Positions 1 through 64,000 of a stretch of DNA of 64,000 nt are shown one piece after another. The translations under genes and the position numbers were made by a program. The stretch is from assembly GCA_019912545.1 (NCBI GenBank), contig JAIOIK010000042.1:1-64000 (forward strand), given 5' to 3'. Origin of the DNA: Ignavibacteria bacterium (GTDB lineage: Bacteria; Bacteroidota; Ignavibacteria; Tepidaquicellales; OLB5). Each line of letters starts with the position of its first letter. Within the stretch, counting starts at the first letter, position 1. The notes under the pieces were generated by a model, which was given only the letters and a program-made list of their open reading frames with translations, did not search any database and was not told where the DNA came from.

Positions 1-49
1 ATTCAATTCCTACATAATTTTGATATTTTGTCGTATCTTCGTGTATCAT
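1..49 (-). CDS. 5' end of a gene cut by the window edge, possibly IS110-type transposase
   Basis: An ATG at 49 preceded by AGGAGCCCCAA, a good ribosome-binding sequence, opens a minus-strand frame that runs off the left edge. Only 16 residues are visible, MIHEDTTKYQNYVGIE. Position and wording resemble the start of IS110-family transposases, which begin with a short leader followed by YVGID and the first catalytic acid. Here that place holds E rather than D, so the match is weak. The 165 bases between this start and pepT hold no gene. They contain GGGGCTCC at 52-59 facing GGGAGCCC at 110-117, and a short palindrome-like repeat near 182-206. Any other small protein with this start would fit equally well. 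Confidence 0.3.
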   Translation of the reverse strand, partial: MIHEDTTKYQNYVGIE

Positions 50-214
50 TTGGGGCTCCTTTCTTCTTTTTAATGTGTGAAAATTAATTTAACTTAATTT
101 TCTGAAGATTGGGAGCCCTTTGTTAATTTACCGACAAAAAATAATTGCAATTGGTGAAATTCGTGGCTAAGTCTTTTTAATGGATTCCTGCCTACGCGGG
201 GATGAAATATTAAA

Positions 215-1462
215 TCATGATTTATCCCCCCAAATCACAGCCAAATTAATAATTGTTTCGACCGCTTTTTGCATATCCTGAACTGAGCACCATTCCTGTT
301 TGCTGTGGATACCATGCTCCCCTGCAAATACGTTTGGACAAGGAAGTCCCATAAATGAAAGCCTTGAGCCGTCTGTTCCGCCTCTTACGCTTTTCCTGAT
401 TGGCGTCAATCCTGAACGCTTAACTGCTTCAATTGCATATTCTGTTACAAAAGGAACCTTATCCAGAACTTCTTTCATATTCCGGTAAGATTCCTGAATG
501 ATGATCTTATAAGTGCTATTTTTATATGAAGATAATACTTTTTCTATAATGTTCTTTAGAATATTTTCTTTTTCAGCAAGTCCTGCCGTAACAAAATCAC
601 GAATGATGAATTTTATCTCTGCCCTTTCGGCTCCTCCGGAAACTGAGACAGGATGAATAAAGCCTTCTTTGTCTTTAGTAGCCTCAGGTGTCAAAGTATC
701 TTTTGGCAGCTCGGCAAGAATCTCTCCTGCAATCTTAATGGCATTTTCCAACTTTCCAAATGCAGATCCCGGGTGAGTAATCACTCCATTTATGATCAAT
801 GTTACCGAATCCGCCGAAAATGTCTCATCTTCAACACAGCCGGCTTTATCGCCATCTATCGTATAGCCATAATCAGCGCCAAGCTTCTCCATATCCAACT
901 TATCCACTCCCCTGCCAACTTCTTCATCCGGAGTGAAGAGTATCCTTATCTTGCCATGTTTTACTTCAGGATGAGTCATGAAGTAGTTTGCAGCATCCAT
1001 TATCTCTGCAACACCGGCTTTATTATCAGCCCCCAGCAAAGTTGTGCCGTCTGAGGTAATAATATCGTTGCCAATCTGGTTGTTGAGTTCTGCATGGACT
1101 GCAGGAGTTATTACTTGTGACTTATCAACCGGCAAAATTATGTTTCCTCCTCTGTAATTCTCGTGTATCAAGGGCTTAACATTTTTGCCGCTGCAATCAG
1201 GAGAAGTATCCATATGTGCGCAGAAACAAATAACAGGGACTTTCTTATCAGTATTACTCTCAATTGTCCCGTAAACGTACCCAAATTCATCCATGTGAGC
1301 ATCCTTGACCCCAATTTGGAGAAGTTCATCAACGAGAATCTTTCCGAGGTCTTTTTGTTTTTCAGTTGAAGGATAAGTTGTTGATTCAGGATCTGACTGC
1401 GTATCAACCTGAACATATTTCATGAACCGTTCGACGCAGGTGAAATCTATTTTATCTATCAT
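215..1462 (-). CDS. pepT: Peptidase T (tripeptide aminopeptidase)
   Basis: This is a cytoplasmic M20-family dizinc aminopeptidase that removes the N-terminal residue from tripeptides. At 415 residues it has the usual PepT length. The metal-site motifs are visible in order: CAHMDTSPD near residue 82 (His and Asp ligands), LLGADNKAGVAEIMD near 142 (bridging Asp), TPDEEVGRG near 176 (catalytic Glu pair), and HSKQEW near the C terminus (last His ligand). The lid dimerisation domain sits between about residues 210 and 320. The ATG at 1462 gives MIDKIDFTCVERFMKYVQVDTQS, a normal PepT N terminus. It lies 10 bp downstream of the Asp-box protein gene on the same strand and may be co-transcribed. Family assignment is secure. 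Confidence 0.95.
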   Translation of the reverse strand: MIDKIDFTCVERFMKYVQVDTQSDPESTTYPSTEKQKDLGKILVDELLQIGVKDAHMDEFGYVYGTIESNTDKKVPVICFCAHMDTSPDCSGKNVKPLIHENYRGGNIILPVDKSQVITPAVHAELNNQIGNDIITSDGTTLLGADNKAGVAEIMDAANYFMTHPEVKHGKIRILFTPDEEVGRGVDKLDMEKLGADYGYTIDGDKAGCVEDETFSADSVTLIINGVITHPGSAFGKLENAIKIAGEILAELPKDTLTPEATKDKEGFIHPVSVSGGAERAEIKFIIRDFVTAGLAEKENILKNIIEKVLSSYKNSTYKIIIQESYRNMKEVLDKVPFVTEYAIEAVKRSGLTPIRKSVRGGTDGSRLSFMGLPCPNVFAGEHGIHSKQEWCSVQDMQKAVETIINLAVIWGDKS

Positions 1463-1472
1463 TACTTTAATT

Positions 1473-3158
1473 TTACTTTATCAAGATCATTGATCTTGAA
1501 CTTGAAAACTTTGCGGAATTCATTTTGTAGAAATATACTCCACTTGAAAGCGATCCTGAATTGAAATTCAACGAATGATTTCCGGCAGGATAATTTCCAC
1601 TCACAATAGTTTTTACAAAAGTCCCAAGCGCAGTATATATTTCGATCGTAACAATTGCAGCTTCCGGCAGACTGAATGAAATAACTGTTGAAGGATTGAA
1701 AGGATTGGGATAATTCTGATTCAATCTATATCCGGTAGGAACAATCCCCGAAATCCCTGAAACCGGCAGTACATCATAGATCTCCGAAGTATATATTTCC
1801 ATATTAAACCCTCCGGCTCTCTCATCTGTCCAAACTGGAAGAATTCTTGACCCCATGTAATCCATATCGATATAATCACCAAAGCGAACGTTTGACCCGG
1901 GAATAGCAGTTGGTGAAGGCTCTGAACTTATAAGCTCATTTGAAAATGTACTGCCTCCATCATAGGAACGTGCTAAGTATGCTTCAATTATACTATTGCT
2001 GGATGTATTTCTGTTATCCATAAACAAGATCGCGATATTTCCGTATTCGTTCACAGCAACTACCGGCCAATACTGCGATTTACCGTTACCTAATGAATCA
2101 TTGTTAACTCTTGCGGGTGCAGACCAGTTTACACCGGCGTTAGTACTTCTAACAAGGAAAACATCGCAATCACCATTTCTCTTATCTGCAAATACTATAT
2201 ATAGCCACCCGGAACGCGGCCCTGAACTGTTATCTGATGCAATGAAAGGAAATGTATTTATGTTATTAGGAAGACCCGTAGGAAAAGCGCCTGAAGATAC
2301 AATAATATCTGAGCTAAAACTTGCACCACCATTTGTAGAACGGTCATAAGTAATATCACTATTGACTATGAATCTCATCCAGACTACATTGATCTGGCCA
2401 TCTTTGCTGATACAGACATTCGAACCCTGAACATTATTCAATTCGCTAACGCGAACCGGAGCTGACCAGTTTGAGCCAGAGTTTGATGATTTAGTAAGAT
2501 AAATTCCATTCAATGATAAACTTGTCCAGCTTATATACAAATTGTTATTGTAGGGACTCGTATTACTCAGGTCTGTTGTGATCCACTCTTTATCTTCAAT
2601 ACCGGTTTGAGAGCATATGAATGCCTGTGAAAAAGTTACTCCGGAATCAATTGATTTATAAATTGCTACTGTAAGGTTTCCACCGGCAGCACCGACACCT
2701 GCTATTACTGCAATATAAAAATTTCCTGATGTATCTACAGTCACAACCGGATCACTGTTATTTGTCAGGCCTCCCGGCAATAAAGTTGAATCAAGCACTT
2801 GTGAGACTGCCCAGCTTATGCCTCCATCAGTTGAGTAACTATACCCTACGCGCCTGATAGGATTTGGATCAATTCCATATCTGAAATCACGCCACGCAGC
2901 AACAACACGGTTTGAATCCTTGCAGCTAATGCACACTGAAGGTTCATTTTGAGGCGCAGAATTCTGAGAAACATTTGTGTTAATGAACAAAGACGGCATC
3001 GGATTTAAGTCCAGAGCTTCCGGTTCAGGGAATGTCTGACCTTCAATATTCATTGCTAGCGGATATTTAAGTCTTTCGCGAGGGTCTGTTTGTGAAAATG
3101 CTGTTGAACAAAATAGAATTAAAAGTGTAAAGAGGGCCGGAGAGGCAAGTGATGTCAT
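1473..3158 (-). CDS. Type IX-secreted Asp-box (BNR) repeat protein
   Basis: The 561-residue protein starts with a signal peptide ending near AFSQ at residue 23. The body carries repeated Asp-box-like motifs such as STDGGISW, SSNSGSNWS, STNGGASFS, STNAGVNWS and SYDGGSTFS, the signature of a sialidase-like beta-propeller. The last ~80 residues begin NYPNPFNPSTVISFSLPE and end in a short basic tail, which is the type IX secretion C-terminal sorting domain common in Ignavibacteriales. It should therefore cross the outer membrane through SprA, encoded at 11.5 kb. No sialidase catalytic arginine triad was recognised, so this is more likely a structural or binding propeller than an enzyme. Its substrate is unknown. 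Confidence 0.8.
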   Translation of the reverse strand: MTSLASPALFTLLILFCSTAFSQTDPRERLKYPLAMNIEGQTFPEPEALDLNPMPSLFINTNVSQNSAPQNEPSVCISCKDSNRVVAAWRDFRYGIDPNPIRRVGYSYSTDGGISWAVSQVLDSTLLPGGLTNNSDPVVTVDTSGNFYIAVIAGVGAAGGNLTVAIYKSIDSGVTFSQAFICSQTGIEDKEWITTDLSNTSPYNNNLYISWTSLSLNGIYLTKSSNSGSNWSAPVRVSELNNVQGSNVCISKDGQINVVWMRFIVNSDITYDRSTNGGASFSSDIIVSSGAFPTGLPNNINTFPFIASDNSSGPRSGWLYIVFADKRNGDCDVFLVRSTNAGVNWSAPARVNNDSLGNGKSQYWPVVAVNEYGNIAILFMDNRNTSSNSIIEAYLARSYDGGSTFSNELISSEPSPTAIPGSNVRFGDYIDMDYMGSRILPVWTDERAGGFNMEIYTSEIYDVLPVSGISGIVPTGYRLNQNYPNPFNPSTVISFSLPEAAIVTIEIYTALGTFVKTIVSGNYPAGNHSLNFNSGSLSSGVYFYKMNSAKFSSSRSMILIK

Positions 3159-3168
3159 TTATTATTGT

Positions 3169-3393
3169 TTATTTTATTATATCAGAATTATACCTGTATT
3201 TTTCTATAATGAATTCTTCGGTTGATGAATCAATTATTTCGCCGCACTTCTGGCATTGAAAGACAACTTCAGTGGGCTTTGAGCTGAATCCCATAGAAAG
3301 CCAGAAATAGCCTCCTTTAGTGTATCTTGTTTTAGCCGTTACCATAGGATCGCCAACTGAATTACCGCATTTGCATCTTTTTTCTGCCTTCAT
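3169..3393 (-). CDS. Small zinc-ribbon-like protein of unknown function
   Basis: This 74-residue protein has CKCG near residue 8 and CQKCGEII near residue 48, a spacing suited to one four-cysteine zinc ribbon. There is no signal peptide or membrane segment. It ends 10 bp before the Asp-box protein gene on the same strand. I do not recognise a named family. The paired-cysteine layout suggests nucleic-acid or protein binding, which is inference. Confidence 0.6.
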   Translation of the reverse strand: MKAEKRCKCGNSVGDPMVTAKTRYTKGGYFWLSMGFSSKPTEVVFQCQKCGEIIDSSTEEFIIEKYRYNSDIIK

Positions 3394-3504
3394 AAAGCAA
3401 TATAACTCTATTTATCAGGCTGTTCAAGGCAAAGCGTATGTGATGCTGCTATCTGATAATCAGGTCCATTACCAAACTATGGTTGTAATTATGTAGAATA
3501 TATC

Positions 3505-3530
3505 GAACAAGGGGTTACGACCCCTTGTTC
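3505..3530. repeat. Palindromic repeat, AAGGGGTTACGACCCCTT core
   Basis: GAACAAGGGG and CCCCTTGTTC form a 10-bp stem, 11 bp if the flanking T-A pair is counted, in the gap between the antiporter and zinc-ribbon genes. It could act as a terminator-like hairpin. A second copy in the opposite orientation lies inside the glgB coding sequence at 63105-63130, which marks it as a dispersed element rather than a dedicated terminator. Confidence 0.7.
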
Positions 3531-3550
3531 GTGAGGTCTGTAAATAATCT

Positions 3551-4813
3551 TCACGCAATAAACAGCCACCAAATCAGAGCATATAAGGGTATGAGTATAG
3601 GAAGTGAAAAGCGAATCATGTAACCAAAAAAGCCGGGAGTTTCCACATTCTGGTTATCTGCAATTGATTTTACCATGAAATTCGGACCGTTGCCAATGTA
3701 AGTCATAGCCCCGAAGAAAACAGCGGAAATAGAAATTGCCACTACGTGCTTCTCGTGTTCTGCAATAAAAGTAAGAACATTCTGCACATTATTGATATCA
3801 AGCCCGAAGATTCCCATTGATGCAGTCAGGAATGTAAGGTATGTAGGAGCGTTATCCAGAAAGCCCGATAGAATTCCCGTCAGCCAGTAATATGCCGAAG
3901 GACTTGAGATGCCCAGTTCTGCAGAATGAGTCCTGAGAAGCTCCAAAGCCGGTGTCATCGTTATGAATATCCCGATAAACAGCCATGCAACTTCCTTTAT
4001 CGGAAAAAAGTTGAAGTGGTTCCGTTTGTGTATTTCCTTGTTTGTGATCTTATAAGAAACAAATGCAGCTAATAGCATAATTCCTTCTCTTAGAAAGATT
4101 GGCTCAGAAATAAACACAGCGGCTATCACAATTGCGAGAAAAATAAAATTATAACCGCCCTTGATTTTGACGGTTTCCTTTGCTTTTTTCTCGCGTTCCT
4201 CTATTTCCTGTGGCTGTTTCCTGAAATTGATCAGGTCAGCAATATAAAAGATCACAAGAAGTGCGCCGAGTGCAGCGAGCCACTTGAAAAACACTTTATC
4301 CATTACCCAGAAAAAGGGGATGCCTTTAAGGAAACCTAAAAACAAGGGCGGATCACCAATAGGTGTGAGTGCGCCGCCTACATTTGATACAATAAAAATG
4401 AAAAACACAATATGAAAATTTGTAATTCTCATTTTATTGGTCTTAATGAACGGACGAATAAGCAGCATTGATGCTCCGGTAGTACCAATAATGTTTGCTA
4501 GCACTCCCCCGATTGCCAGTAAGATCGTATTCCTTAGCGGTGTGGCAAGCCCTTTGATCTCGATCAGGATACCTCCGGAAATAACAAATAGAGAAGTAAG
4601 TAATGAAATGAACATTACATATTCTTCGATACTGTGCATAAGGTCCCAGCCTTTGGTTAAGATGAGATAGTAAACAGCAGTAGTGAATGCAAGTCCGAGA
4701 GAAACTATGTGATAATACTCATGCCAGAATTTAGGCACGGCAAGAGGCATGACTGCAATTGAAAGCAGAAGTAATATAAAGGGAAGAACGCTAATTATGT
4801 TAGGTTCAATCAA
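3551..4813 (-). CDS. NhaD-like sodium:proton antiporter
   Basis: This 420-residue inner-membrane protein has about 11-12 hydrophobic segments and belongs to the ion transporter superfamily (CitMHS/NhaD type). Typical stretches are IGGVLANIIGTTGASMLLIRP around residue 100, GGALTPIGDPPLFLGFLKG near 150, GFLDNAPTYLTF near 310 and GNGPNFMVKSIAD near 375. The paired re-entrant loops with TPIGDPP and NGPNFM are the hallmarks of this family. NhaD members exchange Na+ or Li+ for protons. The first codon is TTG at 4813. It lies 21 bp after nuoM on the same strand, so the two ion-translocating proteins are probably co-expressed. Substrate assignment is by family only. Confidence 0.8.
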   Translation of the reverse strand: MIEPNIISVLPFILLLLSIAVMPLAVPKFWHEYYHIVSLGLAFTTAVYYLILTKGWDLMHSIEEYVMFISLLTSLFVISGGILIEIKGLATPLRNTILLAIGGVLANIIGTTGASMLLIRPFIKTNKMRITNFHIVFFIFIVSNVGGALTPIGDPPLFLGFLKGIPFFWVMDKVFFKWLAALGALLVIFYIADLINFRKQPQEIEEREKKAKETVKIKGGYNFIFLAIVIAAVFISEPIFLREGIMLLAAFVSYKITNKEIHKRNHFNFFPIKEVAWLFIGIFITMTPALELLRTHSAELGISSPSAYYWLTGILSGFLDNAPTYLTFLTASMGIFGLDINNVQNVLTFIAEHEKHVVAISISAVFFGAMTYIGNGPNFMVKSIADNQNVETPGFFGYMIRFSLPILIPLYALIWWLFIA

Positions 4814-4834
4814 TAGAAAAGTTATTTATTTAGT

Positions 4835-6355
4835 TTATGGAATCTTAAGCAGGTTCTTCTTAACCGTCTGAACGTTTTCGATCACTTTTTTGACTGAAGC
4901 TTCTGATTTACTCAAAAATGTATTCGGGTAAACACCGATCCAGACAATAAACACTAATAGCAGAGAAGAGGCAAATATCTCCCTGAGATTGAGATCAGGA
5001 ATATTTTTATTTTCGTCTTTTGTTATCGGGCCAAGCATTACTCTTTGATACATCCATAATAAATAAATGGCGCTTAATACTACACCCGATGTACCAACTA
5101 TTGTGTAAGTATAGTTATGTAAGAAAGGAGAATTGAATGCTCCAATAAGGATCATAAATTCACCTATGAATCCATTCAAGCCGGGCAGTCCAATTGAACT
5201 TAAACATATCACAAGGAATAATGAACCAAATATCGGAATAGTTTTTATGATCCCGCCGTAATCAGCGATCTCTCTTGTGTGTCGTCTATCATAAAGAAAT
5301 CCAACAAACATGAAAAGCGCTCCTGTGGAGAGTCCATGATTAACCATTTGGATAATTCCGCCCTGCATTGATTCAATTGTTATTGCGGCGATACCAAGCA
5401 GGATAAAACCCATATGGCTGACAGAAGAATAAGCAACAAGCTTTTTAATATCCTTTTGTGCTATACAAACAAGCGCACCATAAACAATTCCTATCACACC
5501 CATTAGTGCAAGCAGCCAGGAGTATCTGATGAATATTACAGGAAACATCTCCATCGAAAAACGGATGAGACCGTAAGTACCCATCTTAAGCAATACAGCG
5601 GCAAGTATAATACTACCCGCTGTGGGTGCTTCTGTATGTGCATCAGGAAGCCAGGTGTGGAATGGAAACATCGGCACTTTGATGACAAAACTGATGCCGA
5701 AAAATATGAAAAGCCATAGTGCGATACTCTCAGGGATAAATGGCGAAACTTTCCTTAGCTCAGTGTAATCTGTTGTAAACTTTGCAAGCTGGGGAGTGCA
5801 ATACTGCGCAACCCAAATTATTGCAACCAGCATAAGCAAGCTGCCGAACATTGTATATAAGAAAAACTTCAGATTGGCGTAATATTTATTCTTGCCGCCC
5901 CAGAATCCGATAATAAAGTACATCGGAATAAGTATCAATTCCCAAAAGACATAGAATAAGATAAGGTCAAGCGATAAGAATACACCAAACAAGCTTCCCA
6001 TTAGCAAAAGAAGCAGGAAATAAAATTCCTTCACTCTTGTATTAATTGAGTTCCATACACCAAGTATAGTCACCGGAAAAATGAAAGCCGTAAGTAAAAC
6101 CATAAGTATCGAAATACCATCTACACCTAAAAGGTAATATATATTGAAGTCCCGTACCCATTGATGCTTCTCTATAAACTGGAAATCAGGGTTCGCAGGA
6201 TTGAATATCATAAATAAATACACAGCAAGTCCAAAAACTGCCGAACTCACAACAAGCGCATAGATCTTGATAAGTTTATCTTTATCCCTGAAGAACAGGA
6301 TTGGCAGAGACAGAATTATCGGAGCAAAAATCAGTATAGAAAGAATATTGTTCAC
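4835..6355 (-). CDS. nuoM: NADH-quinone oxidoreductase subunit M, standing alone
   Basis: This 506-residue protein of about 14 membrane helices is an antiporter-like subunit of respiratory complex I. The proton-pathway residues are in place: the Glu in FYVFWELILIPMYF near residue 135, the Lys in GISFVIKVPMFPFHTWLPDA near 220, HTEAPTAGS following it, and the Lys in LAAVLLKMGTYGL near 255. The motif YSSVSHMGFILLGI near 320 is typical of NuoM. The start is GTG at 6355. In most genomes nuoM is between nuoL and nuoN, but here its neighbours are an aminotransferase upstream and the NhaD-like antiporter downstream. A MrpD-like role is possible, but the sequence reads closer to NuoM. Confidence 0.88.
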   Translation of the reverse strand: MNNILSILIFAPIILSLPILFFRDKDKLIKIYALVVSSAVFGLAVYLFMIFNPANPDFQFIEKHQWVRDFNIYYLLGVDGISILMVLLTAFIFPVTILGVWNSINTRVKEFYFLLLLLMGSLFGVFLSLDLILFYVFWELILIPMYFIIGFWGGKNKYYANLKFFLYTMFGSLLMLVAIIWVAQYCTPQLAKFTTDYTELRKVSPFIPESIALWLFIFFGISFVIKVPMFPFHTWLPDAHTEAPTAGSIILAAVLLKMGTYGLIRFSMEMFPVIFIRYSWLLALMGVIGIVYGALVCIAQKDIKKLVAYSSVSHMGFILLGIAAITIESMQGGIIQMVNHGLSTGALFMFVGFLYDRRHTREIADYGGIIKTIPIFGSLFLVICLSSIGLPGLNGFIGEFMILIGAFNSPFLHNYTYTIVGTSGVVLSAIYLLWMYQRVMLGPITKDENKNIPDLNLREIFASSLLLVFIVWIGVYPNTFLSKSEASVKKVIENVQTVKKNLLKIP

Positions 6356-6383
6356 CTGTATTTCGTATTAAATTTTTATCTGA

Positions 6384-7724
6384 TTATTGTTTGTGATTCT
6401 CATGGAACTGTTTTAACCTGCTATCAAGCTCAGGAAGCTGGTTATCTGCAACCAGCGATACACACGCTCTGATACCTTCTTTCCTTAAGCTTCCCGTATT
6501 GGAAAGTGATATAGCACTAATGCCATAATACAGCAACTCCTCTATCAGGTCTTCGCCGCTATATCCGTCATAGGCAACCGTAAAATAAAATCCGTCAGCA
6601 ATTGGCTCGCCGTCATCATGGTCATAAACTATCCTGAATCCGTTCTTAAGGAACATTTCCTTCATGATCTTAGCGCGCTCACCGTAAATCTTAACTTCTT
6701 TTATGAAATCCAGGTCACCGTCATTCACAGCTTTAATGAGTGCAGCAAATGCGTATTGAGTTGAATGGGTTACACCTGCTGATACTGAATATGCTGAACC
6801 ATAAATAAGTGTATGGCCGAATCCGGAGCTTGAATAGAATCTAAGCAGATCCGGGTAATCTCTGTTATAAAGACTATCTGAAACTACTATGCATCCTATC
6901 CTCTGCCCGGCATAAGAAAATATCTTGGAGCCTGAAACGAGAATTATATAGTCATCGCAATACTTTGCAACTGTTGGCTGATGCGGCTCCCTGCCGGGCT
7001 TAGAATAATCCTTGCGGAAATCCATGTTGAAATAAGCCAGGTCTTCTATTGGGATGACATCATATTTCTTGCAAAGCGTACCAATTATTTTGAGTTCTTT
7101 ATCCGTAAAGCAGATCCAGCTTGGATTGTTTGGGTTAGAATACAGCAGGCAGGAAATATTCCCCTGCTTCAGGGTTGATTCAAGTATTTCCATCAGCTTT
7201 TCGCCGCGGTATTTATAAACATCTATATTGGTTTGATTGATACCCAATACTTTCAGCTGCATTTTGTGGACCGGGAATCCAGGATCGAGGAAAAGGATCG
7301 TATCTTTTTCCTTATTGATCCTGCCAAGTGTCAGAAAGCTTACAAAACTTCCGCTTGTTGAACCTGTACATGGTATGCATGATTTTTCTGCAACATCAAT
7401 ATCCAGGAACAGCTTAATGAACCTTGAGATCTCGCGTTTCAATTCAGGCAGCCCTTCAATATCAGGATAAGTATTTGCTATTCCCTTTTTGAGAGCCGCA
7501 ATTTCGGCATTAGTACCAATTTCAGATGCAGGAAGACCGGGTACTCCCATTTCCATCCTGATGAATTTTGTGCCACTGGATTTCTCTATTGAGTTTATAA
7601 GGGCTTTTATTTCTCTTATTGAAGCTTTGCCTACACAGGGCAGTTTACTTTTTTCGATCATCTGTTTAACCAGCTTATAGTCTATCGGAGTATTGATCCG
7701 AGTATTTGACGTGGTTTCCAGCAT
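6384..7724 (-). CDS. PLP-dependent aminotransferase, class I/II
   Basis: This is a fold-type I aminotransferase of about 446 residues. The Schiff-base lysine is in VSGSKIFSYAGQRIG near residue 260, preceded by YSNPNNPSW and IPIEDLAYFNMD, which bind the cofactor ring. MGVPGLPASEIG near the N terminus fits the substrate-gating region of the class. A TTG at 7748 in the same frame would add eight residues, but the ATG at 7724 is the better start. It is the first gene of an apparent three-gene unit with nuoM (28 bp away) and the NhaD-like gene. The amino acid substrate cannot be deduced. Confidence 0.82.
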   Translation of the reverse strand: MLETTSNTRINTPIDYKLVKQMIEKSKLPCVGKASIREIKALINSIEKSSGTKFIRMEMGVPGLPASEIGTNAEIAALKKGIANTYPDIEGLPELKREISRFIKLFLDIDVAEKSCIPCTGSTSGSFVSFLTLGRINKEKDTILFLDPGFPVHKMQLKVLGINQTNIDVYKYRGEKLMEILESTLKQGNISCLLYSNPNNPSWICFTDKELKIIGTLCKKYDVIPIEDLAYFNMDFRKDYSKPGREPHQPTVAKYCDDYIILVSGSKIFSYAGQRIGCIVVSDSLYNRDYPDLLRFYSSSGFGHTLIYGSAYSVSAGVTHSTQYAFAALIKAVNDGDLDFIKEVKIYGERAKIMKEMFLKNGFRIVYDHDDGEPIADGFYFTVAYDGYSGEDLIEELLYYGISAISLSNTGSLRKEGIRACVSLVADNQLPELDSRLKQFHENHKQ

Positions 7725-7748
7725 TGTATTTTCGAGTACGTCTTTCAA

Positions 7749-8060
7749 TTTAGTTAAAGACCAGTATTTAAAATATTTGGGAAATTATTTCTATACAAAC
7801 TTACTTAAAAAATGGGTTTTATTCAATTTATAAAGGCATTCATCTAAATTTATACGAAAATTGAAAACTTGACTTTGCTTGCTTGCCGGAGTGAAGTATA
7901 ATAAGATCAAGTATTATTGACGGGACTAAAATGAATAATGATTTTTTGTTACGAATTGAGCTTCTTTGAGCGTAAATTTTGGATATATTTGAACTTAATA
8001 CAAAAAAAGTTTGTTATGTACTTTAGTTTCAACTCTTTATTTTCCCAAAACTTAATTTAA
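7749..8060. other. Divergent intergenic region, no gene seen
   Basis: These 312 AT-rich bases separate the divergently transcribed aminotransferase and universal stress protein genes, so promoters for both must lie here. I see no open frame, no strong inverted repeat and no convincing promoter match. Confidence 0.6.
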
Positions 8061-8066
8061 TTGAAC

Positions 8067-8921
8067 ATGAAAAACATCTTAGTACCGTTTGATTTTTCAA
8101 AAACTGCAATGGCTGCTTTTGATTTAGCTCTTGATATAGCAAAAAAGCATAAAGCCAAAGTTGATATTCTCTATATTATAATTGATCCATTTATTGATCA
8201 GAATAATACAAGTTCAACACCAGAGGCTTTTAACAAAACTGATGTGAGAAGATTTATGGAAAGAATAAAAGCGGAATCTTTTGCAAACTTGAAGAATGTC
8301 ATCAGCAGATCAGGTTGCACAGAAGTGAAAATAAATCCGTTTGTCGAGTTTAATTCTAGTGTATATAAGAGTATCTTGAGGTTCATTGACAAGAAAAAGA
8401 CAGGTTTAGTGGTTATGGGTACTCATGGTTCAAAAGACATTAAAAGCAAAGTCCTTGGCACAAATACAGAAAGGGTGTTTAGACTTACAAAGGTTCCGGT
8501 ATTAATAGTAAGGAATAAAATACAGAATCATAACTTCAAGAAGATCGTATTCGCATCTGATTTAGAAACTACTTCGAAAAGCGTTTTTATCCAGGCATGG
8601 AACATAATTAAAGTCTATGACGCTAAAATAGACGTACTTAGAGTTAACACAACCAAAGACTCTATTCGCAGAACATACGCAGTTGGCAAAATGAGACATC
8701 TTACCAAGAAATATGCAGGTAATTTCGATTACATTATCAAAGATTCTGCTTCTGTGGAAGAAGGTATAGAAAAATATTGCGATAAAGAAAAAGCCGAACT
8801 AATAGTACTCGGTGTTCACAGAAAAAAAGGATTTAAGAGAATATTCTCAGATAGAGTTTCAGAGGCCATAACCAGATTAGCCAAACAGCCGATACTGACT
8901 ATAGATATAAGCAGTAAATAG
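8067..8921 (+). CDS. Tandem-domain universal stress protein (UspA family)
   Basis: Two UspA domains are fused in a cytoplasmic protein of about 284 residues. The first begins ILVPFDFSKTAMAAFDLALD and closes with the nucleotide-loop sequence MGTHGSKDIKSKVLGTNTERV near residue 118-138. The second begins KIVFASDLETTSKSVF and closes with LGVHRKKGFKRIFSDRVSEA. The G-x2-G-x9-G type loops suggest ATP binding in at least the first domain. The ATG at 8067 is preferred to an in-frame TTG at 8061. The gene stands alone, facing away from the aminotransferase unit. Such proteins respond to energy or oxidative stress. Confidence 0.9.
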   Translation: MKNILVPFDFSKTAMAAFDLALDIAKKHKAKVDILYIIIDPFIDQNNTSSTPEAFNKTDVRRFMERIKAESFANLKNVISRSGCTEVKINPFVEFNSSVYKSILRFIDKKKTGLVVMGTHGSKDIKSKVLGTNTERVFRLTKVPVLIVRNKIQNHNFKKIVFASDLETTSKSVFIQAWNIIKVYDAKIDVLRVNTTKDSIRRTYAVGKMRHLTKKYAGNFDYIIKDSASVEEGIEKYCDKEKAELIVLGVHRKKGFKRIFSDRVSEAITRLAKQPILTIDISSK

Positions 8922-9007
8922 TGTTTAGCTGATAGAAGCTATTTCCTATGGTCTGATGTGAGAACAGGCAACTGTTAAATTTCTTCAGGAATTTCCGAGA
9001 AGTTATC

Positions 9008-10498
9008 TTAATCCTGAGGCACTGTTACATCATACCAGAATTTCTTTTTCCTGTCCAGTACTTCATCTATATGAATGTGTTTGAGTTCTGTATAGGCTTT
9101 AAGACCTTCAATACCAAGTTCTCTGCCAACTCCGCTTTGTTTATAGCCGCCAAATGGTGCCTTATCACTCAGCAAATGCCATTCGTTTATCCATACAGTT
9201 CCGGCTCTGAGTCTTTTTGCCAATGCAAGAGCCCTATCGTTATCTTTTGACCACACTCCACCTGCAAGTCCGAAACTTGATTCATTAGCGATCCTGATAG
9301 CATCTTCATCATCTTTTGCTTTAATTACACTCAAAACGGGCCCGAAGATCTCTTCACGGGCGATCCTCATATCATTAGTAACATCTGCAAAAAGAGTCGG
9401 TTCAACATAACAGCCTCTTTCAAATCCTTTAGGTACTCCGCCTCCGCAAACGAGCCTTGCTCTTTCCTTTTTCCCGATCTCGATATACTCGAGCACTCTT
9501 TTCTGATGCTTATTGCTGACAAGCGGACCGATATCGGTTTCTTTATCCATTGGGTCGCCTATCTTCATTTTACCAAGTTTATTTTTCAGCCGCTCAACAA
9601 CTTCATCATGAATTTTATTTGGCAATATCAATCTTGAGCCTGCAACGCAGCACTGACCGTTATGGAAATAGCATGCATACGCCGAGCCGTCTATTGCAAG
9701 ATCAAGATCTGCATCATCAAGAATTATGCTTGCTGATTTACCGCCAAGTTCAAGAGTTATTTTTTTCATGGTTGCCGAGGCAAGGCACATTACCTTCCTG
9801 CCAATTTCTGTTGAACCAGTGAAAGCAACTTTATCAACCATCGGGTTTGTGATCATCTCCTCGCCCACTTCTGCATCACCTGTAATAATATTCACCACAC
9901 CTTTAGGCAGGTCAGTTGAATCTATAATTTTGGCTAGCTCAAGCGCAGAAACGGATGTTTCCGGCGCAGGCTTTAAGACCATCGTGCATCCTGCAGCCAG
10001 AGCGGGAGCAATTTTCCATATAGCCATCTGCAGAGGGAAATTCCATGGAATGATTGCAGAAACAACTCCGACAGGCTCTCTTACCAGCAGATTCCTGCTC
10101 ACACCTTCTTTTGAAATATCCAGTTCTTCATCAAAGTCACTTAAAGCTAATTTTGCAAAAGTGCTTGCTGCTCGGTACGTAAGGTACATATCATCTTTAG
10201 ACTTCTTATATGTTGAGCCTGATTCCTTAATTTCAAGCTCCTGCAGCAAAGCAGAGTTCTCTTTGATCTTATCAGCGATCTGCTTAATAATTGCGCTTCT
10301 TTCTTCTTTGGGCATATGGCTCCATACACCGCTATCAAATGCATTTCTAGCAGCCTTAATTGCAGAGGCAGTATCTTCTACTGAGGCAACCGCGAGCTTT
10401 GCAAACACACTTCTATCAAAAGGATTAACAGCAACTATTGTTCCTTTATTGGAAGCATCCCTGAATTCACCGTTTATATAAAGTTTATATTCGAGCAT
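9008..10498 (-). CDS. NAD(P)-dependent aldehyde dehydrogenase
   Basis: This is a complete 496-residue ALDH. Cofactor and active-site motifs are in order: IIPWNFPLQMAIWKIAPALA near residue 147, FTGSTEIGRKVM near 225, the general-base Glu in TLELGGKSASII near 247, the catalytic Cys in HNGQCCVAGSRL near 282, and EEIFGPVLSV near 382. The specificity cannot be read from sequence; betaine-aldehyde and phenylacetaldehyde types look alike. It converges on the universal stress protein gene and stands alone. It is distinct from the ALDH16-like protein at 46.8 kb. Confidence 0.9.
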   Translation of the reverse strand: MLEYKLYINGEFRDASNKGTIVAVNPFDRSVFAKLAVASVEDTASAIKAARNAFDSGVWSHMPKEERSAIIKQIADKIKENSALLQELEIKESGSTYKKSKDDMYLTYRAASTFAKLALSDFDEELDISKEGVSRNLLVREPVGVVSAIIPWNFPLQMAIWKIAPALAAGCTMVLKPAPETSVSALELAKIIDSTDLPKGVVNIITGDAEVGEEMITNPMVDKVAFTGSTEIGRKVMCLASATMKKITLELGGKSASIILDDADLDLAIDGSAYACYFHNGQCCVAGSRLILPNKIHDEVVERLKNKLGKMKIGDPMDKETDIGPLVSNKHQKRVLEYIEIGKKERARLVCGGGVPKGFERGCYVEPTLFADVTNDMRIAREEIFGPVLSVIKAKDDEDAIRIANESSFGLAGGVWSKDNDRALALAKRLRAGTVWINEWHLLSDKAPFGGYKQSGVGRELGIEGLKAYTELKHIHIDEVLDRKKKFWYDVTVPQD

Positions 10499-10558
10499 TA
10501 ATTTTGTTCTGTTTAGTAACTTATTTATTAAATAACATCTTAAGAATACTTATAATAA

Positions 10559-10602
10559 CCTCACCCTCAGTCTCCCTCTCCACAAAAGAGAGGGAGTGAC
10601 TT
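10559..10602. repeat. Hairpin repeat of the CCTCACCC family
   Basis: CCTCACCCTCAGT is followed by a hairpin with arms CTCCCTCTC (10572-10580) and GAGAGGGAG (10588-10596). It begins like the elements at 54148-54235 and 61307-61401 but lacks their GGGGTGAGG end, so it is probably a partial copy. It sits between the aldehyde dehydrogenase and HNH genes and could also form a weak terminator. Confidence 0.6.
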
Positions 10603-10679
10603 ACAGGATTAATTCCAATGCAATTTTATCTTCAAAATGTATAGAACAATAATGTACTTTACGTAATTATTAACGAACA

Positions 10680-11168
10680 CTAATTCATGTATAGATATGG
10701 CCTCCACTCGTCATCCACTCTTCCAACGAAGTGTTTCATAAATGTGATGTGAGATGGTTTGGTAGGTTTTTTGAGAATCGGCATTCTAGCTTCTTCGGGA
10801 GAGCGGTCACCTTTTTTATTGTTGCACTTTACGCATGCTGTCACAAGGTTTTCCCATGTGTCATCACCGTCTTTTGATTTCGGAACAATGTGATCAATAG
10901 TTAAAGGAAGATCAGCCCTGCCGCAATAAACACATTTATGATTATCACGCCTTAATATGTTCTTTCTTGATAAGACTATCTTCTTATATGGAACCTTTAT
11001 ATACACTCTTAACCTTACAATATTCGGGAAAGGAACTGATGATTTTACACTTCTGATCCTTTTAGATTCTTTGGCAGAAATCAGTTCCGCCTTTCCTAAA
11101 AATAAAAGTACAACCGCTCTTTGAACATTGCAGATACTCATAGCTTCATAGTTCTGGTTTAAGACCAA
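10680..11168 (-). CDS. HNH endonuclease family protein
   Basis: The 162-residue protein carries a compact HNH domain: CVYCGRADLPLTIDHIVPKS near residues 79-98 and ENLVTACVKCNNKKGDRSP near 106-124, with two CxxC pairs for a structural zinc. The N-terminal half (VLNQNYEAMSICNVQRAVVL) matches the leader found in widespread Bacteroidota/cyanobacterial HNH proteins. The TTG at 11168 is the first standard start, but the frame stays open upstream to about 11286 and encodes plausible residues such as AIHFNGRPKLNGKLSGK. The true start may therefore be further upstream with a non-standard codon. The cellular role of these solitary HNH proteins is unknown. Confidence 0.85.
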   Translation of the reverse strand: MVLNQNYEAMSICNVQRAVVLLFLGKAELISAKESKRIRSVKSSVPFPNIVRLRVYIKVPYKKIVLSRKNILRRDNHKCVYCGRADLPLTIDHIVPKSKDGDDTWENLVTACVKCNNKKGDRSPEEARMPILKKPTKPSHITFMKHFVGRVDDEWRPYLYMN

Positions 11169-11286
11169 TACTTTGCCGCTGAGCTTGCCGTTTAGTTTTG
11201 GTCTCCCGTTAAAATGAATAGCCTGCTTTTCTGAATCAATTGCAATCTCAGGTTCGAAGTCGAGTTTTCCTTTGCTAGAAATAAAG

Positions 11287-11539
11287 CGTTTTCAACAGTA
11301 TAATTTATAAAAATACCATTTTAATGAAAAATAAACAAGGAAGCCGTTTTCTGATGAGGAGTTTGGGTGTAATAGTTGAATTTGATGTTTCAAAATAGCG
11401 CTAGAATAACCACATTCAACAAAAATCATTTAAAAATTTTGGTATTGATTTAATTATCTCAACACTATAAAATTACACAATTAGAAACCTAAAAATGCCT
11501 ATGGAGCGATAAGTACGTTTTTTGAGTAATCTATAATTA
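11287..11539 (+). promoter_or_regulatory. Intergenic region upstream of sprA with a possible promoter
   Basis: This AT-rich region separates divergent HNH and sprA genes. TTGATT at 11445-11450 and TATAAA at 11466-11471 are 15 bases apart, a slightly short sigma-70-like arrangement. No riboswitch or gene was recognised here. Promoter assignment is weak. Confidence 0.25.
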
Positions 11540-14500
11540 TTGTTGATAAATAAAACCAATTACGTAAAACTTATTTTAAGTGCAGCACTTTTTTTTGTGC
11601 TGTTATGCTCCGGTAATAATTCCCTCGCGCAGGGAAGAGATAGAAGCAAGTTTCAAGGCGGCTATATTGATACTTCTTTATCTTACCTGGATTCCTCTTT
11701 GATAAAAGATTCAACCAGGATACGCATGCCCGTTGACTCTACTGCCAGGGTCAAAAATTTCAAATACGAAAGAACTGACGACCCAATACCCTCTTTTGGT
11801 GACTATAAATCACCGTTATTGCTTTACGGCTCGGGGCGGATTGATTATACTGTAACTTTTGATACTCTTAACAATGTTATAATTACAGAATCTTTTGAAG
11901 GTGAGCAGTACAAAGTTCCCCGCGTCATACCACTCGATAAGTATATTAAGATAAGAAGTTCGCTTGCCCAGCAGGACATGTTCTACAGGATTGTGGCAGA
12001 TAGTTACCAGATAGAAACTGAAGATGACCTTACAAAGCTCTTTAAGAATATTACTGAGATCACCATACCTTTGCCATTTGCAACAGAAACTATTTTCGGC
12101 CCGCCTACTATCAATTTGAAAATCAACGGTACTATTGACATAACTGCTTCTTATCAAAAGAGCACCAATGATCTTCAGACAATTACTTCTGAAAATCAGA
12201 CTCAGAATAATATTAATTTTAAACAGGAAGTACAGGTAAGCACAAAGGGTACAGTTGGTGATAAGCTGACCGTTGATGCTGACTGGAACTCACAGCGTAC
12301 ATTTGAATTTGAGAACCAGTTAAAACTTAAATACAAAGGTTACCCTGATGAAGTTATTCAAAGTATTGAAGCCGGTAACGTATCACTTGAAACCAGATCG
12401 AATTTGATCGGAAGTACACAGGCACTTTTTGGCGTTAAGGCACAGTTTAAACTTGGTCCATTGACGCTTACAACTATAGCCTCGCAAAAGAAAAGTGAAA
12501 AGAAAGAAGTAAATATTAATGGTGGTTCAGTAGAAACAAATTTTGATATTCCAATTTGGGATTATGCAGAAACAAATTACCTCTTGGATGAAACCTATGA
12601 GACTGAATTCACGAATTTTTATAGTACCGGTATCACCTCAATAAACATTACTAAAATTGAAGTCTGGGTAAACGCATTGCCAAACAACCCTAACAAACGC
12701 TCTGTATTTGGACTGGACACTCTTGGGGTTCGGCCACAAAACGGATACTCTATTACGGATTCAAATATGGTTACCACTGCAGGTCACAGCTTGATTGGGA
12801 ATTTCATTAAATTGAACCCTGAAGATTTCACACTAAATGCAAAGGCAGGCTATATTACTTTAAATGGAAATTTGCAGGCAAGCGGTCAGGATGCTCTTGC
12901 TGTTGCTTATACATACACTGACGCGAATAACAATTCATTCCAATACGGAGATTATACAACCGATGTAAATTCAGCTGACAGACTTAAACTTAAACTATTG
13001 CGATTTACATCACAACAGTCACCGGATCAAGAGCCTGCATTTGCCAGGCTTTGGAAGCGAATGTTGAAAAACATCTATAATCTGGGTGTAAGGAACATCA
13101 CTAATGATCCTTCAACACTTGAGTTTAATATTTATTATAATGAGCCGGGCCAACCGCCTAACCCAAAGTATAATGGAACGGGCAACTTTACCGGCCGGTC
13201 TTACCTTAATTTGACGGGACTCGATTATAGGATAAACGGCCAACCTAGCAGTAATGTACCTGAAGGAGACGATGCGTTTGATTTCTTTCCTACTAGTACG
13301 ATTGATTTAATTAATGGTAATATCATTTTCCCGTTTATTAATCCTTTTTCAGAGACTCTAATTCAAAAGGGAGTTGAAAGCCAGTTTATCGGCAAAAACG
13401 ATACAATATATACTTCTTCAAAAACTACTGCCCGTGATTTTGGTAACCTTAAATTTAATCTCAAAGGTAAGGCAAAAGGAGAAGCTTCTTCAAGATATAA
13501 CCTGGGTTTTAATCTTGTAGAAGGAAGTGTGAAAGTTTTCAATGGTTCGGTTGAGCTTACTGCGGGTGTAGATTATTCTATTGATTATTCACTTGGAGAA
13601 CTTTTGATCATCAACAGCAGTGCACTTGTTGCCGGGGCAAACCTTAAGATTACTTATGAGACCAATGACCTGTTTCAGCTTGCTTCAAAAACACTTCTTG
13701 GCACAAGGGCTGAGCTTCAATTAAGCAAAACAAGTTATATAGGGTTCACACTTATAAATCTGAAACAGCAAACCTTAAATGACAAGATAAGGATAGGTGA
13801 AGAACCTACAAACAATACTATAATCGGTTTTGATGCCTCGGCAGATATCAAGACAAATTTTCTAACAAAGCTTGTAAATAAGATCCCCGGATATAATACA
13901 AAAGAAGAATCAATTTTGAGTTTAAAAGGAGAAGTGGCATTCATGCTTCCTGACCCTAATACATTAAAGAGCAGAATCCCCAGTGATAATGGCGAAGCAG
14001 TTGCTTATGTGGATGATTTTGAAGGCGTTAAAAAGATCATTCCGCTTGGTTTAAATCCTCTTTCGTGGACATTATCATCAATACCTGTTGACCCCATGCT
14101 TGTACCTGTATTTGCAAACGAAGATGCCCGTGATAGTTTAATGAGCAGAAAAAGATCGAAATTGCAATGGTATAACCTATTGAACAACGTTCCTATTCTT
14201 GATGTATATCCAAATAGAAGCATAGCAAGTAATCAAAATCAAACATTAACTCCGTTTGTTTTTAACATCAGGCCTGATGAAGTGGGTCCGTATAATTATA
14301 TAACACAGCAGGAATTTTTGAACGAAGGTACCAATAAAGACAAATGGAATGGTGTATTTAAGTACCTGAATACCACTCAAACAAATCTGGTTGATGAAAA
14401 TATAAATTATATAGAAGTTTGGATGCAGGTAAACGGAGGCAATCCTATTACAAGTGATTCTGCAAAAATGATTATTGATCTTGGAGCAATGTCAGAAAAG

Positions 14501-17500
14501 ATTATCACGACAAAACGTATGCCGATAAACTCAACTGTTCTGAACACAAATTATCATTCCGAAGACATAAATGGCAGCGGTCAGCTTGATGTTGGAGAAG
14601 ATAATGGAATAGACGGTAGACCAAATAGTACAACCGGTAATATCCTGGGAGAAGAGTTTTATTTTCAAGAACTGATGCAGGAAACTGGTGGCGATCCGAG
14701 TCGTGATAACTACCTATGGACTCAAGGAAGCCTTGATTACGCAAAGTTCAATGGGACAGAATTGAATGCAACGAATCTAACGGAGGCAAAAAGAATAGAT
14801 ACCGAAGACCTTGATAATGATGGAAATCTTGGTACAAATAATAGTTATTTTGAATATGTGATTCCTTTGGATTCCAATTCATTTAAGAATCATCCATTTA
14901 TTGCCGGTGGCGGTAATGCAGGATGGTACCAATTTATTATACCGCTTGATCAGTGGAAGAACAAGATTGGAACAAATCCAACACTCACTAATATTAAGTA
15001 TGCGAGAGTGTGGTTTAAAGGCTTTCAGGACTCAACAACATTAAAAATTGTTGATTTTAGTCTCGTTGGTAACCAGTGGGTTAAATCAAATAAAAATGAT
15101 ACAACTTATACTGTATCAGTTGTTAATATTGAAGATAATTCGAATATCTACCAGCCCCCCGTACCTGGTGATATACTCAGACAAAAGGATCAATCACAGG
15201 TTGATCAGAATGTGCTCTCCAACGAACAGTCTATTTCACTTGATGTAAATAAACTTCTGCCGGGTCAAAGCAAATTCGTTTTCAAGTCTTACACTACCCG
15301 GCCCACTGATCTTATCAATTATAAAATTCTGAAATTATTTGTAAATGGAGATTCATCATTTACTTACACAAACCCTGATCTTTATGATGCGGCAGTAATA
15401 GTCAGATTAGGCAGTGATTCTTCGAATTATTATGAATACCGCGCACCGATCCATCCGGATGTTAGACCCGGTTCTCCGTGGAATGCACTGAATGAAGTTT
15501 CAATTAATCTTGCAGAAATTACTGCGGTTAAGCAGAAACGGGATAGCTCCGGAACGATAGTTTATGAACCTGTAAATAACGGCCCCCCCGGGGCAATGTA
15601 TGGAGTTATCGGTAATCCTTCGATCAGGAATGTTACACAAATTTCCCTGGGTGTCTATAATAATAACAAAGACCCGATAGTTGTTAAAGAATTGACCGGA
15701 TCGGTTTGGTTTGATGAAATGAGGGTTATTAAGACTAACAATGATAATGGCTATGCATTTACTTTGAGCTCAGGATTGAAGATCGCTGATCTTGCCACAC
15801 TGAATTTCAGTTATAATAAAACAGATCCTAATTTCCATAGTCTTGAAAACAGGTTTGGAAGTTTAACACTTGCAAACAGCTGGGAAATCTCCGGGCAAAT
15901 TAATGCGCACAAGATATTGAATGCGCTGCTTTCAAAATATGTTTCGGTTAAGTTCAAAGACTTCTTCACTATACCAATATCATTTTCACATTCTGAAGTA
16001 CTTGATAATCCCAATTATCTCCCATCTACTGATGTGAATCTTGAGGAAGCAGCACAAAGCAAATACGATGAGATACTCAGGCAGACCGGGAATACAGAAC
16101 TAGCAGAATACTCCGCTAACCAGATAAGAACTTCCGCGCAAACTTTGAGAATAGCAAACAGGTTCTCAATTAACGGAATGAAATTCACTTTCCCAGGCGA
16201 TAATTTCTTTGTGAAGCAGATAATAAATAAACTGGAAGTAAATTTTGTAAGGAATTCATATACAGAAAGGAACCCTACCCTCGAAAGCAAATATGCCTGG
16301 GATATGAGCGGAAGCGTGGGTTTAAGTTCTGATCTTGATTTGATGAATACACTAAACCTGAAGATTGGCAAATTCCTTCCGTTTGGCGATGAATTCAAAG
16401 ATGCAAAAATGTATTTCTTCTTCCCTTTCATGCCGTTGGCACCACTCTTCTCTTCAAACATTGCACTCAGCGGTAATTTTAACCGGCGAAGGGGTGACGA
16501 GAAACTAAGGACACAGATCAACAACAGCCCAACTTCCAGGCAATTTGATGCAACCCGCGGGTTTAACCTGAACTGGAAATTTATAGAAAACTGGATAATT
16601 GATATAACCGGAGATTATTCATTCCGCTCAGGCAGTGACCTGACATATCTGGAAACTACAGGTGATTCATCCAGAATTCAAAGGACGGAAAGCCAGATAT
16701 TTGATGATATATTTTTTAATGGCGGATTTATCAATTGGGGCAAAGACCTTGACTATTCACAGAACGTTTCCATTAATCCAAAATTCAACATACCGGGATT
16801 AAGAAATTTCCTGGACCTGACTTCATCATACAGAGTTACATATGGATGGAGGGCTTCACAATACAGTTCCGATCTGGGCAGCAATGTTGGTTACAGCTCT
16901 GATCTTCAGGCTACTGCTTTTTTAAAGCTTAACAGTATTTTTGACCTTTTTAAAAAAGGGCCAAACAAACTCATTGGCGGTTCCAGTCCGGGTTACCAGG
17001 ATAAGTCTGATCCCGCGGATCTTATAAAATTGCTTGGCACATTTATACCAGACCAGGTAAATGTTACATTTTCGGAATCGAAACAGCTTTCTAATCCCGG
17101 AGTAAGCGGCAGGCCCGGATTTGGTAATTTCTGGATGCAGCTTGGCTCTAAAGAATATTTGGGACCTTCACGGCTCTACCAATTAGGATGGGTATCCGAT
17201 CCCGGCAGCAGAGTTCCATTTACCCAATTGACTGACAACCAAAACCTGAACAGGACGGTAACTTTTAATACATTCATAACACCAATATTTCCCAATAATC
17301 TCAAGATCAACTTTACTTACAAATGGGGAGGCGGTTCTATTAATTCATTGACGTATAATACCGATGGCGCAGGCAATCTAGGCTCTCCGCTTACAAGACA
17401 GGAAAGCAGAACCATTACAAGACCAAGTTTTTTTGTTTCAAGTGATATTACAAATAAACTTGCAAGGCCGGAGGATCCTACTACACAAGCAAAAGAAATA

Positions 17501-18178
17501 GCTGAATCATTTGAGAACAATATTGTATCGTTTCCCTTCCCTAGTTGGAATTTGACACTAAATGGGATAGAAAAATTTGATCTCTTCACAAATATTGCAC
17601 AATCCGTAACGCTGGAAAGCGGCTATTCTTCGGAATACAGAAAAATACTCAGCTATGATGGTCTGAATCCTGAATACATAAGCGCGCAGGCAATTACTTC
17701 GGGCTTTACTCCTCTTATTGGGTTAAATTTCAACTTCAAGCCGATCTCGGACGGAACATTTACAGCATCTTTCAAGCTGAGCAAAACAAATTCCTATAAT
17801 ATGGAACCAAATAATGCAAAACTGACAAATACATCTACAAATGACCTTGCTATAAATGCAAGCTATACAAAATCAGGTTTTAATTTGCCTATCTTTGGGC
17901 TTTCACTAGAAAATAACCTAACAATTTCATTTTCTTATACCAGAACAAAGAACGATCCTATCGTATATTCATACCAGAATTTCCTTTGGGAATCAAACAC
18001 ACAGAACGGTTCAACTTCAACAACCATTAATCCATCTATTCAGTATAATTTATCAAGAAGTGTAACCTTACAGTTGTTTTATAAATACACTAAAATAGAA
18101 CCTACAGGAAGTAACCTTCTTATAACAACGAGAACTTCGAACGAAGCCGGTCTGAATATCAGGCTTCAGATACAGTAG
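11540..18178 (+). CDS. sprA: SprA, outer-membrane translocon of the type IX secretion system
   Basis: At 2212 residues this is a full-length SprA (SOV), the giant 36-strand beta-barrel through which type IX cargo crosses the outer membrane. A signal peptide ends at about residue 31 (NNSLAQG). The sequence contains alternating aromatic and polar strands throughout, with family-typical stretches such as VDDFEGVKKIIPLGLNPLSW near residue 825, GSVWFDEMRV near 1390 and FEFENQLKLKYKGYPDEVIQ near 255. The start is TTG at 11540 without a clear ribosome-binding site; a second TTG follows directly. A SemiSWEET gene begins two bases after its stop. The Asp-box protein at 1473 and the metalloprotease at 23984 are likely clients. 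Confidence 0.95.
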   Translation: MLINKTNYVKLILSAALFFVLLCSGNNSLAQGRDRSKFQGGYIDTSLSYLDSSLIKDSTRIRMPVDSTARVKNFKYERTDDPIPSFGDYKSPLLLYGSGRIDYTVTFDTLNNVIITESFEGEQYKVPRVIPLDKYIKIRSSLAQQDMFYRIVADSYQIETEDDLTKLFKNITEITIPLPFATETIFGPPTINLKINGTIDITASYQKSTNDLQTITSENQTQNNINFKQEVQVSTKGTVGDKLTVDADWNSQRTFEFENQLKLKYKGYPDEVIQSIEAGNVSLETRSNLIGSTQALFGVKAQFKLGPLTLTTIASQKKSEKKEVNINGGSVETNFDIPIWDYAETNYLLDETYETEFTNFYSTGITSINITKIEVWVNALPNNPNKRSVFGLDTLGVRPQNGYSITDSNMVTTAGHSLIGNFIKLNPEDFTLNAKAGYITLNGNLQASGQDALAVAYTYTDANNNSFQYGDYTTDVNSADRLKLKLLRFTSQQSPDQEPAFARLWKRMLKNIYNLGVRNITNDPSTLEFNIYYNEPGQPPNPKYNGTGNFTGRSYLNLTGLDYRINGQPSSNVPEGDDAFDFFPTSTIDLINGNIIFPFINPFSETLIQKGVESQFIGKNDTIYTSSKTTARDFGNLKFNLKGKAKGEASSRYNLGFNLVEGSVKVFNGSVELTAGVDYSIDYSLGELLIINSSALVAGANLKITYETNDLFQLASKTLLGTRAELQLSKTSYIGFTLINLKQQTLNDKIRIGEEPTNNTIIGFDASADIKTNFLTKLVNKIPGYNTKEESILSLKGEVAFMLPDPNTLKSRIPSDNGEAVAYVDDFEGVKKIIPLGLNPLSWTLSSIPVDPMLVPVFANEDARDSLMSRKRSKLQWYNLLNNVPILDVYPNRSIASNQNQTLTPFVFNIRPDEVGPYNYITQQEFLNEGTNKDKWNGVFKYLNTTQTNLVDENINYIEVWMQVNGGNPITSDSAKMIIDLGAMSEKIITTKRMPINSTVLNTNYHSEDINGSGQLDVGEDNGIDGRPNSTTGNILGEEFYFQELMQETGGDPSRDNYLWTQGSLDYAKFNGTELNATNLTEAKRIDTEDLDNDGNLGTNNSYFEYVIPLDSNSFKNHPFIAGGGNAGWYQFIIPLDQWKNKIGTNPTLTNIKYARVWFKGFQDSTTLKIVDFSLVGNQWVKSNKNDTTYTVSVVNIEDNSNIYQPPVPGDILRQKDQSQVDQNVLSNEQSISLDVNKLLPGQSKFVFKSYTTRPTDLINYKILKLFVNGDSSFTYTNPDLYDAAVIVRLGSDSSNYYEYRAPIHPDVRPGSPWNALNEVSINLAEITAVKQKRDSSGTIVYEPVNNGPPGAMYGVIGNPSIRNVTQISLGVYNNNKDPIVVKELTGSVWFDEMRVIKTNNDNGYAFTLSSGLKIADLATLNFSYNKTDPNFHSLENRFGSLTLANSWEISGQINAHKILNALLSKYVSVKFKDFFTIPISFSHSEVLDNPNYLPSTDVNLEEAAQSKYDEILRQTGNTELAEYSANQIRTSAQTLRIANRFSINGMKFTFPGDNFFVKQIINKLEVNFVRNSYTERNPTLESKYAWDMSGSVGLSSDLDLMNTLNLKIGKFLPFGDEFKDAKMYFFFPFMPLAPLFSSNIALSGNFNRRRGDEKLRTQINNSPTSRQFDATRGFNLNWKFIENWIIDITGDYSFRSGSDLTYLETTGDSSRIQRTESQIFDDIFFNGGFINWGKDLDYSQNVSINPKFNIPGLRNFLDLTSSYRVTYGWRASQYSSDLGSNVGYSSDLQATAFLKLNSIFDLFKKGPNKLIGGSSPGYQDKSDPADLIKLLGTFIPDQVNVTFSESKQLSNPGVSGRPGFGNFWMQLGSKEYLGPSRLYQLGWVSDPGSRVPFTQLTDNQNLNRTVTFNTFITPIFPNNLKINFTYKWGGGSINSLTYNTDGAGNLGSPLTRQESRTITRPSFFVSSDITNKLARPEDPTTQAKEIAESFENNIVSFPFPSWNLTLNGIEKFDLFTNIAQSVTLESGYSSEYRKILSYDGLNPEYISAQAITSGFTPLIGLNFNFKPISDGTFTASFKLSKTNSYNMEPNNAKLTNTSTNDLAINASYTKSGFNLPIFGLSLENNLTISFSYTRTKNDPIVYSYQNFLWESNTQNGSTSTTINPSIQYNLSRSVTLQLFYKYTKIEPTGSNLLITTRTSNEAGLNIRLQIQ

Positions 18179-18179
18179 A

Positions 18180-18437
18180 TTGGAAGCATTCATATTAGTT
18201 ATTGGAATGTTGGCTGCGGCACTTACAACTTTTGCATATCTGCCGCAATCATTAAAGGCCATTAAGACAAAACATACAAAAGACCTTTCGCTCCCCACAT
18301 TACTTATGCTTGAGTTTGGTTTGATAACCTGGCTCATTTACGGCTTGTTAATTATGAGTATCCCCATAATTGCGGCAAATACTGTATCAATAGTTTTCAT
18401 GTCAGTCATCCTTTATTTGAAAATTAAGTATAAATAG
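18180..18437 (+). CDS. SemiSWEET sugar transporter (MtN3/PQ-loop)
   Basis: This 85-residue protein has three membrane helices and the diagnostic PQ motif TFAYLPQSLKAIKTKHTKDLS in the first helix-loop region, followed by LEFGLITWLIYGLL and AANTVSIVFMSVILYLKIKY. SemiSWEETs work as dimers and move sugars down their gradient across the inner membrane. The start is TTG at 18180, two bases after the sprA stop, so translation may be coupled to sprA. The ATG at 18207 would remove most of helix 1. The association with sprA is probably incidental. Confidence 0.9.
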   Translation: MEAFILVIGMLAAALTTFAYLPQSLKAIKTKHTKDLSLPTLLMLEFGLITWLIYGLLIMSIPIIAANTVSIVFMSVILYLKIKYK

Positions 18438-18531
18438 TCGTAATAATTTTACATTTCATTTAAATTTAAGCATTATTATATTTGTATTCTTAATTCTTTA
18501 ATTTTCAGGTTTTTTCGCCATTTCCCGATCT

Positions 18532-18605
18532 GCGCCCATAGCTCAACCGGATAGAGCGACAGCCTTCTAAGCTGTAGGTTACAGGTTCGATTCCTGTTGG
18601 GCGTA
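18532..18605 (+). tRNA. tRNA-Arg (TCT)
   Basis: The acceptor arms GCGCCCA and TGGGCGT pair with one G-U, the D arm is GCTC..GAGC, the anticodon stem ACAGC/GCTGT encloses CTTCTAA with anticodon TCT, and the T arm ACAGG/CCTGT encloses TTCGATT. The discriminator is A. CCA is not encoded. Confidence 0.95.
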
Positions 18606-18623
18606 CAAGAATTACAGGATTAA

Positions 18624-18693
18624 TAGCTCAACCGGTATAGAGCGATCCGCCGGCTGGCGGATAGGTTACAAGGTCCCGTTCCTGTTGGGCGTA
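18624..18693 (+). pseudogene. Degenerate tRNA-Arg copy with a palindrome in place of the anticodon arm
   Basis: This is a partial duplicate of the tRNA-Arg 20 bp upstream. TAGCTCAACCGG (D arm), AGGTTACA and TTCCTGTTGGGCGTAC (T and acceptor side) are retained. The 17-base anticodon arm of the intact gene is replaced by an 18-base palindrome, ATCCGCCGGCTGGCGGAT at 18645-18662 (7-bp stem, 4-base loop). The 5' acceptor strand is lost (AGGATTA instead of GCGCCCA) and the T loop is altered. It cannot fold as a working tRNA. Confidence 0.85.
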
Positions 18694-18726
18694 CAAAGAT
18701 GATAGTTTTTGCATTAAAATTTCGAT

Positions 18727-18804
18727 GGTGAGCGTAGTTCAGTTGGTTAGAACATCAGATTGTGGCTCTGAGGGTCGGGGGTTCGAATCCCCTCGCTCAC
18801 CCCA
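18727..18804 (+). tRNA. tRNA-His (GTG)
   Basis: The acceptor arms GTGAGCG and CGCTCAC pair fully, the anticodon loop ATTGTGG-type sequence gives GTG, and the T arm is GGGGG/CCCCT around TTCGAAT. The extra G at 18727 opposite C at 18801 is the histidine-specific G-1:C73 identity pair. CCA is encoded at 18802-18804, unlike the neighbouring tRNA-Arg. Confidence 0.95.
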
Positions 18805-18863
18805 GAAGATTCAGTGTTAGGCAGGTAAAGTACCATGAACTCCCCTACTAACCGCTATTTTTC

Positions 18864-18895
18864 ATTGATTATTAACGACTTTAAAACTATATTTG
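18864..18895 (+). promoter_or_regulatory. Possible Bacteroidota-type promoter for secD-secF-purA
   Basis: ATTG (18864-18867) and TATATTTG (18888-18895) are spaced 20 bases apart, close to the TTTG / TAnnTTTG pattern of Bacteroidota primary-sigma promoters. It lies 46 bases before the secD start. The -7 match is complete; the -33 match is three of four. Confidence 0.4.
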
Positions 18896-18941
18896 TTTTT
18901 TAGTTTTTTGCCAATATTTACATAATTTACTGAGGATTAGC

Positions 18942-21020
18942 TTGAGAAAAAACAGGTTCAGAATAATTTTAACGGTACTCTTTTTAGGGCTCGCACTCTA
19001 TTTCTTGTATCCCACATTTAAAGATCGAGAGTTTAATAAGGATATTTCTAAGTTGACAAATGCGCAGGATAGTGCTGCATTTTTTGATAAAAACGGAAAT
19101 GATGTTATCAAGGCCAAAGAAGACAGGATCAAGCTTGGTTTAGATCTTCAGGGCGGAATGTATGTCATTATGGAAGTTGATATTGCAAAACTTTTGACTG
19201 ATCTCGCAAAAAAGAAGGATGATAATCTTACACAGGTCCTTAATCAGGTTAGTGAGCAATCAAAAAGCTCAGATGAAGATTTTGTCGAAATGGTTGATAT
19301 CCGGCTCAGAGAAAAGGGTCTATCTTTAAAAGCATATTATGGCGAAATAAGAGATGATGAATCCAGTATTAAATCATCACTTAAGACCGAAGTTGAAAAT
19401 GCGATCGATAGAGCTATCCAGGTTGTTAGAAACAGGATCGATCAGTATGGAGTTTCTGAACCGGTAATACAGAAAAAAGGTTCAAGCAGGCTTGTTGTTG
19501 AGCTTCCCGGTGTAAGCAATGTTCAGGAAGTGAGAAAACTTCTTCAGGGAACTGCACTTTTAGAATTTAAACTTGTTATTGACCCGCAGATCGCTGTTAA
19601 GGTGATGGAAAAGATCAATACCTACCTTGCAGGCGGCAATCTCGACTCTCTTGTTAAGGCTGATAGTTTAACTAAGATAGCTAAACTTGATTCTTTAAAG
19701 AAAAAAGATACGACAGGAGTTACTAAAAATAATATTAAAAAAGATTCAACATCAATTACAGAGAAAAAGGATTCTACCAAGAAAGATATAACAAAAAAAG
19801 ATACTACTAAAAAAGATTTAACCAAAAAAGACACCTCTAAAAAGAATACGACGAAGATGGATTCAATTAAGCCTGAAGATTCGAATTTAACCGGCTTGAC
19901 TGATAGCAATGGCAATCCCCTTGATACTGGCAAACAATTGAGTGAAGAGGAGTTTAAAGCTAAGAATCCCTGGTTCTACCTTGTCCGCCCGCAGCAATTT
20001 CAGGATGGGACAGTAGCATGGTTTGTTCGTGAAGCTGATAAACAAAAAGTTCAGAAGTTAATTGAGAAGAAAGAAATTCAGGATCTGATACCAACTGATG
20101 TGAGTTTTGCATTCAGTAACCGCTCGACTTTTGTTGACGAAGGAGAAAAGATCTACCAATTCTACATATTAAAAAGAGATCCGGAACTAACTGGCGGTGT
20201 TGTAGTAAATGCAAGGTCAAACATTGATCCATCTAATAACACTCCGGTTGTTTATATGGAGATGAACAGTGACGGGTCGGCAGACTGGGCAAGAATAACG
20301 GGTGCAAATATCAATAAACAAATAGCAATTGTTCTGGATAACGTAGTTTATTCAGCTCCAGTTGTGAGAAGCAAAATTACAGGCGGAAGCTCGCAGATCG
20401 AAGGAATGGCAAATATTCAGGAAGCAAAGCTGCTTGAGATAGTACTTAAAGCCGGTGCACTTCCTGCTCCATTAACAATTATTGAAGAAAGAACAGTCGG
20501 ACCATCGCTTGGAGAAGACTCGATTCAGAAGGGTTTATACTCGTCTATAATTGCGTTAATCCTTGTAGCCCTGTTCATGATCGTTTACTATCGGTTTGCA
20601 GGCTTTGTCGCAGACCTTGCTTTACTGTTTAACATGGTAGTGATAATGGGAATCATGGCCAGCTTCCATGCTACTTTGACTTTGCCCGGTATTGCGGGAC
20701 TTATACTTTCAATCGGTATGGCGGTTGACTCCAACGTTCTGATCTATGAACGTATAAGAGAAGAATTGCGGGGCGGCAAGCCTATTAGAACTGCCATTGA
20801 AATTGGCTACAATAAAGCTTTTTCTGCTATTATGGATGGGCACGTTACATCAATAATTACCGCTATTATTTTGTATCAATTTGGTACAGGCCCCATCCAG
20901 GGTTTTGCTTTAACTCTTTTGATAGGTTTGATCGCCAATTTATTTACTGCTATTGTAATGACAAGGATCATCTTTGATGTTATGACAGGAAAAGGCAAAA
21001 CTTCAATTAACTTTGGATAA
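18942..21020 (+). CDS. secD: Protein translocase subunit SecD with a KKD-repeat insertion
   Basis: SecD uses the proton gradient to help pull proteins through SecYEG. The 692-residue protein has an N-terminal helix, GLDLQGGMYVIMEVD near residue 68, the periplasmic P1 region, and six C-terminal helices with LSIGMAVDSNVLIYERIREELR near residue 590. The start is TTG at 18942 with GAGGA eight bases upstream. Residues about 245-312 are an extra low-complexity segment of repeated KKDT/KKDS units, absent from ordinary SecD and lying in the periplasmic domain. It makes the protein longer than the usual ~600-620 residues. It is followed 18 bp later by secF. Confidence 0.95.
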   Translation: MRKNRFRIILTVLFLGLALYFLYPTFKDREFNKDISKLTNAQDSAAFFDKNGNDVIKAKEDRIKLGLDLQGGMYVIMEVDIAKLLTDLAKKKDDNLTQVLNQVSEQSKSSDEDFVEMVDIRLREKGLSLKAYYGEIRDDESSIKSSLKTEVENAIDRAIQVVRNRIDQYGVSEPVIQKKGSSRLVVELPGVSNVQEVRKLLQGTALLEFKLVIDPQIAVKVMEKINTYLAGGNLDSLVKADSLTKIAKLDSLKKKDTTGVTKNNIKKDSTSITEKKDSTKKDITKKDTTKKDLTKKDTSKKNTTKMDSIKPEDSNLTGLTDSNGNPLDTGKQLSEEEFKAKNPWFYLVRPQQFQDGTVAWFVREADKQKVQKLIEKKEIQDLIPTDVSFAFSNRSTFVDEGEKIYQFYILKRDPELTGGVVVNARSNIDPSNNTPVVYMEMNSDGSADWARITGANINKQIAIVLDNVVYSAPVVRSKITGGSSQIEGMANIQEAKLLEIVLKAGALPAPLTIIEERTVGPSLGEDSIQKGLYSSIIALILVALFMIVYYRFAGFVADLALLFNMVVIMGIMASFHATLTLPGIAGLILSIGMAVDSNVLIYERIREELRGGKPIRTAIEIGYNKAFSAIMDGHVTSIITAIILYQFGTGPIQGFALTLLIGLIANLFTAIVMTRIIFDVMTGKGKTSINFG

Positions 21021-21038
21021 TTAAATTAGAAAACTGAA

Positions 21039-21992
21039 ATGCATTTTTTTCAAAATACAAATATAGATTTTTTAGGCAAGAGAAAACTTTTTTACATCGT
21101 TTCTCTATCAGTGATAGTTATCGGGCTCGCGGTTTTCTTTGCAAAAGGGCTTGTAATCGGAATTGATTTTGCCGGCGGCACTGAAGTACTTGTGAGATTT
21201 CAGAAAGATGTACCGATTGAACAGATCAGAACCGCGATGTCAACGGCAAAGATCGATGGAGCAGAGATCAAAACCCTGGGCAGCGAAAGAGATATTCTTA
21301 TCCGTACGCCTGAGCAGGGTGAAGGTACTGCCGTTAGTGATAACATCAGGCAGGCATTAACTACCGGCATTCCTGATAATACTTTCGAAGTACTCAGGAT
21401 CGATAAAGTTGGTCCCAAGATCGGAAAAGAACTTACAACATCTGCTATATACGCAACGATATTTTCTCTAATAGCAATACTCATTTACCTTGCATTCAGG
21501 TTTGAGTTCGTATATGCCGTAGGTTCAGTTCTTGCTTTGCTTCATGACGTGCTGGTTACACTGGGATTGGTTGCCATTTTCGGGTATTTGTTTCCAGACC
21601 TGCATCTTGAGCTTAACCAGGGTATGGTGGCAGCATTTTTAACGCTTATAGGTTTCTCGGTAAATGATACGGTTGTTGTTTTTGACAGGATTAGAGAGAA
21701 TATCAAGCTTTACAAAAGTGAAGATATTTATCATGTTATGAACAGGAGTTTAAATTATACCTTAAGCAGAACTATCATAACTAACGGAACAGTATTCATA
21801 ACTGTGTTAATATTGCTGATATTTGGCGGTGAAGTTAACAGGAGTTTTGCGTTTACATTTCTGATAGGTATAATAACCGGTACGTATTCATCAATATACA
21901 CTGCCGGCGCATTCGTTGTGGATATCAAGAATTTCATGGATAAAAACAAAAAAGGAATCATCCCCGGTAAATTATCGGTCAAGAAAGCATAG
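21039..21992 (+). CDS. secF: Protein translocase subunit SecF
   Basis: This 317-residue partner of SecD has a first helix (IVSLSVIVIGLAVFFAKG), the periplasmic domain beginning GIDFAGGTEVLVRF near residue 45, and five more helices with IGFSVNDTVVVFDRIRENIK near residue 205, the conserved SecF motif carrying the functional Asp. Length is normal. Gene order secD-secF with an 18-bp gap is standard. A short ~46-bp gap leads to purA. Confidence 0.95.
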   Translation: MHFFQNTNIDFLGKRKLFYIVSLSVIVIGLAVFFAKGLVIGIDFAGGTEVLVRFQKDVPIEQIRTAMSTAKIDGAEIKTLGSERDILIRTPEQGEGTAVSDNIRQALTTGIPDNTFEVLRIDKVGPKIGKELTTSAIYATIFSLIAILIYLAFRFEFVYAVGSVLALLHDVLVTLGLVAIFGYLFPDLHLELNQGMVAAFLTLIGFSVNDTVVVFDRIRENIKLYKSEDIYHVMNRSLNYTLSRTIITNGTVFITVLILLIFGGEVNRSFAFTFLIGIITGTYSSIYTAGAFVVDIKNFMDKNKKGIIPGKLSVKKA

Positions 21993-22029
21993 ATTTTCAG
22001 AGCTCTTACTTTCAAGAGAAATAATATGA

Positions 22030-23310
<1,281 letters not shown>

Positions 23311-23323
23311 ATTGAATAACTTA

Positions 23324-23424
23324 ACACACCCTCTACGAGTCTTCGACTCGAAGAGTCGTAGACCGTCTTCACCTACGGTGAATCCACCCCTGCCTGCTGC
23401 AGGCAGTCCTCTCAAGAGGGGAAT
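23324..23424. repeat. Composite repeat: host element carrying two inserted palindromes
   Basis: The outline AACACACC..CGTCTTCACC..CGGTGAATCCACCCCT..CTCTCAAGAGGGGAA matches, in reverse orientation, the uninterrupted element at 53153-53202. Two palindromes interrupt this copy: a 31-base near-palindrome at 23332-23362 (TCTACGAGTC..GTCGTAGA) and a 19-base palindrome CCTGCCTGCTGCAGGCAGT at 23389-23407. It lies between convergent purA and a lipoprotein gene. Confidence 0.75.
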
Positions 23425-23465
23425 TATTTACTAAGTTCTCATTTTTGAAAATTTCAATAAAATAA

Positions 23466-23496
23466 AAAAGGGACAAAACGAAATTTTGTCCCTTTT
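23466..23496. terminator. Bidirectional intrinsic terminator
   Basis: AAAAGGGACAAAA and TTTTGTCCCTTTT form a perfect 13-bp stem around CGAAA, with A and T runs on both sides. It lies between convergent purA and the lipoprotein gene ending at 23517, so it can stop transcription from both directions. Confidence 0.88.
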
Positions 23497-23516
23497 GCAT
23501 TAAACAGCATTAAAAA

Positions 23517-23987
23517 TTATTTCTTGTCGATCTTCGCATTAAATAATCCGCCTTCAGTATGGCCGCTCCTGAAAGTGGAATAGTACCATCCGCCCTTTAA
23601 TTCTCCACTAACAATATTAGCATTTAAGAAGACATTTGCATCGGCAATTCTTGGATTAGTATTAATATTAATGAAGTTCTGCTTATCATTATAATAACCC
23701 TTTAATTCACCACCCTCCATTGTCGTAAAACCCTGGTAAATGGTGTCCTTGGTGAGTTTTGATATAGTGTATGAACCGCTCACAAGGTAATCTCCTGATC
23801 CTGTCGTCTGTTTTGTAATTGAATCGAAAGTCATCAATCCTTCAACCAGCGATGTTCCGGAACTATCTGTAAGAATATATTGATACCGGCCTTTTTTTAG
23901 CGCCAGAGATGAATCTGAATCCGAACCCGAACATGAGCTTAGTATTAAAACTGCTGCAATTGAAATTAAGCCAATTATTTTCATCAT
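23517..23987 (-). CDS. Predicted lipoprotein of unknown function
   Basis: This 156-residue protein has an N-terminal hydrophobic segment and the lipobox LILSSC, so it is probably a membrane-anchored lipoprotein with the mature end at Cys near residue 19. The remainder is rich in beta-prone stretches (KGRYQYILTDSSG, GGELKGYYNDKQNFIN, GGWYYSTFRSGHTEGGLFNA), in a style similar to small lipocalin-like lipoproteins. I recognise no named family. Its start overlaps the metalloprotease stop by four bases (ATGA), so the two are translationally coupled. Confidence 0.65.
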   Translation of the reverse strand: MMKIIGLISIAAVLILSSCSGSDSDSSLALKKGRYQYILTDSSGTSLVEGLMTFDSITKQTTGSGDYLVSGSYTISKLTKDTIYQGFTTMEGGELKGYYNDKQNFININTNPRIADANVFLNANIVSGELKGGWYYSTFRSGHTEGGLFNAKIDKK

Positions 23988-25696
23988 TTTACCAATACCA
24001 TTTTTTTGATTTCTGAATAGACCGATTTGTTATCTCTGTTAACATCAAGTTTATACAAATATACTCCCGATGCTAAGTTTAAGCTGTTCGCATCTAAGTT
24101 GTATGAAAATATACCAATTGGATAGTAATTACTATTTATTAAAATAGCTATTTCCCTGCCGGTTATATCATATATTTTAAGGCTTACTAGCCCATCTTCA
24201 GGCAGCGCGAATTTTATATTTGTTACAGGATTAAACGGATTTGGGTAATTCTGGAGCAAGCTGAAAAACAACGGCGCTTCAGAGGAATTAAGCGGGTTAT
24301 CTAAACAAAGTGCCTGGTTATACCTCAGGTTGATTGTATCGCGAGGTAATGACCCGAATCCCCTTGTTAAGTTTATTGCTCCATTTAAATGGCAATAACT
24401 CATAATTGTACCATTGTTATTTGCAAATGTACCCGTTACACATGCACCCTCAGATTGATAACATGAATCGATCTGTCCGCTTACAGTCGGCCAAACACAA
24501 GCGTGTGTATGCATAGAGCCAAAATTATGGCCGGTTTCATGTGTGATAACCATAACTGTCCATGAATAAGTGGGATAGGGCTGATAGTTTCCTTCGATAT
24601 TACTGAAAGCATACCTTCCGGACTGGCTGGAAGGCTCATAAGACTGGCATAGAACTCTTATCCATGCAATACCGCCAAGCAATTGCCCATGTCCGGTGGA
24701 AAGCAAATGCGCCAAATCTCCTGTAAATGCATTCTTTGTCCTTGTGCCAAAAGCTTTCAAAATTTCATCTGACCCGCTAAGGTTCGCATATGGATCTGTT
24801 GAAGTATAAACTGAAACACTTGGAACCATATTGACAGTGATGCTTTCATTCTGGTAAAGTGTTTTTACATGCAGAAAAACTCCGCTTACGAAAGCCGCTG
24901 TTGCAGTTGCGCTGCTACCATTATCCTGGTACATTTTATAATCACATGTAAAATTAATATCAACAGGTGATATTGTAGCTTCGGCGTTGCCAATATTATT
25001 ACTATTATGTGCCGGAGTTCTATAGAATTTGTCATAAGCGTCACCGGACCCGCACTCAAAGCCGGGTTTGGTAATAACATCCAGATCATTATATAGAATA
25101 TACTCACTTGTCAGGTTCTTTTTATCATCCTTAAGAGCGCCAAGAACGAAGTTCCCGTTATCAGTTGAGAATATTCCCATTACATTGTTCTCAAAGACGC
25201 TTAATGAAACAATTGAGTTCTCATCACCCTTAATAATACCGCTGTAGAAGTTACCCTGGTTAAAGTTCTCTTCTTTTACCTGGCCATTACCAATTGATCT
25301 GACTTTAATTCCTTCAGGGTAAGGATTTACTTTTACAAGCTCTGCCTCAATATCTTTATTATTTGGACCCTTTAGCATGAGTGTGATTGTCTCCGGTTTT
25401 GAAGAATTCAATTCACTGAGTGCATTTACATCAATTGTGAAAAAAGATGCTTTATTGACAAACGTATTTAACGCTTCAGAATTATCCTTATTGCTTTGTT
25501 TAAACAGGCTAATGCCGACAAAGCTTCCTGTGTTTTTCATGCCTTTTACTAATTCTGCATTAGTGTTTTTGTGCTTAACACTACTATTAAAAACCACTTC
25601 TGTATTCGCTCCTGAATTAAATGCGCTGAAACTGAATAGCAGAGCTATTGCCAGAATTGAAAAGACAAGAATGTTTAATCTATAAACTTTTTTCAT
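23984..25696 (-). CDS. Type IX-secreted zinc metalloprotease (reprolysin-like, M12)
   Basis: This secreted protease has about 570 residues. After a signal peptide (LVFSILAIALLFSFSAFNSG) and a propeptide-like region, the catalytic zinc motif HETGHNFGSMHTHAC begins near residue 386, fitting HExxHxxGxxH of metzincins; the SYC about 50 residues later probably holds the Met-turn region (NNGTIMSYCH). The C-terminal ~80 residues start NYPNPFNPVTNIKFALPEDG and end in KMVLVK, a type IX sorting domain. The chosen ATG at 25696 gives MKKVYRLN; an in-frame start at 25774 would add 26 residues overlapping the neighbouring gene. It is coupled to the lipoprotein gene downstream, possibly a partner or inhibitor, which is inference. 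Confidence 0.85.
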   Translation of the reverse strand: MKKVYRLNILVFSILAIALLFSFSAFNSGANTEVVFNSSVKHKNTNAELVKGMKNTGSFVGISLFKQSNKDNSEALNTFVNKASFFTIDVNALSELNSSKPETITLMLKGPNNKDIEAELVKVNPYPEGIKVRSIGNGQVKEENFNQGNFYSGIIKGDENSIVSLSVFENNVMGIFSTDNGNFVLGALKDDKKNLTSEYILYNDLDVITKPGFECGSGDAYDKFYRTPAHNSNNIGNAEATISPVDINFTCDYKMYQDNGSSATATAAFVSGVFLHVKTLYQNESITVNMVPSVSVYTSTDPYANLSGSDEILKAFGTRTKNAFTGDLAHLLSTGHGQLLGGIAWIRVLCQSYEPSSQSGRYAFSNIEGNYQPYPTYSWTVMVITHETGHNFGSMHTHACVWPTVSGQIDSCYQSEGACVTGTFANNNGTIMSYCHLNGAINLTRGFGSLPRDTINLRYNQALCLDNPLNSSEAPLFFSLLQNYPNPFNPVTNIKFALPEDGLVSLKIYDITGREIAILINSNYYPIGIFSYNLDANSLNLASGVYLYKLDVNRDNKSVYSEIKKMVLVK

Positions 25697-25706
25697 ATAT
25701 TTAAAA

Positions 25707-26165
25707 TTATTTAAGTTCGCTTGAATTATGGTTGAAGCTATTTCTACCATTATTTTCAATACTGGTTTCAGCACCGGTAATTGTCTGGCTGTAATACAGT
25801 ATCCTGTTGTTATTAATGCCCGTTAAGAGAAGTTCATTGTTCTGAGTGAAATTATAACTGTACTGTACCCCGGAATCAGTATATGTTAAGGTAGAGCCTG
25901 AAATTGAGTATGGTCTGCTTATCGCACTTGCATCAGGACATTGCAGTGTGGCTGTTCCCCCTGTAGAACTTGGATAATTTACAGTCTCACCTGGACAAAT
26001 ATCAAGTGTTGTACCTGCATTGTATATCAATGTCCAGCTCCCTGTAATATCACCGGTTGGATTACTATTGAGGATCTCCTCGCAATCAGAACCAATGAAT
26101 GGAAGTGAAAGCAGCATTAAACCCGTAATAATGCGTAATGATAGTTTCTTGTACATATTATTCAT
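25707..26165 (-). CDS. Exported small lipocalin-like protein
   Basis: The 152-residue protein has a signal sequence (IITGLMLLSLPFIGSDC), with a Cys that may be lipidated although the preceding residues are not ideal for a lipobox. GDITGSWTLIYNAG near residue 38 resembles the start of small lipocalin-like domains in Bacteroidota. It contains several Cys, including CPGE and QCPDAS. It lies 10 bp upstream of the metalloprotease start and is probably co-transcribed. Function is unknown. Confidence 0.6.
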   Translation of the reverse strand: MNNMYKKLSLRIITGLMLLSLPFIGSDCEEILNSNPTGDITGSWTLIYNAGTTLDICPGETVNYPSSTGGTATLQCPDASAISRPYSISGSTLTYTDSGVQYSYNFTQNNELLLTGINNNRILYYSQTITGAETSIENNGRNSFNHNSSELK

Positions 26166-26234
26166 AAATAATTAAGTTAATTTGTCCTAAATATAATTAT
26201 CAGAATATTAATACACAACAAGTTTTACAAATAA

Positions 26235-26936
26235 TTACAGTTTTTCAGCAAATACGGTATGAACAATGCCAAGAAAGTTGTTTTTTTCCCCATTTACTTT
26301 GAATCCATTTTGGAGCAGCTTTTCAGTATACTCTCTAACAGGCAGGAAATTATCCACGGAATCAAACAGATAGCTATATGCATACTGGCTACCTGCCATC
26401 TTATTTCCGATCTTGGGAAGGACTTTCTCGAAGTACTGCTTAAATATTCTGCCTGCAATCGTGCTATTCAAAGGTTTAAACATTTCAATGGTAACAAAAG
26501 ATGCACCGGATCTTAATACTCTGCAAATTTCCTTTAAACAGTTATCCAAGTTCTGAAAATTCCTAACGCCAAATCCAATACCGCAGAGATCAAAGGTGCT
26601 ATTGCTGAAAGGTAAATGCTCGGCTTCTGCTCTAATAGGAAGATTGATACTCTTATCAAGCTTTTTCATGTCAATCTTAAGCATCTCTATGGAAAGGTCT
26701 GCAGAGTATATTTTTTTGGGATTTAGTTTCTGGAACTCAAGGCCTAAGTCACCCGAACCGCACGCAAGATCAAGTATTATATCGTACTTATTACCGCTGT
26801 TTGAAAGGAATTTTACTGCCTGTTTACGCCACCGGTTATCCTGGTAACCGCTTAAAAGATGATTAAGCCTGTCATAAGTAGGAGATATCTCATCGAACAT
26901 CTTCCCTACGAATTTCTTATCTTTGGAAAATTTCAT
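26235..26936 (-). CDS. menG: Demethylmenaquinone methyltransferase (UbiE/MenG)
   Basis: This 233-residue SAM-dependent enzyme carries out the last step of menaquinone synthesis. It begins with the family motif FVGKMFDEISPTYDRLNHLLS, followed by the SAM loop LDLACGSGDLGLEF near residue 56 and GIGFGVRNFQNLDNCLKEICRVL near 117-140. Length is typical. It starts 4 bp after the permease gene on the same strand. Menaquinone rather than ubiquinone is expected in this lineage. Confidence 0.93.
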   Translation of the reverse strand: MKFSKDKKFVGKMFDEISPTYDRLNHLLSGYQDNRWRKQAVKFLSNSGNKYDIILDLACGSGDLGLEFQKLNPKKIYSADLSIEMLKIDMKKLDKSINLPIRAEAEHLPFSNSTFDLCGIGFGVRNFQNLDNCLKEICRVLRSGASFVTIEMFKPLNSTIAGRIFKQYFEKVLPKIGNKMAGSQYAYSYLFDSVDNFLPVREYTEKLLQNGFKVNGEKNNFLGIVHTVFAEKL

Positions 26937-26939
26937 TAA

Positions 26940-28163
26940 TTATTTGAACCTGAGCGAAGTAATGGGGTTTAGCCTCGATGCCATGTAGGAAGGAATAACT
27001 GTAACAAGAATACTGAGCAACACAGCAATAACGGTTATCATTATGCCTGTACTCCAGTCGATAAGAAGCGGAACTGTGGACATATAATACAAGTCCGGTA
27101 TCTTAACAAGATCGTACTTAAGCTGCAAGAAACAGAGTCCGTAACCCAATACATTACCCAGGATTATTCCTGCTACAGAGATTAACATTCCCTGGAAGAA
27201 AAACACCATCGTAACATCAGTATTCTTGGCTCCGAGTGATTTCAATATCCCGATCGTCTCGGTCTTTTCCAGCACAAGCATTAGCAGGAATCCTATAATA
27301 TTTATTGCCGCAACTATGATTATTAAACCCAGAACTATCGGAATGGGCTTTTTTTGCAGGTCAACCCATGTGAAAAGACCTTTGTAGAGCTGGAATACAT
27401 TCTTTGCATTATTGTTGGGATAGTCAATGTTACTCCGTATTTCCTGTGTTGTTGTTCTGATCTTCTCTGTATCCTTCAAAAAGACCTCAATTCCGGTAAC
27501 ATACGGCCCCATGGAAAAAAGTTTTTGAGCATCATTAAGCGCAGTATACAGCAGCACATCATCGTATTCCTTTAAGCCGGATTCATAAATACCAACTACC
27601 TTAAAACCTTTTACGCTAGGAGTATTGGCTGCAGAAGGAATTCCCACAGTTGCAATTATGAATACCTTGCTATCCAGACCGATACCCAGCTTTGAAGCAA
27701 GCTTATTGCCGATTACGATACTTGAAAATGCTGTATCAGATTTTCCTAGATCACCGGTACCGGAAATTATTTTTCTTTGGGAAGCAAAAACATTGTCCTC
27801 ATTTCTTACTCCCTTAATAATAATGCCTTCAGTTCTTTCCTTAAACTTTATCACTGCCTCTTTTTGAACAAAAGGCTGTGCCATTGCAACACCGAAATGT
27901 TTTGAGCTGTCATTAAGGTCATTAAGAAGCTTCTGATAGTCGGCAATCCCCTCTTTTTTAAAAGATAGAACCTGGATATGCGATGAAAGTGATATTGTTT
28001 TTTCGGTTATCTCTTTTTCAAAACCGTTGAGCACCGAGACAGCTATGATCAATGCCGCTACTCCAATAGCAATCCCCGCAATTGAAATGAAAGTGATAAA
28101 GGAGATAAATGATGACTCACCTTTAGACCTCAAAAACCGCTTTGCAAGAAAGAAATTTATCAT
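26940..28163 (-). CDS. LolC/LolE-type ABC transporter permease
   Basis: The 407-residue inner-membrane protein has the FtsX/MacB layout: a first helix (FISFITFISIAGIAIGVAAL), a long periplasmic domain from about residues 45-260, and three C-terminal helices (PIVLGLIIIVAAINIIGFLLML onward). The N terminus MINFFLAKRFLRSKGESSFI is typical of lipoprotein-releasing permeases. The partner ATPase LolD is not in this window. It lies between prfB and menG with short gaps, a common conserved neighbourhood. A general MacB-like role is the alternative. Confidence 0.88.
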   Translation of the reverse strand: MINFFLAKRFLRSKGESSFISFITFISIAGIAIGVAALIIAVSVLNGFEKEITEKTISLSSHIQVLSFKKEGIADYQKLLNDLNDSSKHFGVAMAQPFVQKEAVIKFKERTEGIIIKGVRNEDNVFASQRKIISGTGDLGKSDTAFSSIVIGNKLASKLGIGLDSKVFIIATVGIPSAANTPSVKGFKVVGIYESGLKEYDDVLLYTALNDAQKLFSMGPYVTGIEVFLKDTEKIRTTTQEIRSNIDYPNNNAKNVFQLYKGLFTWVDLQKKPIPIVLGLIIIVAAINIIGFLLMLVLEKTETIGILKSLGAKNTDVTMVFFFQGMLISVAGIILGNVLGYGLCFLQLKYDLVKIPDLYYMSTVPLLIDWSTGIMITVIAVLLSILVTVIPSYMASRLNPITSLRFK

Positions 28164-28177
28164 TCTATATGGATTAA

Positions 28178-29270
28178 CTAAAACTCCATTAAATAACTTT
28201 TTATAAATTCATCGATATTGCCATCCATTACGGCCTGAGTATTGCTGGTTTCATAGTCAGTACGGTGATCCTTAACCATATTGTATGGATGGAATACATA
28301 GCTTCGTATTTGACTGCCCCATTCGATCTTCTTCTTTGAATTCTCTATCTTATCCTGTTTAGCCTGCTCTTTTTCCTTTTCAAGCTGGTAGAGCTTTGAT
28401 TTCAGCATCTTCAATGCATTTGCACGGTTTTGATGCTGTGAGCGCTCATTCTGGCATTGTACAACGATTCCTGTGGGTGTATGAGTAATCCTGATAGCAG
28501 TTTCCACCTTGTTAACATTCTGCCCGCCAGCTCCACCGCTCCTGAATGTATCAACCCGAATATCAGCCGGATTTATCTCAATCTCAATATTATCATCAAC
28601 TATAGGATAAACGAAAACTGCGGCAAAGGAAGTATGCCTTTTCTTGTTTGAATCAAATGGTGATATCCTGACGAGCCTGTGAACTCCATTTTCAGCCTTT
28701 AAATAGCCGTATGCGTACTTGCCTGTTATTTCCAGAGTAGCGCTTTTGATTCCGGCACCATCACCTTCCAGCAGATCAACAACCTCAGCCTTAAAGCCCT
28801 GCTTTTCGGCATACCTTAAGTACATTCGCATTAGCATTTGAGCCCAATCCTGCGCCTCTGTACCGCCCGCACCGGAGTTTATGTTCAGGATTGCATCCCT
28901 GTCGTCATCGGCATCCCTCAGCATATTCTTGAATTCGGCATCACCAACAAGCTTTGAAAGCTTTTCAATGTCCTTTTCAAATACTTCTTCAAGCGTAATA
29001 TCTGATTCTTCTTCTGCAAGGGCCAAAAGTGATTCCATATCGTTATACCTTGTATCCAGATTCTTCCAAAGCTCTATCCATTCATTATTGCTGTTTATTT
29101 CCTGCAAAACCTTCTGAGCTTCGGTATTATCATCCCAAAACCCGGGCTCGGATGTTTTTGCCTGGAGCTTATCTACTGTTTCCTGTTTGCTCGTGATCTC
29201 AAAGGAACCTCCTTAGATCATCGATCCGTTTCTTAACTTTCTTCAATTCTGATTTACTGTAATCGAACAT
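28178..29270 (-). CDS. prfB: Peptide chain release factor 2, with programmed +1 frameshift
   Basis: RF2 terminates translation at UGA and UAA. The ATG at 29270 encodes 23 residues ([18 protein letters not shown] then LRRFL) and then meets an in-frame TGA at 29199-29201. A +1 shift at CTT joins this to [20 protein letters not shown] and on to the main 309-residue frame. The GGQ motif [19 protein letters not shown] is near residue 240 of the full protein. The whole product is about 363 residues, the normal RF2 length. The internal ATG at 29107 would lose the N-terminal domain. Release efficiency at the TGA sets RF2 level by feedback. Confidence 0.96.
29199..29213 (-). promoter_or_regulatory. 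RF2 programmed frameshift site
   Basis: On the minus strand AGGAGG (29208-29213) is followed by TTC, the slippery CTT (29202-29204) and TGA (29199-29201). The internal Shine-Dalgarno lies three bases before CTT, the same spacing as in Escherichia coli prfB. The stop is codon 24. Confidence 0.95.
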
Positions 29271-29277
29271 GTTTTTA

Positions 29278-29301
29278 ATCCTGAGCGCAGCGAAGGATCC
29301 A
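29278..29301. repeat. Short dispersed repeat, ATCCTGAGCGCAGCGAAGGAT type
   Basis: AATCCTGAGCGCAGCGAAGGATCC lies just upstream of prfB. ATCCT and AGGAT pair at its ends, and GAGCGCAGC is semi-palindromic. Similar short sequences are frequent between genes in Ignavibacteria as I recall; no second clear copy was seen in this window. Confidence 0.4.
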
Positions 29302-29387
29302 ATCCTCATTCTGCTATATTTTAGTTTAACTAATGTTCTTTAACTTATAATAATTTAATGTAGTTATAGGTCGTAGGAACGCAGTCC

Positions 29388-29487
29388 TGTAGGGAATGCA
29401 TTTATGCGATTTATCTGAACCCGTGGCAAATTGCTATTCATGATAATTAACCCTACAACTCATTCATTGTTAAAATGCATTCCCTGC
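29388..29487. repeat. MITE-like element, unit 1 (16-bp inverted ends)
   Basis: TGTAGGGAATGCATTT at 29388-29403 faces AAAATGCATTCCCTGC at 29472-29487, giving a 100-bp unit with inverted ends. No coding frame lies inside. The neighbouring unit at 29515-29613 has nearly the same ends. Confidence 0.65.
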
Positions 29488-29514
29488 TGTTTCCCCCTTC
29501 ATACATTGAATCTT

Positions 29515-29613
29515 TGTAGGGAGTGCATTTGATCGATTAATATAGTCCTAAACTTAATTCAAAATCTGACAAAAACCTTCCCCCAAAATAATCCCCAAAA
29601 TGCACTCCCTACG
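29515..29613. repeat. MITE-like element, unit 2 (16-bp inverted ends)
   Basis: TGTAGGGAGTGCATTT at 29515-29530 faces AAAATGCACTCCCTACG at 29597-29613, a 99-bp unit. Its ends match those of unit 1 except for an A/G change that is compensated on the other arm. The internal sequence is unlike unit 1. Confidence 0.65.
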
Positions 29614-29631
29614 TTAACAATAATCAACTCA

Positions 29632-29949
29632 TCACGGCTTTTCAATTTCCATCATCAGCAATGCGGAAGCCAGAGTTTTACCCTGTGCATCATTCTTAAG
29701 AGAAACAGTTCCCCCACCACCAAGAGTATTGTGAAGCACAAAATTCAGTGCATTAATATTCGGCATTTCGTATCTATCCACTTCACCCAGGCAGATACCC
29801 TCAAAATGCTTCTTTACAGCCTCAGCAGTTACTTTTTCCCTTATAATGGAGTAATCTTCCTTCTTGAAGGCAATCAGCCCTACATTGGCTGCATCGCCTT
29901 TATCACCTGATCTGCCGTGGCATATCTCTTTTAATTGAATTTTTGGCAT
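29632..29949 (-). CDS. Stand-alone AtuA-like C-terminal domain protein
   Basis: This 105-residue protein reads as the small domain usually found at the C terminus of, or encoded next to, AtuA/DUF1446-type proteins of acyclic terpene and related acyl-CoA catabolism. Recognisable stretches are LKEICHGRSGDKGDAANVGL near the N terminus and NFVLHNTLGGGGTVSLKNDAQGK near residue 68. No large AtuA partner lies in this window. It stands alone between repeat-rich gaps. Function without the partner is unknown; the family is reasonably clear. Confidence 0.75.
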   Translation of the reverse strand: MPKIQLKEICHGRSGDKGDAANVGLIAFKKEDYSIIREKVTAEAVKKHFEGICLGEVDRYEMPNINALNFVLHNTLGGGGTVSLKNDAQGKTLASALLMMEIEKP

Positions 29950-30150
29950 ATTTCTTCATTCCCATGCAAATGGGAATCCAAATAATTTCTTAAATTTCAC
30001 AAAATTAGTGAAAAAATAAGTAAACTGAAATGTATTATTGTTATCTTGATAACTAATTTCATTACAAAACACTGGATTGGAAAGATGATAATTGGATTCT
30101 TTTGGATGGGATTTAACTTTCTAGGTTAGTAAGAGAACATCTCCTTTAAA

Positions 30151-30197
30151 TGGCGTCTGATATTCATCTGACGCATGTCAGGTACATACCTGACACC
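30151..30197. repeat. Twin-hairpin repeat
   Basis: Two adjoining palindromes make up this 47-base element: GCGTCTGAT..ATCTGACGC (imperfect) and TGTCAGGTA-CA-TACCTGACA (perfect 9-bp arms). It sits just downstream of the xerC stop, so it may also act as a terminator. Confidence 0.6.
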
Positions 30198-30214
30198 AAT
30201 TCTATTTATTGATT

Positions 30215-31144
30215 CTACCCTTTCGGATGCGCCTTCTCATACACTTTCTTAAGCCTGTCAATTGAAACATGAGTGTAAATTTGCGTTGTTGATAGGCTTG
30301 AATGTCCGAGGAGGTCCTTTACAGCGCGGATATCTGCTCCGTGATCGAGTAAATGCGTAGCAAAAGAGTGGCGTAAAACGTGGGGTGATTTCTTCTTCAG
30401 CTCTGAGACCCTTGAAATGTACTGATTGGTTATTCTGTTCAATAAAGCGGGATACAGCTTTTTCCCGTTTTTGCCATTAAAAACTACTCCGTTATCAAAA
30501 TCAACTGCCTTCTCGGAGAAATACTCTTCTCTTTTTTCAAGGTAAGCTGATATTGCACCGATTGCAAGTAATCCAACCGGAATAATTCTTTCTTTCCTGC
30601 CTTTACCGCGGACCTTAATTGTACAATTATCAATATAAATTCTATCAACAGTCAAATTAATGAGTTCGCTTAGTCTTATGCCCGAGCTGTAGAATAACTC
30701 TATTATTGCCCTGTCACGGGTTCCCCAGATATCATTTTTGAAATTCTTAGGATCAAGCAAGTTGTTTAGCGATGTTTCATCAATCACAGTAGGCAGGTTT
30801 TTAGGCAGCTTAGGGAATATCAGGTTACGCGAGGGATTTTCAGAAAACAGTTTCTTCCTGTTTAAGAATTTATAAAACGATTTCAAGGTAGATATCTTGC
30901 GTGAAATTGTCCGCTTCGAGAATTTCACCTCGCGATTCTGCACGAAGTTTGCAATGAAGCGTTTCAGATCCTCTTCTTCAATATATTTAAGCTCAATTTT
31001 AGATTCAGTATTATCGCCAAGTTTAGCAATATAAATGTAAAGGTCGTTCAGGTCCTTTACATAATTCAGCAGCGTATGCCTTGAATAGTTCTTTTCGTTT
31101 ATAAGGTATGATGAAAATTTATCAATTGCTCTTATCAGATTCAT
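30215..31144 (-). CDS. xerC: Tyrosine recombinase XerC/XerD family
   Basis: This 309-residue recombinase has an N-terminal SAM-like DNA-binding domain and a C-terminal catalytic domain. Catalytic residues are visible: Arg in YSSGIRLSELINL near 170, Lys in RGKGRKERIIPVG near 192, HVLRHSFATHLLDHGADI near 255, His in VKDLLGHSSLSTTQIYTHV with the nucleophile Tyr near 290. Size and lack of mobile-element neighbours favour the housekeeping dimer-resolution enzyme over an integrase. Its start overlaps the tldE stop (TGATG). Whether it is XerC or XerD cannot be settled here. Confidence 0.9.
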   Translation of the reverse strand: MNLIRAIDKFSSYLINEKNYSRHTLLNYVKDLNDLYIYIAKLGDNTESKIELKYIEEEDLKRFIANFVQNREVKFSKRTISRKISTLKSFYKFLNRKKLFSENPSRNLIFPKLPKNLPTVIDETSLNNLLDPKNFKNDIWGTRDRAIIELFYSSGIRLSELINLTVDRIYIDNCTIKVRGKGRKERIIPVGLLAIGAISAYLEKREEYFSEKAVDFDNGVVFNGKNGKKLYPALLNRITNQYISRVSELKKKSPHVLRHSFATHLLDHGADIRAVKDLLGHSSLSTTQIYTHVSIDRLKKVYEKAHPKG

Positions 31145-32478
31145 CAGATCGCATCCGATAAACTGGAGAAATTAAAATTACCAACCTTAAGCGGCGGCAC
31201 ATGTATCTGCATCGTTCCGGTTTCAGCACCAGCAGCTTTCTCCGGCTTCCCTGCCTCAATCAGATTCTGAAAAACATTCATCGGGCTTTCATTGAACCTG
31301 AAATTCTTTACAGGTCTTATTATCTTGCCGTCTTTCACTTCAAATACGCCATCCCTTGTTAAACCCGTAAGCAGCATTGATTGCTGGTCAACCGACCTAA
31401 TATAATAAAACCTGGTGACAAGTATCGCATTATCAGTCTCACTTATCATTTGGTCAAGCGATTTCTCAGAACCGCTCATCAGAATATTTGACGGATTAGC
31501 AATAAACGGTTCACCGGTTTTTTCTGCCCAATACCTTGACCTCTCCAGGTTCTTTAATATACCACCCTCAAACCAAACTACTCTGTTCCTTGGCTCACCT
31601 TCTTTGTTAAAGGGAATTGAAGGAGAATTAATATCTGAAGGATAAGAGAAAATTGTAACATTTGGGTTTGCAAGCGATTCACCTATTCTGTTTCCGCCCC
31701 CGGTTTTAGAAAAATAACTTCTTCCTTCATCGGCTTCTCTTGCATTCATGTAATTTATGCAAATTCCAAGCATATCTGCCGCTGCCGCCGGTTCCAGAAT
31801 GACTTTATATCTTCCGGGCTTTATTTCAACAGGCTCTTTCGAAAGTATCGATCTCTTGATAGCTTTATCAGTTAATTCTTTTTGTTTAAGATCATTTATA
31901 TTCACGAAGTTCTTTTCAAACCTCGCTGAGCCTGTTCCGTCATTGGTCCTGATTGTTGCGGAGTAATCCGCAAGCGTGTACTTATTATACGCAAAAAGAC
32001 CAACAGTATTCATAACTGCGTTAAATGTCAATGAATCTTCGAAATAGCCCGCCGTAGTAACATTCTTACTTGTAGATTCATTAATAATATAAGAAAGAAT
32101 TCCAGATCTCTCATCGCTCGAAAGTTTTTCAGTATCTGCGGAATAATTTAGAGCATCCAGATACTCCTGCTTTCCAAGCGGAGTCATGAATTCTTTATTA
32201 TCCGGCGAACGCCTGGCTATTTCTTCTGAACTCCGAACAGCCTGTTTAAGAGAATCTTCATCAAACTTATTGGTTGTTACACTTCCTGATTTCCTGCCAA
32301 TATTGCTGCTTATTGTGAGAGCTAATCCGTCTGAAAATCCGTTTGTGGTGAGGGAATTTCTTGCAAAGCGCAGATTATGGATATTGCTTCCTACAAGCAG
32401 CGCTGTTGCGGAATCTGCCTTAGAGTATCCGAGAATTTTATTCAGCAGGTTTTTGGCTTCATTTTCGTTAAGTATCAA
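31144..32478 (-). CDS. tldE: TldE/PmbA-family metalloprotease partner
   Basis: TldE forms a heterodimer with TldD that processes or degrades unfolded and modified peptides. The 444-residue protein has the PmbA/TldE C-terminal fold (NPNVTIFSYPSDINSP, EGGILKNLERSRYWAEKTG) and lacks the HExxxH zinc motif, as expected of the non-catalytic partner. No signal sequence is visible, although its TldD partner has one. The start is TTG at 32478, two bases after the tldD stop. It overlaps xerC by one base. Confidence 0.88.
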   Translation of the reverse strand: MILNENEAKNLLNKILGYSKADSATALLVGSNIHNLRFARNSLTTNGFSDGLALTISSNIGRKSGSVTTNKFDEDSLKQAVRSSEEIARRSPDNKEFMTPLGKQEYLDALNYSADTEKLSSDERSGILSYIINESTSKNVTTAGYFEDSLTFNAVMNTVGLFAYNKYTLADYSATIRTNDGTGSARFEKNFVNINDLKQKELTDKAIKRSILSKEPVEIKPGRYKVILEPAAAADMLGICINYMNAREADEGRSYFSKTGGGNRIGESLANPNVTIFSYPSDINSPSIPFNKEGEPRNRVVWFEGGILKNLERSRYWAEKTGEPFIANPSNILMSGSEKSLDQMISETDNAILVTRFYYIRSVDQQSMLLTGLTRDGVFEVKDGKIIRPVKNFRFNESPMNVFQNLIEAGKPEKAAGAETGTMQIHVPPLKVGNFNFSSLSDAI

Positions 32479-32479
32479 T

Positions 32480-34069
32480 TTATTTGCCTGCCTCCTCAGA
32501 TGTATTGAGAATATTTACTTTTCTGAATCTTGCAGGTGAAGCGCCATGGCTAACCGGAGAGAGCTGACCAGGCTCACCTTTGCCGCAGAAGAAAGATCCG
32601 CCCAGCATGTATTCGCTTTTATCGCAAATGGCATCGCATGAATTCCAGAAATCTACCGTGTTGCCCTGGTATGCCACATCTCTCAGCATACCGGTAATCT
32701 TGCCATTCTTTATATCCCAGAACTCCTGCCCTGTAAATTGAAAATTATACCTTTGCATATCAATGCTCCAGCTTCCGCTGCCTTTAATGTAAATGCCGTC
32801 TTCGGTATCTGCAATGAGATCACTCAAAGACAATTTATCCTCGCCCGGCATTAAAGATACATTAGGCATTCTTTGAATAGGAAAATGCGCCCAGCTATCG
32901 GAATACGCACAGCCGTTGGATGAAGATTCACCGATGAACCTTGCAATTTCCCGGGTTGTCTGGTATCCTGTAAACCTGCCTTCTTTTATTAAGTCCCACT
33001 CGGTTGTTTTAACTCCGTCATCATCATATCCTCTTGTGGCAAGTCCGTCTTTTTGTGTCCTGTCACCCTTCATATTGATATGCCTGCTGCCGTACTGCAG
33101 TTTCCCAAGCTTATCGGTTGTCATAAAGCTGGTTCCGGCGTAATTTGCTTCATATCCCAGCGCTCTATCAAGCTCAGTTGGATGCCCGCAGGATTCGTGT
33201 ATAGTAAGCCAAAGATGTGTCGGGTGAAGAATAATATCACGTTTACCGGGAACAACGGTCGGCGCTTTCAATTTCATTTTTGTATGCTCAACTGCTTCTT
33301 CAACATCGCTCATAAAATCATATTCTTCAACATAATCATATCCTTTACCGATCGGCACTGAAAAACTATCCCTTGATTCAAATATACCGGTAACTTTATC
33401 AACAACGGTTACTTCAAATTGCGGCCATATCCTGTGAAGATCCTGTTTTATATATGATCCTTCTGAGGAAGCAAAATATTTCCATTCGTTCACACTCCAT
33501 ATAAATGAAGCACAGAAGTCCGCACCAATTGATCTTGCCTTTTCGTTTATTTTGAACAACAAATTAACTTTGTCATCAATCGAAACATCGAATGAATTTT
33601 TCTTTATAGGGGTTTGCCATGTATCATTGTAAACGGGGTTCGGCGCTAACTGAACCTTATTCAACTGAATTTTGCTGTTTGCTTCTGCAATTTGGCAGGC
33701 AAGCTCAATAGCTTTGATAACTTCAGTTTCTGTAAAAGTACTGCTTGATGAAAATCCCCATGTACCGTTTTTAAGAACTCTTACGTTGAATCCAAAATTC
33801 TCGGTCTCTCTGATAGACTGAATTATCTGCTCTCTTGTATTAATGTTTTCAGAGCGGAAATTACTAAGGCAAAAATCAGCGTATTCAGCGCCAAGTTGTT
33901 TGGCCCGGAACATGGCTGAGTCTGCAATTTTTTTTATGTAATTATCATCTAAGGAATTGCGGAGGGTTGCTGCATCATTTGATCTCAATATATCGCTCCC
34001 TATAGAATTGGCAAAAACGGCTCCCGGCAAGGCAAGTGAGCAGGATTTAATAAAGTTTCTGCGCCTCAT
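32480..34069 (-). CDS. tldD: TldD-family metalloprotease with a Tat-type leader
   Basis: The 529-residue catalytic partner of TldE has the zinc motif TIHESCGHPTELDRALG (HExxxH) near residue 288 and the C-terminal region GYQTTREIARFIGESSSNGC. It begins MRRRNFIKSCSLALPGAVFA, which resembles a twin-arginine export signal (RRxFIK), so the folded enzyme may be exported. This differs from the cytosolic Escherichia coli pair. The adjacent tldE has no such leader. It is followed by tldE at two bases and preceded by topA at 19 bp. Confidence 0.88.
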   Translation of the reverse strand: MRRRNFIKSCSLALPGAVFANSIGSDILRSNDAATLRNSLDDNYIKKIADSAMFRAKQLGAEYADFCLSNFRSENINTREQIIQSIRETENFGFNVRVLKNGTWGFSSSSTFTETEVIKAIELACQIAEANSKIQLNKVQLAPNPVYNDTWQTPIKKNSFDVSIDDKVNLLFKINEKARSIGADFCASFIWSVNEWKYFASSEGSYIKQDLHRIWPQFEVTVVDKVTGIFESRDSFSVPIGKGYDYVEEYDFMSDVEEAVEHTKMKLKAPTVVPGKRDIILHPTHLWLTIHESCGHPTELDRALGYEANYAGTSFMTTDKLGKLQYGSRHINMKGDRTQKDGLATRGYDDDGVKTTEWDLIKEGRFTGYQTTREIARFIGESSSNGCAYSDSWAHFPIQRMPNVSLMPGEDKLSLSDLIADTEDGIYIKGSGSWSIDMQRYNFQFTGQEFWDIKNGKITGMLRDVAYQGNTVDFWNSCDAICDKSEYMLGGSFFCGKGEPGQLSPVSHGASPARFRKVNILNTSEEAGK

Positions 34070-34088
34070 TATTTATGATTAAACTGTT

Positions 34089-36410
34089 TTAAGCAGTCTC
34101 TACTGCATCTTTTGAATCTATTTCCACTTTATGCTTGCATTCAGGGCATTCAAGATATTCTCCCTTTTTCTTTGAATATTTCTCAAGCATGTAAGTACTT
34201 CCGCACATTTCGCATTTTGTTTCCCGCGGCTTGCTGTTTGATATAAAATCACAGTCAGGGTAACGGGTACAGCCATAAAATGTCTTTTTGGATTTTAATG
34301 CTTTCCTTCCGAGAATTTCACCCTCTTTACACTTAGGGCATTTTATACCAAGAGTTATCGGCTGGATATTTTTGCAATCCGGATAAGTTGAGCATCCCAG
34401 GAATTTCCCATACTTGCTTGATTTAACCACCATCGGGTTACCGCACAGAATACAGATTTTTCCTTCGGCAAGCTCCTGGTGTTCTTCCTGTTCACCCGGT
34501 AACGGCTTGGCATTCTTGCACTTCGGATATTTGCTGCAGGAGAGGAATCTTCCGTTCCTTCCCCATTTGATAAGCATTTCTCCGCCACATTTATCACATA
34601 TGATATCTGTTTTCTCTATCAGCGATTCCTTGATTTCTTTTGTTTTCTTATTAAGGAATTCAAGATCAAGATTAAACGGTAGATAAAAATCATCCAGAAC
34701 TTTCTTGTAAGTCAGATCACCCTCAGCAATTTTATCAAGTTCTTCTTCCATTTGCGCAGTGAATTTGACACTTATAACATCACTAAAATGCGTCGCAAGA
34801 AGCCTGTCAACAGTCTGGCCAAGCTCGGTTGCATAAAGCTTTCTATCGGTCAAGTCGCAGTATGTCCTGTTTATAATAGTAGAAACTATAAATGCATATG
34901 TTGAAGGACGGCCAATACCCAGATTATCCAACTGCTTTATCAGGCTGCTTTCTGTGTACCTGGGAGGCGGATTTGTAAAATGCTGCTTCTTAAAAAGTTC
35001 TTCAAGATCAAGTATATCGCCAATCTCAATTTCTGCCGGGATAGAAAATTCATCTTCTGTATCTTCCTTCTCTTCTTCAAATACATCATCGTAAAGCGCC
35101 AGGAATCCTTTAAATTTTATCGTTGAATCTGTAGTCCTGAACTGGTAGAAATTTGGTGTTTTGCTGCTGCCGTTAGTAGATTCATTAAATGTATCTATCA
35201 GGAGTGTGATCTGGTCTGATACTGAATTCTGCATCTGACATGCAACAAATCTTTTCCAGATAAGATCATAAAGTTTGTACTGATCTAAAGTAAGGTCATT
35301 TTTAAGGCTTTCGGGTGTGCGCCAAACTGAAGTTGGCCTAATGGCTTCATGTGCATCCTGTGTATTTTCTTTTTTCTTTGAATAAACTTTTGGTGAAGCA
35401 GGTAAAGACGCTTTGCCAAACTTTTCGAGTATATATCCCCTTGCTTCACTAACGGCATCTTCGCTCAGTCTAGTTGAGTCAGTCCTCATATATGTTATCA
35501 GGCCTGTTAATCCTTCGTCACCGATATTAATACCCTCATACAGTTTCTGTGCCTGCATCATGGTCTTTTTAGGCGCAAAACGCAGCCTGACGGAAGCATC
35601 CTGCTGAAGTGATGATGTTGTAAAAGGCGGGTAAGGATTGCGCTTAACCTCTTTTTTGATAATATCCGAAACCTTGTAAAGTTTGGATCCAAGATCGCTG
35701 ATTATTTCATCTGTTTCAGATTCGTTCTTGATCCTTGGGTCTTCGCCATTGAACTTAAACGCAGTATCATTTCTCACTATAAGCTTCGATTCAAATACTT
35801 TGTTCTTATCTCTATCTTTGAAATTCGCAAGAACACTCCAGTATTCCGTCGGTACAAATTTCTTTATTTCAGCTTCTCTTTCACAGATAAGCCTTAAGGC
35901 AACTGACTGAACTCTTCCGGCAGATAGTCCATAATAGATTACTTTCCATAAAAACGGGCTTACTTTATAACCCATGATCCTATCAAGTGCACGTCTTGCC
36001 TGCTGTGAGCTGACAAGTTTTTCATCTATTTGCAGAGGATTATTAATGCCTTCTTCAACACCTTTTTTCGTGATCTCGTTGAAAAGAACCCTGTATATGG
36101 GCTTCTTCTTGCTCTTAACTTCCTGAGCGATATCGTACGCTATCGCTTCACCTTCGCGGTCAGGATCTGTTGCTATGTATATATTTTCTGCGCTTTTTGA
36201 AAGTTCTTTAAGCTCTTCAATTATCTTTTCTTTTCCGGGAATAGTTTCATAGGTAAGCTCATAGTTGTTTTCAAAATCTACGCTGATTTTACTTTTCGGC
36301 AGGTTCTTAATATGCCCTACCGAAGCAATTACTTTGTAATTCTTCCCAAGATATTTATTTATTGTCTTTGCCTTCGAAGGAGATTCAACTATTACGAGTG
36401 ATTTAGCCAT
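34089..36410 (-). CDS. topA: DNA topoisomerase I
   Basis: The 773-residue type IA topoisomerase relaxes negative supercoils. The Toprim domain starts SLVIVESPSKAKTINKYLG and continues ATDPDREGEAIAYDIA near residue 108. The active-site Tyr is in GLITYMRTDSTRLSEDA near residue 300. The C terminus has four zinc-finger modules: CDKCGGEM..CSKYPKC, CILCGNPM..CSTYPDC, CPKCKEGE..CTRYPDC and CEMCGSTY..CPEC. Length is normal. Together with smg upstream this is a widely conserved gene pair. Confidence 0.96.
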   Translation of the reverse strand: MAKSLVIVESPSKAKTINKYLGKNYKVIASVGHIKNLPKSKISVDFENNYELTYETIPGKEKIIEELKELSKSAENIYIATDPDREGEAIAYDIAQEVKSKKKPIYRVLFNEITKKGVEEGINNPLQIDEKLVSSQQARRALDRIMGYKVSPFLWKVIYYGLSAGRVQSVALRLICEREAEIKKFVPTEYWSVLANFKDRDKNKVFESKLIVRNDTAFKFNGEDPRIKNESETDEIISDLGSKLYKVSDIIKKEVKRNPYPPFTTSSLQQDASVRLRFAPKKTMMQAQKLYEGINIGDEGLTGLITYMRTDSTRLSEDAVSEARGYILEKFGKASLPASPKVYSKKKENTQDAHEAIRPTSVWRTPESLKNDLTLDQYKLYDLIWKRFVACQMQNSVSDQITLLIDTFNESTNGSSKTPNFYQFRTTDSTIKFKGFLALYDDVFEEEKEDTEDEFSIPAEIEIGDILDLEELFKKQHFTNPPPRYTESSLIKQLDNLGIGRPSTYAFIVSTIINRTYCDLTDRKLYATELGQTVDRLLATHFSDVISVKFTAQMEEELDKIAEGDLTYKKVLDDFYLPFNLDLEFLNKKTKEIKESLIEKTDIICDKCGGEMLIKWGRNGRFLSCSKYPKCKNAKPLPGEQEEHQELAEGKICILCGNPMVVKSSKYGKFLGCSTYPDCKNIQPITLGIKCPKCKEGEILGRKALKSKKTFYGCTRYPDCDFISNSKPRETKCEMCGSTYMLEKYSKKKGEYLECPECKHKVEIDSKDAVETA

Positions 36411-36468
36411 TTAGAATATTATGTTCAGTAATAAATCTGTTATTAATGTATTGTGTCAATGAGTTGCA

Positions 36469-36927
36469 TCAATGAATTGTATCTTTGGTATTTATCATCA
36501 TTCTGCTGTTTGTATCGGTCATGTCTTCAATATCCAGCAGGTAAGTTGCAATGATCATCTTCATGTCTTCTTTATCTACCCTGTTGTAGCTTGAGACCAT
36601 TATCTTATCTATAATAAGATCAATATCCATATTATTGATAAGCCCAAGCTCTTTGATCTGTATCAAATAACCATATGATTCCGGTGAAATAACGCTCTGC
36701 TCTGCATCATGAAGGAAACGCTGTGAACGCGTATCAGACTTTTTATCTATGAATATCTTTTCACCAGCGTAGATCTTTGAATATACCCAGCTAAAAGCTG
36801 TATTGATCTCGTTAGCTGTATATCCAAGATTTTCAAGCTTATTCATATCAACATCTGTAAGCTGCTTGTTATTTTTGAGCTCGCTTAAGAGGTAAACTAT
36901 TATTTCAATTATCTTTTCGTATAACAT
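36469..36927 (-). CDS. smg: Smg/DUF494 family protein
   Basis: This 152-residue acidic protein begins MLYEKIIEIIVYLLSELKNN and ends in the DUF494-type region IDKIMVSSYNRVDKEDMKMI. Smg genes typically lie next to dprA or topA, as here. The function is not established. The first residues are hydrophobic but alternate with charge, so export is unlikely. It lies 6 bp after ybeY. Confidence 0.82.
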   Translation of the reverse strand: MLYEKIIEIIVYLLSELKNNKQLTDVDMNKLENLGYTANEINTAFSWVYSKIYAGEKIFIDKKSDTRSQRFLHDAEQSVISPESYGYLIQIKELGLINNMDIDLIIDKIMVSSYNRVDKEDMKMIIATYLLDIEDMTDTNSRMMINTKDTIH

Positions 36928-36933
36928 GAGTTT

Positions 36934-37398
36934 TTAATTGCTTAGATAAAAATCTTCCTTTTGCCTGATTATTTCCTTTTGCTTAACTGTCCTATCATCA
37001 TAGCCTGCCAGATGAAGGCATCCATGTATAATAACCCTTTTGAGTTCCATTTTGTATCCCGATCTGTAAACAGTTCCGTTTTTCTTAACAGTATTTAAGG
37101 AAATAAAGATCTCGCCCTCAATTTCTTTCTTATTATCATTGTAGGGGAACGTAATGATATCAGTATTATAATCGTGACCCAGGAATTTAGTGTTTATGCG
37201 CTTTATATCCCTGTCATTACCAAAATTTAACACAATTTCACTAAACCGGCAATCCTCGCCATCCATTACTTTTGATACTAATCCCCGTACATTATCATGT
37301 GTTATAGGTAATCTGAACTCTGGGTGTATATTATTTATCAATATGCATTTTTTAGTGTAGAAATGGGGTTTCTTATCTCTTCTTAACAATAAAACCAA
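36934..37398 (-). CDS. ybeY: Endoribonuclease YbeY (rRNA maturation)
   Basis: YbeY is a zinc-dependent RNase that finishes the 16S rRNA 3' end and supports ribosome quality control. The family motif IIHGCLHLAGYDDRTVKQKE near residue 126 carries the three metal-binding His/Asp positions, and LGHDYNTDIITFPY near 72 is the second conserved block. The first standard start is TTG at 37398, which gives a basic leader longer than usual. A TTG at 37341 would give LINNIHPEFRLP, nearer to the family N terminus, so the start is uncertain. Confidence 0.92.
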   Translation of the reverse strand: MVLLLRRDKKPHFYTKKCILINNIHPEFRLPITHDNVRGLVSKVMDGEDCRFSEIVLNFGNDRDIKRINTKFLGHDYNTDIITFPYNDNKKEIEGEIFISLNTVKKNGTVYRSGYKMELKRVIIHGCLHLAGYDDRTVKQKEIIRQKEDFYLSN

Positions 37399-37484
37399 TA
37401 CCTAAATTCATTAAAATTAAAGTGTAACATTAACAAATTATCAAAACTTCTTATTTTACGACACTTAAAATATACAGAAATTTA

Positions 37485-38036
37485 TTATTTGTCAAGAGGC
37501 AAAAAATCTTGAAATCCGGCTCCTTTGTTGAATTCCTTATACTGCTGGCAATAAAACATGTAATTCTTGGCATTTTGCTTTATTTTTTCAATCTCCTCTG
37601 GTTTCAGGTCTCTTATGATCTTAGCCGGAACGCCTGCAACCATGGTTCCTTCAGGTACTACAAACTTCTCTTTTACCACAGATCCCGCTGCAACAAGCGA
37701 AAATGAGTTTATATGACAATCATCAAGAAGCTTTGCCCCAATACCAATCAGCACAAAATCATCTATTCTGCATCCGTGAATTACGGCGCTGTGACCAATG
37801 GATATATCATTGCCAATAGATGTCGGAAACTTCTTATATGTAACATGCACCATCGTCAAATCCTGGATATTCGTTCTTTCTCCGATACGGATATAATTTA
37901 CATCTCCCCTAACGACAGTATTAAACCATATACTTGAATCCTTACCAATTTCAACATCGCCTATGATATGTGCGCCCTCAGCAATCAAAACTGATTCATG
38001 GATCTTCGGATATTTATTCTGATACGGAAAAATCAT
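37485..38036 (-). CDS. Gamma-carbonic-anhydrase-like hexapeptide protein
   Basis: This 183-residue left-handed beta-helix protein has hexapeptide repeats from IGDVEIG to DCHINSF. Three histidines that bind metal in gamma carbonic anhydrases are present: MVHVT near 78, SIGHSAVIHGCRI near 95-100. It resembles YrdA/PaaY. The ATG at 38036 (MIFPYQNK) is preferred to one nine codons upstream. Neighbours are ybeY and DUF3108. Zinc or iron binding is likely; carbonic anhydrase activity is only inferred. Confidence 0.85.
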   Translation of the reverse strand: MIFPYQNKYPKIHESVLIAEGAHIIGDVEIGKDSSIWFNTVVRGDVNYIRIGERTNIQDLTMVHVTYKKFPTSIGNDISIGHSAVIHGCRIDDFVLIGIGAKLLDDCHINSFSLVAAGSVVKEKFVVPEGTMVAGVPAKIIRDLKPEEIEKIKQNAKNYMFYCQQYKEFNKGAGFQDFLPLDK

Positions 38037-38151
38037 ATTCAAATAGGAATTAACAATGAGCAATTAACAATTAATAATAAAAATCAAAATTGATTTCTAC
38101 TCGGTCAAATGTATTACAAATTCTCAACCAAGGAACTTAAAATTTCAATAC

Positions 38152-38937
38152 TCAATACTTTGGAGGTGTCCAGCCGGAACGCTTCCATGATTTCAACTCA
38201 AGCGAAATGTTACCAATCTCAACTTCAAGCTTCGCTTTTAGCGGAATCGATGCCGCATCATTGGAAAACCAGCCTGAAAAATTACCCGTCAACCCGAATA
38301 CAGCTTTGAAATACAAAAACCCGTCAAGGAATACAGAAGAAATATCATAATCCACATCTGATATTTCAACATCCGTATTTTTTGAAACATAATTGATCTT
38401 CATTAGCGCCGTATCAGTATGCATTAAAACAGGTACATATTCCGTTTTATCTTTTCGGGCATTCAGCCGGGCATAATAAAATATCGATAGCCCGTCCTGG
38501 AATACAGTTGATGTACTGATCTTTTTATCCATCTCGATATTTTTATCGAATCCGGACTTTTTTACTGTTATAAAATTAGAGTCATAATTGAAATCACACA
38601 CAAGCTCACTCCGTTTATCATCTTTGTATTCATATGCGGTAAACTTATGTGGCTTTAGAATTCCACCCTTGAGTTCAATTATGCTGATAAAATCATAATC
38701 TACATTTATGAATGGCAGCGAGTTATTTGATTTAAGCTTCGCAGTAGTTGTGAACAATCCCGGTTTACCTGCAATTGCAATAGTATTGAACTTTGCCCAG
38801 CCTATATTAATGAACGAGTAATTTACTTCGTAATAAAGTTCTTCTCCGCTATAGAGTACTTCTGATTGTGAAAAAGTCCTGCTGTTAACAAGTAACAGCA
38901 AGACCATTAAAAATCGGTGATATTTCAGAAGGTTCAT
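38152..38937 (-). CDS. DUF3108 domain exported protein
   Basis: The 261-residue protein has a signal peptide (FLMVLLLLVNSRTFSQS) and the DUF3108 opening YSGEELYYEVNYSFINIGWAKF near residue 30. Most of the rest is beta-rich, ending with GWFSNDAASIPLKAKLEVEIG, also typical of the family. DUF3108 proteins are periplasmic or outer-membrane associated; the function is not established. Its start overlaps the S41 peptidase stop by four bases, suggesting coupled expression and shared location. Confidence 0.82.
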   Translation of the reverse strand: MNLLKYHRFLMVLLLLVNSRTFSQSEVLYSGEELYYEVNYSFINIGWAKFNTIAIAGKPGLFTTTAKLKSNNSLPFINVDYDFISIIELKGGILKPHKFTAYEYKDDKRSELVCDFNYDSNFITVKKSGFDKNIEMDKKISTSTVFQDGLSIFYYARLNARKDKTEYVPVLMHTDTALMKINYVSKNTDVEISDVDYDISSVFLDGFLYFKAVFGLTGNFSGWFSNDAASIPLKAKLEVEIGNISLELKSWKRSGWTPPKY

Positions 38938-40526
38938 CTGAGTTGAGCAAGCTTCTCCGCTTCAGGGAAAAGCTGCAGTGCTTTTTCCATTTGTCTATCT
39001 GTTGCAAGGAAAACTGCCATAGAGCCGTTATTGCCCCAAAGGTCTCTTGCTATAATTGATTTAATACTCATTGAGATAAAATCAGCATCCCTGTTCCACT
39101 CGTCTTCGTTGAACTGAACATTCTTTGATGCTGCCAGACTCTTAAAATCCTCCAGCATTGCAGGAGATACCTGGAAATTATCTCTGAATTTTATGTAATC
39201 AGAATATGTTGATTTAATATTTTCTCTGTTATTATCAAAATATGAATTTGCATATTCAAGGAACAGGTTCAGTCTTCTTAGCTGAACGGAGTAATTTGTC
39301 AATGTATCAAGCTTAACAATAAAATCTGGTGTTACGCCGCCGCCGCCATATACTGTTCTGCCGCCCATGGTCTTGAACTCAGGCCTTGATGTATCTTTAG
39401 TATCGTTGTTGTGATAAAGATTATCGCCTTCATCCTGGTTTAAGAGCATTTTCTTGTATTCGCCGCCCTCATATGGCTTCTGGATCAGCCTGCCTGATGG
39501 TGTATAGTATCTTGATGTAGTTACTCTCATTGCAGAACCGTCTGAAAGGTCATATTGCCTCTGAACAAGTCCTTTGCCGAATGTATTTTCGCCAACAATG
39601 ATTCCTCTATCCCAATCCTGAATAGCCCCTGAAACGATCTCGCTTGCTGATGCCGAACCGTCATTTACCAGCACTACAAGCGGAATATTTATATATTCAC
39701 CGCCTTCGGAAATGTACTCATCGTTATATGCAGGAATCCTGCTTTTTGTATAAACAATTTTCTTGCCTCTTTCAATAAACATGCTTGCCATTTTGAAAGC
39801 CTGGTCAAGGTAGCCGCCCGGGTTATTCCTCAGATCAAGCACCAGCTTCTTCATGCCGTTTTTCTTCATTTCGGCAAGCGCTTTTGAAAATTCATCATAG
39901 GTTGTTGCAGAAAACCTTGTAACTCTTGCATAGCCAACTTCGTTATTGATCATAAACGAAGCATCCACACTGTAAAGCGGAATTTTATCGCGTGTAATTT
40001 CAAAATCTATGAGGTTCGTGCTGTTGCCTCTTGCTATTGATACTGTAACTTTTGTTCCTTTTGCGCCTCTTAACTTTTTGGGCACTTCTTCTCTTGTCAT
40101 TCCAATAGAGCTCACGCCGTCTATTTTAACTATCTTATCACCAGCCTGGATACCAAGAGCCTCAGAGGGTCCGCCTGAGATCGGAGTGATAATCGTAATA
40201 GTATCATTCACTATATCAAACTCAACACCAATGCCTTCAAAACTGCCTGAAAAATCTTCATTAATTCGTTTTAGCTGTTCCTGTGTTATATATGTTGAGT
40301 GCGGATCAAGCTCTCCGAGCATGCCTCTTATGGCAGCTTCGGTCAGTTTATCAGCGCTAACGTCATCTACATAGTTCTTTTGCACCAGTGTAAGAGCTTC
40401 ATTGAATTTCTTGACATTATCAAATACATCGTCCCCCGAGGCGGCAGTATTCACTTTCATCCCCACCAAAACACCGATGGAAATCAACATTAAGAAAATC
40501 GGGATCAGATATTTACGTTTTTGCAT
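38934..40526 (-). CDS. C-terminal processing peptidase (S41, Prc/CtpA-like)
   Basis: The 530-residue periplasmic serine protease has a signal anchor (LIPIFLMLISIGVLVGM), a PDZ domain from about residue 90-170 (GVEFDIVNDTITIITPI, IQAGDKIVKIDG), and the S41 core with DLRNNPGGYLDQAF near 232. The catalytic Ser is in NDGSASASEIVSGAI near 290 and the Lys in GENTFGKGLVQRQY near 315. It trims the C termini of exported proteins. Length and domain order match the CtpA group. It is followed by DUF3108. Confidence 0.93.
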   Translation of the reverse strand: MQKRKYLIPIFLMLISIGVLVGMKVNTAASGDDVFDNVKKFNEALTLVQKNYVDDVSADKLTEAAIRGMLGELDPHSTYITQEQLKRINEDFSGSFEGIGVEFDIVNDTITIITPISGGPSEALGIQAGDKIVKIDGVSSIGMTREEVPKKLRGAKGTKVTVSIARGNSTNLIDFEITRDKIPLYSVDASFMINNEVGYARVTRFSATTYDEFSKALAEMKKNGMKKLVLDLRNNPGGYLDQAFKMASMFIERGKKIVYTKSRIPAYNDEYISEGGEYINIPLVVLVNDGSASASEIVSGAIQDWDRGIIVGENTFGKGLVQRQYDLSDGSAMRVTTSRYYTPSGRLIQKPYEGGEYKKMLLNQDEGDNLYHNNDTKDTSRPEFKTMGGRTVYGGGGVTPDFIVKLDTLTNYSVQLRRLNLFLEYANSYFDNNRENIKSTYSDYIKFRDNFQVSPAMLEDFKSLAASKNVQFNEDEWNRDADFISMSIKSIIARDLWGNNGSMAVFLATDRQMEKALQLFPEAEKLAQLR

Positions 40527-40678
40527 TATTTATTGGTTATTTGCAGAATAAATTTGATTTTTCTATACTTATATACACAAATATAGCTAAATAAGTTTCA
40601 TAATGAAAGATTTTGGTGAAAAACTATATATTGTGACATTTCAAAAGTTTCTGCGTCTTGGCACAACTTTTCAACAAC

Positions 40679-41176
40679 TTAGTTCAACATTAATATTGAA
40701 ATATTAAGATAAGCAGCAAAGCTCACCCAAATAATGTAAGGAACCAACAAGATTGAAGCCATTTTTGACACTTTGGAGAATCTTATTATAGAAATCAATA
40801 TAAATATCCACAAAAGCAAGATTACAATAACTGATATCAAGACCTGATGCAATCCAAAAAAGATTATAGACCATAACGCATTTAGAATCAGTTGAACGAA
40901 AAATACTGCAATGGCTCCATTTGCTTTTTTACTGGCTGATTTCTTATTCCAAACTAAAAACAGTGAAATTCCCATAAGTGTGTATAAAGTGATCCACACC
41001 GGTGCAAAAATCCACCCCGGTGGATTCAGTGCCGGCTTTTCTAAAGCTGCATACCACATTGAGATTGATTCAATAGTGAAAAATGAACCAATGATACCTG
41101 CAAGCTGGCAAATAAGAATACATATAATTAACTTCAGAAAATTTTTCATAGATACAGCTGGTTTCATCTTACTCAT
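40679..41176 (-). CDS. tspO: TspO/MBR family membrane protein
   Basis: Five hydrophobic helices in 165 residues match the translocator protein family, which binds tetrapyrroles and affects stress and pigment responses. Typical stretches are WYAALEKPALNPPGWIFAPVW near residue 40-62, and the helix-5 region near LLVPYIIWVSFAAYLNISI. The N terminus has two possible ATG starts (41176 and nine codons later). Its start overlaps the DinB stop by eight bases. The substrate is not known. Confidence 0.92.
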   Translation of the reverse strand: MSKMKPAVSMKNFLKLIICILICQLAGIIGSFFTIESISMWYAALEKPALNPPGWIFAPVWITLYTLMGISLFLVWNKKSASKKANGAIAVFFVQLILNALWSIIFFGLHQVLISVIVILLLWIFILISIIRFSKVSKMASILLVPYIIWVSFAAYLNISILMLN

Positions 41177-41708
41177 TGATATTTTTAGGTATTCTCTTCT
41201 TAATCAAATTTATCTGCCCCCTGTGGTTAATTTCATCCTCAAAAACATGAAACCATATGAAAAAATTGTTGGCAGGTTTACCATTCCAGAAAGGCATTTC
41301 TTCATAAAGCCAATCGTCATCCACCGATTTAAGCATCTCCAGAACTTTATTTCTTTCATTCATCAATGCTTCAAGATAATAATCTATACTGTTTTCTTTA
41401 ATATGTTCCCTTGCAGGCTCGCCTAAATACGAGGCATGCGCCCACTCTTTATCTTCTTCCGTTGTTAATTCTCTTTTTTGTAAGCTAAATATACGGTAAA
41501 AGAAATCAGTTGACGCAATATGCATCAGCAGAGCGCCTATTGAGTTGGCTTTTTCATCAAGAAGGTAATCTAATTGTGAGAGTGTTAAGTTTTGAACTGA
41601 TTCAATTGTAACACTTCTTGCGTAATTCATCATTGAAACTAACTTGCTTATTTCGGGAGTGTATCCTTCTATATCAGTTATGAGGTAGTTGTTATTGCTG
41701 TTTGGCAT
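41169..41708 (-). CDS. DinB-family protein
   Basis: This 179-residue four-helix protein is of the DinB/YfiT-like type. Candidate metal ligands are in GALLMHIASTDFFYRIF near residue 61 and HVFEDEINHRGQINLI near residue 152-167, with the two widely spaced His characteristic of the superfamily. Members include thiol transferases that use bacillithiol or mycothiol. Another DinB protein lies at 60684, with low similarity. Neighbours are TspO and the truncated ALDH. A specific reaction cannot be given. Confidence 0.82.
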   Translation of the reverse strand: MPNSNNNYLITDIEGYTPEISKLVSMMNYARSVTIESVQNLTLSQLDYLLDEKANSIGALLMHIASTDFFYRIFSLQKRELTTEEDKEWAHASYLGEPAREHIKENSIDYYLEALMNERNKVLEMLKSVDDDWLYEEMPFWNGKPANNFFIWFHVFEDEINHRGQINLIKKRIPKNINE

Positions 41709-41743
41709 TCAATTCGTAATTGATAATTCCTAAATCTTAATTG

Positions 41744-42625
41744 TTAGAGCCCCATTGTATGCCAAACAGTCTTGATCTCTGAAAAATTCTGGATATTACC
41801 AAGAGTTTCATAATGTTCATCATCAAAAATACCTTGCTTACCTTGTGGAACAGAATACACAAACCGCTTCACATTACCTGCACAGGCAGTTTGAACGTCT
41901 TTCTTGAATGACGAATTACTATCGGCATAATCAAAAGCATTCACATCCATATGTCCTGCTAAATGAGGAATAAGCTCTTTTTTCACCCCTGTAAGTATGT
42001 TAATTACTCCGCCGGGGATATCGCTTGTTGCGATGACCTCGGAAAATGATAAAGCCGGAAGCGGCGCGGTTTCAGAAGCTATAACTACACAAGTATTACC
42101 GCTCACAATTACAGGACAAATTCTGCTGATAAGAGAAAGTATTGGATACTCATTCGGCAGCAGAACACCAACAACTCCCGTTGGTTCTGCCATAGAAAAA
42201 TTAAAGTAACCATTTTGCACTGGATTAACTGATCCTGCGAGCTGTGCCCATTTATCTGCAAATCCTGCATACCATATGATTCTATCAACTGCCTTCATAA
42301 CTTCTCGTGCTGCCTGAGCGCGATCTGATGAAGTTGATTGCACTAATTCACTAGTAAACTGTTCTTTCCTGCCTTCGAGCATTTCTGCAAGTCTGTACAA
42401 TATCTGCCCTCTTTCGTATCCCGTCTTGTTTGCCCAAGCTTTGTATCCACTGCGGGCTGCAACAACAGCATTCCTTACATCTTTCCTTGAAGCGCGGGAA
42501 ACGTTGCAGATTTTCTTTTTTGTTTTGGGGTTCGTTGCAGTCATGTAACGCTCAGATTCAGTGCGGGTGAATTTGCCGCCGATAAACAACTTATACATTT
42601 TGGGGACTTCAAGTCTTGTACTCAT
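41744..42625 (-). CDS. Truncated aldehyde dehydrogenase (N-terminal domain only)
   Basis: The protein has about 293 residues and contains only the NAD-binding half of an ALDH. YKLFIGGKFTRTESERYMTA near the start and EPTGVVGVLLPNEYPILSLI near 145 align with the Rossmann region of full ALDHs, but the catalytic Cys and C-terminal oligomerisation region are absent. The equivalents of the general-base Glu are not clear. This layout matches the second, non-catalytic ALDH module of ALDH16-type proteins, encoded here separately from the full domain at 46804. I use the ATG at 42625 over a TTG at 42640. The stop is genuine and no frame continuation was seen downstream. Confidence 0.75.
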   Translation of the reverse strand: MSTRLEVPKMYKLFIGGKFTRTESERYMTATNPKTKKKICNVSRASRKDVRNAVVAARSGYKAWANKTGYERGQILYRLAEMLEGRKEQFTSELVQSTSSDRAQAAREVMKAVDRIIWYAGFADKWAQLAGSVNPVQNGYFNFSMAEPTGVVGVLLPNEYPILSLISRICPVIVSGNTCVVIASETAPLPALSFSEVIATSDIPGGVINILTGVKKELIPHLAGHMDVNAFDYADSNSSFKKDVQTACAGNVKRFVYSVPQGKQGIFDDEHYETLGNIQNFSEIKTVWHTMGL

Positions 42626-42640
42626 TTTTGTAATGTACAA

Positions 42641-42976
42641 TTAATTTCTGAATTTTCTTATTTCAGAGAATAATATTTTGCCATTAGAAGCTGAAAAGAT
42701 CGGTTTTCCATTTTCTATAATAATTACCTGAGGGGACTCGTGTTCAACTGAAAAATCGTCTGCAATCTTTTGAGAAATAGATTTCTGAGATACTACATCA
42801 ACCAGGAAAGTTTCCATGCCCATTTCACCTTCTGCCCACTCCCTTTCAAGTAATCGCTTCATTACAAAATCAATTACGCTTCCCGGCGAAAACCTGAATA
42901 CAAGAATTCTTTGAGAAGCAGAAATTTCTTTAATTTCCCCGAGTTTTTCTTCGGTTTCTATATTGATCCAGTTCAT
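42641..42976 (-). CDS. YtxJ/BrxC-like thioredoxin-fold protein lacking cysteine
   Basis: This 111-residue protein has the YtxJ layout: an N-terminal WINIETEEKLGEIKE, a central VFRFSPGSVIDFVMK, and HESPQVIIIENGKPIFSASNG near residue 78, matching HxSPQ in bacillithiol-system monothiol proteins. In family members the central motif holds a cysteine (for example CPIS) and here it is SPGS. The whole protein has no Cys. It is therefore unlikely to be a redox enzyme. It ends a few bases before the truncated ALDH gene; both are reduced versions of enzymes. Confidence 0.65.
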   Translation of the reverse strand: MNWINIETEEKLGEIKEISASQRILVFRFSPGSVIDFVMKRLLEREWAEGEMGMETFLVDVVSQKSISQKIADDFSVEHESPQVIIIENGKPIFSASNGKILFSEIRKFRN

Positions 42977-43048
42977 TAATAAAAATTAAAGGTCTAGCTA
43001 AAAGAATAACTAAACCCGGATTATATTGTTATTGAAATAACTTCAAAC

Positions 43049-43177
43049 TTAAAATGGAATCCTGAAAAAAATTCCCAATACTATAAATACAACTACTACA
43101 TAAAATAATAAGAATCCTGCAGCAAATGATACACTTGCGGCAGTACTTGGATAGTTTACTTCATTTTCATTTGTCAT
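43049..43177 (-). CDS. Small single-pass membrane protein
   Basis: An ATG at 43177 opens a 42-residue frame with a soluble N terminus (MTNENEVNYPSTAASVS), one strong hydrophobic helix (FAAGFLLFYVVVVFIVLGIFF) and a short end RIPF. It fills the gap between the DUF4476 gene and the YtxJ-like gene on the same strand with 15 bp to the former. No family was recognised. Coding is plausible but rests on length and composition only. Confidence 0.4.
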   Translation of the reverse strand: MTNENEVNYPSTAASVSFAAGFLLFYVVVVFIVLGIFFRIPF

Positions 43178-43192
43178 AGTACAATTTAATGA

Positions 43193-43924
43193 TTATTTTC
43201 CAGAAATGTAATTCTTTAACTCCTCGATACTGGAATCGAATGTGAACGCTTCATAAACCTTAAAAAAATTCTTGGTATCACATATTTTTTTGTATCCATA
43301 TTTAGCTATTTCCAGTTTGCTATCTTCAAAAGTGAAATATCCCAGCAGTTCTTTCAATTGCTCTGATGTAAAGCTATTGGCATCAATAGCAGATTTGAGA
43401 ATTGAAACATTGCTTGTTTCAAAACTTCGGTTACTCACCGAACCTTTTAGATCTTTGAAATCTTCATTCTTCATTACTTTGTATCTGCATTCATCAGATA
43501 CGTTATATGTTTCCTTATCTTTATAATTGTTGCTTTTTCCCTCATCTCCGCATTTGCTTACACTCTCGCCGGAAGGAAAGATTCTTTTGATGCCGTAGCC
43601 TTTCTTTTTATATATTGAAAAAGCATTATATTCATCTATCACAGCATAAAGATCAAGGCCTGCAGGGATCTTTATTTTGCCGTCAAATATCACGTTTGCC
43701 TGTGGAGGCACATTTGTTCCTTCTCGGACAATTTTAAGTGAATGCTCTCCCGGCGAGACATTATCAAACTCAGCATAATTCCCGGTGGATAGCTGAGTAT
43801 TATCGAATGTAACTGAAAAATCTCCGTCATCGTAAAGCGAGAGCTGCAAATATGAGTTTTGTGAATAGCTTTTGGCAAACAACAGCGTTATTAGAATTAA
43901 TGCAAATGATAATTTGGTAAACAT
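43193..43924 (-). CDS. Exported DUF4476 domain protein
   Basis: The 243-residue protein has a signal peptide (FALILITLLFAKSYSQN). Residues about 25-110 form a carboxypeptidase-regulatory-like or PEGA-like beta region (NVSPGEHSLKIVREG). The C-terminal ~95 residues, from SILKSAIDANSFTSEQLKEL to the end, match DUF4476, with the repeat FEDSKLEIAKYGYKKICD. Such proteins are common in Bacteroidota and their function is unknown. There are four Cys in the linker region. Confidence 0.75.
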   Translation of the reverse strand: MFTKLSFALILITLLFAKSYSQNSYLQLSLYDDGDFSVTFDNTQLSTGNYAEFDNVSPGEHSLKIVREGTNVPPQANVIFDGKIKIPAGLDLYAVIDEYNAFSIYKKKGYGIKRIFPSGESVSKCGDEGKSNNYKDKETYNVSDECRYKVMKNEDFKDLKGSVSNRSFETSNVSILKSAIDANSFTSEQLKELLGYFTFEDSKLEIAKYGYKKICDTKNFFKVYEAFTFDSSIEELKNYISGK

Positions 43925-44009
43925 TATTATCAGATCCTTTCTCTGTATTTTTTTTAAAACTTATTTTGAATTTGCAGCCGGAGTCATCAGATAATGATCT
44001 CCGGAAGCA

Positions 44010-45422
44010 TTAAGATACTTTTTCCTGAGGCTTTATCGTTTCTATGATTGATTTTTCGATTGAGAAAGCAAAATTATCATTCCTGATCCTCCATCTGGAT
44101 ATAGTCTTCAAAGGTTTTTTTAGTACTCTTTCTTTACCCCCGGAGAATCGGTTATAGAACTTGAACTTCTCGACATATTTATATTTTTCCTTAGTTACCC
44201 ACGGACCTGAAGACCCGATATAATCGAAATCAGCCCACTCCTCCAAACTTGCCGGCATTTTGTATCCTTGTTTTTCAACTTCTGTAGTTATGTTTGAACC
44301 CGGATATGGTTTGTAATAAAATACGGGTGTTTCAAATTTCGGACTCATTTCCCGGAGCTTGTTCGCTATTGCGAGTGATTGTTTTACACTGCGATCGCTT
44401 TCACCCGGAAAACCGATTATAACCGGAAAGTGAGCGGCAATCCCGAATTTTTTACATATTTCTGCACAATACATTACCTGCTCAACAGTAATATCTTTCT
44501 TCAGCCAATTTAGCATTTCATTTGAGCCTGATTCAACGCCTATTAGCACCCATCTTAAACCTGATCTCACCAGATGTTTAAAAATGTCTTCGCTTAATCT
44601 TGATCCCTGGTCAGCACGCATCGTTGCAGTCCATTTAAATTTAAGGTTTCTTTTCAGGAATTCATCTGCAATTGATATTGCCCTATCTTTATAAGTAAAA
44701 AAGGTCTCATCCTGGAAAGCAAGTTCAGCAAATTTGTATTTGTTCCATTGAAAAGAGATCTCTTCTCCCATTCTTTCTGGTGATAATGCCGACCATTTTC
44801 TGTTATAAACCTGCGGGTCGGCGCAAAACGAACACCTGAAGAAACAGCCAATTGACGAAATAAAATCAAATTGTCTTTGACCTTTTAGTTTAAAGTAACC
44901 TTCAACCGGAATGTGCTCATATTTCTGGAAACCAAGTTCATTCATATCCTTCAAGTCACGGGGCGGATTGCGTATTATCTTCCCTTCTTCTTTATAGCAT
45001 ATGCCTCGCAGACCGGAAAAACTTCCGCCATTAGAAATCTTTTCCACCAAAGAGGCAAAGACATTTTCACCCTGACCCTGAACAGTAACATCTATAGACT
45101 CCTCCATAAGAGTATCTGTTGGGAACAAAGAAGTATGCCACCCTCCCCAGATAATTTTCAGACGAGGATATAGTTTTTTTAAAGTCCTAGATGCTGCCAG
45201 GGCATTCTTAATTGGTGCGCCTGTGAGTACTGTCATACCGACACAAATAGCATCTTTTGAAGAAGAAATAAGTCTATTTATCGGATCTTTCTCTAACCGC
45301 GCATCGATAATTAAAACTTCATATTCTTTCTCATCGAGATTCGACGCAAGAGCAACAAGCGATAAGGGCATTGTATAGAATACAGCCTTTGGATTGTATA
45401 AGATTATTTTTTTTCGGATCAA
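44010..45422 (-). CDS. B12-binding-domain radical SAM protein
   Basis: The 470-residue protein has an N-terminal cobalamin-binding Rossmann domain (ILYNPKAVFYTMPLSLVALA; VGMTVLTGAPIKNALAASRT) and a radical SAM core with the cluster motif GCFFRCSFCADP (CxxxCxxC) near residue 190. GVESGSNEMLNWLKKDITVE near 295 is the SAM-binding GVES stretch. The B12 domain lacks a clear DxHxxG, so cobalamin may be base-off or absent. Such enzymes make methylations and ring changes in lipids and cofactors; the substrate cannot be assigned. The start is TTG at 45422. Confidence 0.88.
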   Translation of the reverse strand: MIRKKIILYNPKAVFYTMPLSLVALASNLDEKEYEVLIIDARLEKDPINRLISSSKDAICVGMTVLTGAPIKNALAASRTLKKLYPRLKIIWGGWHTSLFPTDTLMEESIDVTVQGQGENVFASLVEKISNGGSFSGLRGICYKEEGKIIRNPPRDLKDMNELGFQKYEHIPVEGYFKLKGQRQFDFISSIGCFFRCSFCADPQVYNRKWSALSPERMGEEISFQWNKYKFAELAFQDETFFTYKDRAISIADEFLKRNLKFKWTATMRADQGSRLSEDIFKHLVRSGLRWVLIGVESGSNEMLNWLKKDITVEQVMYCAEICKKFGIAAHFPVIIGFPGESDRSVKQSLAIANKLREMSPKFETPVFYYKPYPGSNITTEVEKQGYKMPASLEEWADFDYIGSSGPWVTKEKYKYVEKFKFYNRFSGGKERVLKKPLKTISRWRIRNDNFAFSIEKSIIETIKPQEKVS

Positions 45423-45430
45423 ATTACATT

Positions 45431-46780
45431 TTATCTGGACTTGGCAAGCTGGTACAATGGACTCAACTTCTCTACTAAATTGGGGAAGTGCTTCATTGCA
45501 GATTCAAGATCAGCAACAGCAAGTCTGTAATTACCCAAATTATAATATGCTATTCCCCTGTTTTCCTGAACAATATAGTAATGAGGGCTGACACTCAGAG
45601 CTTTATTATAATTGTTAACAGCGGCCTGATATTCGTCTCTATCAAGATATAAATTCCCTAAAAAATAATACGCTGTGGAATCTCCCGGATTTAATAGAAT
45701 CGCATTATTGAGATCACTTTCTCCTTCAGGTATCTTTCCCATACTGATCATGATCTGAGACCTGTATGTAAAAGCCGAAGATAACTTGTCATCAATCCTG
45801 ATAACCTTATCAAGATCGATCAGGGCAAGAGAGTCTTTTCCTTCTCTGTAAAATATTATGCCCCGTTCAAGGTATGCAACTGTATCCATCGGGTTTAGTT
45901 TTATTGCTTCCTCAAAATCCGTAAAAGCCTTCTTAGTCTGTCCTGTCTTCGCATAAGAAAGCCCTCTCATTTTGTATACAAAAGATACATCCAGATCTGT
46001 GTTTTTAGTACCAAGAGCTTTTCCGAAGAAAACAATTGCTTTATGGTGATTGTTCATCAAACTATAAAGAATTCCTAATCCAAAATATGCCTGAGAGAAA
46101 TTCGAGTCGATCTGGACGCTCTTCAAAATGTTCTTAAGCGCAAGGGCAGAATCTTTGTTGGCAAAATAAGCATTACCCAATCCATAAAAATATTTTGCTT
46201 TTGTCGAATCAAGTTTAGTTGCATTTAGATAGCTATCAATCGCTTCCGGGTAGTTACCGGAGTTAAAAGCTGCATTACCAAGGGAGTAATTAAGTTCAGG
46301 ATAAGTTGGATCCAGTTCCAGGGCCTGCTCAAAATATCTGCTTGCTTTAACATCATTACCCATTGCCAGGTTTAGATTACCCAGTTCAATGAATACATCA
46401 GTGTAATCTTTTTTCAGTTCAATCGCTTTTTCAAGATAAAACAGGGCTATAGTATAATTCTTACTATCTTTATAATAAGCGCCCATTCTATAATACATCT
46501 GGGCATCTTTATAGCCCATTTCATATGCATATATATAATCTCTAATGGCAAAATCATATTGTTTAAGTTCATAGTAACAGTTTCCGCGCACAAAGTACCC
46601 TGCATCGTGCCCGGTTGCAACCTGGAGATATGAATTTAAATATTTGATAGCTTCTTCATACTCATCGTTGTTATATGCTTCAATTGCTGAATTATACGCT
46701 GTTGTAGTGGAGTCAAAAGCTAAGGATAAATGCGAAGCAAGAAAAACTATTGAGGATAATAGAATGAGTTTTATATTCAT
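45431..46780 (-). CDS. Exported TPR-repeat protein
   Basis: A signal peptide (LLSSIVFLASHLSLA) is followed by about 11-12 tetratricopeptide repeats over 449 residues, for example YNSAIEAYNNDEYEEAIKYL, AQMYYRMGAYYKDSKNYTIA and STAYYFLGNLYLDRDEYQAA. TPRs form protein-binding superhelices. It probably acts in the periplasm as a scaffold. Neighbours are the ALDH16-like and radical SAM genes. No other domain is visible. Confidence 0.85.
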   Translation of the reverse strand: MNIKLILLSSIVFLASHLSLAFDSTTTAYNSAIEAYNNDEYEEAIKYLNSYLQVATGHDAGYFVRGNCYYELKQYDFAIRDYIYAYEMGYKDAQMYYRMGAYYKDSKNYTIALFYLEKAIELKKDYTDVFIELGNLNLAMGNDVKASRYFEQALELDPTYPELNYSLGNAAFNSGNYPEAIDSYLNATKLDSTKAKYFYGLGNAYFANKDSALALKNILKSVQIDSNFSQAYFGLGILYSLMNNHHKAIVFFGKALGTKNTDLDVSFVYKMRGLSYAKTGQTKKAFTDFEEAIKLNPMDTVAYLERGIIFYREGKDSLALIDLDKVIRIDDKLSSAFTYRSQIMISMGKIPEGESDLNNAILLNPGDSTAYYFLGNLYLDRDEYQAAVNNYNKALSVSPHYYIVQENRGIAYYNLGNYRLAVADLESAMKHFPNLVEKLSPLYQLAKSR

Positions 46781-46803
46781 TAACTGATTTTGCTTTAAAT
46801 GAT

Positions 46804-48312
46804 TTATACCTGAAGATATTCTTTTAATCCGTGAACTCCGCCTTCCCTACCGAAGCCGCTTTCTTTAAACCCTCCGAACGGGGAAGCCGGGTTGAACTTA
46901 TTATAAGTATTAGACCAGATAATACCGGCTTTAATTTCACTTACCATCTTGAATATCTTTGAGCCTTTGTCCGTCCATATGCCTGCTGAAAGGCCATACG
47001 GCGTATTATTGGCTTTTTCAATAGCTTCCTTTGGTGTGCGAAACATTAAAACTGAGAGCACCGGACCGAATATCTCATCCTGTGCAATACGGTTAGATTG
47101 CGCCGTATTTGTGAAAAATGTAGGTCGGAACCAGAAACCCTTATCAGGTAGAACGCACTCAGGCTGATATATTGTACAGCCTTCATCAATACCTGATTGC
47201 ACCAATTCCGCTATTTTATTTAACTGCATTTTCGAGTTAATAGCTCCCACATCTGTATTCTTATCCAGCGGGTCGCCTACCCTAAGCGTTTTAAGCCTCT
47301 GTTTAAGCTTCTTAACGACAAGACTTTTGACGCTTTCCTGTACAAACAATCTTGACCCTGCGCAGCATACATGCCCCTGGTTAAAATAAATTCCGTTTAT
47401 AATCCCTTCAATTGCCTGGTCTATTGGCGCATCTTCAAAAATAATATTTGCTGCTTTTCCGCCAAGCTCAAGAGTAACCTTTTTATCAGTTCCTGCAATG
47501 CTTCTTAGAATAATTTTACCTACTTCGGTCGAACCGGTAAAGGCAATTTTCTTTACTTTGGGATGGTTAACGATGTATGAACCTGTATCGCCGGCACCAC
47601 TTAAAATATTTACAACACCATAGGGCAATTCAGCTTCCTGGATAATTTCAGCAAGTTTATAAAGAGTTAATGGAGTTGTCTCTGCGGATTTAATAACAAC
47701 AGTATTACCACATGCAAGTGCTGGTGCTATCTTCCAGGCAGCCATGAGAAGAGGGAAATTCCAGGGAATTATCTGGCCAACAACGCCAATTGGAGAAAAT
47801 TTCTTTCCGGGAAATGCGTACTGCAGCTTATCAGCCCAGCCGGCGTAATAGAAAAAATGAGCAATTGCCAATGGCACATCAACGCCTTTTGATTCTTTGA
47901 TTGGTTTGCCACCATCCATAGTTTCAATTACAGCAAGCTCTCTTGCCTTTTCCTGCATTATCCTTGCAATACGGAAAATGTACTTAGCTCTTTCCTTACC
48001 GGAAAGTTTGCTCCACACATTTTTGTAAGCCTTATCAGCCGCAAGAACAGCCCTGTTTACATCTTCTTTAGAAGCAGAAGCTACTTCAGCTATTTTCTTT
48101 TCATTTGCCGGATTTATAGTCGCAAAATATTTCTTTGCTTTAACCCATTTACCACCAACAAAAAGATCATACCTGTTTTTAAGGCTGATATGATCTTTTG
48201 CTTCGGTTGAGGGTGCATATTCCCATACAGGTTTTGACCTGCCTGAAACAATTTTCACCTCCCCGTTAGATGACGGTCTGTTTGACGCACCTGGTTTCTC
48301 TCGAAAAGTCAT
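46804..48312 (-). CDS. ALDH16-like aldehyde dehydrogenase
   Basis: This full catalytic ALDH has 502 residues. Motifs: PWNFPLLMAAWKIAPALACG near 175, FTGSTEVGKIIL near 243, Glu in TLELGGKAANII near 265, catalytic Cys in FNQGHVCCAGSRL near 300, DEIFGPVLSVL near 398. It has a ~50-residue N-terminal extension including VWEYAPSTEAKDHISLKNRY, which resembles ALDH16-type enzymes usually encoded beside deoC. A truncated second ALDH module is at 41744. A small protein gene and deoC lie just upstream. An aldehyde from DeoC is a reasonable substrate, which is inference. Confidence 0.88.
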   Translation of the reverse strand: MTFREKPGASNRPSSNGEVKIVSGRSKPVWEYAPSTEAKDHISLKNRYDLFVGGKWVKAKKYFATINPANEKKIAEVASASKEDVNRAVLAADKAYKNVWSKLSGKERAKYIFRIARIMQEKARELAVIETMDGGKPIKESKGVDVPLAIAHFFYYAGWADKLQYAFPGKKFSPIGVVGQIIPWNFPLLMAAWKIAPALACGNTVVIKSAETTPLTLYKLAEIIQEAELPYGVVNILSGAGDTGSYIVNHPKVKKIAFTGSTEVGKIILRSIAGTDKKVTLELGGKAANIIFEDAPIDQAIEGIINGIYFNQGHVCCAGSRLFVQESVKSLVVKKLKQRLKTLRVGDPLDKNTDVGAINSKMQLNKIAELVQSGIDEGCTIYQPECVLPDKGFWFRPTFFTNTAQSNRIAQDEIFGPVLSVLMFRTPKEAIEKANNTPYGLSAGIWTDKGSKIFKMVSEIKAGIIWSNTYNKFNPASPFGGFKESGFGREGGVHGLKEYLQV

Positions 48313-48324
48313 TGTATTATGAAT

Positions 48325-48531
48325 TTAAAATGGTTCGGCTTGTGATCCTTCGCCGCCTGCAGCAGCTGTATCATCGCCGCAACTTTCACCATTTGTCTCA
48401 ACGAATTTTTTTATTGAATCAAGATTCTCAAGTATCATTTTAGCTTTGCTTAAGCCAAATGAAAATGTGAATTTTGAACCGGGATTGAGGCAAATAAGTT
48501 TGTTCCCTTTGTATTCTGATATTTCAGGCAT
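48325..48531 (-). CDS. Small conserved-looking protein of unknown function
   Basis: This 68-residue acidic protein begins MPEISEYKGNKLICLNPGS, continues FTFSFGLSKAKMILENLDSI and ends with a Gly/Ala-rich tail (CGDDTAAAGGEGSQAEPF). It lies 12 bp before the ALDH16-like gene on the same strand, so the two are likely one unit. There is no signal or membrane segment. I recognise no named family; similar small proteins occur in related genomes as far as I recall. Confidence 0.55.
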   Translation of the reverse strand: MPEISEYKGNKLICLNPGSKFTFSFGLSKAKMILENLDSIKKFVETNGESCGDDTAAAGGEGSQAEPF

Positions 48532-48546
48532 GATTTTATGTTTAGG

Positions 48547-49335
48547 TTAATAAATTGAGTACTCGTAATTTTTGCTGTCTTTTATCCATCCAAAAGAATT
48601 ATTTGAAGCTGACTTTAGTTCTTTCAATGCTGAATTTTTGTCATCACATTTGTAATACTTATCAAAAAAATCAAGGCCAACATAATCATCACCGCTTATT
48701 AGCGATTGTATCATGACAGCTTCAAAAAATGTGAAATAATTAGCATCCGTACATGTAAAACCGCCCTCTTTGTATTGTTTCAGATTCTCCCTTGTGCTTT
48801 CAACATCGGGCAAAACCATATTTTCCCATACTTCATTTTTTGGTTTATAATATTTGATCTTTTTATCCCTGTATTCCACAAGCCAGTTATAACCAAGTCC
48901 CATTACCGAAGGCGACATCCTTGCATAACAATCTATCTTTGGCAGCTCTTTCGGTTTTATAATGAGGTCTGCATTTTGCATTGTAAATTTAGGTTCAGGA
49001 CCCAAAGTAATATCAAATATCAGCATTCTGTTATAGATATACGGAGAAGCTCCTTCAGTAAGAACCAAAACCAGTTCATTTTTTCCGTTACCATCAAGAT
49101 CAACTATTTCATGGCTTGAGTAATCAGAAAAAAAGCTATCTGCTGCAAACACTATTATGTTCTCTTTTTGAACTTTCATGCTGCCGTTAAAGAATCGTTG
49201 AGTATTGTAATTAAGTTCGACCTTAATATCATAATAATTTATTACAACGGTTTTAAGTGAATCATCTTCTCCGGCCTTAGTCAAATATACATGACTTAAG
49301 ATCATAACAAATGATAAAAGAATCTTTATACGCAT
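48547..49335 (-). CDS. Exported protein with an FG-GAP-like motif
   Basis: About 262 residues with a signal peptide (LLSFVMILSHVYLTKAG). One stretch, HEIVDLDGNGKNELVLVLT near residue 80, is a calcium-binding FG-GAP/VCBS-like repeat (DxDGNGxxE). The remainder has no recognised family. The ATG at 49335 is chosen over a TTG immediately before it. It lies between deoC and the 68-residue protein gene with short gaps. Role unknown. Confidence 0.6.
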   Translation of the reverse strand: MRIKILLSFVMILSHVYLTKAGEDDSLKTVVINYYDIKVELNYNTQRFFNGSMKVQKENIIVFAADSFFSDYSSHEIVDLDGNGKNELVLVLTEGASPYIYNRMLIFDITLGPEPKFTMQNADLIIKPKELPKIDCYARMSPSVMGLGYNWLVEYRDKKIKYYKPKNEVWENMVLPDVESTRENLKQYKEGGFTCTDANYFTFFEAVMIQSLISGDDYVGLDFFDKYYKCDDKNSALKELKSASNNSFGWIKDSKNYEYSIY

Positions 49336-49353
49336 CAATTCGTAATATTTTTG

Positions 49354-50268
49354 TTAATCATTGGTAAAATAATCAGCAGATTGATAAAGCCCGGTTTTTT
49401 CTTTTCTATACTGCATTAGCAGGTCATTAAGCAATGTTGATGCTCCAAGTCTGAATAAGTTCGGAGTCAGCCAAGTATCTCCCAGTGTTTCTTTTACCAG
49501 ACATAAGTATGCAATAGCATCTTTTGTTGTCCTTATGCCCCCTGCCGGTTTCATTCCAACTATCCTGCCTGTTTCATTATAGAAATCCCTGATTGCCTCA
49601 AGCATTACAAGTGTTACAGGCAAGGTTGCAGCAGGCTGCACTTTCCCGGTAGATGTTTTAATGAAATCCGCTCCCGCCAGCATTGCAATTATGCTTGCTT
49701 TCCTAACATTATCAAAAGTCTCCAGCTCTCCGGTTTCAAGTATAACTTTCAAGTGTGCATCGCCGCATGCTTCCTTGATTGCTTTAACTTCGTTATAAGT
49801 ATAGTTGTAATTTCCTTCAAGGAACTCTCCCCTGCTGATCACCATATCAATTTCATCTGCTCCAAACTGAACTGCTTTTTTTACCTCATCCAGCCTGATC
49901 TTTAATGGAGACTGTCCCGAAGGGAAACCAGTAGCAACAGAAGCGACCTTTACTCCGCTTCCAAGTAGCGTTTGTTTAGCAGTTTTTATCAGATTTGGAT
50001 ATACACAAATTGCCGCAACATGAGGTACTTCAGGCTCGCCATCAATTGGATGCATTGCTTTCTGGCATAGTGCATAAACTTTTCCGTCAGAATCTTTACC
50101 TTCAAGTGTGGTAAGGTCTATCATAGAAATGGCAAGTTTTATAGCTGTTACTTTGCTTTGTTTCTTGATACTTCTTCCGGCAAGGGATGCAGCCCTTTCT
50201 TTTGCACCAACTTCATCTACTGCAAGATGGAAGGATTCAAGACTGCTTATATTTGCGTTAATATTCAT
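49354..50268 (-). CDS. deoC: Deoxyribose-phosphate aldolase
   Basis: DeoC splits 2-deoxyribose-5-phosphate into acetaldehyde and glyceraldehyde-3-phosphate. The 304-residue protein has the Schiff-base Lys in DFIKTSTGKVQPAAT near residue 210 and KVILETGEL near 177, with GADEIDMVISRGEF and GMKPAGGIRTTKDAIAY completing the TIM-barrel active site. It is longer than the ~220-residue bacterial short form because of an N-terminal extension. It heads the minus-strand run containing the ALDH16-like enzyme. Confidence 0.95.
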   Translation of the reverse strand: MNINANISSLESFHLAVDEVGAKERAASLAGRSIKKQSKVTAIKLAISMIDLTTLEGKDSDGKVYALCQKAMHPIDGEPEVPHVAAICVYPNLIKTAKQTLLGSGVKVASVATGFPSGQSPLKIRLDEVKKAVQFGADEIDMVISRGEFLEGNYNYTYNEVKAIKEACGDAHLKVILETGELETFDNVRKASIIAMLAGADFIKTSTGKVQPAATLPVTLVMLEAIRDFYNETGRIVGMKPAGGIRTTKDAIAYLCLVKETLGDTWLTPNLFRLGASTLLNDLLMQYRKEKTGLYQSADYFTND

Positions 50269-50401
50269 TACTTAGCACATAATTTAACTATATATTTCAA
50301 TAATAAAAACGCTTTTTGGCTGATTGTAACAAGATTTTTATGGATTATTAATAATCCTTTAAAATATTATCTTTGCTTATAAATCAAACTTAAATATCTT
50401 A

Positions 50402-52255
50402 ATGACATCAAACAGGAAGAAGATGAAGACTTCAAAAGCTCCAGGTGCCCAACATCCGAAAAAATACAAAATTTCACAATTCTTTGCCATACGGGCAATT
50501 TCAGGTTTTTCTGTTTCACCAAACGCAAAAACTATTGCATACATTACAAATACAAACGGCTCACCCAATATATGGACTATCCCAATAGAAGGCGGCTGGG
50601 CATCACAGATAACACTACAGGAAAATGCCGTGTTCGCCATTTTCTATTCACCAAAAAAAAATGAAATAGCTTTTCTATCGGATAATCAGGGTGATGAAAA
50701 CCACCAGTTGTACATGGTTTCTGATAAAGGCGGTGAAGTGACCTGCCTTACTCCCGGTCATAAAGGAGCTCAGATCCAGTTTTGCGGGTGGAACAAAAAA
50801 GGCGATAAGATAATGTTCTCTTCTAACAAAAGAGACCAGAGATATTTCGATACATATATTCTTGACATGAATTCTTTGAAAGAGGAATGCATCTTCGAAA
50901 GCAACGATCCGTTTCCGCTTGTTGCAGCAGCATGGAGCAGGGATGAGAACAAAATATTATACCAGAAGTTTTACAATAATGCAGACCAGGATATTATCCT
51001 TTTCACCAGGGATAAGAACCAGTGGCATAACCTGACTGCGCATAAAGAACCGATGAAAAATATCGGGTGTATATTCAACAAGAAAGGTGATACAGTTTAC
51101 TTTTTTTCTGATTATCAAAGAGAGTTTACAGCGCTGGCATATTACCGCATAATGAGAGGAGAGATTGGCTGGAGTGTAACCGAAAAATGGGATCTGACAA
51201 ATTACTCATTTTCTAATTCCGAAAAATTTCTTCTTTATTCAACCAACGAAAACGGATCTTCGGTTCTGAGAATGAAGAACATCAAGACCGGCAAGACAAA
51301 GAAGCTTAAGCTTCCAAAGGGAAATTGCATTTCTTATGATTTTACCCGTGATGATAAGAATATAGTTCTCATATACGACTCACCACAGAATCCGAATGAC
51401 ATTTATGTTTATGATATCAAAAAAGAGAAGCTAAAACAGATCACTTACTCTATGATAGGCGGTATTCCTAAAAGCGACCTCATAGTTCCGCAGGAAATTA
51501 AATACAAAAGTTTTGACGGACTGGAAATATACGGCTATATGTTCATTCCAAAAGGCGCTAAGAGAGATGGCAGCAACCCGGCTGTTGTGTATCCGCATGG
51601 CGGTCCAGAATTGCAGGAGAAGAACCTGTTCAACAAGTACTTCCAGATCATGGCTAATAACGGCTATGTTGTTATTGTACCTAATTTCCGGGGCAGCACA
51701 GGATATGGCAAGACTTTCCAAAGCAAAATATATAAAGACTGGGGCGGAAATGAATTCAAAGATGTACTTGGAGCGTATGACTATTTGTTGAATTCGGGCT
51801 ATACCGAAAAATCAAAAATTGCAGTCCTGGGAGGGAGTTTTGGAGGATTCATGACACTAACATGCATCACGAAAGCGCCAGAGTTGTGGAAATGTGCCGT
51901 TGATATTTTCGGGCCTTCGAACCTTTTTACATTTATGGATTCCGTTCCAGAGCACTGGAAGCCGGGCGTTGCCGCTCTTGTTGGCGATCCCATGGCAGAT
52001 AAAGAAATGCTTACAGAAAGATCTCCGATAAATCACGTAGATAATATCAAATGCCCGCTGTTTATAATTCAGGGTAAGAATGATCCAAGAGTCCGCCAGG
52101 CCGAATCAGACCAGATAGTTGAAAGAATGAAGTCGCAGAATAAGGAAGTAGAATACCTTGTACTTGATGATGAAGGGCATGGGTTTTCCAAAGTATCTAA
52201 CCAGATACTTGTTTGGGGCAAAATGATAGATTTTCTTGATTCACATTTAAAATAA
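50402..52255 (+). CDS. S9 family prolyl oligopeptidase
   Basis: This 617-residue serine peptidase has an N-terminal seven-bladed beta-propeller (residues about 25-355, with repeats such as WTIPIEGGWASQIT and IYVYDIKKEKLKQIT) and a C-terminal alpha/beta-hydrolase domain. The nucleophile Ser is in VLGGSFGGFMTLTCIT near residue 480, the Asp in IQGKNDPRVRQAESD near 565, and the His in LDDEGHGFSKVSNQ near 598. No signal peptide is visible, so it is probably cytoplasmic. It starts the plus-strand run leading to folD, six bases later. Confidence 0.92.
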   Translation: MTSNRKKMKTSKAPGAQHPKKYKISQFFAIRAISGFSVSPNAKTIAYITNTNGSPNIWTIPIEGGWASQITLQENAVFAIFYSPKKNEIAFLSDNQGDENHQLYMVSDKGGEVTCLTPGHKGAQIQFCGWNKKGDKIMFSSNKRDQRYFDTYILDMNSLKEECIFESNDPFPLVAAAWSRDENKILYQKFYNNADQDIILFTRDKNQWHNLTAHKEPMKNIGCIFNKKGDTVYFFSDYQREFTALAYYRIMRGEIGWSVTEKWDLTNYSFSNSEKFLLYSTNENGSSVLRMKNIKTGKTKKLKLPKGNCISYDFTRDDKNIVLIYDSPQNPNDIYVYDIKKEKLKQITYSMIGGIPKSDLIVPQEIKYKSFDGLEIYGYMFIPKGAKRDGSNPAVVYPHGGPELQEKNLFNKYFQIMANNGYVVIVPNFRGSTGYGKTFQSKIYKDWGGNEFKDVLGAYDYLLNSGYTEKSKIAVLGGSFGGFMTLTCITKAPELWKCAVDIFGPSNLFTFMDSVPEHWKPGVAALVGDPMADKEMLTERSPINHVDNIKCPLFIIQGKNDPRVRQAESDQIVERMKSQNKEVEYLVLDDEGHGFSKVSNQILVWGKMIDFLDSHLK

Positions 52256-52260
52256 TAAGA

Positions 52261-53139
52261 TTGAGCTCAGACAAAATTATTGACGGAAAATTGATTTCTT
52301 CACATATTATTGAAGAAGTTAAGGCTGAATTGAAAACTTCCGGTATTCAGCCGGGTTTAGCTTTAATACTTGTTGGCAATAACCCTGCATCTGAGATCTA
52401 TGTGAAAATGAAAGAAAAAAAGTGCGCCGAGCTTGGATATTATTCCGTAACCGATAAGCTGCCAGAAGTCATCCCAGAATCTGCCTTACTCAGCCTGATC
52501 CATAAATACAATAACGATAGCAGAATTCATGGAATTCTTATTCAGCTTCCTTTGCCGAAACATATTAATGAAATGAATATTCTTGAGGCCGTTGACTATA
52601 AGAAGGATGTTGACGGCTTTCATCCCGTTAATGCAGGCAGGCTTATGATAGGCGAGAAGTGTTTCCTCCCCTGCACACCTGCCGGAATACAGGAGCTTCT
52701 CATTCGTTACAATGTTAATATAGCAGGTAAAAACACAGTAGTTTTAGGAAGAAGTAATATAGTTGGCAAACCTATTGCGAATATTCTGATGCAGAAATCA
52801 AAGCATGCCAACGCAACGGTAACAGTTTGCCACAGTGCTACTGAAAACATCAGCGAATACACCTCCCGTGCTGATATTATTATTGCCGCAATCGGCAAAC
52901 CTGAGTTTTTATTCGGCAATATGGTAAAAGAAGGCGTTGTGATAATTGATGTTGGTATAAACAGAGTTGAAGACAGTTCGGCAAAAAAGGGCTACCGAGT
53001 TGTTGGTGATGTAAATTATGAGGAGTGTTATCCCAAAGCTTCGTTGATTACTCCGGTCCCCGGAGGGGTCGGGCCAATGACGATTGCAATGCTAGTGAAA
53101 AACACACTTGATTCAGCCCTGAAGAAGATTTACAAGTAA
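52261..53139 (+). CDS. folD: Bifunctional methylenetetrahydrofolate dehydrogenase/cyclohydrolase
   Basis: FolD interconverts 5,10-methylene-, methenyl- and 10-formyl-THF. The 292-residue protein has YVKMKEKKCAELGY near residue 50 (catalytic Lys), GILIQLPLPKHINEM near 96, CTPAGIQELLIRYNV near 141, the NADP loop VLGRSNIVGKPIANIL near 160 and TPVPGGVGPMTIAMLVKNT near the end. The start is TTG at 52261, five bases after the S9 peptidase stop. Confidence 0.96.
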   Translation: MSSDKIIDGKLISSHIIEEVKAELKTSGIQPGLALILVGNNPASEIYVKMKEKKCAELGYYSVTDKLPEVIPESALLSLIHKYNNDSRIHGILIQLPLPKHINEMNILEAVDYKKDVDGFHPVNAGRLMIGEKCFLPCTPAGIQELLIRYNVNIAGKNTVVLGRSNIVGKPIANILMQKSKHANATVTVCHSATENISEYTSRADIIIAAIGKPEFLFGNMVKEGVVIIDVGINRVEDSSAKKGYRVVGDVNYEECYPKASLITPVPGGVGPMTIAMLVKNTLDSALKKIYK

Positions 53140-53152
53140 TAATACCTACATA

Positions 53153-53202
53153 TTCCCATCTAGAGAGGGGTGGATTCACTAACGGTGAAGACGGGGTGTG
53201 TT
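53153..53202. repeat. Dispersed repeat of the AACACACC family, uninterrupted copy
   Basis: Read on the minus strand the element is AACACACCCCGTCTTCACCG then TTAGTGAATCCACCCC and TCTCTAGATGGGAA. It matches the outline of 23324-23424 in the opposite orientation and without the palindromic inserts found there. It lies between folD and prmA. Confidence 0.7.
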
Positions 53203-53284
53203 GCTTATCATTTATTTGTATTCCGACTTAAGTTTCGGCACTTCTCATCACTTCTAGTGAAAATTATAAAGTTTAGATTTACAC

Positions 53285-54139
53285 ATGGAAAGATTATACA
53301 TTGAGCTTGAAATAGCATTTAATGAATCTACTTACGACCTTATATACAATACACTTTATGTTAACGGATTAAACTCAATACTCGAAGAAAACGGAACTGT
53401 AAAAGTATATCTTCCTGAAGGCGAGTCCGCTCATGCAGAGGGGATCAAAACTGAATTGCTGAAATCAGGCCTGATAAAAGAAAAAGATATCAGCATTGAA
53501 GACTATGCCAATCAGGACTGGAACAAGGAGTGGGAAAAGACAATTGAACCGATTTACATAGCTGAAAGGCTCGTCATTTACCCTTCTTGGAAACGAAATG
53601 ACATTGACACCACAAAAGATTTTATCCCGATAGAAATTGACCCCAAAATGTCATTTGGCACGGGACATAATGAGACTACACGGCTCATTTTAGACCAAAT
53701 GTGCCGCTATATAACTCCCCTAGCCGATAAATACATGCTTGATTTCGGCTCAGGCACGGGCATTCTCTCAATTGCTGCCATTAAACTGGGTGTTGAAAGA
53801 GTCGTTGCCATTGAAATTGATGATGACTCAATTGAAAATGCAAAAGAGTATTTTGAGATTAATAGAGTGACTGACCAAATCACTTTGCATCAATTGGATA
53901 TAAATCAGATTACAGAAAGCGGATTTGATGTGATTGCAGCGAACATTACGAGTAATGTTATCATCCCCAATCTGTCCGTCATTTACAGTAAACTAAAACC
54001 AGGCGGCAAGCTGTTCATTACGGGAATACTCAAAGAAGAAGCAGAAGAACTGATAAATCACCTGACCAAGAATAATTTTGTAATGCGGGAGCTTAAACAG
54101 CAGGCAGAATGGTCCGCTTTTTATTGTCTGAAGAAATAA
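53285..54139 (+). CDS. prmA: Ribosomal protein L11 methyltransferase
   Basis: PrmA methylates lysines of ribosomal protein L11. The 284-residue protein has the family's PKMSFGTGHNETTRLIL near residue 120, the SAM loop LDFGSGTGILSIAAIKLG near 156, and AANITSNVIIPNL near 220 in place of the usual NILA. The N-terminal domain contacts L11. The ATG at 53285 is clear. It is flanked by dispersed repeats. Confidence 0.93.
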   Translation: MERLYIELEIAFNESTYDLIYNTLYVNGLNSILEENGTVKVYLPEGESAHAEGIKTELLKSGLIKEKDISIEDYANQDWNKEWEKTIEPIYIAERLVIYPSWKRNDIDTTKDFIPIEIDPKMSFGTGHNETTRLILDQMCRYITPLADKYMLDFGSGTGILSIAAIKLGVERVVAIEIDDDSIENAKEYFEINRVTDQITLHQLDINQITESGFDVIAANITSNVIIPNLSVIYSKLKPGGKLFITGILKEEAEELINHLTKNNFVMRELKQQAEWSAFYCLKK

Positions 54140-54147
54140 ACTAAAAA

Positions 54148-54235
54148 CCTCAACCCTCCACGAGTATTCGACTCCTTGGAGTCGTTGACCTTCCCCTCTC
54201 CTTCGAGGAGAGAGGTGGGGTAAGCCGGGGTGAGG
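54148..54235. repeat. CCTCACCC-family element with an inserted near-palindrome
   Basis: CCTCAACCC at 54148-54156 faces GGGGTGAGG at 54227-54235. A ~33-base near-palindrome (CCACGAGTATTCGACTCC then GGAGTCG) at about 54158-54190 interrupts it and resembles the insert at 23332-23362. A second hairpin CCCCTCTCCTTCGAGGAGAG lies to its right. Confidence 0.65.
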
Positions 54236-54278
54236 TGTAACTTGTTAATTGACTTATTATAGATAGATAAACTGTAAA

Positions 54279-55220
54279 ATGATCAAAACCACAATAGACA
54301 TCGGAACAAACACTATGCTAATGCTCATTGCAGAGTATGATGAAATAACTACAGCAGTTAAGACATTGCTTGATATTCAGCGCGTACCGCGTCTTGGAAA
54401 AGGAGTTGATTCAAACCGAAACATATTGTTTGAATCTACAAACAGAGCAATTGCTATTTTGAACGAATATAAGGCGATCAGCAAAGAGTATAACTCTGAA
54501 TCATTAACAGCCACTGCAACAAGTTTTATAAGGGATTCTCATAACAGGGCTGAGTTCACAAAATCAATCAAAGACGCAACAGGAATTGATATTGAAATAC
54601 TCTCCGGCGCTGATGAAGCTAAATGGACATACATCGGAGGAATATATGATAAGTTAACCGGCTCATCTGAAAGGATCACAACAATTGATATCGGCGGCGG
54701 AAGCACTGAAATAACAACTGATTTTAGATCTGCAAGAACTTTGAGTGAACTTACTCAGCAGGAAATTACCTGTAAAAGCATGAATATTGGCTCTGTAAGA
54801 ATAAACGAAAAGTTCCTGAACAGCCATCCACCAGCTTTTGAGAATATCATTCAGGCTGAGGAGTTCATAAATGAACATCTTCAGCAAATCGATTTTGATA
54901 TTTCAGGAACTAAACTTATCGGAGTAGCAGGAACTGTTACAACTCTTGGAGCAATAATGCTTGGGCTGGATAAATTTGAAGCGGATAAAGTTGATAATCT
55001 TGTAATTTCCCTAAGTGAAATCGAAAGTATTTTGAACAGACTTGTTCCTTTATCACTTGAAGAGATTTATGTTATGGGCGATTACATGACCGGCAGAGCG
55101 GATATTGTAATACCCGGAATACTGATACTGAAATGCTTCATGAAAAAATTCGGTTTTGATGAAATCACAGTTTCAACCAAAGGATTGAGATATGGTATAT
55201 TTTTAAGGGAAATGCTGTAG
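54279..55220 (+). CDS. ppx: Exopolyphosphatase/pppGpp phosphatase family protein (Ppx/GppA)
   Basis: The 313-residue protein is the ASKHA-fold domain of Ppx/GppA without the C-terminal HD-like extension, so it is the short form. Phosphate-binding loops: TTIDIGTNTMLMLIAEYD near residue 4, TTIDIGGGSTEITTDF near 143 and LIGVAGTVTTLGAIML near 210. Substrates would be polyphosphate or pppGpp. It ends the plus-strand run and is followed by a repeat-like terminator. Confidence 0.88.
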   Translation: MIKTTIDIGTNTMLMLIAEYDEITTAVKTLLDIQRVPRLGKGVDSNRNILFESTNRAIAILNEYKAISKEYNSESLTATATSFIRDSHNRAEFTKSIKDATGIDIEILSGADEAKWTYIGGIYDKLTGSSERITTIDIGGGSTEITTDFRSARTLSELTQQEITCKSMNIGSVRINEKFLNSHPPAFENIIQAEEFINEHLQQIDFDISGTKLIGVAGTVTTLGAIMLGLDKFEADKVDNLVISLSEIESILNRLVPLSLEEIYVMGDYMTGRADIVIPGILILKCFMKKFGFDEITVSTKGLRYGIFLREML

Positions 55221-55230
55221 CAAGAAAAAA

Positions 55231-55275
55231 TCCCCCCTGCCTGCAGCAGGCAGGCCTTTGTTTTTAAAGGGGGGA
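55231..55275. repeat. Terminator-like hairpin carrying the 19-base palindrome
   Basis: TCCCCCC and GGGGGGA form outer arms. Between them lies CCTGCCTGCAGCAGGCAGG at 55236-55254 (9-bp stem, 1-base loop), identical to the copy at 56554-56572. It follows the ppx stop by 10 bases and may end that transcript. Confidence 0.8.
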
Positions 55276-55424
55276 TGAATACCTTTAATGTTCATTAATT
55301 GTTAACTCAACATTAGGTTCGCACACAGAGAATCTACAATGGGGGTTTGCTTCGAAAACTAAAAATTTGAGCCGGAGTGGTTTCTCATACTTTCAAATCC
55401 TTGACAATCTATTACAGCAAATGT

Positions 55425-55452
55425 ATAGATTCCTGCCTTCGCAGGAATGACA
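55425..55452. repeat. Short hairpin repeat, GATTCCTGCCTTCGCAGGAATGAC type
   Basis: ATTCCTGCC and GGAAT pair around CTTCGC in the sequence near 55429-55449. A similar form, GGATTCCTGCCTACGCGGGGATGA, lies at 181-204 beside pepT. Both are between genes. Confidence 0.5.
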
Positions 55453-55462
55453 ATCAAAATCA

Positions 55463-56083
55463 TCACTTCGTCAAATCCAAAATACCCTTATATACCAGAT
55501 TCACAGCAATCGCTAAAATAAAAAATCCCATCATTCTGGTTAAGATATTTATTCCATTAGCGCCGAGTTTTTTCATAAGCGGAAGCGAAAGGATCAAAAA
55601 CAAATATGTGACGATCCCTATTCCAAGAATGCCGATCACAAAACCGATATAATCCTCCAAATGCTTTGCGCCGCTGGAGAGTCCGATAACCGCACCGATT
55701 GCTCCCGGACCGCTGAGTATTGGCATAGCCATAGGCATGAATGAAATATCTTTGTTTTCTGCTATGGGAGTTTTATCTTTCTCGTTATCAGGCTTTGAGT
55801 TCACCATTTCCCAGCCGGTGCTTGCGACAATAAGTCCGCCCGCAATTTCAAGCACACCAAGCGATATTCCGAACAGCTCAAGCAGCAGTTTACCAATAAG
55901 CAGAAAAGTTATCAGTATGATAAAAACATTGATCGAAATTTTTTTGGCCTGAAGTTTTCTGAATTCAGGAGTATCATGCGCCGTCAAACCCGAAAATGAC
56001 GGCACTCCACCGATTGGATTTATCAGCGGAAAAAGTGCGCTGAAAGCAATACCCGCAAATGTGAATATATCTGTAATTGACAT
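55463..56083 (-). CDS. MarC family membrane protein
   Basis: The 206-residue protein has six membrane helices and the MarC-family features ALFPLINPIGGVPSFSGLTA near residue 16 and MAMPILSGPGAIGAVIGLS near residue 116, including the two related half-repeats with NPIG and GPGAI motifs. The role is unclear: early links to multiple antibiotic resistance were not confirmed. Its ATG overlaps the HicB-like stop by one base (TAATG), so translation may be coupled. Confidence 0.9.
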   Translation of the reverse strand: MSITDIFTFAGIAFSALFPLINPIGGVPSFSGLTAHDTPEFRKLQAKKISINVFIILITFLLIGKLLLELFGISLGVLEIAGGLIVASTGWEMVNSKPDNEKDKTPIAENKDISFMPMAMPILSGPGAIGAVIGLSSGAKHLEDYIGFVIGILGIGIVTYLFLILSLPLMKKLGANGINILTRMMGFFILAIAVNLVYKGILDLTK

Positions 56084-56280
56084 TAGATTTTAATTTTCAA
56101 GTTTAATTTCTTTTGATCTTCTGAAAATGGGTGCAGCTCATCTTCAAAATACAGATCAATTGCTTCTTTTAAATTTGATACTGTCTCCTTAACTGAAAAT
56201 CCCTGAGTTACTACCGGAATATCTTCACATTCTCCGACAAAGTAACCATCTTCACCTTTTGTTACAATTGCCTTGATCAA
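56083..56280 (-). CDS. HicB-like small protein
   Basis: This 65-residue protein reads as a HicB/UPF0150 partial RNase H-fold domain: IKAIVTKGEDGYFVGECEDI followed by PVVTQGFSVKETVSNLKEAI. No DNA-binding tail and no HicA toxin gene (30-90 residues with a conserved His) were found next to it. It is probably an orphan or non-toxin member. The start is TTG at 56280. It overlaps the marC start. Confidence 0.75.
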   Translation of the reverse strand: MIKAIVTKGEDGYFVGECEDIPVVTQGFSVKETVSNLKEAIDLYFEDELHPFSEDQKKLNLKIKI

Positions 56281-56339
56281 TTTTCTAACTTACTATTAAT
56301 TTTTTGTTAAAATACTTTTTTGAACCATTAAGATAATTG

Positions 56340-56482
56340 CCACGACCTTTAGAGGCTGTCTCAAAAGTACCATTTTTCGGTGGCACAGACATTCTTGTCT
56401 GTGATCGTTAAACATAAATGAGGTTTTCGACAGACAGGAATGTCTGTCCCACTGGTTTTGAGTCAGCCTCTTTAGGTCGTGG
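56340..56482. mobile_element. MITE-like element with nested inverted repeats, 143 bp
   Basis: The outer arms, 56340-56366 and 56456-56482, match at 24 of 27 positions (CCACGACCT..GAGGCTG..CTCAAAA). Inside, GTGGCACAGACATTCTTGTC at about 56380-56403 faces GACAGACAGGAATGTCTGTC at about 56428-56452. Each inner arm is itself a small palindrome (ACAGACA..TGTCTGT). No gene lies inside; no clear target duplication was seen. It occupies most of the 316-bp gap between the HicB-like and solute-binding protein genes. Confidence 0.75.
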
Positions 56483-56538
56483 AAGAATGTGGATTTTTAT
56501 TTCGGCTTTAGCCGCTAATAAAGTATACATATATGATT

Positions 56539-56592
56539 GGATTCTTCGCCCGACCTGCCTGCAGCAGGCAGGTAAACCGGTCTCAGAATGAC
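56539..56592. repeat. GGATTCTTCGC..CTCAGAATGAC repeat split by the 19-base palindrome
   Basis: GGATTCTTCGCCCGA and CCGGTCTCAGAATGACAAATC are the two ends of a common hairpin-type repeat. CCTGCCTGCAGCAGGCAGG at 56554-56572 interrupts it and is identical to the copy at 55236-55254. Confidence 0.75.
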
Positions 56593-56596
56593 AAAT

Positions 56597-58267
56597 CTAA
56601 TCAATCCTGCAATACTTTAAATTTATTATCCCAAGCCCGTCAACGTACATACCTGAAACTTTCTTTTGCTTCAGGTAAATAAACTGATTGTAATACACTA
56701 TCATCCAGGGTGAATCCTCAAATATTATCTTATCAATCTCCCGATAAACCCTCATTCTGTCGTCAAAATTGGTGAGCTTCAGCCCCAGGTCATATAATGA
56801 ATCCACTTTCGCATTTTTGTAGTGAGATGTATTCGGCCCTATGGGAGTCTCATTCTTGCTGTAGAATAAAGCGTAATAATTCTCGGGATCGTAATAATCC
56901 GCGCCCCAGTTTGCGCGCCAGAATGTAAGCTTTCCCTCATTCTGCGCTGAACGATGTGTTGCGCCAAGCATTTCCTCTATCTGCAGGTCAATTCCAAGCT
57001 CTCTGAACTGCGCCTGCAAGGCCTCGCAAAGCTCTCGCTGTGATTCATCGTTATGATAAACGATCTTTAACGATAATCCTTTTCCATCGGGATAACCCGC
57101 ATCCTTAAGCAATTGCTTCGCCTTTTCTTTATCGTAACTGTACCCTTTCACATCTTCTGAAAAGCCGGGCATACCTTTTGGCAGAGGACCGTTAACTCCC
57201 GGAATACCTTTGTTCTTCAATACGAACTTAACTATCTTTTCCCTATCAATCGCATAGTTAAGCGCCTGACGTAGTTTCTTGTTACCGGCAAGAATGTTAT
57301 TCTTCCCGCCTTCCATATTTGGATTAAGCATCGTTGCAAGATAAACCGTGTTAAGATATGGCTGCTTAACCAGATCAAAATTATACTCTGGCTTCAATGT
57401 ACCGTCGTCACTTGTAATCATGCCGTAAACATCAACCGACGGTTTTTCAAAATCAAGCTTGCCGCTTTTGAAGTCAAGGAATTCTGTCTCCGGACTGCGG
57501 ATGAACGATACAGAAAATCCGTCAATCTTAGGAAGCGCTGAACCGTCTTTATCCTTAGCCCAGTAGTTCGTGTTCTTCTCACAAAAAAGTTCCTTATCAA
57601 CTTCCCACTTAACAAACCTGTACGGACCCGTACCAACTACCCTAAAGCCAAAATCGTCCTTGTAAAACTCAACTGCTTCTTTGGGATAGACATATCCATA
57701 CGGCATGGTAAGTATGCTCATAAACGGAGCGAAAGGCTGAGTGAGCTTTATCTGAAATACTGAATCATTTACAGCAACAAATCCGCTAACCTCCTTCACC
57801 TTATCCGGAGAATCGGAAAATGCTTCTGCACCCATGACCTTATCGCGGTAAACCCACAAGCCTCTTGTCTTAGCACGTGGATCGCAAACTCTTTCATAGC
57901 AATACTTGAAATCAGCAGCAGTAACTTTCCTGCCCTTGCCTCCGGGGAAACACTTATCATCATGGAAGAAAACATCAGTCCGCAAATTGAACGTATAAGT
58001 CATGCCGTCGGGAGAAATATCATAGCTCTTCGCAATAAGCGGCTGGAGCTTTGCCTCCTTATCGTACTCAACAAGTCCCTCGCACGTATTTATAAGCACA
58101 TGCAGGGCGGGATAGTTGTTGGCTGTAATGGGATCAAGGCTTTCAATGCCGTTAGGATCGTTATACCTGAATATCTTATCGGTAGAGTCTTTTTTAGTGC
58201 AGTTTAGAGAGCTTAAAGAGATACTTAAAAAAATAGCGAGAAGAAGCTTTCCCGCTGAATCGAATAT
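56597..58267 (-). CDS. Solute-binding lipoprotein, ABC peptide/nickel family (SBP family 5)
   Basis: This DppA/OppA-like lipoprotein captures peptides or other solutes in the periplasm. Motifs: DPITANNYPALHVLINTCEG, YTFNLRTDVFFHDDK and VTAADFKYCYERVCDP in the first third, LRQALNYAIDREKIVKFVLK near the middle, and NWGADYYDPENYYALFYSKN near the end. The first standard start is GTG at 58099, but the frame continues upstream to 58306 and encodes a clear lipoprotein signal (LLLAIFLSISLSSLNCTKKD) and family sequence. No ATG, GTG or TTG lies in that extension; ATA at 58267 is a nominal choice. No permease genes lie here. Confidence 0.8.
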   Translation of the reverse strand: MFDSAGKLLLAIFLSISLSSLNCTKKDSTDKIFRYNDPNGIESLDPITANNYPALHVLINTCEGLVEYDKEAKLQPLIAKSYDISPDGMTYTFNLRTDVFFHDDKCFPGGKGRKVTAADFKYCYERVCDPRAKTRGLWVYRDKVMGAEAFSDSPDKVKEVSGFVAVNDSVFQIKLTQPFAPFMSILTMPYGYVYPKEAVEFYKDDFGFRVVGTGPYRFVKWEVDKELFCEKNTNYWAKDKDGSALPKIDGFSVSFIRSPETEFLDFKSGKLDFEKPSVDVYGMITSDDGTLKPEYNFDLVKQPYLNTVYLATMLNPNMEGGKNNILAGNKKLRQALNYAIDREKIVKFVLKNKGIPGVNGPLPKGMPGFSEDVKGYSYDKEKAKQLLKDAGYPDGKGLSLKIVYHNDESQRELCEALQAQFRELGIDLQIEEMLGATHRSAQNEGKLTFWRANWGADYYDPENYYALFYSKNETPIGPNTSHYKNAKVDSLYDLGLKLTNFDDRMRVYREIDKIIFEDSPWMIVYYNQFIYLKQKKVSGMYVDGLGIINLKYCRID

Positions 58268-58352
58268 TCTTATTGGTATTATTTTATTAATAATTTTGAT
58301 GATTAACTAAAGAAATGTTGGTTTTGGCTGCAAATTTGTTCAAGTAGTATAA

Positions 58353-58611
58353 TTATTTGTAAACATTTTTTCTATGCTTTATTGAAAGCACTTCAACTGA
58401 TTTTGATTTCTCATCAATCTCATAAATAACCCTGTAATCACCAACTCTGTATCTAAACAAACCTGAAAGCTGACCTGATAACTTCTTAATGTTATTACTC
58501 ATAAGGATTGATTTCAAGTTGTAAAAAACATTTAGAAAATTTTTTTGCAAGAGTCAAGTTTGCTTTTGAATATGCTTTCGCGGCGTGAGACGAAAGAGTG
58601 ACTTTATACAT
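58353..58611 (-). pseudogene. RelE/ParE-type toxin with a one-base frameshift
   Basis: The ATG at 58611 encodes MYKVTLSSHAAKAYSKANLT onward through FLQLEINPYE, then hits TAA at 58495-58497. The next frame continues in register with NNIKKLSGQLSGLFRYRVGD and VIYEIDEKSKSVEVLSIKHR, the second half of a RelE-superfamily toxin. Total length 259 bases is one more than a multiple of three, so a single extra base or a two-base loss has broken the gene. It overlaps the antitoxin end by eight bases, the usual antitoxin-first order. Sequencing error is an alternative. Confidence 0.8.
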
Positions 58612-58834
58612 CACTTCTCACTTTACGCCAATCAATTCCTTTTCCGGAAGCGAACTCCTTTTTTGCAGCATTGATTTCTGAAAGAAGACCGGGAATTCTA
58701 AGAAGTTCTTTAGTAGCGGGATTATCACTACGTTCAGCCAGATAAGAAACAAAATCTTCAACTACTAAAAGCTTATCTTTTGGGAAGTTACGAATTCGCT
58801 TGCTTATGCTGCTTTTCAAAGAAGTTGTGGTCAT
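58604..58834 (-). CDS. Antitoxin of a RelE/ParE-type toxin-antitoxin pair
   Basis: This 76-residue protein begins MTTTSLKSSISKRIRNFPKD and continues KLLVVEDFVSYLAERSDNPA, then ends in a charged tail (FASGKGIDWRKVRSDV) of the kind that binds a toxin. It probably dimerises and represses its own promoter. The gene is intact although the toxin is frameshifted. The exact antitoxin family is not recognised. It overlaps the toxin start. Confidence 0.7.
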   Translation of the reverse strand: MTTTSLKSSISKRIRNFPKDKLLVVEDFVSYLAERSDNPATKELLRIPGLLSEINAAKKEFASGKGIDWRKVRSDV

Positions 58835-58863
58835 AACAAATGTAATTTTAGCAGTTTATTTAG

Positions 58864-58936
58864 TGCATCCTTGGGGGCTCGAACCCCAGGCCTAATGATT
58901 AAGAGTCATTTGCTCTACCAACTGAGCTAAGGATGC
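58864..58936 (-). tRNA. tRNA-Lys (CTT)
   Basis: On the minus strand the acceptor arms GCATCCT and AGGATGC pair fully, TAGCTCAGTTGGTAGAGCA is the D arm, the anticodon loop around CTCTTAA gives CTT, and GGGGTTCGAGCCCC the T arm. The discriminator is A. CCA is not encoded. Confidence 0.95.
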
Positions 58937-59115
58937 CCACAAATATGCGATTTTCATCGTTTTCATTCAATCCCTTTTTTGATATTGTTAAGATAAAATA
59001 CAAGGTTCATTTAATTAGATAGATTTGATCCTTAAAAACATTTATTTACAAATTAGTATCATCACATGATTTGCATAAGAGACTACGGTGTGTTAAATTA
59101 ATCCTTACATAATAT

Positions 59116-60201
59116 ATGAACAACATCATCTTAAAATCTCGCGGTGCAGTGCAGAATACGAAAAACCGGTTTGAGACTATTCATTTTGATTATAACGACG
59201 AGTCGCTGGAAGAGTACTACGATGAAGACGGCAATATTGAAGTAAGGCGCATTCCCACGCAATTCTTTACCGATCACAGTAAAAGCATTTTGGCTAAAAA
59301 TGATTCACCTGACCTTGGCTTTGATTACAGCATCAATCCCTACCGCGGGTGTGAGCATGGCTGTATATACTGTTATGCCCGCCCAAGTCATGAGTATCTC
59401 GGATTTTCCGCCGGACTGGATTTTGAAACCAAAATTATGATCAAGCCCGATGCCCCAAATCTGCTTGAAGAAGCCTTCCGCAAAAAGTCATGGGTACCGC
59501 AAACGATAATGTTTAGCGGCAATACTGATTGCTATCAACCCGTTGAGCGAAAGCTAGGTATAACGCGGGAGTGTCTTAAGGTATTTCTGGAATTCCGCAA
59601 TCCCGTTGGCATCATCACAAAGAATGCACTCATACAAAGGGATATTGATATACTAAAAGAAATGGCAGAACTGAAGATTGTCAACACGGTTATTTCAGTC
59701 ACAACTCTTAAGCGAGAGCTATCTAGAAAGCTTGAGCCAAGAACATCAGTGCCATCAAAACGCCTTGAGACAATTGAAAAGCTTGCATCTGCCGGTATTC
59801 CCGTTGGCGTAAATGTTGCGCCCATAATACCCGGTTTGAATGACGAAGAGATTCCGGCAATACTCAAAGCCGCTGCCACGAGCGGCGCAAAAACTGCGGG
59901 AAGAACAATTCTGCGGCTCCCATATTCCGTTAAAGAGCTGTTTACCGAATGGATCACTCGCAACTATCCTGAAAAGGCGTCTAAGATACTCACAAGAATT
60001 AAGGATGTTAGAAGCGGTGAGCTATCCAGTGCTGAGTTTGGTGCACGCATGCGAGGCGAAGGCAAGTATGCAGATCATATCCATGACCTCTTCAAAAAAT
60101 GCTGCACGAGGCTTGGACTTAATATGGAGTTCACTCACACAAGGAAAGACCTGTTCCACGTAGCTCATTTGGATAAAAGCCAGGGCGAGTTGTTTGGATA
60201 A
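59116..60201 (+). CDS. PA0069-family radical SAM protein
   Basis: The 361-residue protein has the radical SAM motif NPYRGCEHGCIYCYARPSHE near residue 77 (CxxxCxxC) and ISVTTLKRELSRKLEPRTSV near residue 200, both typical of the PA0069/Rv2578c family, a relative of spore photoproduct lyase. LRLPYSVKELFTEWI and ADHIHDLFKKCC lie in the C-terminal half. The substrate is not established. ATG at 59116; the gene stands alone. Confidence 0.9.
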   Translation: MNNIILKSRGAVQNTKNRFETIHFDYNDESLEEYYDEDGNIEVRRIPTQFFTDHSKSILAKNDSPDLGFDYSINPYRGCEHGCIYCYARPSHEYLGFSAGLDFETKIMIKPDAPNLLEEAFRKKSWVPQTIMFSGNTDCYQPVERKLGITRECLKVFLEFRNPVGIITKNALIQRDIDILKEMAELKIVNTVISVTTLKRELSRKLEPRTSVPSKRLETIEKLASAGIPVGVNVAPIIPGLNDEEIPAILKAAATSGAKTAGRTILRLPYSVKELFTEWITRNYPEKASKILTRIKDVRSGELSSAEFGARMRGEGKYADHIHDLFKKCCTRLGLNMEFTHTRKDLFHVAHLDKSQGELFG

Positions 60202-60307
60202 TAGATTTTAATATCTCAAATTCTTATTAACACTTTTCATGGATTGATTATTCATCAATTGCTATATTTGAAGAATATTCCGAATTTAAATTTTCATTTT
60301 GACAATT

Positions 60308-60649
60308 ATGAATGATGCTTCGAAGTTAAGGCTTGTCAAGTTACTTCATACGCTTATTTGGTTATTCTTCAATGTGGTAATTTTCTATTTGCTCTACGCC
60401 GTAATTGCTGACAAAATTGATAAGTGGGTTTGGATATGCCTTGGCCTGATAATTCTGGAAGGAATTACACTTGCTGTATTTAAGAAAATGTGTCCGGTTA
60501 CACTCATCGCAAGAAAGTATTCTGATTCCGATAAAGATAACTTTGATATTTACTTACCTAACTGGCTGGCACGGCATAATAAGCTTATATATACAATAAT
60601 CGTACTAATAGCAATTGTAATTCTATTTTTCAGGCTTCTTACTAAATAA
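60308..60649 (+). CDS. Small membrane protein, DUF2784-like
   Basis: This 113-residue protein has three hydrophobic helices (LIWLFFNVVIFYLLYAVI, WVWICLGLIILEGITLAVF, IYTIIVLIAIVILFFRLL) and the stretch KKMCPVTLIARKYS, which resembles the CPLT motif of DUF2784. The match is partial. ATG at 60308 is preferred to a TTG at 60299. Function unknown. Confidence 0.55.
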   Translation: MNDASKLRLVKLLHTLIWLFFNVVIFYLLYAVIADKIDKWVWICLGLIILEGITLAVFKKMCPVTLIARKYSDSDKDNFDIYLPNWLARHNKLIYTIIVLIAIVILFFRLLTK

Positions 60650-60683
60650 GTAATTTCCTGAATTAATCAAACATAGTTTAAAT

Positions 60684-61208
60684 ATGAAATTCGATCTAAA
60701 TGAATCAATTGATATTCTTAGCCGCACTCCAGCTGTACTTGAAACTCTGTTAAGCGGACTAAGTAACGATTGGCTAAATAATAACGAAGGTGGAGAGTCT
60801 TGGAGTCCGTACGACATTGTTGGCCATCTCATCCACGGCGAAAAGACCGACTGGATACCGCGCATGGAAATTATTCTATCCGATAGCCTTGACAAAAACT
60901 TCTCTCCATTTGATAGATTTGCTCAGAAAACTCAAAGCAAAGGTAAATCATTAAGTGAATTGCTTGAAGAATTTATGACAATAAGAAAGAAAAATATTGA
61001 GAATCTCAAATCAAAAAATTTAACAGCAAGTGATCTTACAAAAACAGGTATTCACCCTGAATTCGGTGAAGTGACTCTTGAACAGCTTTTGGCTACAATG
61101 ACTGTTCATGACCTCGGCCACATTGCGCAAATATCAAGAGTAATGGCTAAGCAGTATTTTGCGGAAGTTGGCCCCTGGAAAGCGTATTTGCCTGTGCTTA
61201 CAAAATAA
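60684..61208 (+). CDS. DinB-family protein
   Basis: The 174-residue four-helix protein carries SPYDIVGHLIHGEKTDWIPR near residue 41-60 and TVHDLGHIAQISRVMAKQY near residue 137-155, giving the histidines expected at a DinB metal site. Homologues include thiol-dependent transferases and hydrolases. It follows the small membrane protein at 34 bp. A second DinB protein lies at 41169; the two are not close copies. Confidence 0.85.
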   Translation: MKFDLNESIDILSRTPAVLETLLSGLSNDWLNNNEGGESWSPYDIVGHLIHGEKTDWIPRMEIILSDSLDKNFSPFDRFAQKTQSKGKSLSELLEEFMTIRKKNIENLKSKNLTASDLTKTGIHPEFGEVTLEQLLATMTVHDLGHIAQISRVMAKQYFAEVGPWKAYLPVLTK

Positions 61209-61306
61209 TTCCTGACTGCACTCCCCGCAAAAGGAAAGTTATTTGGATAAATATATTAAGAAATTTCTGATAAATTGGAGAAATTATTGTAAATTAACTT
61301 ACGAAA

Positions 61307-61401
61307 CCTCACCCCGTCCTCACGGACACCCCTCTCCTATTCCCGCCAAACAGAAACGAGGGACGGCAAGAAACGCCGAAGGAAAGGGGGCAGGGGTGAG
61401 G
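61307..61401. repeat. CCTCACCC..GGGGTGAGG element
   Basis: CCTCACCCC at 61307-61315 and GGGGTGAGG at 61393-61401 are perfect inverted ends of a 95-bp unit. The interior (GGACGGCAAGAAACGCCGAA among others) is unlike the copy at 54148-54235. It lies in the gap before the LVIVD lipoprotein gene. Confidence 0.65.
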
Positions 61402-61465
61402 TGAGCAGTAGTAATCAATTTAATCTCCAATTATTACAATTTTTAATCAATCTCAACTATAAAAA

Positions 61466-62470
61466 ATGAACAAAGTCCTGATAATTCTTTTTTTTAGCTT
61501 CATAGTTTTTTACGGGTGCAAGGATAATTCCACAAATCCGGTTGTTAACCAGCAGAACATGAAGCTTATTAATACATATAATACTTATGCTTCAACCAAC
61601 GGGGTTTATTTGGCTGCGTTTAATTTCAGGAACTATGCTTTCATTGCTGATGGCTCTGCAGGAATGCAGATACTTGATGTAACTCTAGTAAATACCATCG
61701 ATTCGGTTTCATCATATGATACAGATGGCAGCGCAAATGATATATGTGTTGCGGGAATCAACGGAGATACATATGCATTTATTTCTGATTACAACGGCGG
61801 GTATGTTATTGTTGATATAGATGACCCTGCCAGTCCTTTTTTGCTTGGTACAATTGCAGCCGCAGGTTTTGTTAATACATCTTATGTAGATGCTGTTAAC
61901 AGAATTGCATATGTTGCATTTGCCACGGGACAGGTTTCAATATACGACCTCTCACCTCTTCCTAATATTCCAACTTTCCTTGGCTCTATCAGCATTCCGG
62001 GCGGAAGCGCAAACGGTCTGAGTGTCTCAGGGGATAAGCTTTATATTGCCGGCGGCAATGTCGGAATTGAAATTGTGAATATTGCTAACCCTCAAAATCC
62101 AATAGTACTTTCTGCATTCAACACTCCGGGCAACGCAAGCGGAATAACCGTAAGCACAAACTTTGCTTATGTTGCCGATGCTTCAAACGGCATGCTGGTT
62201 TTGAATGTCAGCAATCCTTCTGCGCCTGTTCAGCTTTCAAGGTTTGCACCAAACGGACAGATACTCGGAGTGGCTGTTAACAACAACAATGTTTTCACTG
62301 CCGATAATGGCTATGGCGTTGAGAATGTGAGTGTTTCTACTCCACAATCACCCACACAGCAGGGATATATACAAACCAATAGCTCAGCGCTTAACATTGT
62401 GTATTTCGGAGGTTATATATACCTGGCAGCGGCCGAAGGCGGCATGGCAATTTTTCAGCCCACTAACTAA
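61466..62470 (+). CDS. LVIVD-repeat beta-propeller lipoprotein
   Basis: The 334-residue protein starts with a lipoprotein signal (IILFFSFIVFYGC, lipobox FYGC with Cys near residue 18). Repeats such as GYVIVDIDDPASPFLLGTIA, GIEIVNIANPQNPIVLSAFN and GMLVLNVSNPSAPVQLSRFA follow the LVIVD pattern, which builds beta-propellers at the cell surface. About seven repeats are visible. The binding partner is unknown. glgB begins 15 bases after its stop, in the same frame. Confidence 0.85.
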   Translation: MNKVLIILFFSFIVFYGCKDNSTNPVVNQQNMKLINTYNTYASTNGVYLAAFNFRNYAFIADGSAGMQILDVTLVNTIDSVSSYDTDGSANDICVAGINGDTYAFISDYNGGYVIVDIDDPASPFLLGTIAAAGFVNTSYVDAVNRIAYVAFATGQVSIYDLSPLPNIPTFLGSISIPGGSANGLSVSGDKLYIAGGNVGIEIVNIANPQNPIVLSAFNTPGNASGITVSTNFAYVADASNGMLVLNVSNPSAPVQLSRFAPNGQILGVAVNNNNVFTADNGYGVENVSVSTPQSPTQQGYIQTNSSALNIVYFGGYIYLAAAEGGMAIFQPTN

Positions 62471-62485
62471 TCACGAATTCCCAAA

Positions 62486-64000
62486 TTGACCGGTAAAGAA
62501 AAAGATAAATTAAGTATCGAAGAGCAAGCCGAGCTTCGCAAAAAAGAAATTACCGCTAAACTGAATATTACTCTCAGCACAGAAGAGCCATTTGCTTCGG
62601 TGGATGAATCTGGAAAAACCGAAGACATTCAGAGTACAGTTGATCTTACTAACTCAACAGACTCTATACACTCAAATCACTCAATAGACTCCACACTCAT
62701 TACCGATTTCGACGCACACTTATTCAACAGCGGGACGTTTTACAAAGTATTCGAGAAGTTCGGCGCACAAATAACAGATTATGATGGTGTAAGCGGAGTC
62801 AGATTCACAACATGGGCGCCAAATGCAGAATCAATTAGCGTCATTGGTGAGTTCAACGGATGGGCTGAGAGTGTAAATGAAATGGCAAAAGTTCATAAGA
62901 GCGGCCTGTGGAGTGTATTTATTCCTGAACTCAAAGAGGGCGACACTTATAAATTTTCAATTAAATCAAATGTTGACGGCCAGTATCGAAGAAAAATTGA
63001 TCCATACGCATTCAGAGCTGAAAGACGCCCGAAGAATGCATGCGTTGTTCACAATATCAACAAGTATGAATGGAAAGACTCCACGTGGATTGAAGAGAGA
63101 AACCGAGCAAGGGGTCGTGACCCCTTGGCTTCTACTTATATTGATAAACCGATGAACATCTATGAGCTTCATCTTGGTTCATGGAAAAAGGATTACGATA
63201 ATAAGGATTTCCCTAACGAATGGGGTTACTTAAGTTATGGCCAGCTTGCGCATGAAATTGTTGAGTATGTTAAAAGGATGGGTTACACTCATATTGAGCT
63301 AATGCCGGTTATGGAGCATCCTTTGGATGTTTCGTGGGGCTACCAGGTAACCCATTACTACTCACCCTCAAGCCGCTTTGGCACTCCCGATGATTTCATG
63401 TACTTCGTAGATCATTGCCATCAAAATGGCATTGGTGTGATTCTCGACTGGGTTCCGGCTCACTTCCCTGCTGATGACCATTCGCTAGAATTTTTCGACG
63501 GCAAACAGATATATGCTTACGAGAATCTAAAAAAAGGATTTCATAAAGACTGGAACACTTATGTTTTTGATTATGCACGTCCGCAGGTGATAAATTTTCT
63601 TGTGGCAAATGCTTTATTCTGGCTGGAGAAATATCACATTGACGGACTTCGTGTTGATGCTGTTGCTTCGATGCTTTATCTTGATTACAGCCGCGATCAG
63701 GGCGAGTGGGAGCCTAACATTCATGGCGGCAGGGAAAATCTTGAAGCAGTTGAATTCCTTAAGCACTTAAACGATGTAATACATAAATATCATCTTCACG
63801 CGCTTATGATCGCCGAAGAATCCACAAGCTGGCCGGGAGTTTCGCATACCGTTGCAGAAGGCGGCCTTGGATTCGATATGAAGTGGAACATGGGCTGGAT
63901 GAACGATATACTTCTGTATTTTTCAAAGGACCCTATTCACCGCAAATTTCACCAGGGGAAGATAACTTTTTCCCTGTGGTATGCATTCAGCGAGAATTTT
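62486..64000 (+). CDS. glgB: 1,4-alpha-glucan branching enzyme, 3' end beyond the window
   Basis: GlgB makes alpha-1,6 branches in glycogen. The visible 505 residues include a Ser/Thr-rich leader (about 1-80), a CBM48 domain (TTWAPNAESISVIGEFNGW near 105), and the GH13 catalytic domain from NIYELHLGSW near 224. The nucleophile Asp is in DGLRVDAVASMLYLDYSR near 385 and the acid Glu in IAEESTSWPGVS near 440. The start is TTG at 62486, since no closer ATG fits. A palindromic repeat is embedded in the linker at 63105-63130. The gene runs off the right edge with no stop. Confidence 0.92.
   Translation, partial: MTGKEKDKLSIEEQAELRKKEITAKLNITLSTEEPFASVDESGKTEDIQSTVDLTNSTDSIHSNHSIDSTLITDFDAHLFNSGTFYKVFEKFGAQITDYDGVSGVRFTTWAPNAESISVIGEFNGWAESVNEMAKVHKSGLWSVFIPELKEGDTYKFSIKSNVDGQYRRKIDPYAFRAERRPKNACVVHNINKYEWKDSTWIEERNRARGRDPLASTYIDKPMNIYELHLGSWKKDYDNKDFPNEWGYLSYGQLAHEIVEYVKRMGYTHIELMPVMEHPLDVSWGYQVTHYYSPSSRFGTPDDFMYFVDHCHQNGIGVILDWVPAHFPADDHSLEFFDGKQIYAYENLKKGFHKDWNTYVFDYARPQVINFLVANALFWLEKYHIDGLRVDAVASMLYLDYSRDQGEWEPNIHGGRENLEAVEFLKHLNDVIHKYHLHALMIAEESTSWPGVSHTVAEGGLGFDMKWNMGWMNDILLYFSKDPIHRKFHQGKITFSLWYAFSENF
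63105..63130 (-). repeat. Palindromic repeat inside the glgB reading frame
   Basis: AAGGGGTCGTGACCCCTT within this stretch is, in reverse orientation, AAGGGGTCACGACCCCTT, one base from the copy at 3505-3530. It adds the residues RARGRDPLAS between WIEER and TYIDKPMNIYE without breaking the frame. Confidence 0.75.

Follow-up and report, generated by a model that had tools for sequence, protein, structure and literature searches.

Why should an intact tRNA gene be followed, within a few bases, by a partial copy of itself in which a hairpin stands where the anticodon arm belongs? The question is raised by a tRNA-Arg locus of an Ignavibacteria bacterium, read here in a window of 64 kb (the whole stretch of DNA that was analysed). 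The intact gene, with anticodon UCU, lies on the forward strand at 18532-18605, where the original prediction had placed it; the call is borne out by Infernal (RF00005, 72.8 bits, 18532-18605) and ARAGORN (18532-18606), and the sequence folds as a cloverleaf (-26.9 kcal/mol). Only 18 bp (CAAGAATTACAGGATTAA, 18606-18623) separate it from the partial copy on the same strand at 18624-18693, which reads TAGCTCAACCGG(T)ATAGAGCG, a hairpin, AGGTT, a diverged T arm and TGGGCGTA. By alignment, the first part of this remnant (18624-18644, TAGCTCAACCGGTATAGAGCG) is the D arm plus position 26, that is, tRNA positions ~8-26 with one extra T, and the last part (18663-18693) comprises the variable region, the T arm (ACAAGGTCCCGTTCCTGT) and the 3' acceptor strand, positions ~44-73. 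The match that had been claimed for the D arm, variable region and 3' acceptor strand is therefore real, the T arm matching as well in diverged form, and the 5' acceptor strand is indeed gone, since the first six bases are unrelated (GGATTA versus GCGCCC in the intact tRNA). The 17 nt of the anticodon arm (Sprinzl 27-43, ACAGCCTTCTAAGCTGT, made up of ACAGC, CTTCTAA and GCTGT) are exchanged for 18 nt at 18645-18662, again as claimed, but these do not form the perfect palindrome that had been described, the reverse complement showing two mismatches; sequence, fold and the dispersal of the stem in the genome identify them as a hairpin with a 7-bp stem, ATCCGCC/GGCGGAT, and a 4-nt loop, GGCT. The remnant does not qualify as a functional tRNA gene: it has no match to the tRNA covariance model at E<=1, and in its fold the hairpin forms and the cloverleaf does not. 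The next gene, 3' of the remnant and on the strand of tRNA-Arg, is tRNA-His (GUG; 18728-18804, ARAGORN).

A hairpin formed by chance was rejected, since 100 shuffles gave no match and the stem is dispersed in the genome. Pattern counts find it, with at most one mismatch, at 14 sites in the 3.66-Mb window genome against none for the reversed control, so that the lack of dispersal which the original prediction had named as refuting it is not seen; five of the 14 sites fall within tRNA remnants. Comparable GC-rich hairpins number only 15 in the 64-kb window. The window also holds other dispersed palindromes, CCTGCCTGCAGCAGGCAGG, ATTCCTGCCTTCGCAGGAAT and ACCTGCCTGCAGCAGGCAGGT, at 55236-55254, 55429-55448 and 56553-56573. 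Elsewhere in the same genome (contig C143, 3900-4221), two 5' copies of tRNA-Leu(GAG) lie upstream of the intact gene and carry TCCGCC..GGCGGA hairpins after position 8, one of them with two more palindromes; on contig C155 (10663-10680), a short stretch resembling the 5' end of tRNA-Arg, GCGCCCGTAGC, continues as a TCCGCC hairpin; no intact tRNA lies within 1.5 kb, and this may be a solitary scar.

The gene order around the window locus is kept in the genus (sprA-like gene, small ORF, tRNA-Arg, tRNA-His, secD), and the copy itself comes and goes. One or more copies of tRNA-Arg, up- or downstream of the intact gene, are present in G001, G002, G005 and G010 and are decayed in G004 and G007; no copy adjoins tRNA-Arg in four sister genomes (G003, G009, G011 and G012; loci L018, L020, L024 and L025). 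Where the anticodon-arm site of these copies can be read it is a hairpin, with loops and stems that differ among the genomes: ATCCCGCGAAGCGGGAT (17 nt) in G001 and G002, ATCCCGCTCCGGCGGGAT in G005, and ATCCCGCTCTGGCGGGAT in G010, with three tandem copies. A copy that decays with its anticodon arm still normal, the outcome that had been named as refuting an exchange of the arm, was looked for in 12 sister genomes and not seen; with no such intermediate among them, gradual decay of a duplicate was rejected.

The window locus proved to be one case among many. In four genomes belonging to the genus we surveyed the tRNA loci, defining a remnant as a copy within 1.2 kb at E<1e-3, and found one near 45 of 164 intact tRNAs. 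The sites of the hairpins, assigned by an anchor-based method in which ARAGORN-derived coordinates may be off by one, are stereotyped: exact replacement of positions 27-43, or the D-loop, T-arm or T-loop. The first of these (+-1) is seen in 15 of 29 set/isoacceptor combinations, with a nominal p of 7e-11 against a uniform left breakpoint, a value that is indicative only since the events are partly kin by descent. Within the genus it affects Arg-UCU, Gly-UCC, Leu-UAA, Leu-UAG, Ile-UAU, Ala-UGC and Pro-CGG, and outside it Ala, Asn, Gly, Leu, Met, Ser and two Val. In the T loop the insertion falls between GTTC and GA and is often a near-identical 22-mer, TCCCGAAGGGACTCCTTTGGAG (Ile, Ala, Val, Pro, Arg, Ser and Leu); the other sites are insertion in or beside the D loop, replacement of positions 50-57 of the T arm and replacement of 22-27. 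That palindromes may enter at structured sites, as the original prediction proposed, is thus backed at the sequence level far beyond the window locus. Entry at structured tRNA positions is well supported; its route may be homing, palindrome insertion or hairpin exchange.

The same 22-mer also occupies the loops of CCCTCTCCTTT/TAGGAGAGGG hairpins outside tRNAs, which speaks for hairpin loops as a general entry point and keeps alive the idea of the earlier reader. Nested palindromes were observed at L346, L349, L354 and L356, where the loop of a second hairpin (CTCTCCTTT / TAGGAGAG) encloses TCCCGAAGGGACTCCTTTGGAG. A third family of palindromes reads CCTG-ACTGCC..GGCAGT, or the reverse complement of this with CAGG at its end, and sits in the D loop or variable region of remnants of tRNA-Leu CAA (L188, L218, L242), Leu UAA (L183), Thr/Gly (L152) and Arg UCU (L016/L021); its one-sided CCTG tag recalls REP-like tags.

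A small ORF often sits between the intact tRNA and the remnant, and it is this gene that the original prediction overlooked. It encodes a GIY-YIG nuclease (PF01541), two of the tRNA-linked ORFs scoring 70.4 and 58.2 bits, above the cut-off of 22.6. The window genome (G000) holds 12 PF01541 matches above cut-off, and six of its ten small GIY-YIG genes adjoin a tRNA, each on the strand of that tRNA; in G000, G002, G010 and G012 together, about 20 of 33 small GIY-YIG genes lie within 400 bp of a tRNA. A second clade of these nucleases (A), flanked by dispersed palindromes, provides an internal control for the tRNA-linked clade (B), as none of its nine genes is beside a tRNA. In clade A (L109, L111 and L113, on contigs C48 and C12 of the window genome; L370, L374 and L384) the palindromes stand on one or both sides and are of the ATTCCCGC..GCGGGAAT / ATTCCTGC..GCAGGAAT type; by analogy, clade A may be to dispersed palindromes what RAYTs are to REPs.

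Relatives of the tRNA-linked clade, chosen on purpose, were then sought with an alignment of five tRNA-linked proteins as the query and one genome per species. They make up 80 named loci in about 15 phyla, including Bacteroidota, Ignavibacteriota, Cloacimonadota, Calditrichota and Patescibacteria. An intact tRNA lies within 300 bp at 63 of the 80, on the same strand in all 63, for a chance expectation that we estimate at ~1% (about 45 tRNAs in 3.5 Mb). A tRNA remnant, mostly hairpin-interrupted, is found at 54 of these 63, and its start varies from position 1 to 19. An assembly artefact of one metagenome is excluded by the cultivated isolates among the loci (Draconibacterium mangrovi, Chryseobacterium koreense, Flavobacterium sp. 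SUN046, Eudoraea adriatica and Salegentibacter echinorum), and the exact 27-43 replacement is seen in isolates too, for example in D. mangrovi. The element of Flavobacterium sp. SUN046 (L283) is at a tRNA-Arg. Viral contigs yielded one relative, without an adjoining tRNA. We also considered CCTGCCTGCCGGCAGGCAGG as a general repeat of Flavobacteria, and this was wrong in the five Flavobacteria-type genomes tested, each of which has 0-3 copies (at most one mismatch), mostly at the tRNA element; this near-confinement, like the nuclease gene, had escaped the original prediction. Related palindromes are common elsewhere, at up to 114 per genome.

Do tRNA, nuclease and hairpin belong together? On the nuclease tree (79 columns, weakly resolved), tRNA isotype changes 29 times, versus a minimum of 50 in 500 shuffles and of 46 if the shuffling is kept within phyla, and one clade linked to tRNA-Ser (SH-aLRT 99) spans Bacteroidota, Balneolota, Calditrichota and the genus of the window. 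The position class of the hairpin follows the tree as well, with 8 changes where 1000 shuffles gave no fewer than 16 (3/1000 for shuffling within isotype). The tRNA-Asp elements of four phyla have the hairpin TCCCGA...TCGGGA, in which pair 7 is CG, TA, GC or AT, and in several of them the nuclease ends in GRPD/GRPE or similar and then in a stop codon (TAA, TAG or TGA) inside the hairpin; at L292 (Draconibacterium, tRNA-Ala), L290 and L293 the D loop of the remnant contains the stop codon. The variation at pair 7, together with a nuclease stop codon in the hairpin or in the D loop of the remnant, indicates that the parts form one unit. In the Draconibacterium tRNA-Ala element, the terminator-like hairpin of the tRNA recurs as a second copy after the remnant.

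Based on these observations, we propose that the window locus is probably the scar, now lacking an ORF, of a mobile element that resides in tRNA genes. Such an element combines an intact tRNA with a small GIY-YIG gene, free-standing and encoded on the tRNA's strand, and with a partial duplicate of that tRNA in which a hairpin-forming palindrome replaces or interrupts an arm; remnant hairpins of this kind recur at specific positions, linked to the tRNA-associated GIY-YIG clade, in many phyla. We infer that these elements home into tRNA genes, restore the tRNA and leave behind the displaced, hairpin-marked copy. The nuclease would cut unoccupied tRNA genes inside conserved arms; with an occupied locus as template, repair would install the nuclease gene and an intact tRNA, with the displaced partial copy remaining. 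The hairpin in that copy may abolish the cut site as well as the homology by which the element could loop out, and may keep the copy from acting or misfolding as a tRNA; it could either be carried by the element or be inserted or exchanged at the base or loop of a hairpin by the same cut. Later loss of the nuclease gene would leave an intact tRNA and a hairpin scar, as in the window.

Several findings count against this proposal. At an occupied locus, the intact tRNA continues to resemble a target. The GIY-YIG gene is missing from 16 of the 28 genus loci with hairpin-bearing remnants. The window locus has no nuclease ORF and no PF01541 match on its contig (C173), and none of the genomes examined has such a gene at tRNA-Arg(UCU), where its earlier presence would have to be deduced. 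The same 16 loci make a scar without an ORF plausible, as do tRNAs that within the genus bear copies with and without the gene: Gly-UCC has the ORF in G000 and G010 and none in G002, and Pro-CGG has it in G002 and G009 and none in G012, so that each varies by species between ORF plus remnant and remnant only. Finally, similar palindromes are dispersed in the window genus and in several others, and a separate palindrome-inserting activity could be responsible for the hairpins.

A broader version of our proposal, which we offer tentatively, is that in the elements of the different phyla the arms of tRNA genes are recognised as hairpins by the small GIY-YIG nuclease, which exchanges them for palindromic hairpins or tags them with such hairpins, arms and dispersed palindromes being interchangeable substrates of one structure-directed mobility system. 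It is unlikely that REP-like dispersed palindromes with a machinery of their own insert wherever insertion is neutral, tandem tRNA duplicates merely displaying the insertions and the GIY-YIG genes being separate tRNA-seeking elements. The dispersal of the palindromes is in keeping with such independence, as are the presence of the T-loop palindrome in the loops of non-tRNA hairpins and of Y1 transposases (0-11 per genome) flanked by palindromes of their own. However, the entry points are non-random, the 15 of 29 combinations being exact replacements and not plain insertions, the Flavobacteria palindrome is nearly absent outside the tRNA element, hairpin position tracks the nuclease tree, and the palindromes adjacent to Y1 genes are unlike those of the remnants. 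A REP/RAYT origin was rejected on this last ground: at the seven Y1 loci read, the transposases are present with other palindromes and none is flanked by a palindrome of the window type, and the window hairpin bears no GTAG or CGTC tag, its flanks being tRNA sequence. The Y1 genes of the genus (up to 11 per genome; L360, L362, L363, L365 and L367) have palindromes such as CGACCCCGTAGGGGTCG and CCACGACCTTTAGGTCGTGG.

Improbable, in our judgement, is an exchange of hairpins in single-stranded tRNA DNA, in which a cut or a skip at the base of an arm is followed by the joining of another hairpin, or by its copying through template switching, arms and palindromes again being interchangeable. This would fit replacements whose two ends, in many unrelated tRNAs, coincide exactly with the anticodon-arm base (26|44), the nested entry into loops of other hairpins, and the different stems held by the orthologous Arg-UCU site in sister genomes; many entries, however, are pure insertions (21|22, 56|57, 31|32) or remove half an arm (50-57, 22-27), and exchange alone leaves unexplained both the GIY-YIG linkage and the dependence of position on nuclease clade. 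That the remnant is a functional tRNA-like RNA, a processing signal or decoy selected for a hairpin at the anticodon position, is very improbable despite its place between two tRNAs on the same strand and the covariation that keeps pairing in the tRNA-Asp hairpins, since its acceptor stem cannot form, the covariance-model and fold results disfavour such a product, the copy is missing from four sister genomes, and remnants elsewhere begin at any point of the 5' part (positions 1 to 19).

The proposed mode of homing has parallels in known systems. Fungal mitochondrial endonuclease elements of the Allomyces atp6 type bring with them a new 3' end for the host gene. They are alike in that the element's own copy restores the host gene and the old end becomes a remnant, and unlike the elements here in that the host gene encodes a protein and is mitochondrial. 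The nearest known system is SegB of phages T4 and T6, a free-standing GIY-YIG homing endonuclease among phage tRNA genes that cuts inside tRNA genes at RAWTSGAAC (PMC13096335). By our own read-out, this motif on the other strand, GTTCSAWTY, is the T-loop sequence, which is among the sites of hairpin entry and is the one interrupted by the 22-mer. SegB spreads and amplifies tRNA segments by recombination, and was reported to show no preference for particular isotypes (PMC13096335). Compared by description, the two share a GIY-YIG gene adjoining tRNA genes; the proteins here differ in being single-domain, about 80-110 aa, in residing on bacterial chromosomes and in keeping to one tRNA isotype per clade, and the hairpin-replaced remnants present here go unmentioned in the text consulted (PMC13096335). 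The features expected of a free-standing homing element, a gene beside its target, horizontal spread and a clade-specific target, are those found here (63 of 80 loci and the tree by isotype).

Integrative elements at tRNA att sites likewise restore the tRNA, their mobile DNA being bounded by one complete and one partial copy of it (PMC9897764). The GIY-YIG loci have this arrangement, the copies in the window being 18 bp apart. The att-site elements, however, measure about 9-121 kb (PMC9897764) and presumably use an integrase, whereas here the sole gene between the copies is GIY-YIG, in about 250-400 bp, and the partial copy bears a hairpin; no integrase element lies between the copies, which enclose 18 bp in the window and one short GIY-YIG ORF elsewhere. 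The palindromes of REP/RAYT, TIR and RPE families are also short, dispersed, hairpin-forming repeats, some families in unusual gene contexts (De Nocera et al., PMC3733652); the present ones differ in lacking a GTAG/CGTC tag, in being other than the Y1-adjacent palindromes, in their stereotyped tRNA positions and in their GIY-YIG partner. The repetitive hairpin elements of sponge and fungal mitochondria, which proliferate in and beside structured RNA genes, are a further likeness; they are mitochondrial, and the text consulted describes no such nuclease partner and no exact arm replacement (PMC2800124). Among open-licence papers, we found none that reports GIY-YIG genes together with hairpin-bearing remnants of tRNAs.

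Large integrative elements have long been known to land in tRNA genes. The recurring exchange of a tRNA arm for a hairpin beside tRNA genes of several phyla, usually near a small nuclease gene, points to a little-known mobile element that dwells in tRNA genes, of a far smaller class, with a single-domain nuclease of about 80-110 residues and diagnostic hairpin scars. The small "GIY-YIG nuclease family protein" that is commonly annotated thereby gains a testable role and a target, and an origin is offered for many partial tRNA genes. These observations may also provide a route to asking how short palindromes reach structured sites in bacterial genomes.
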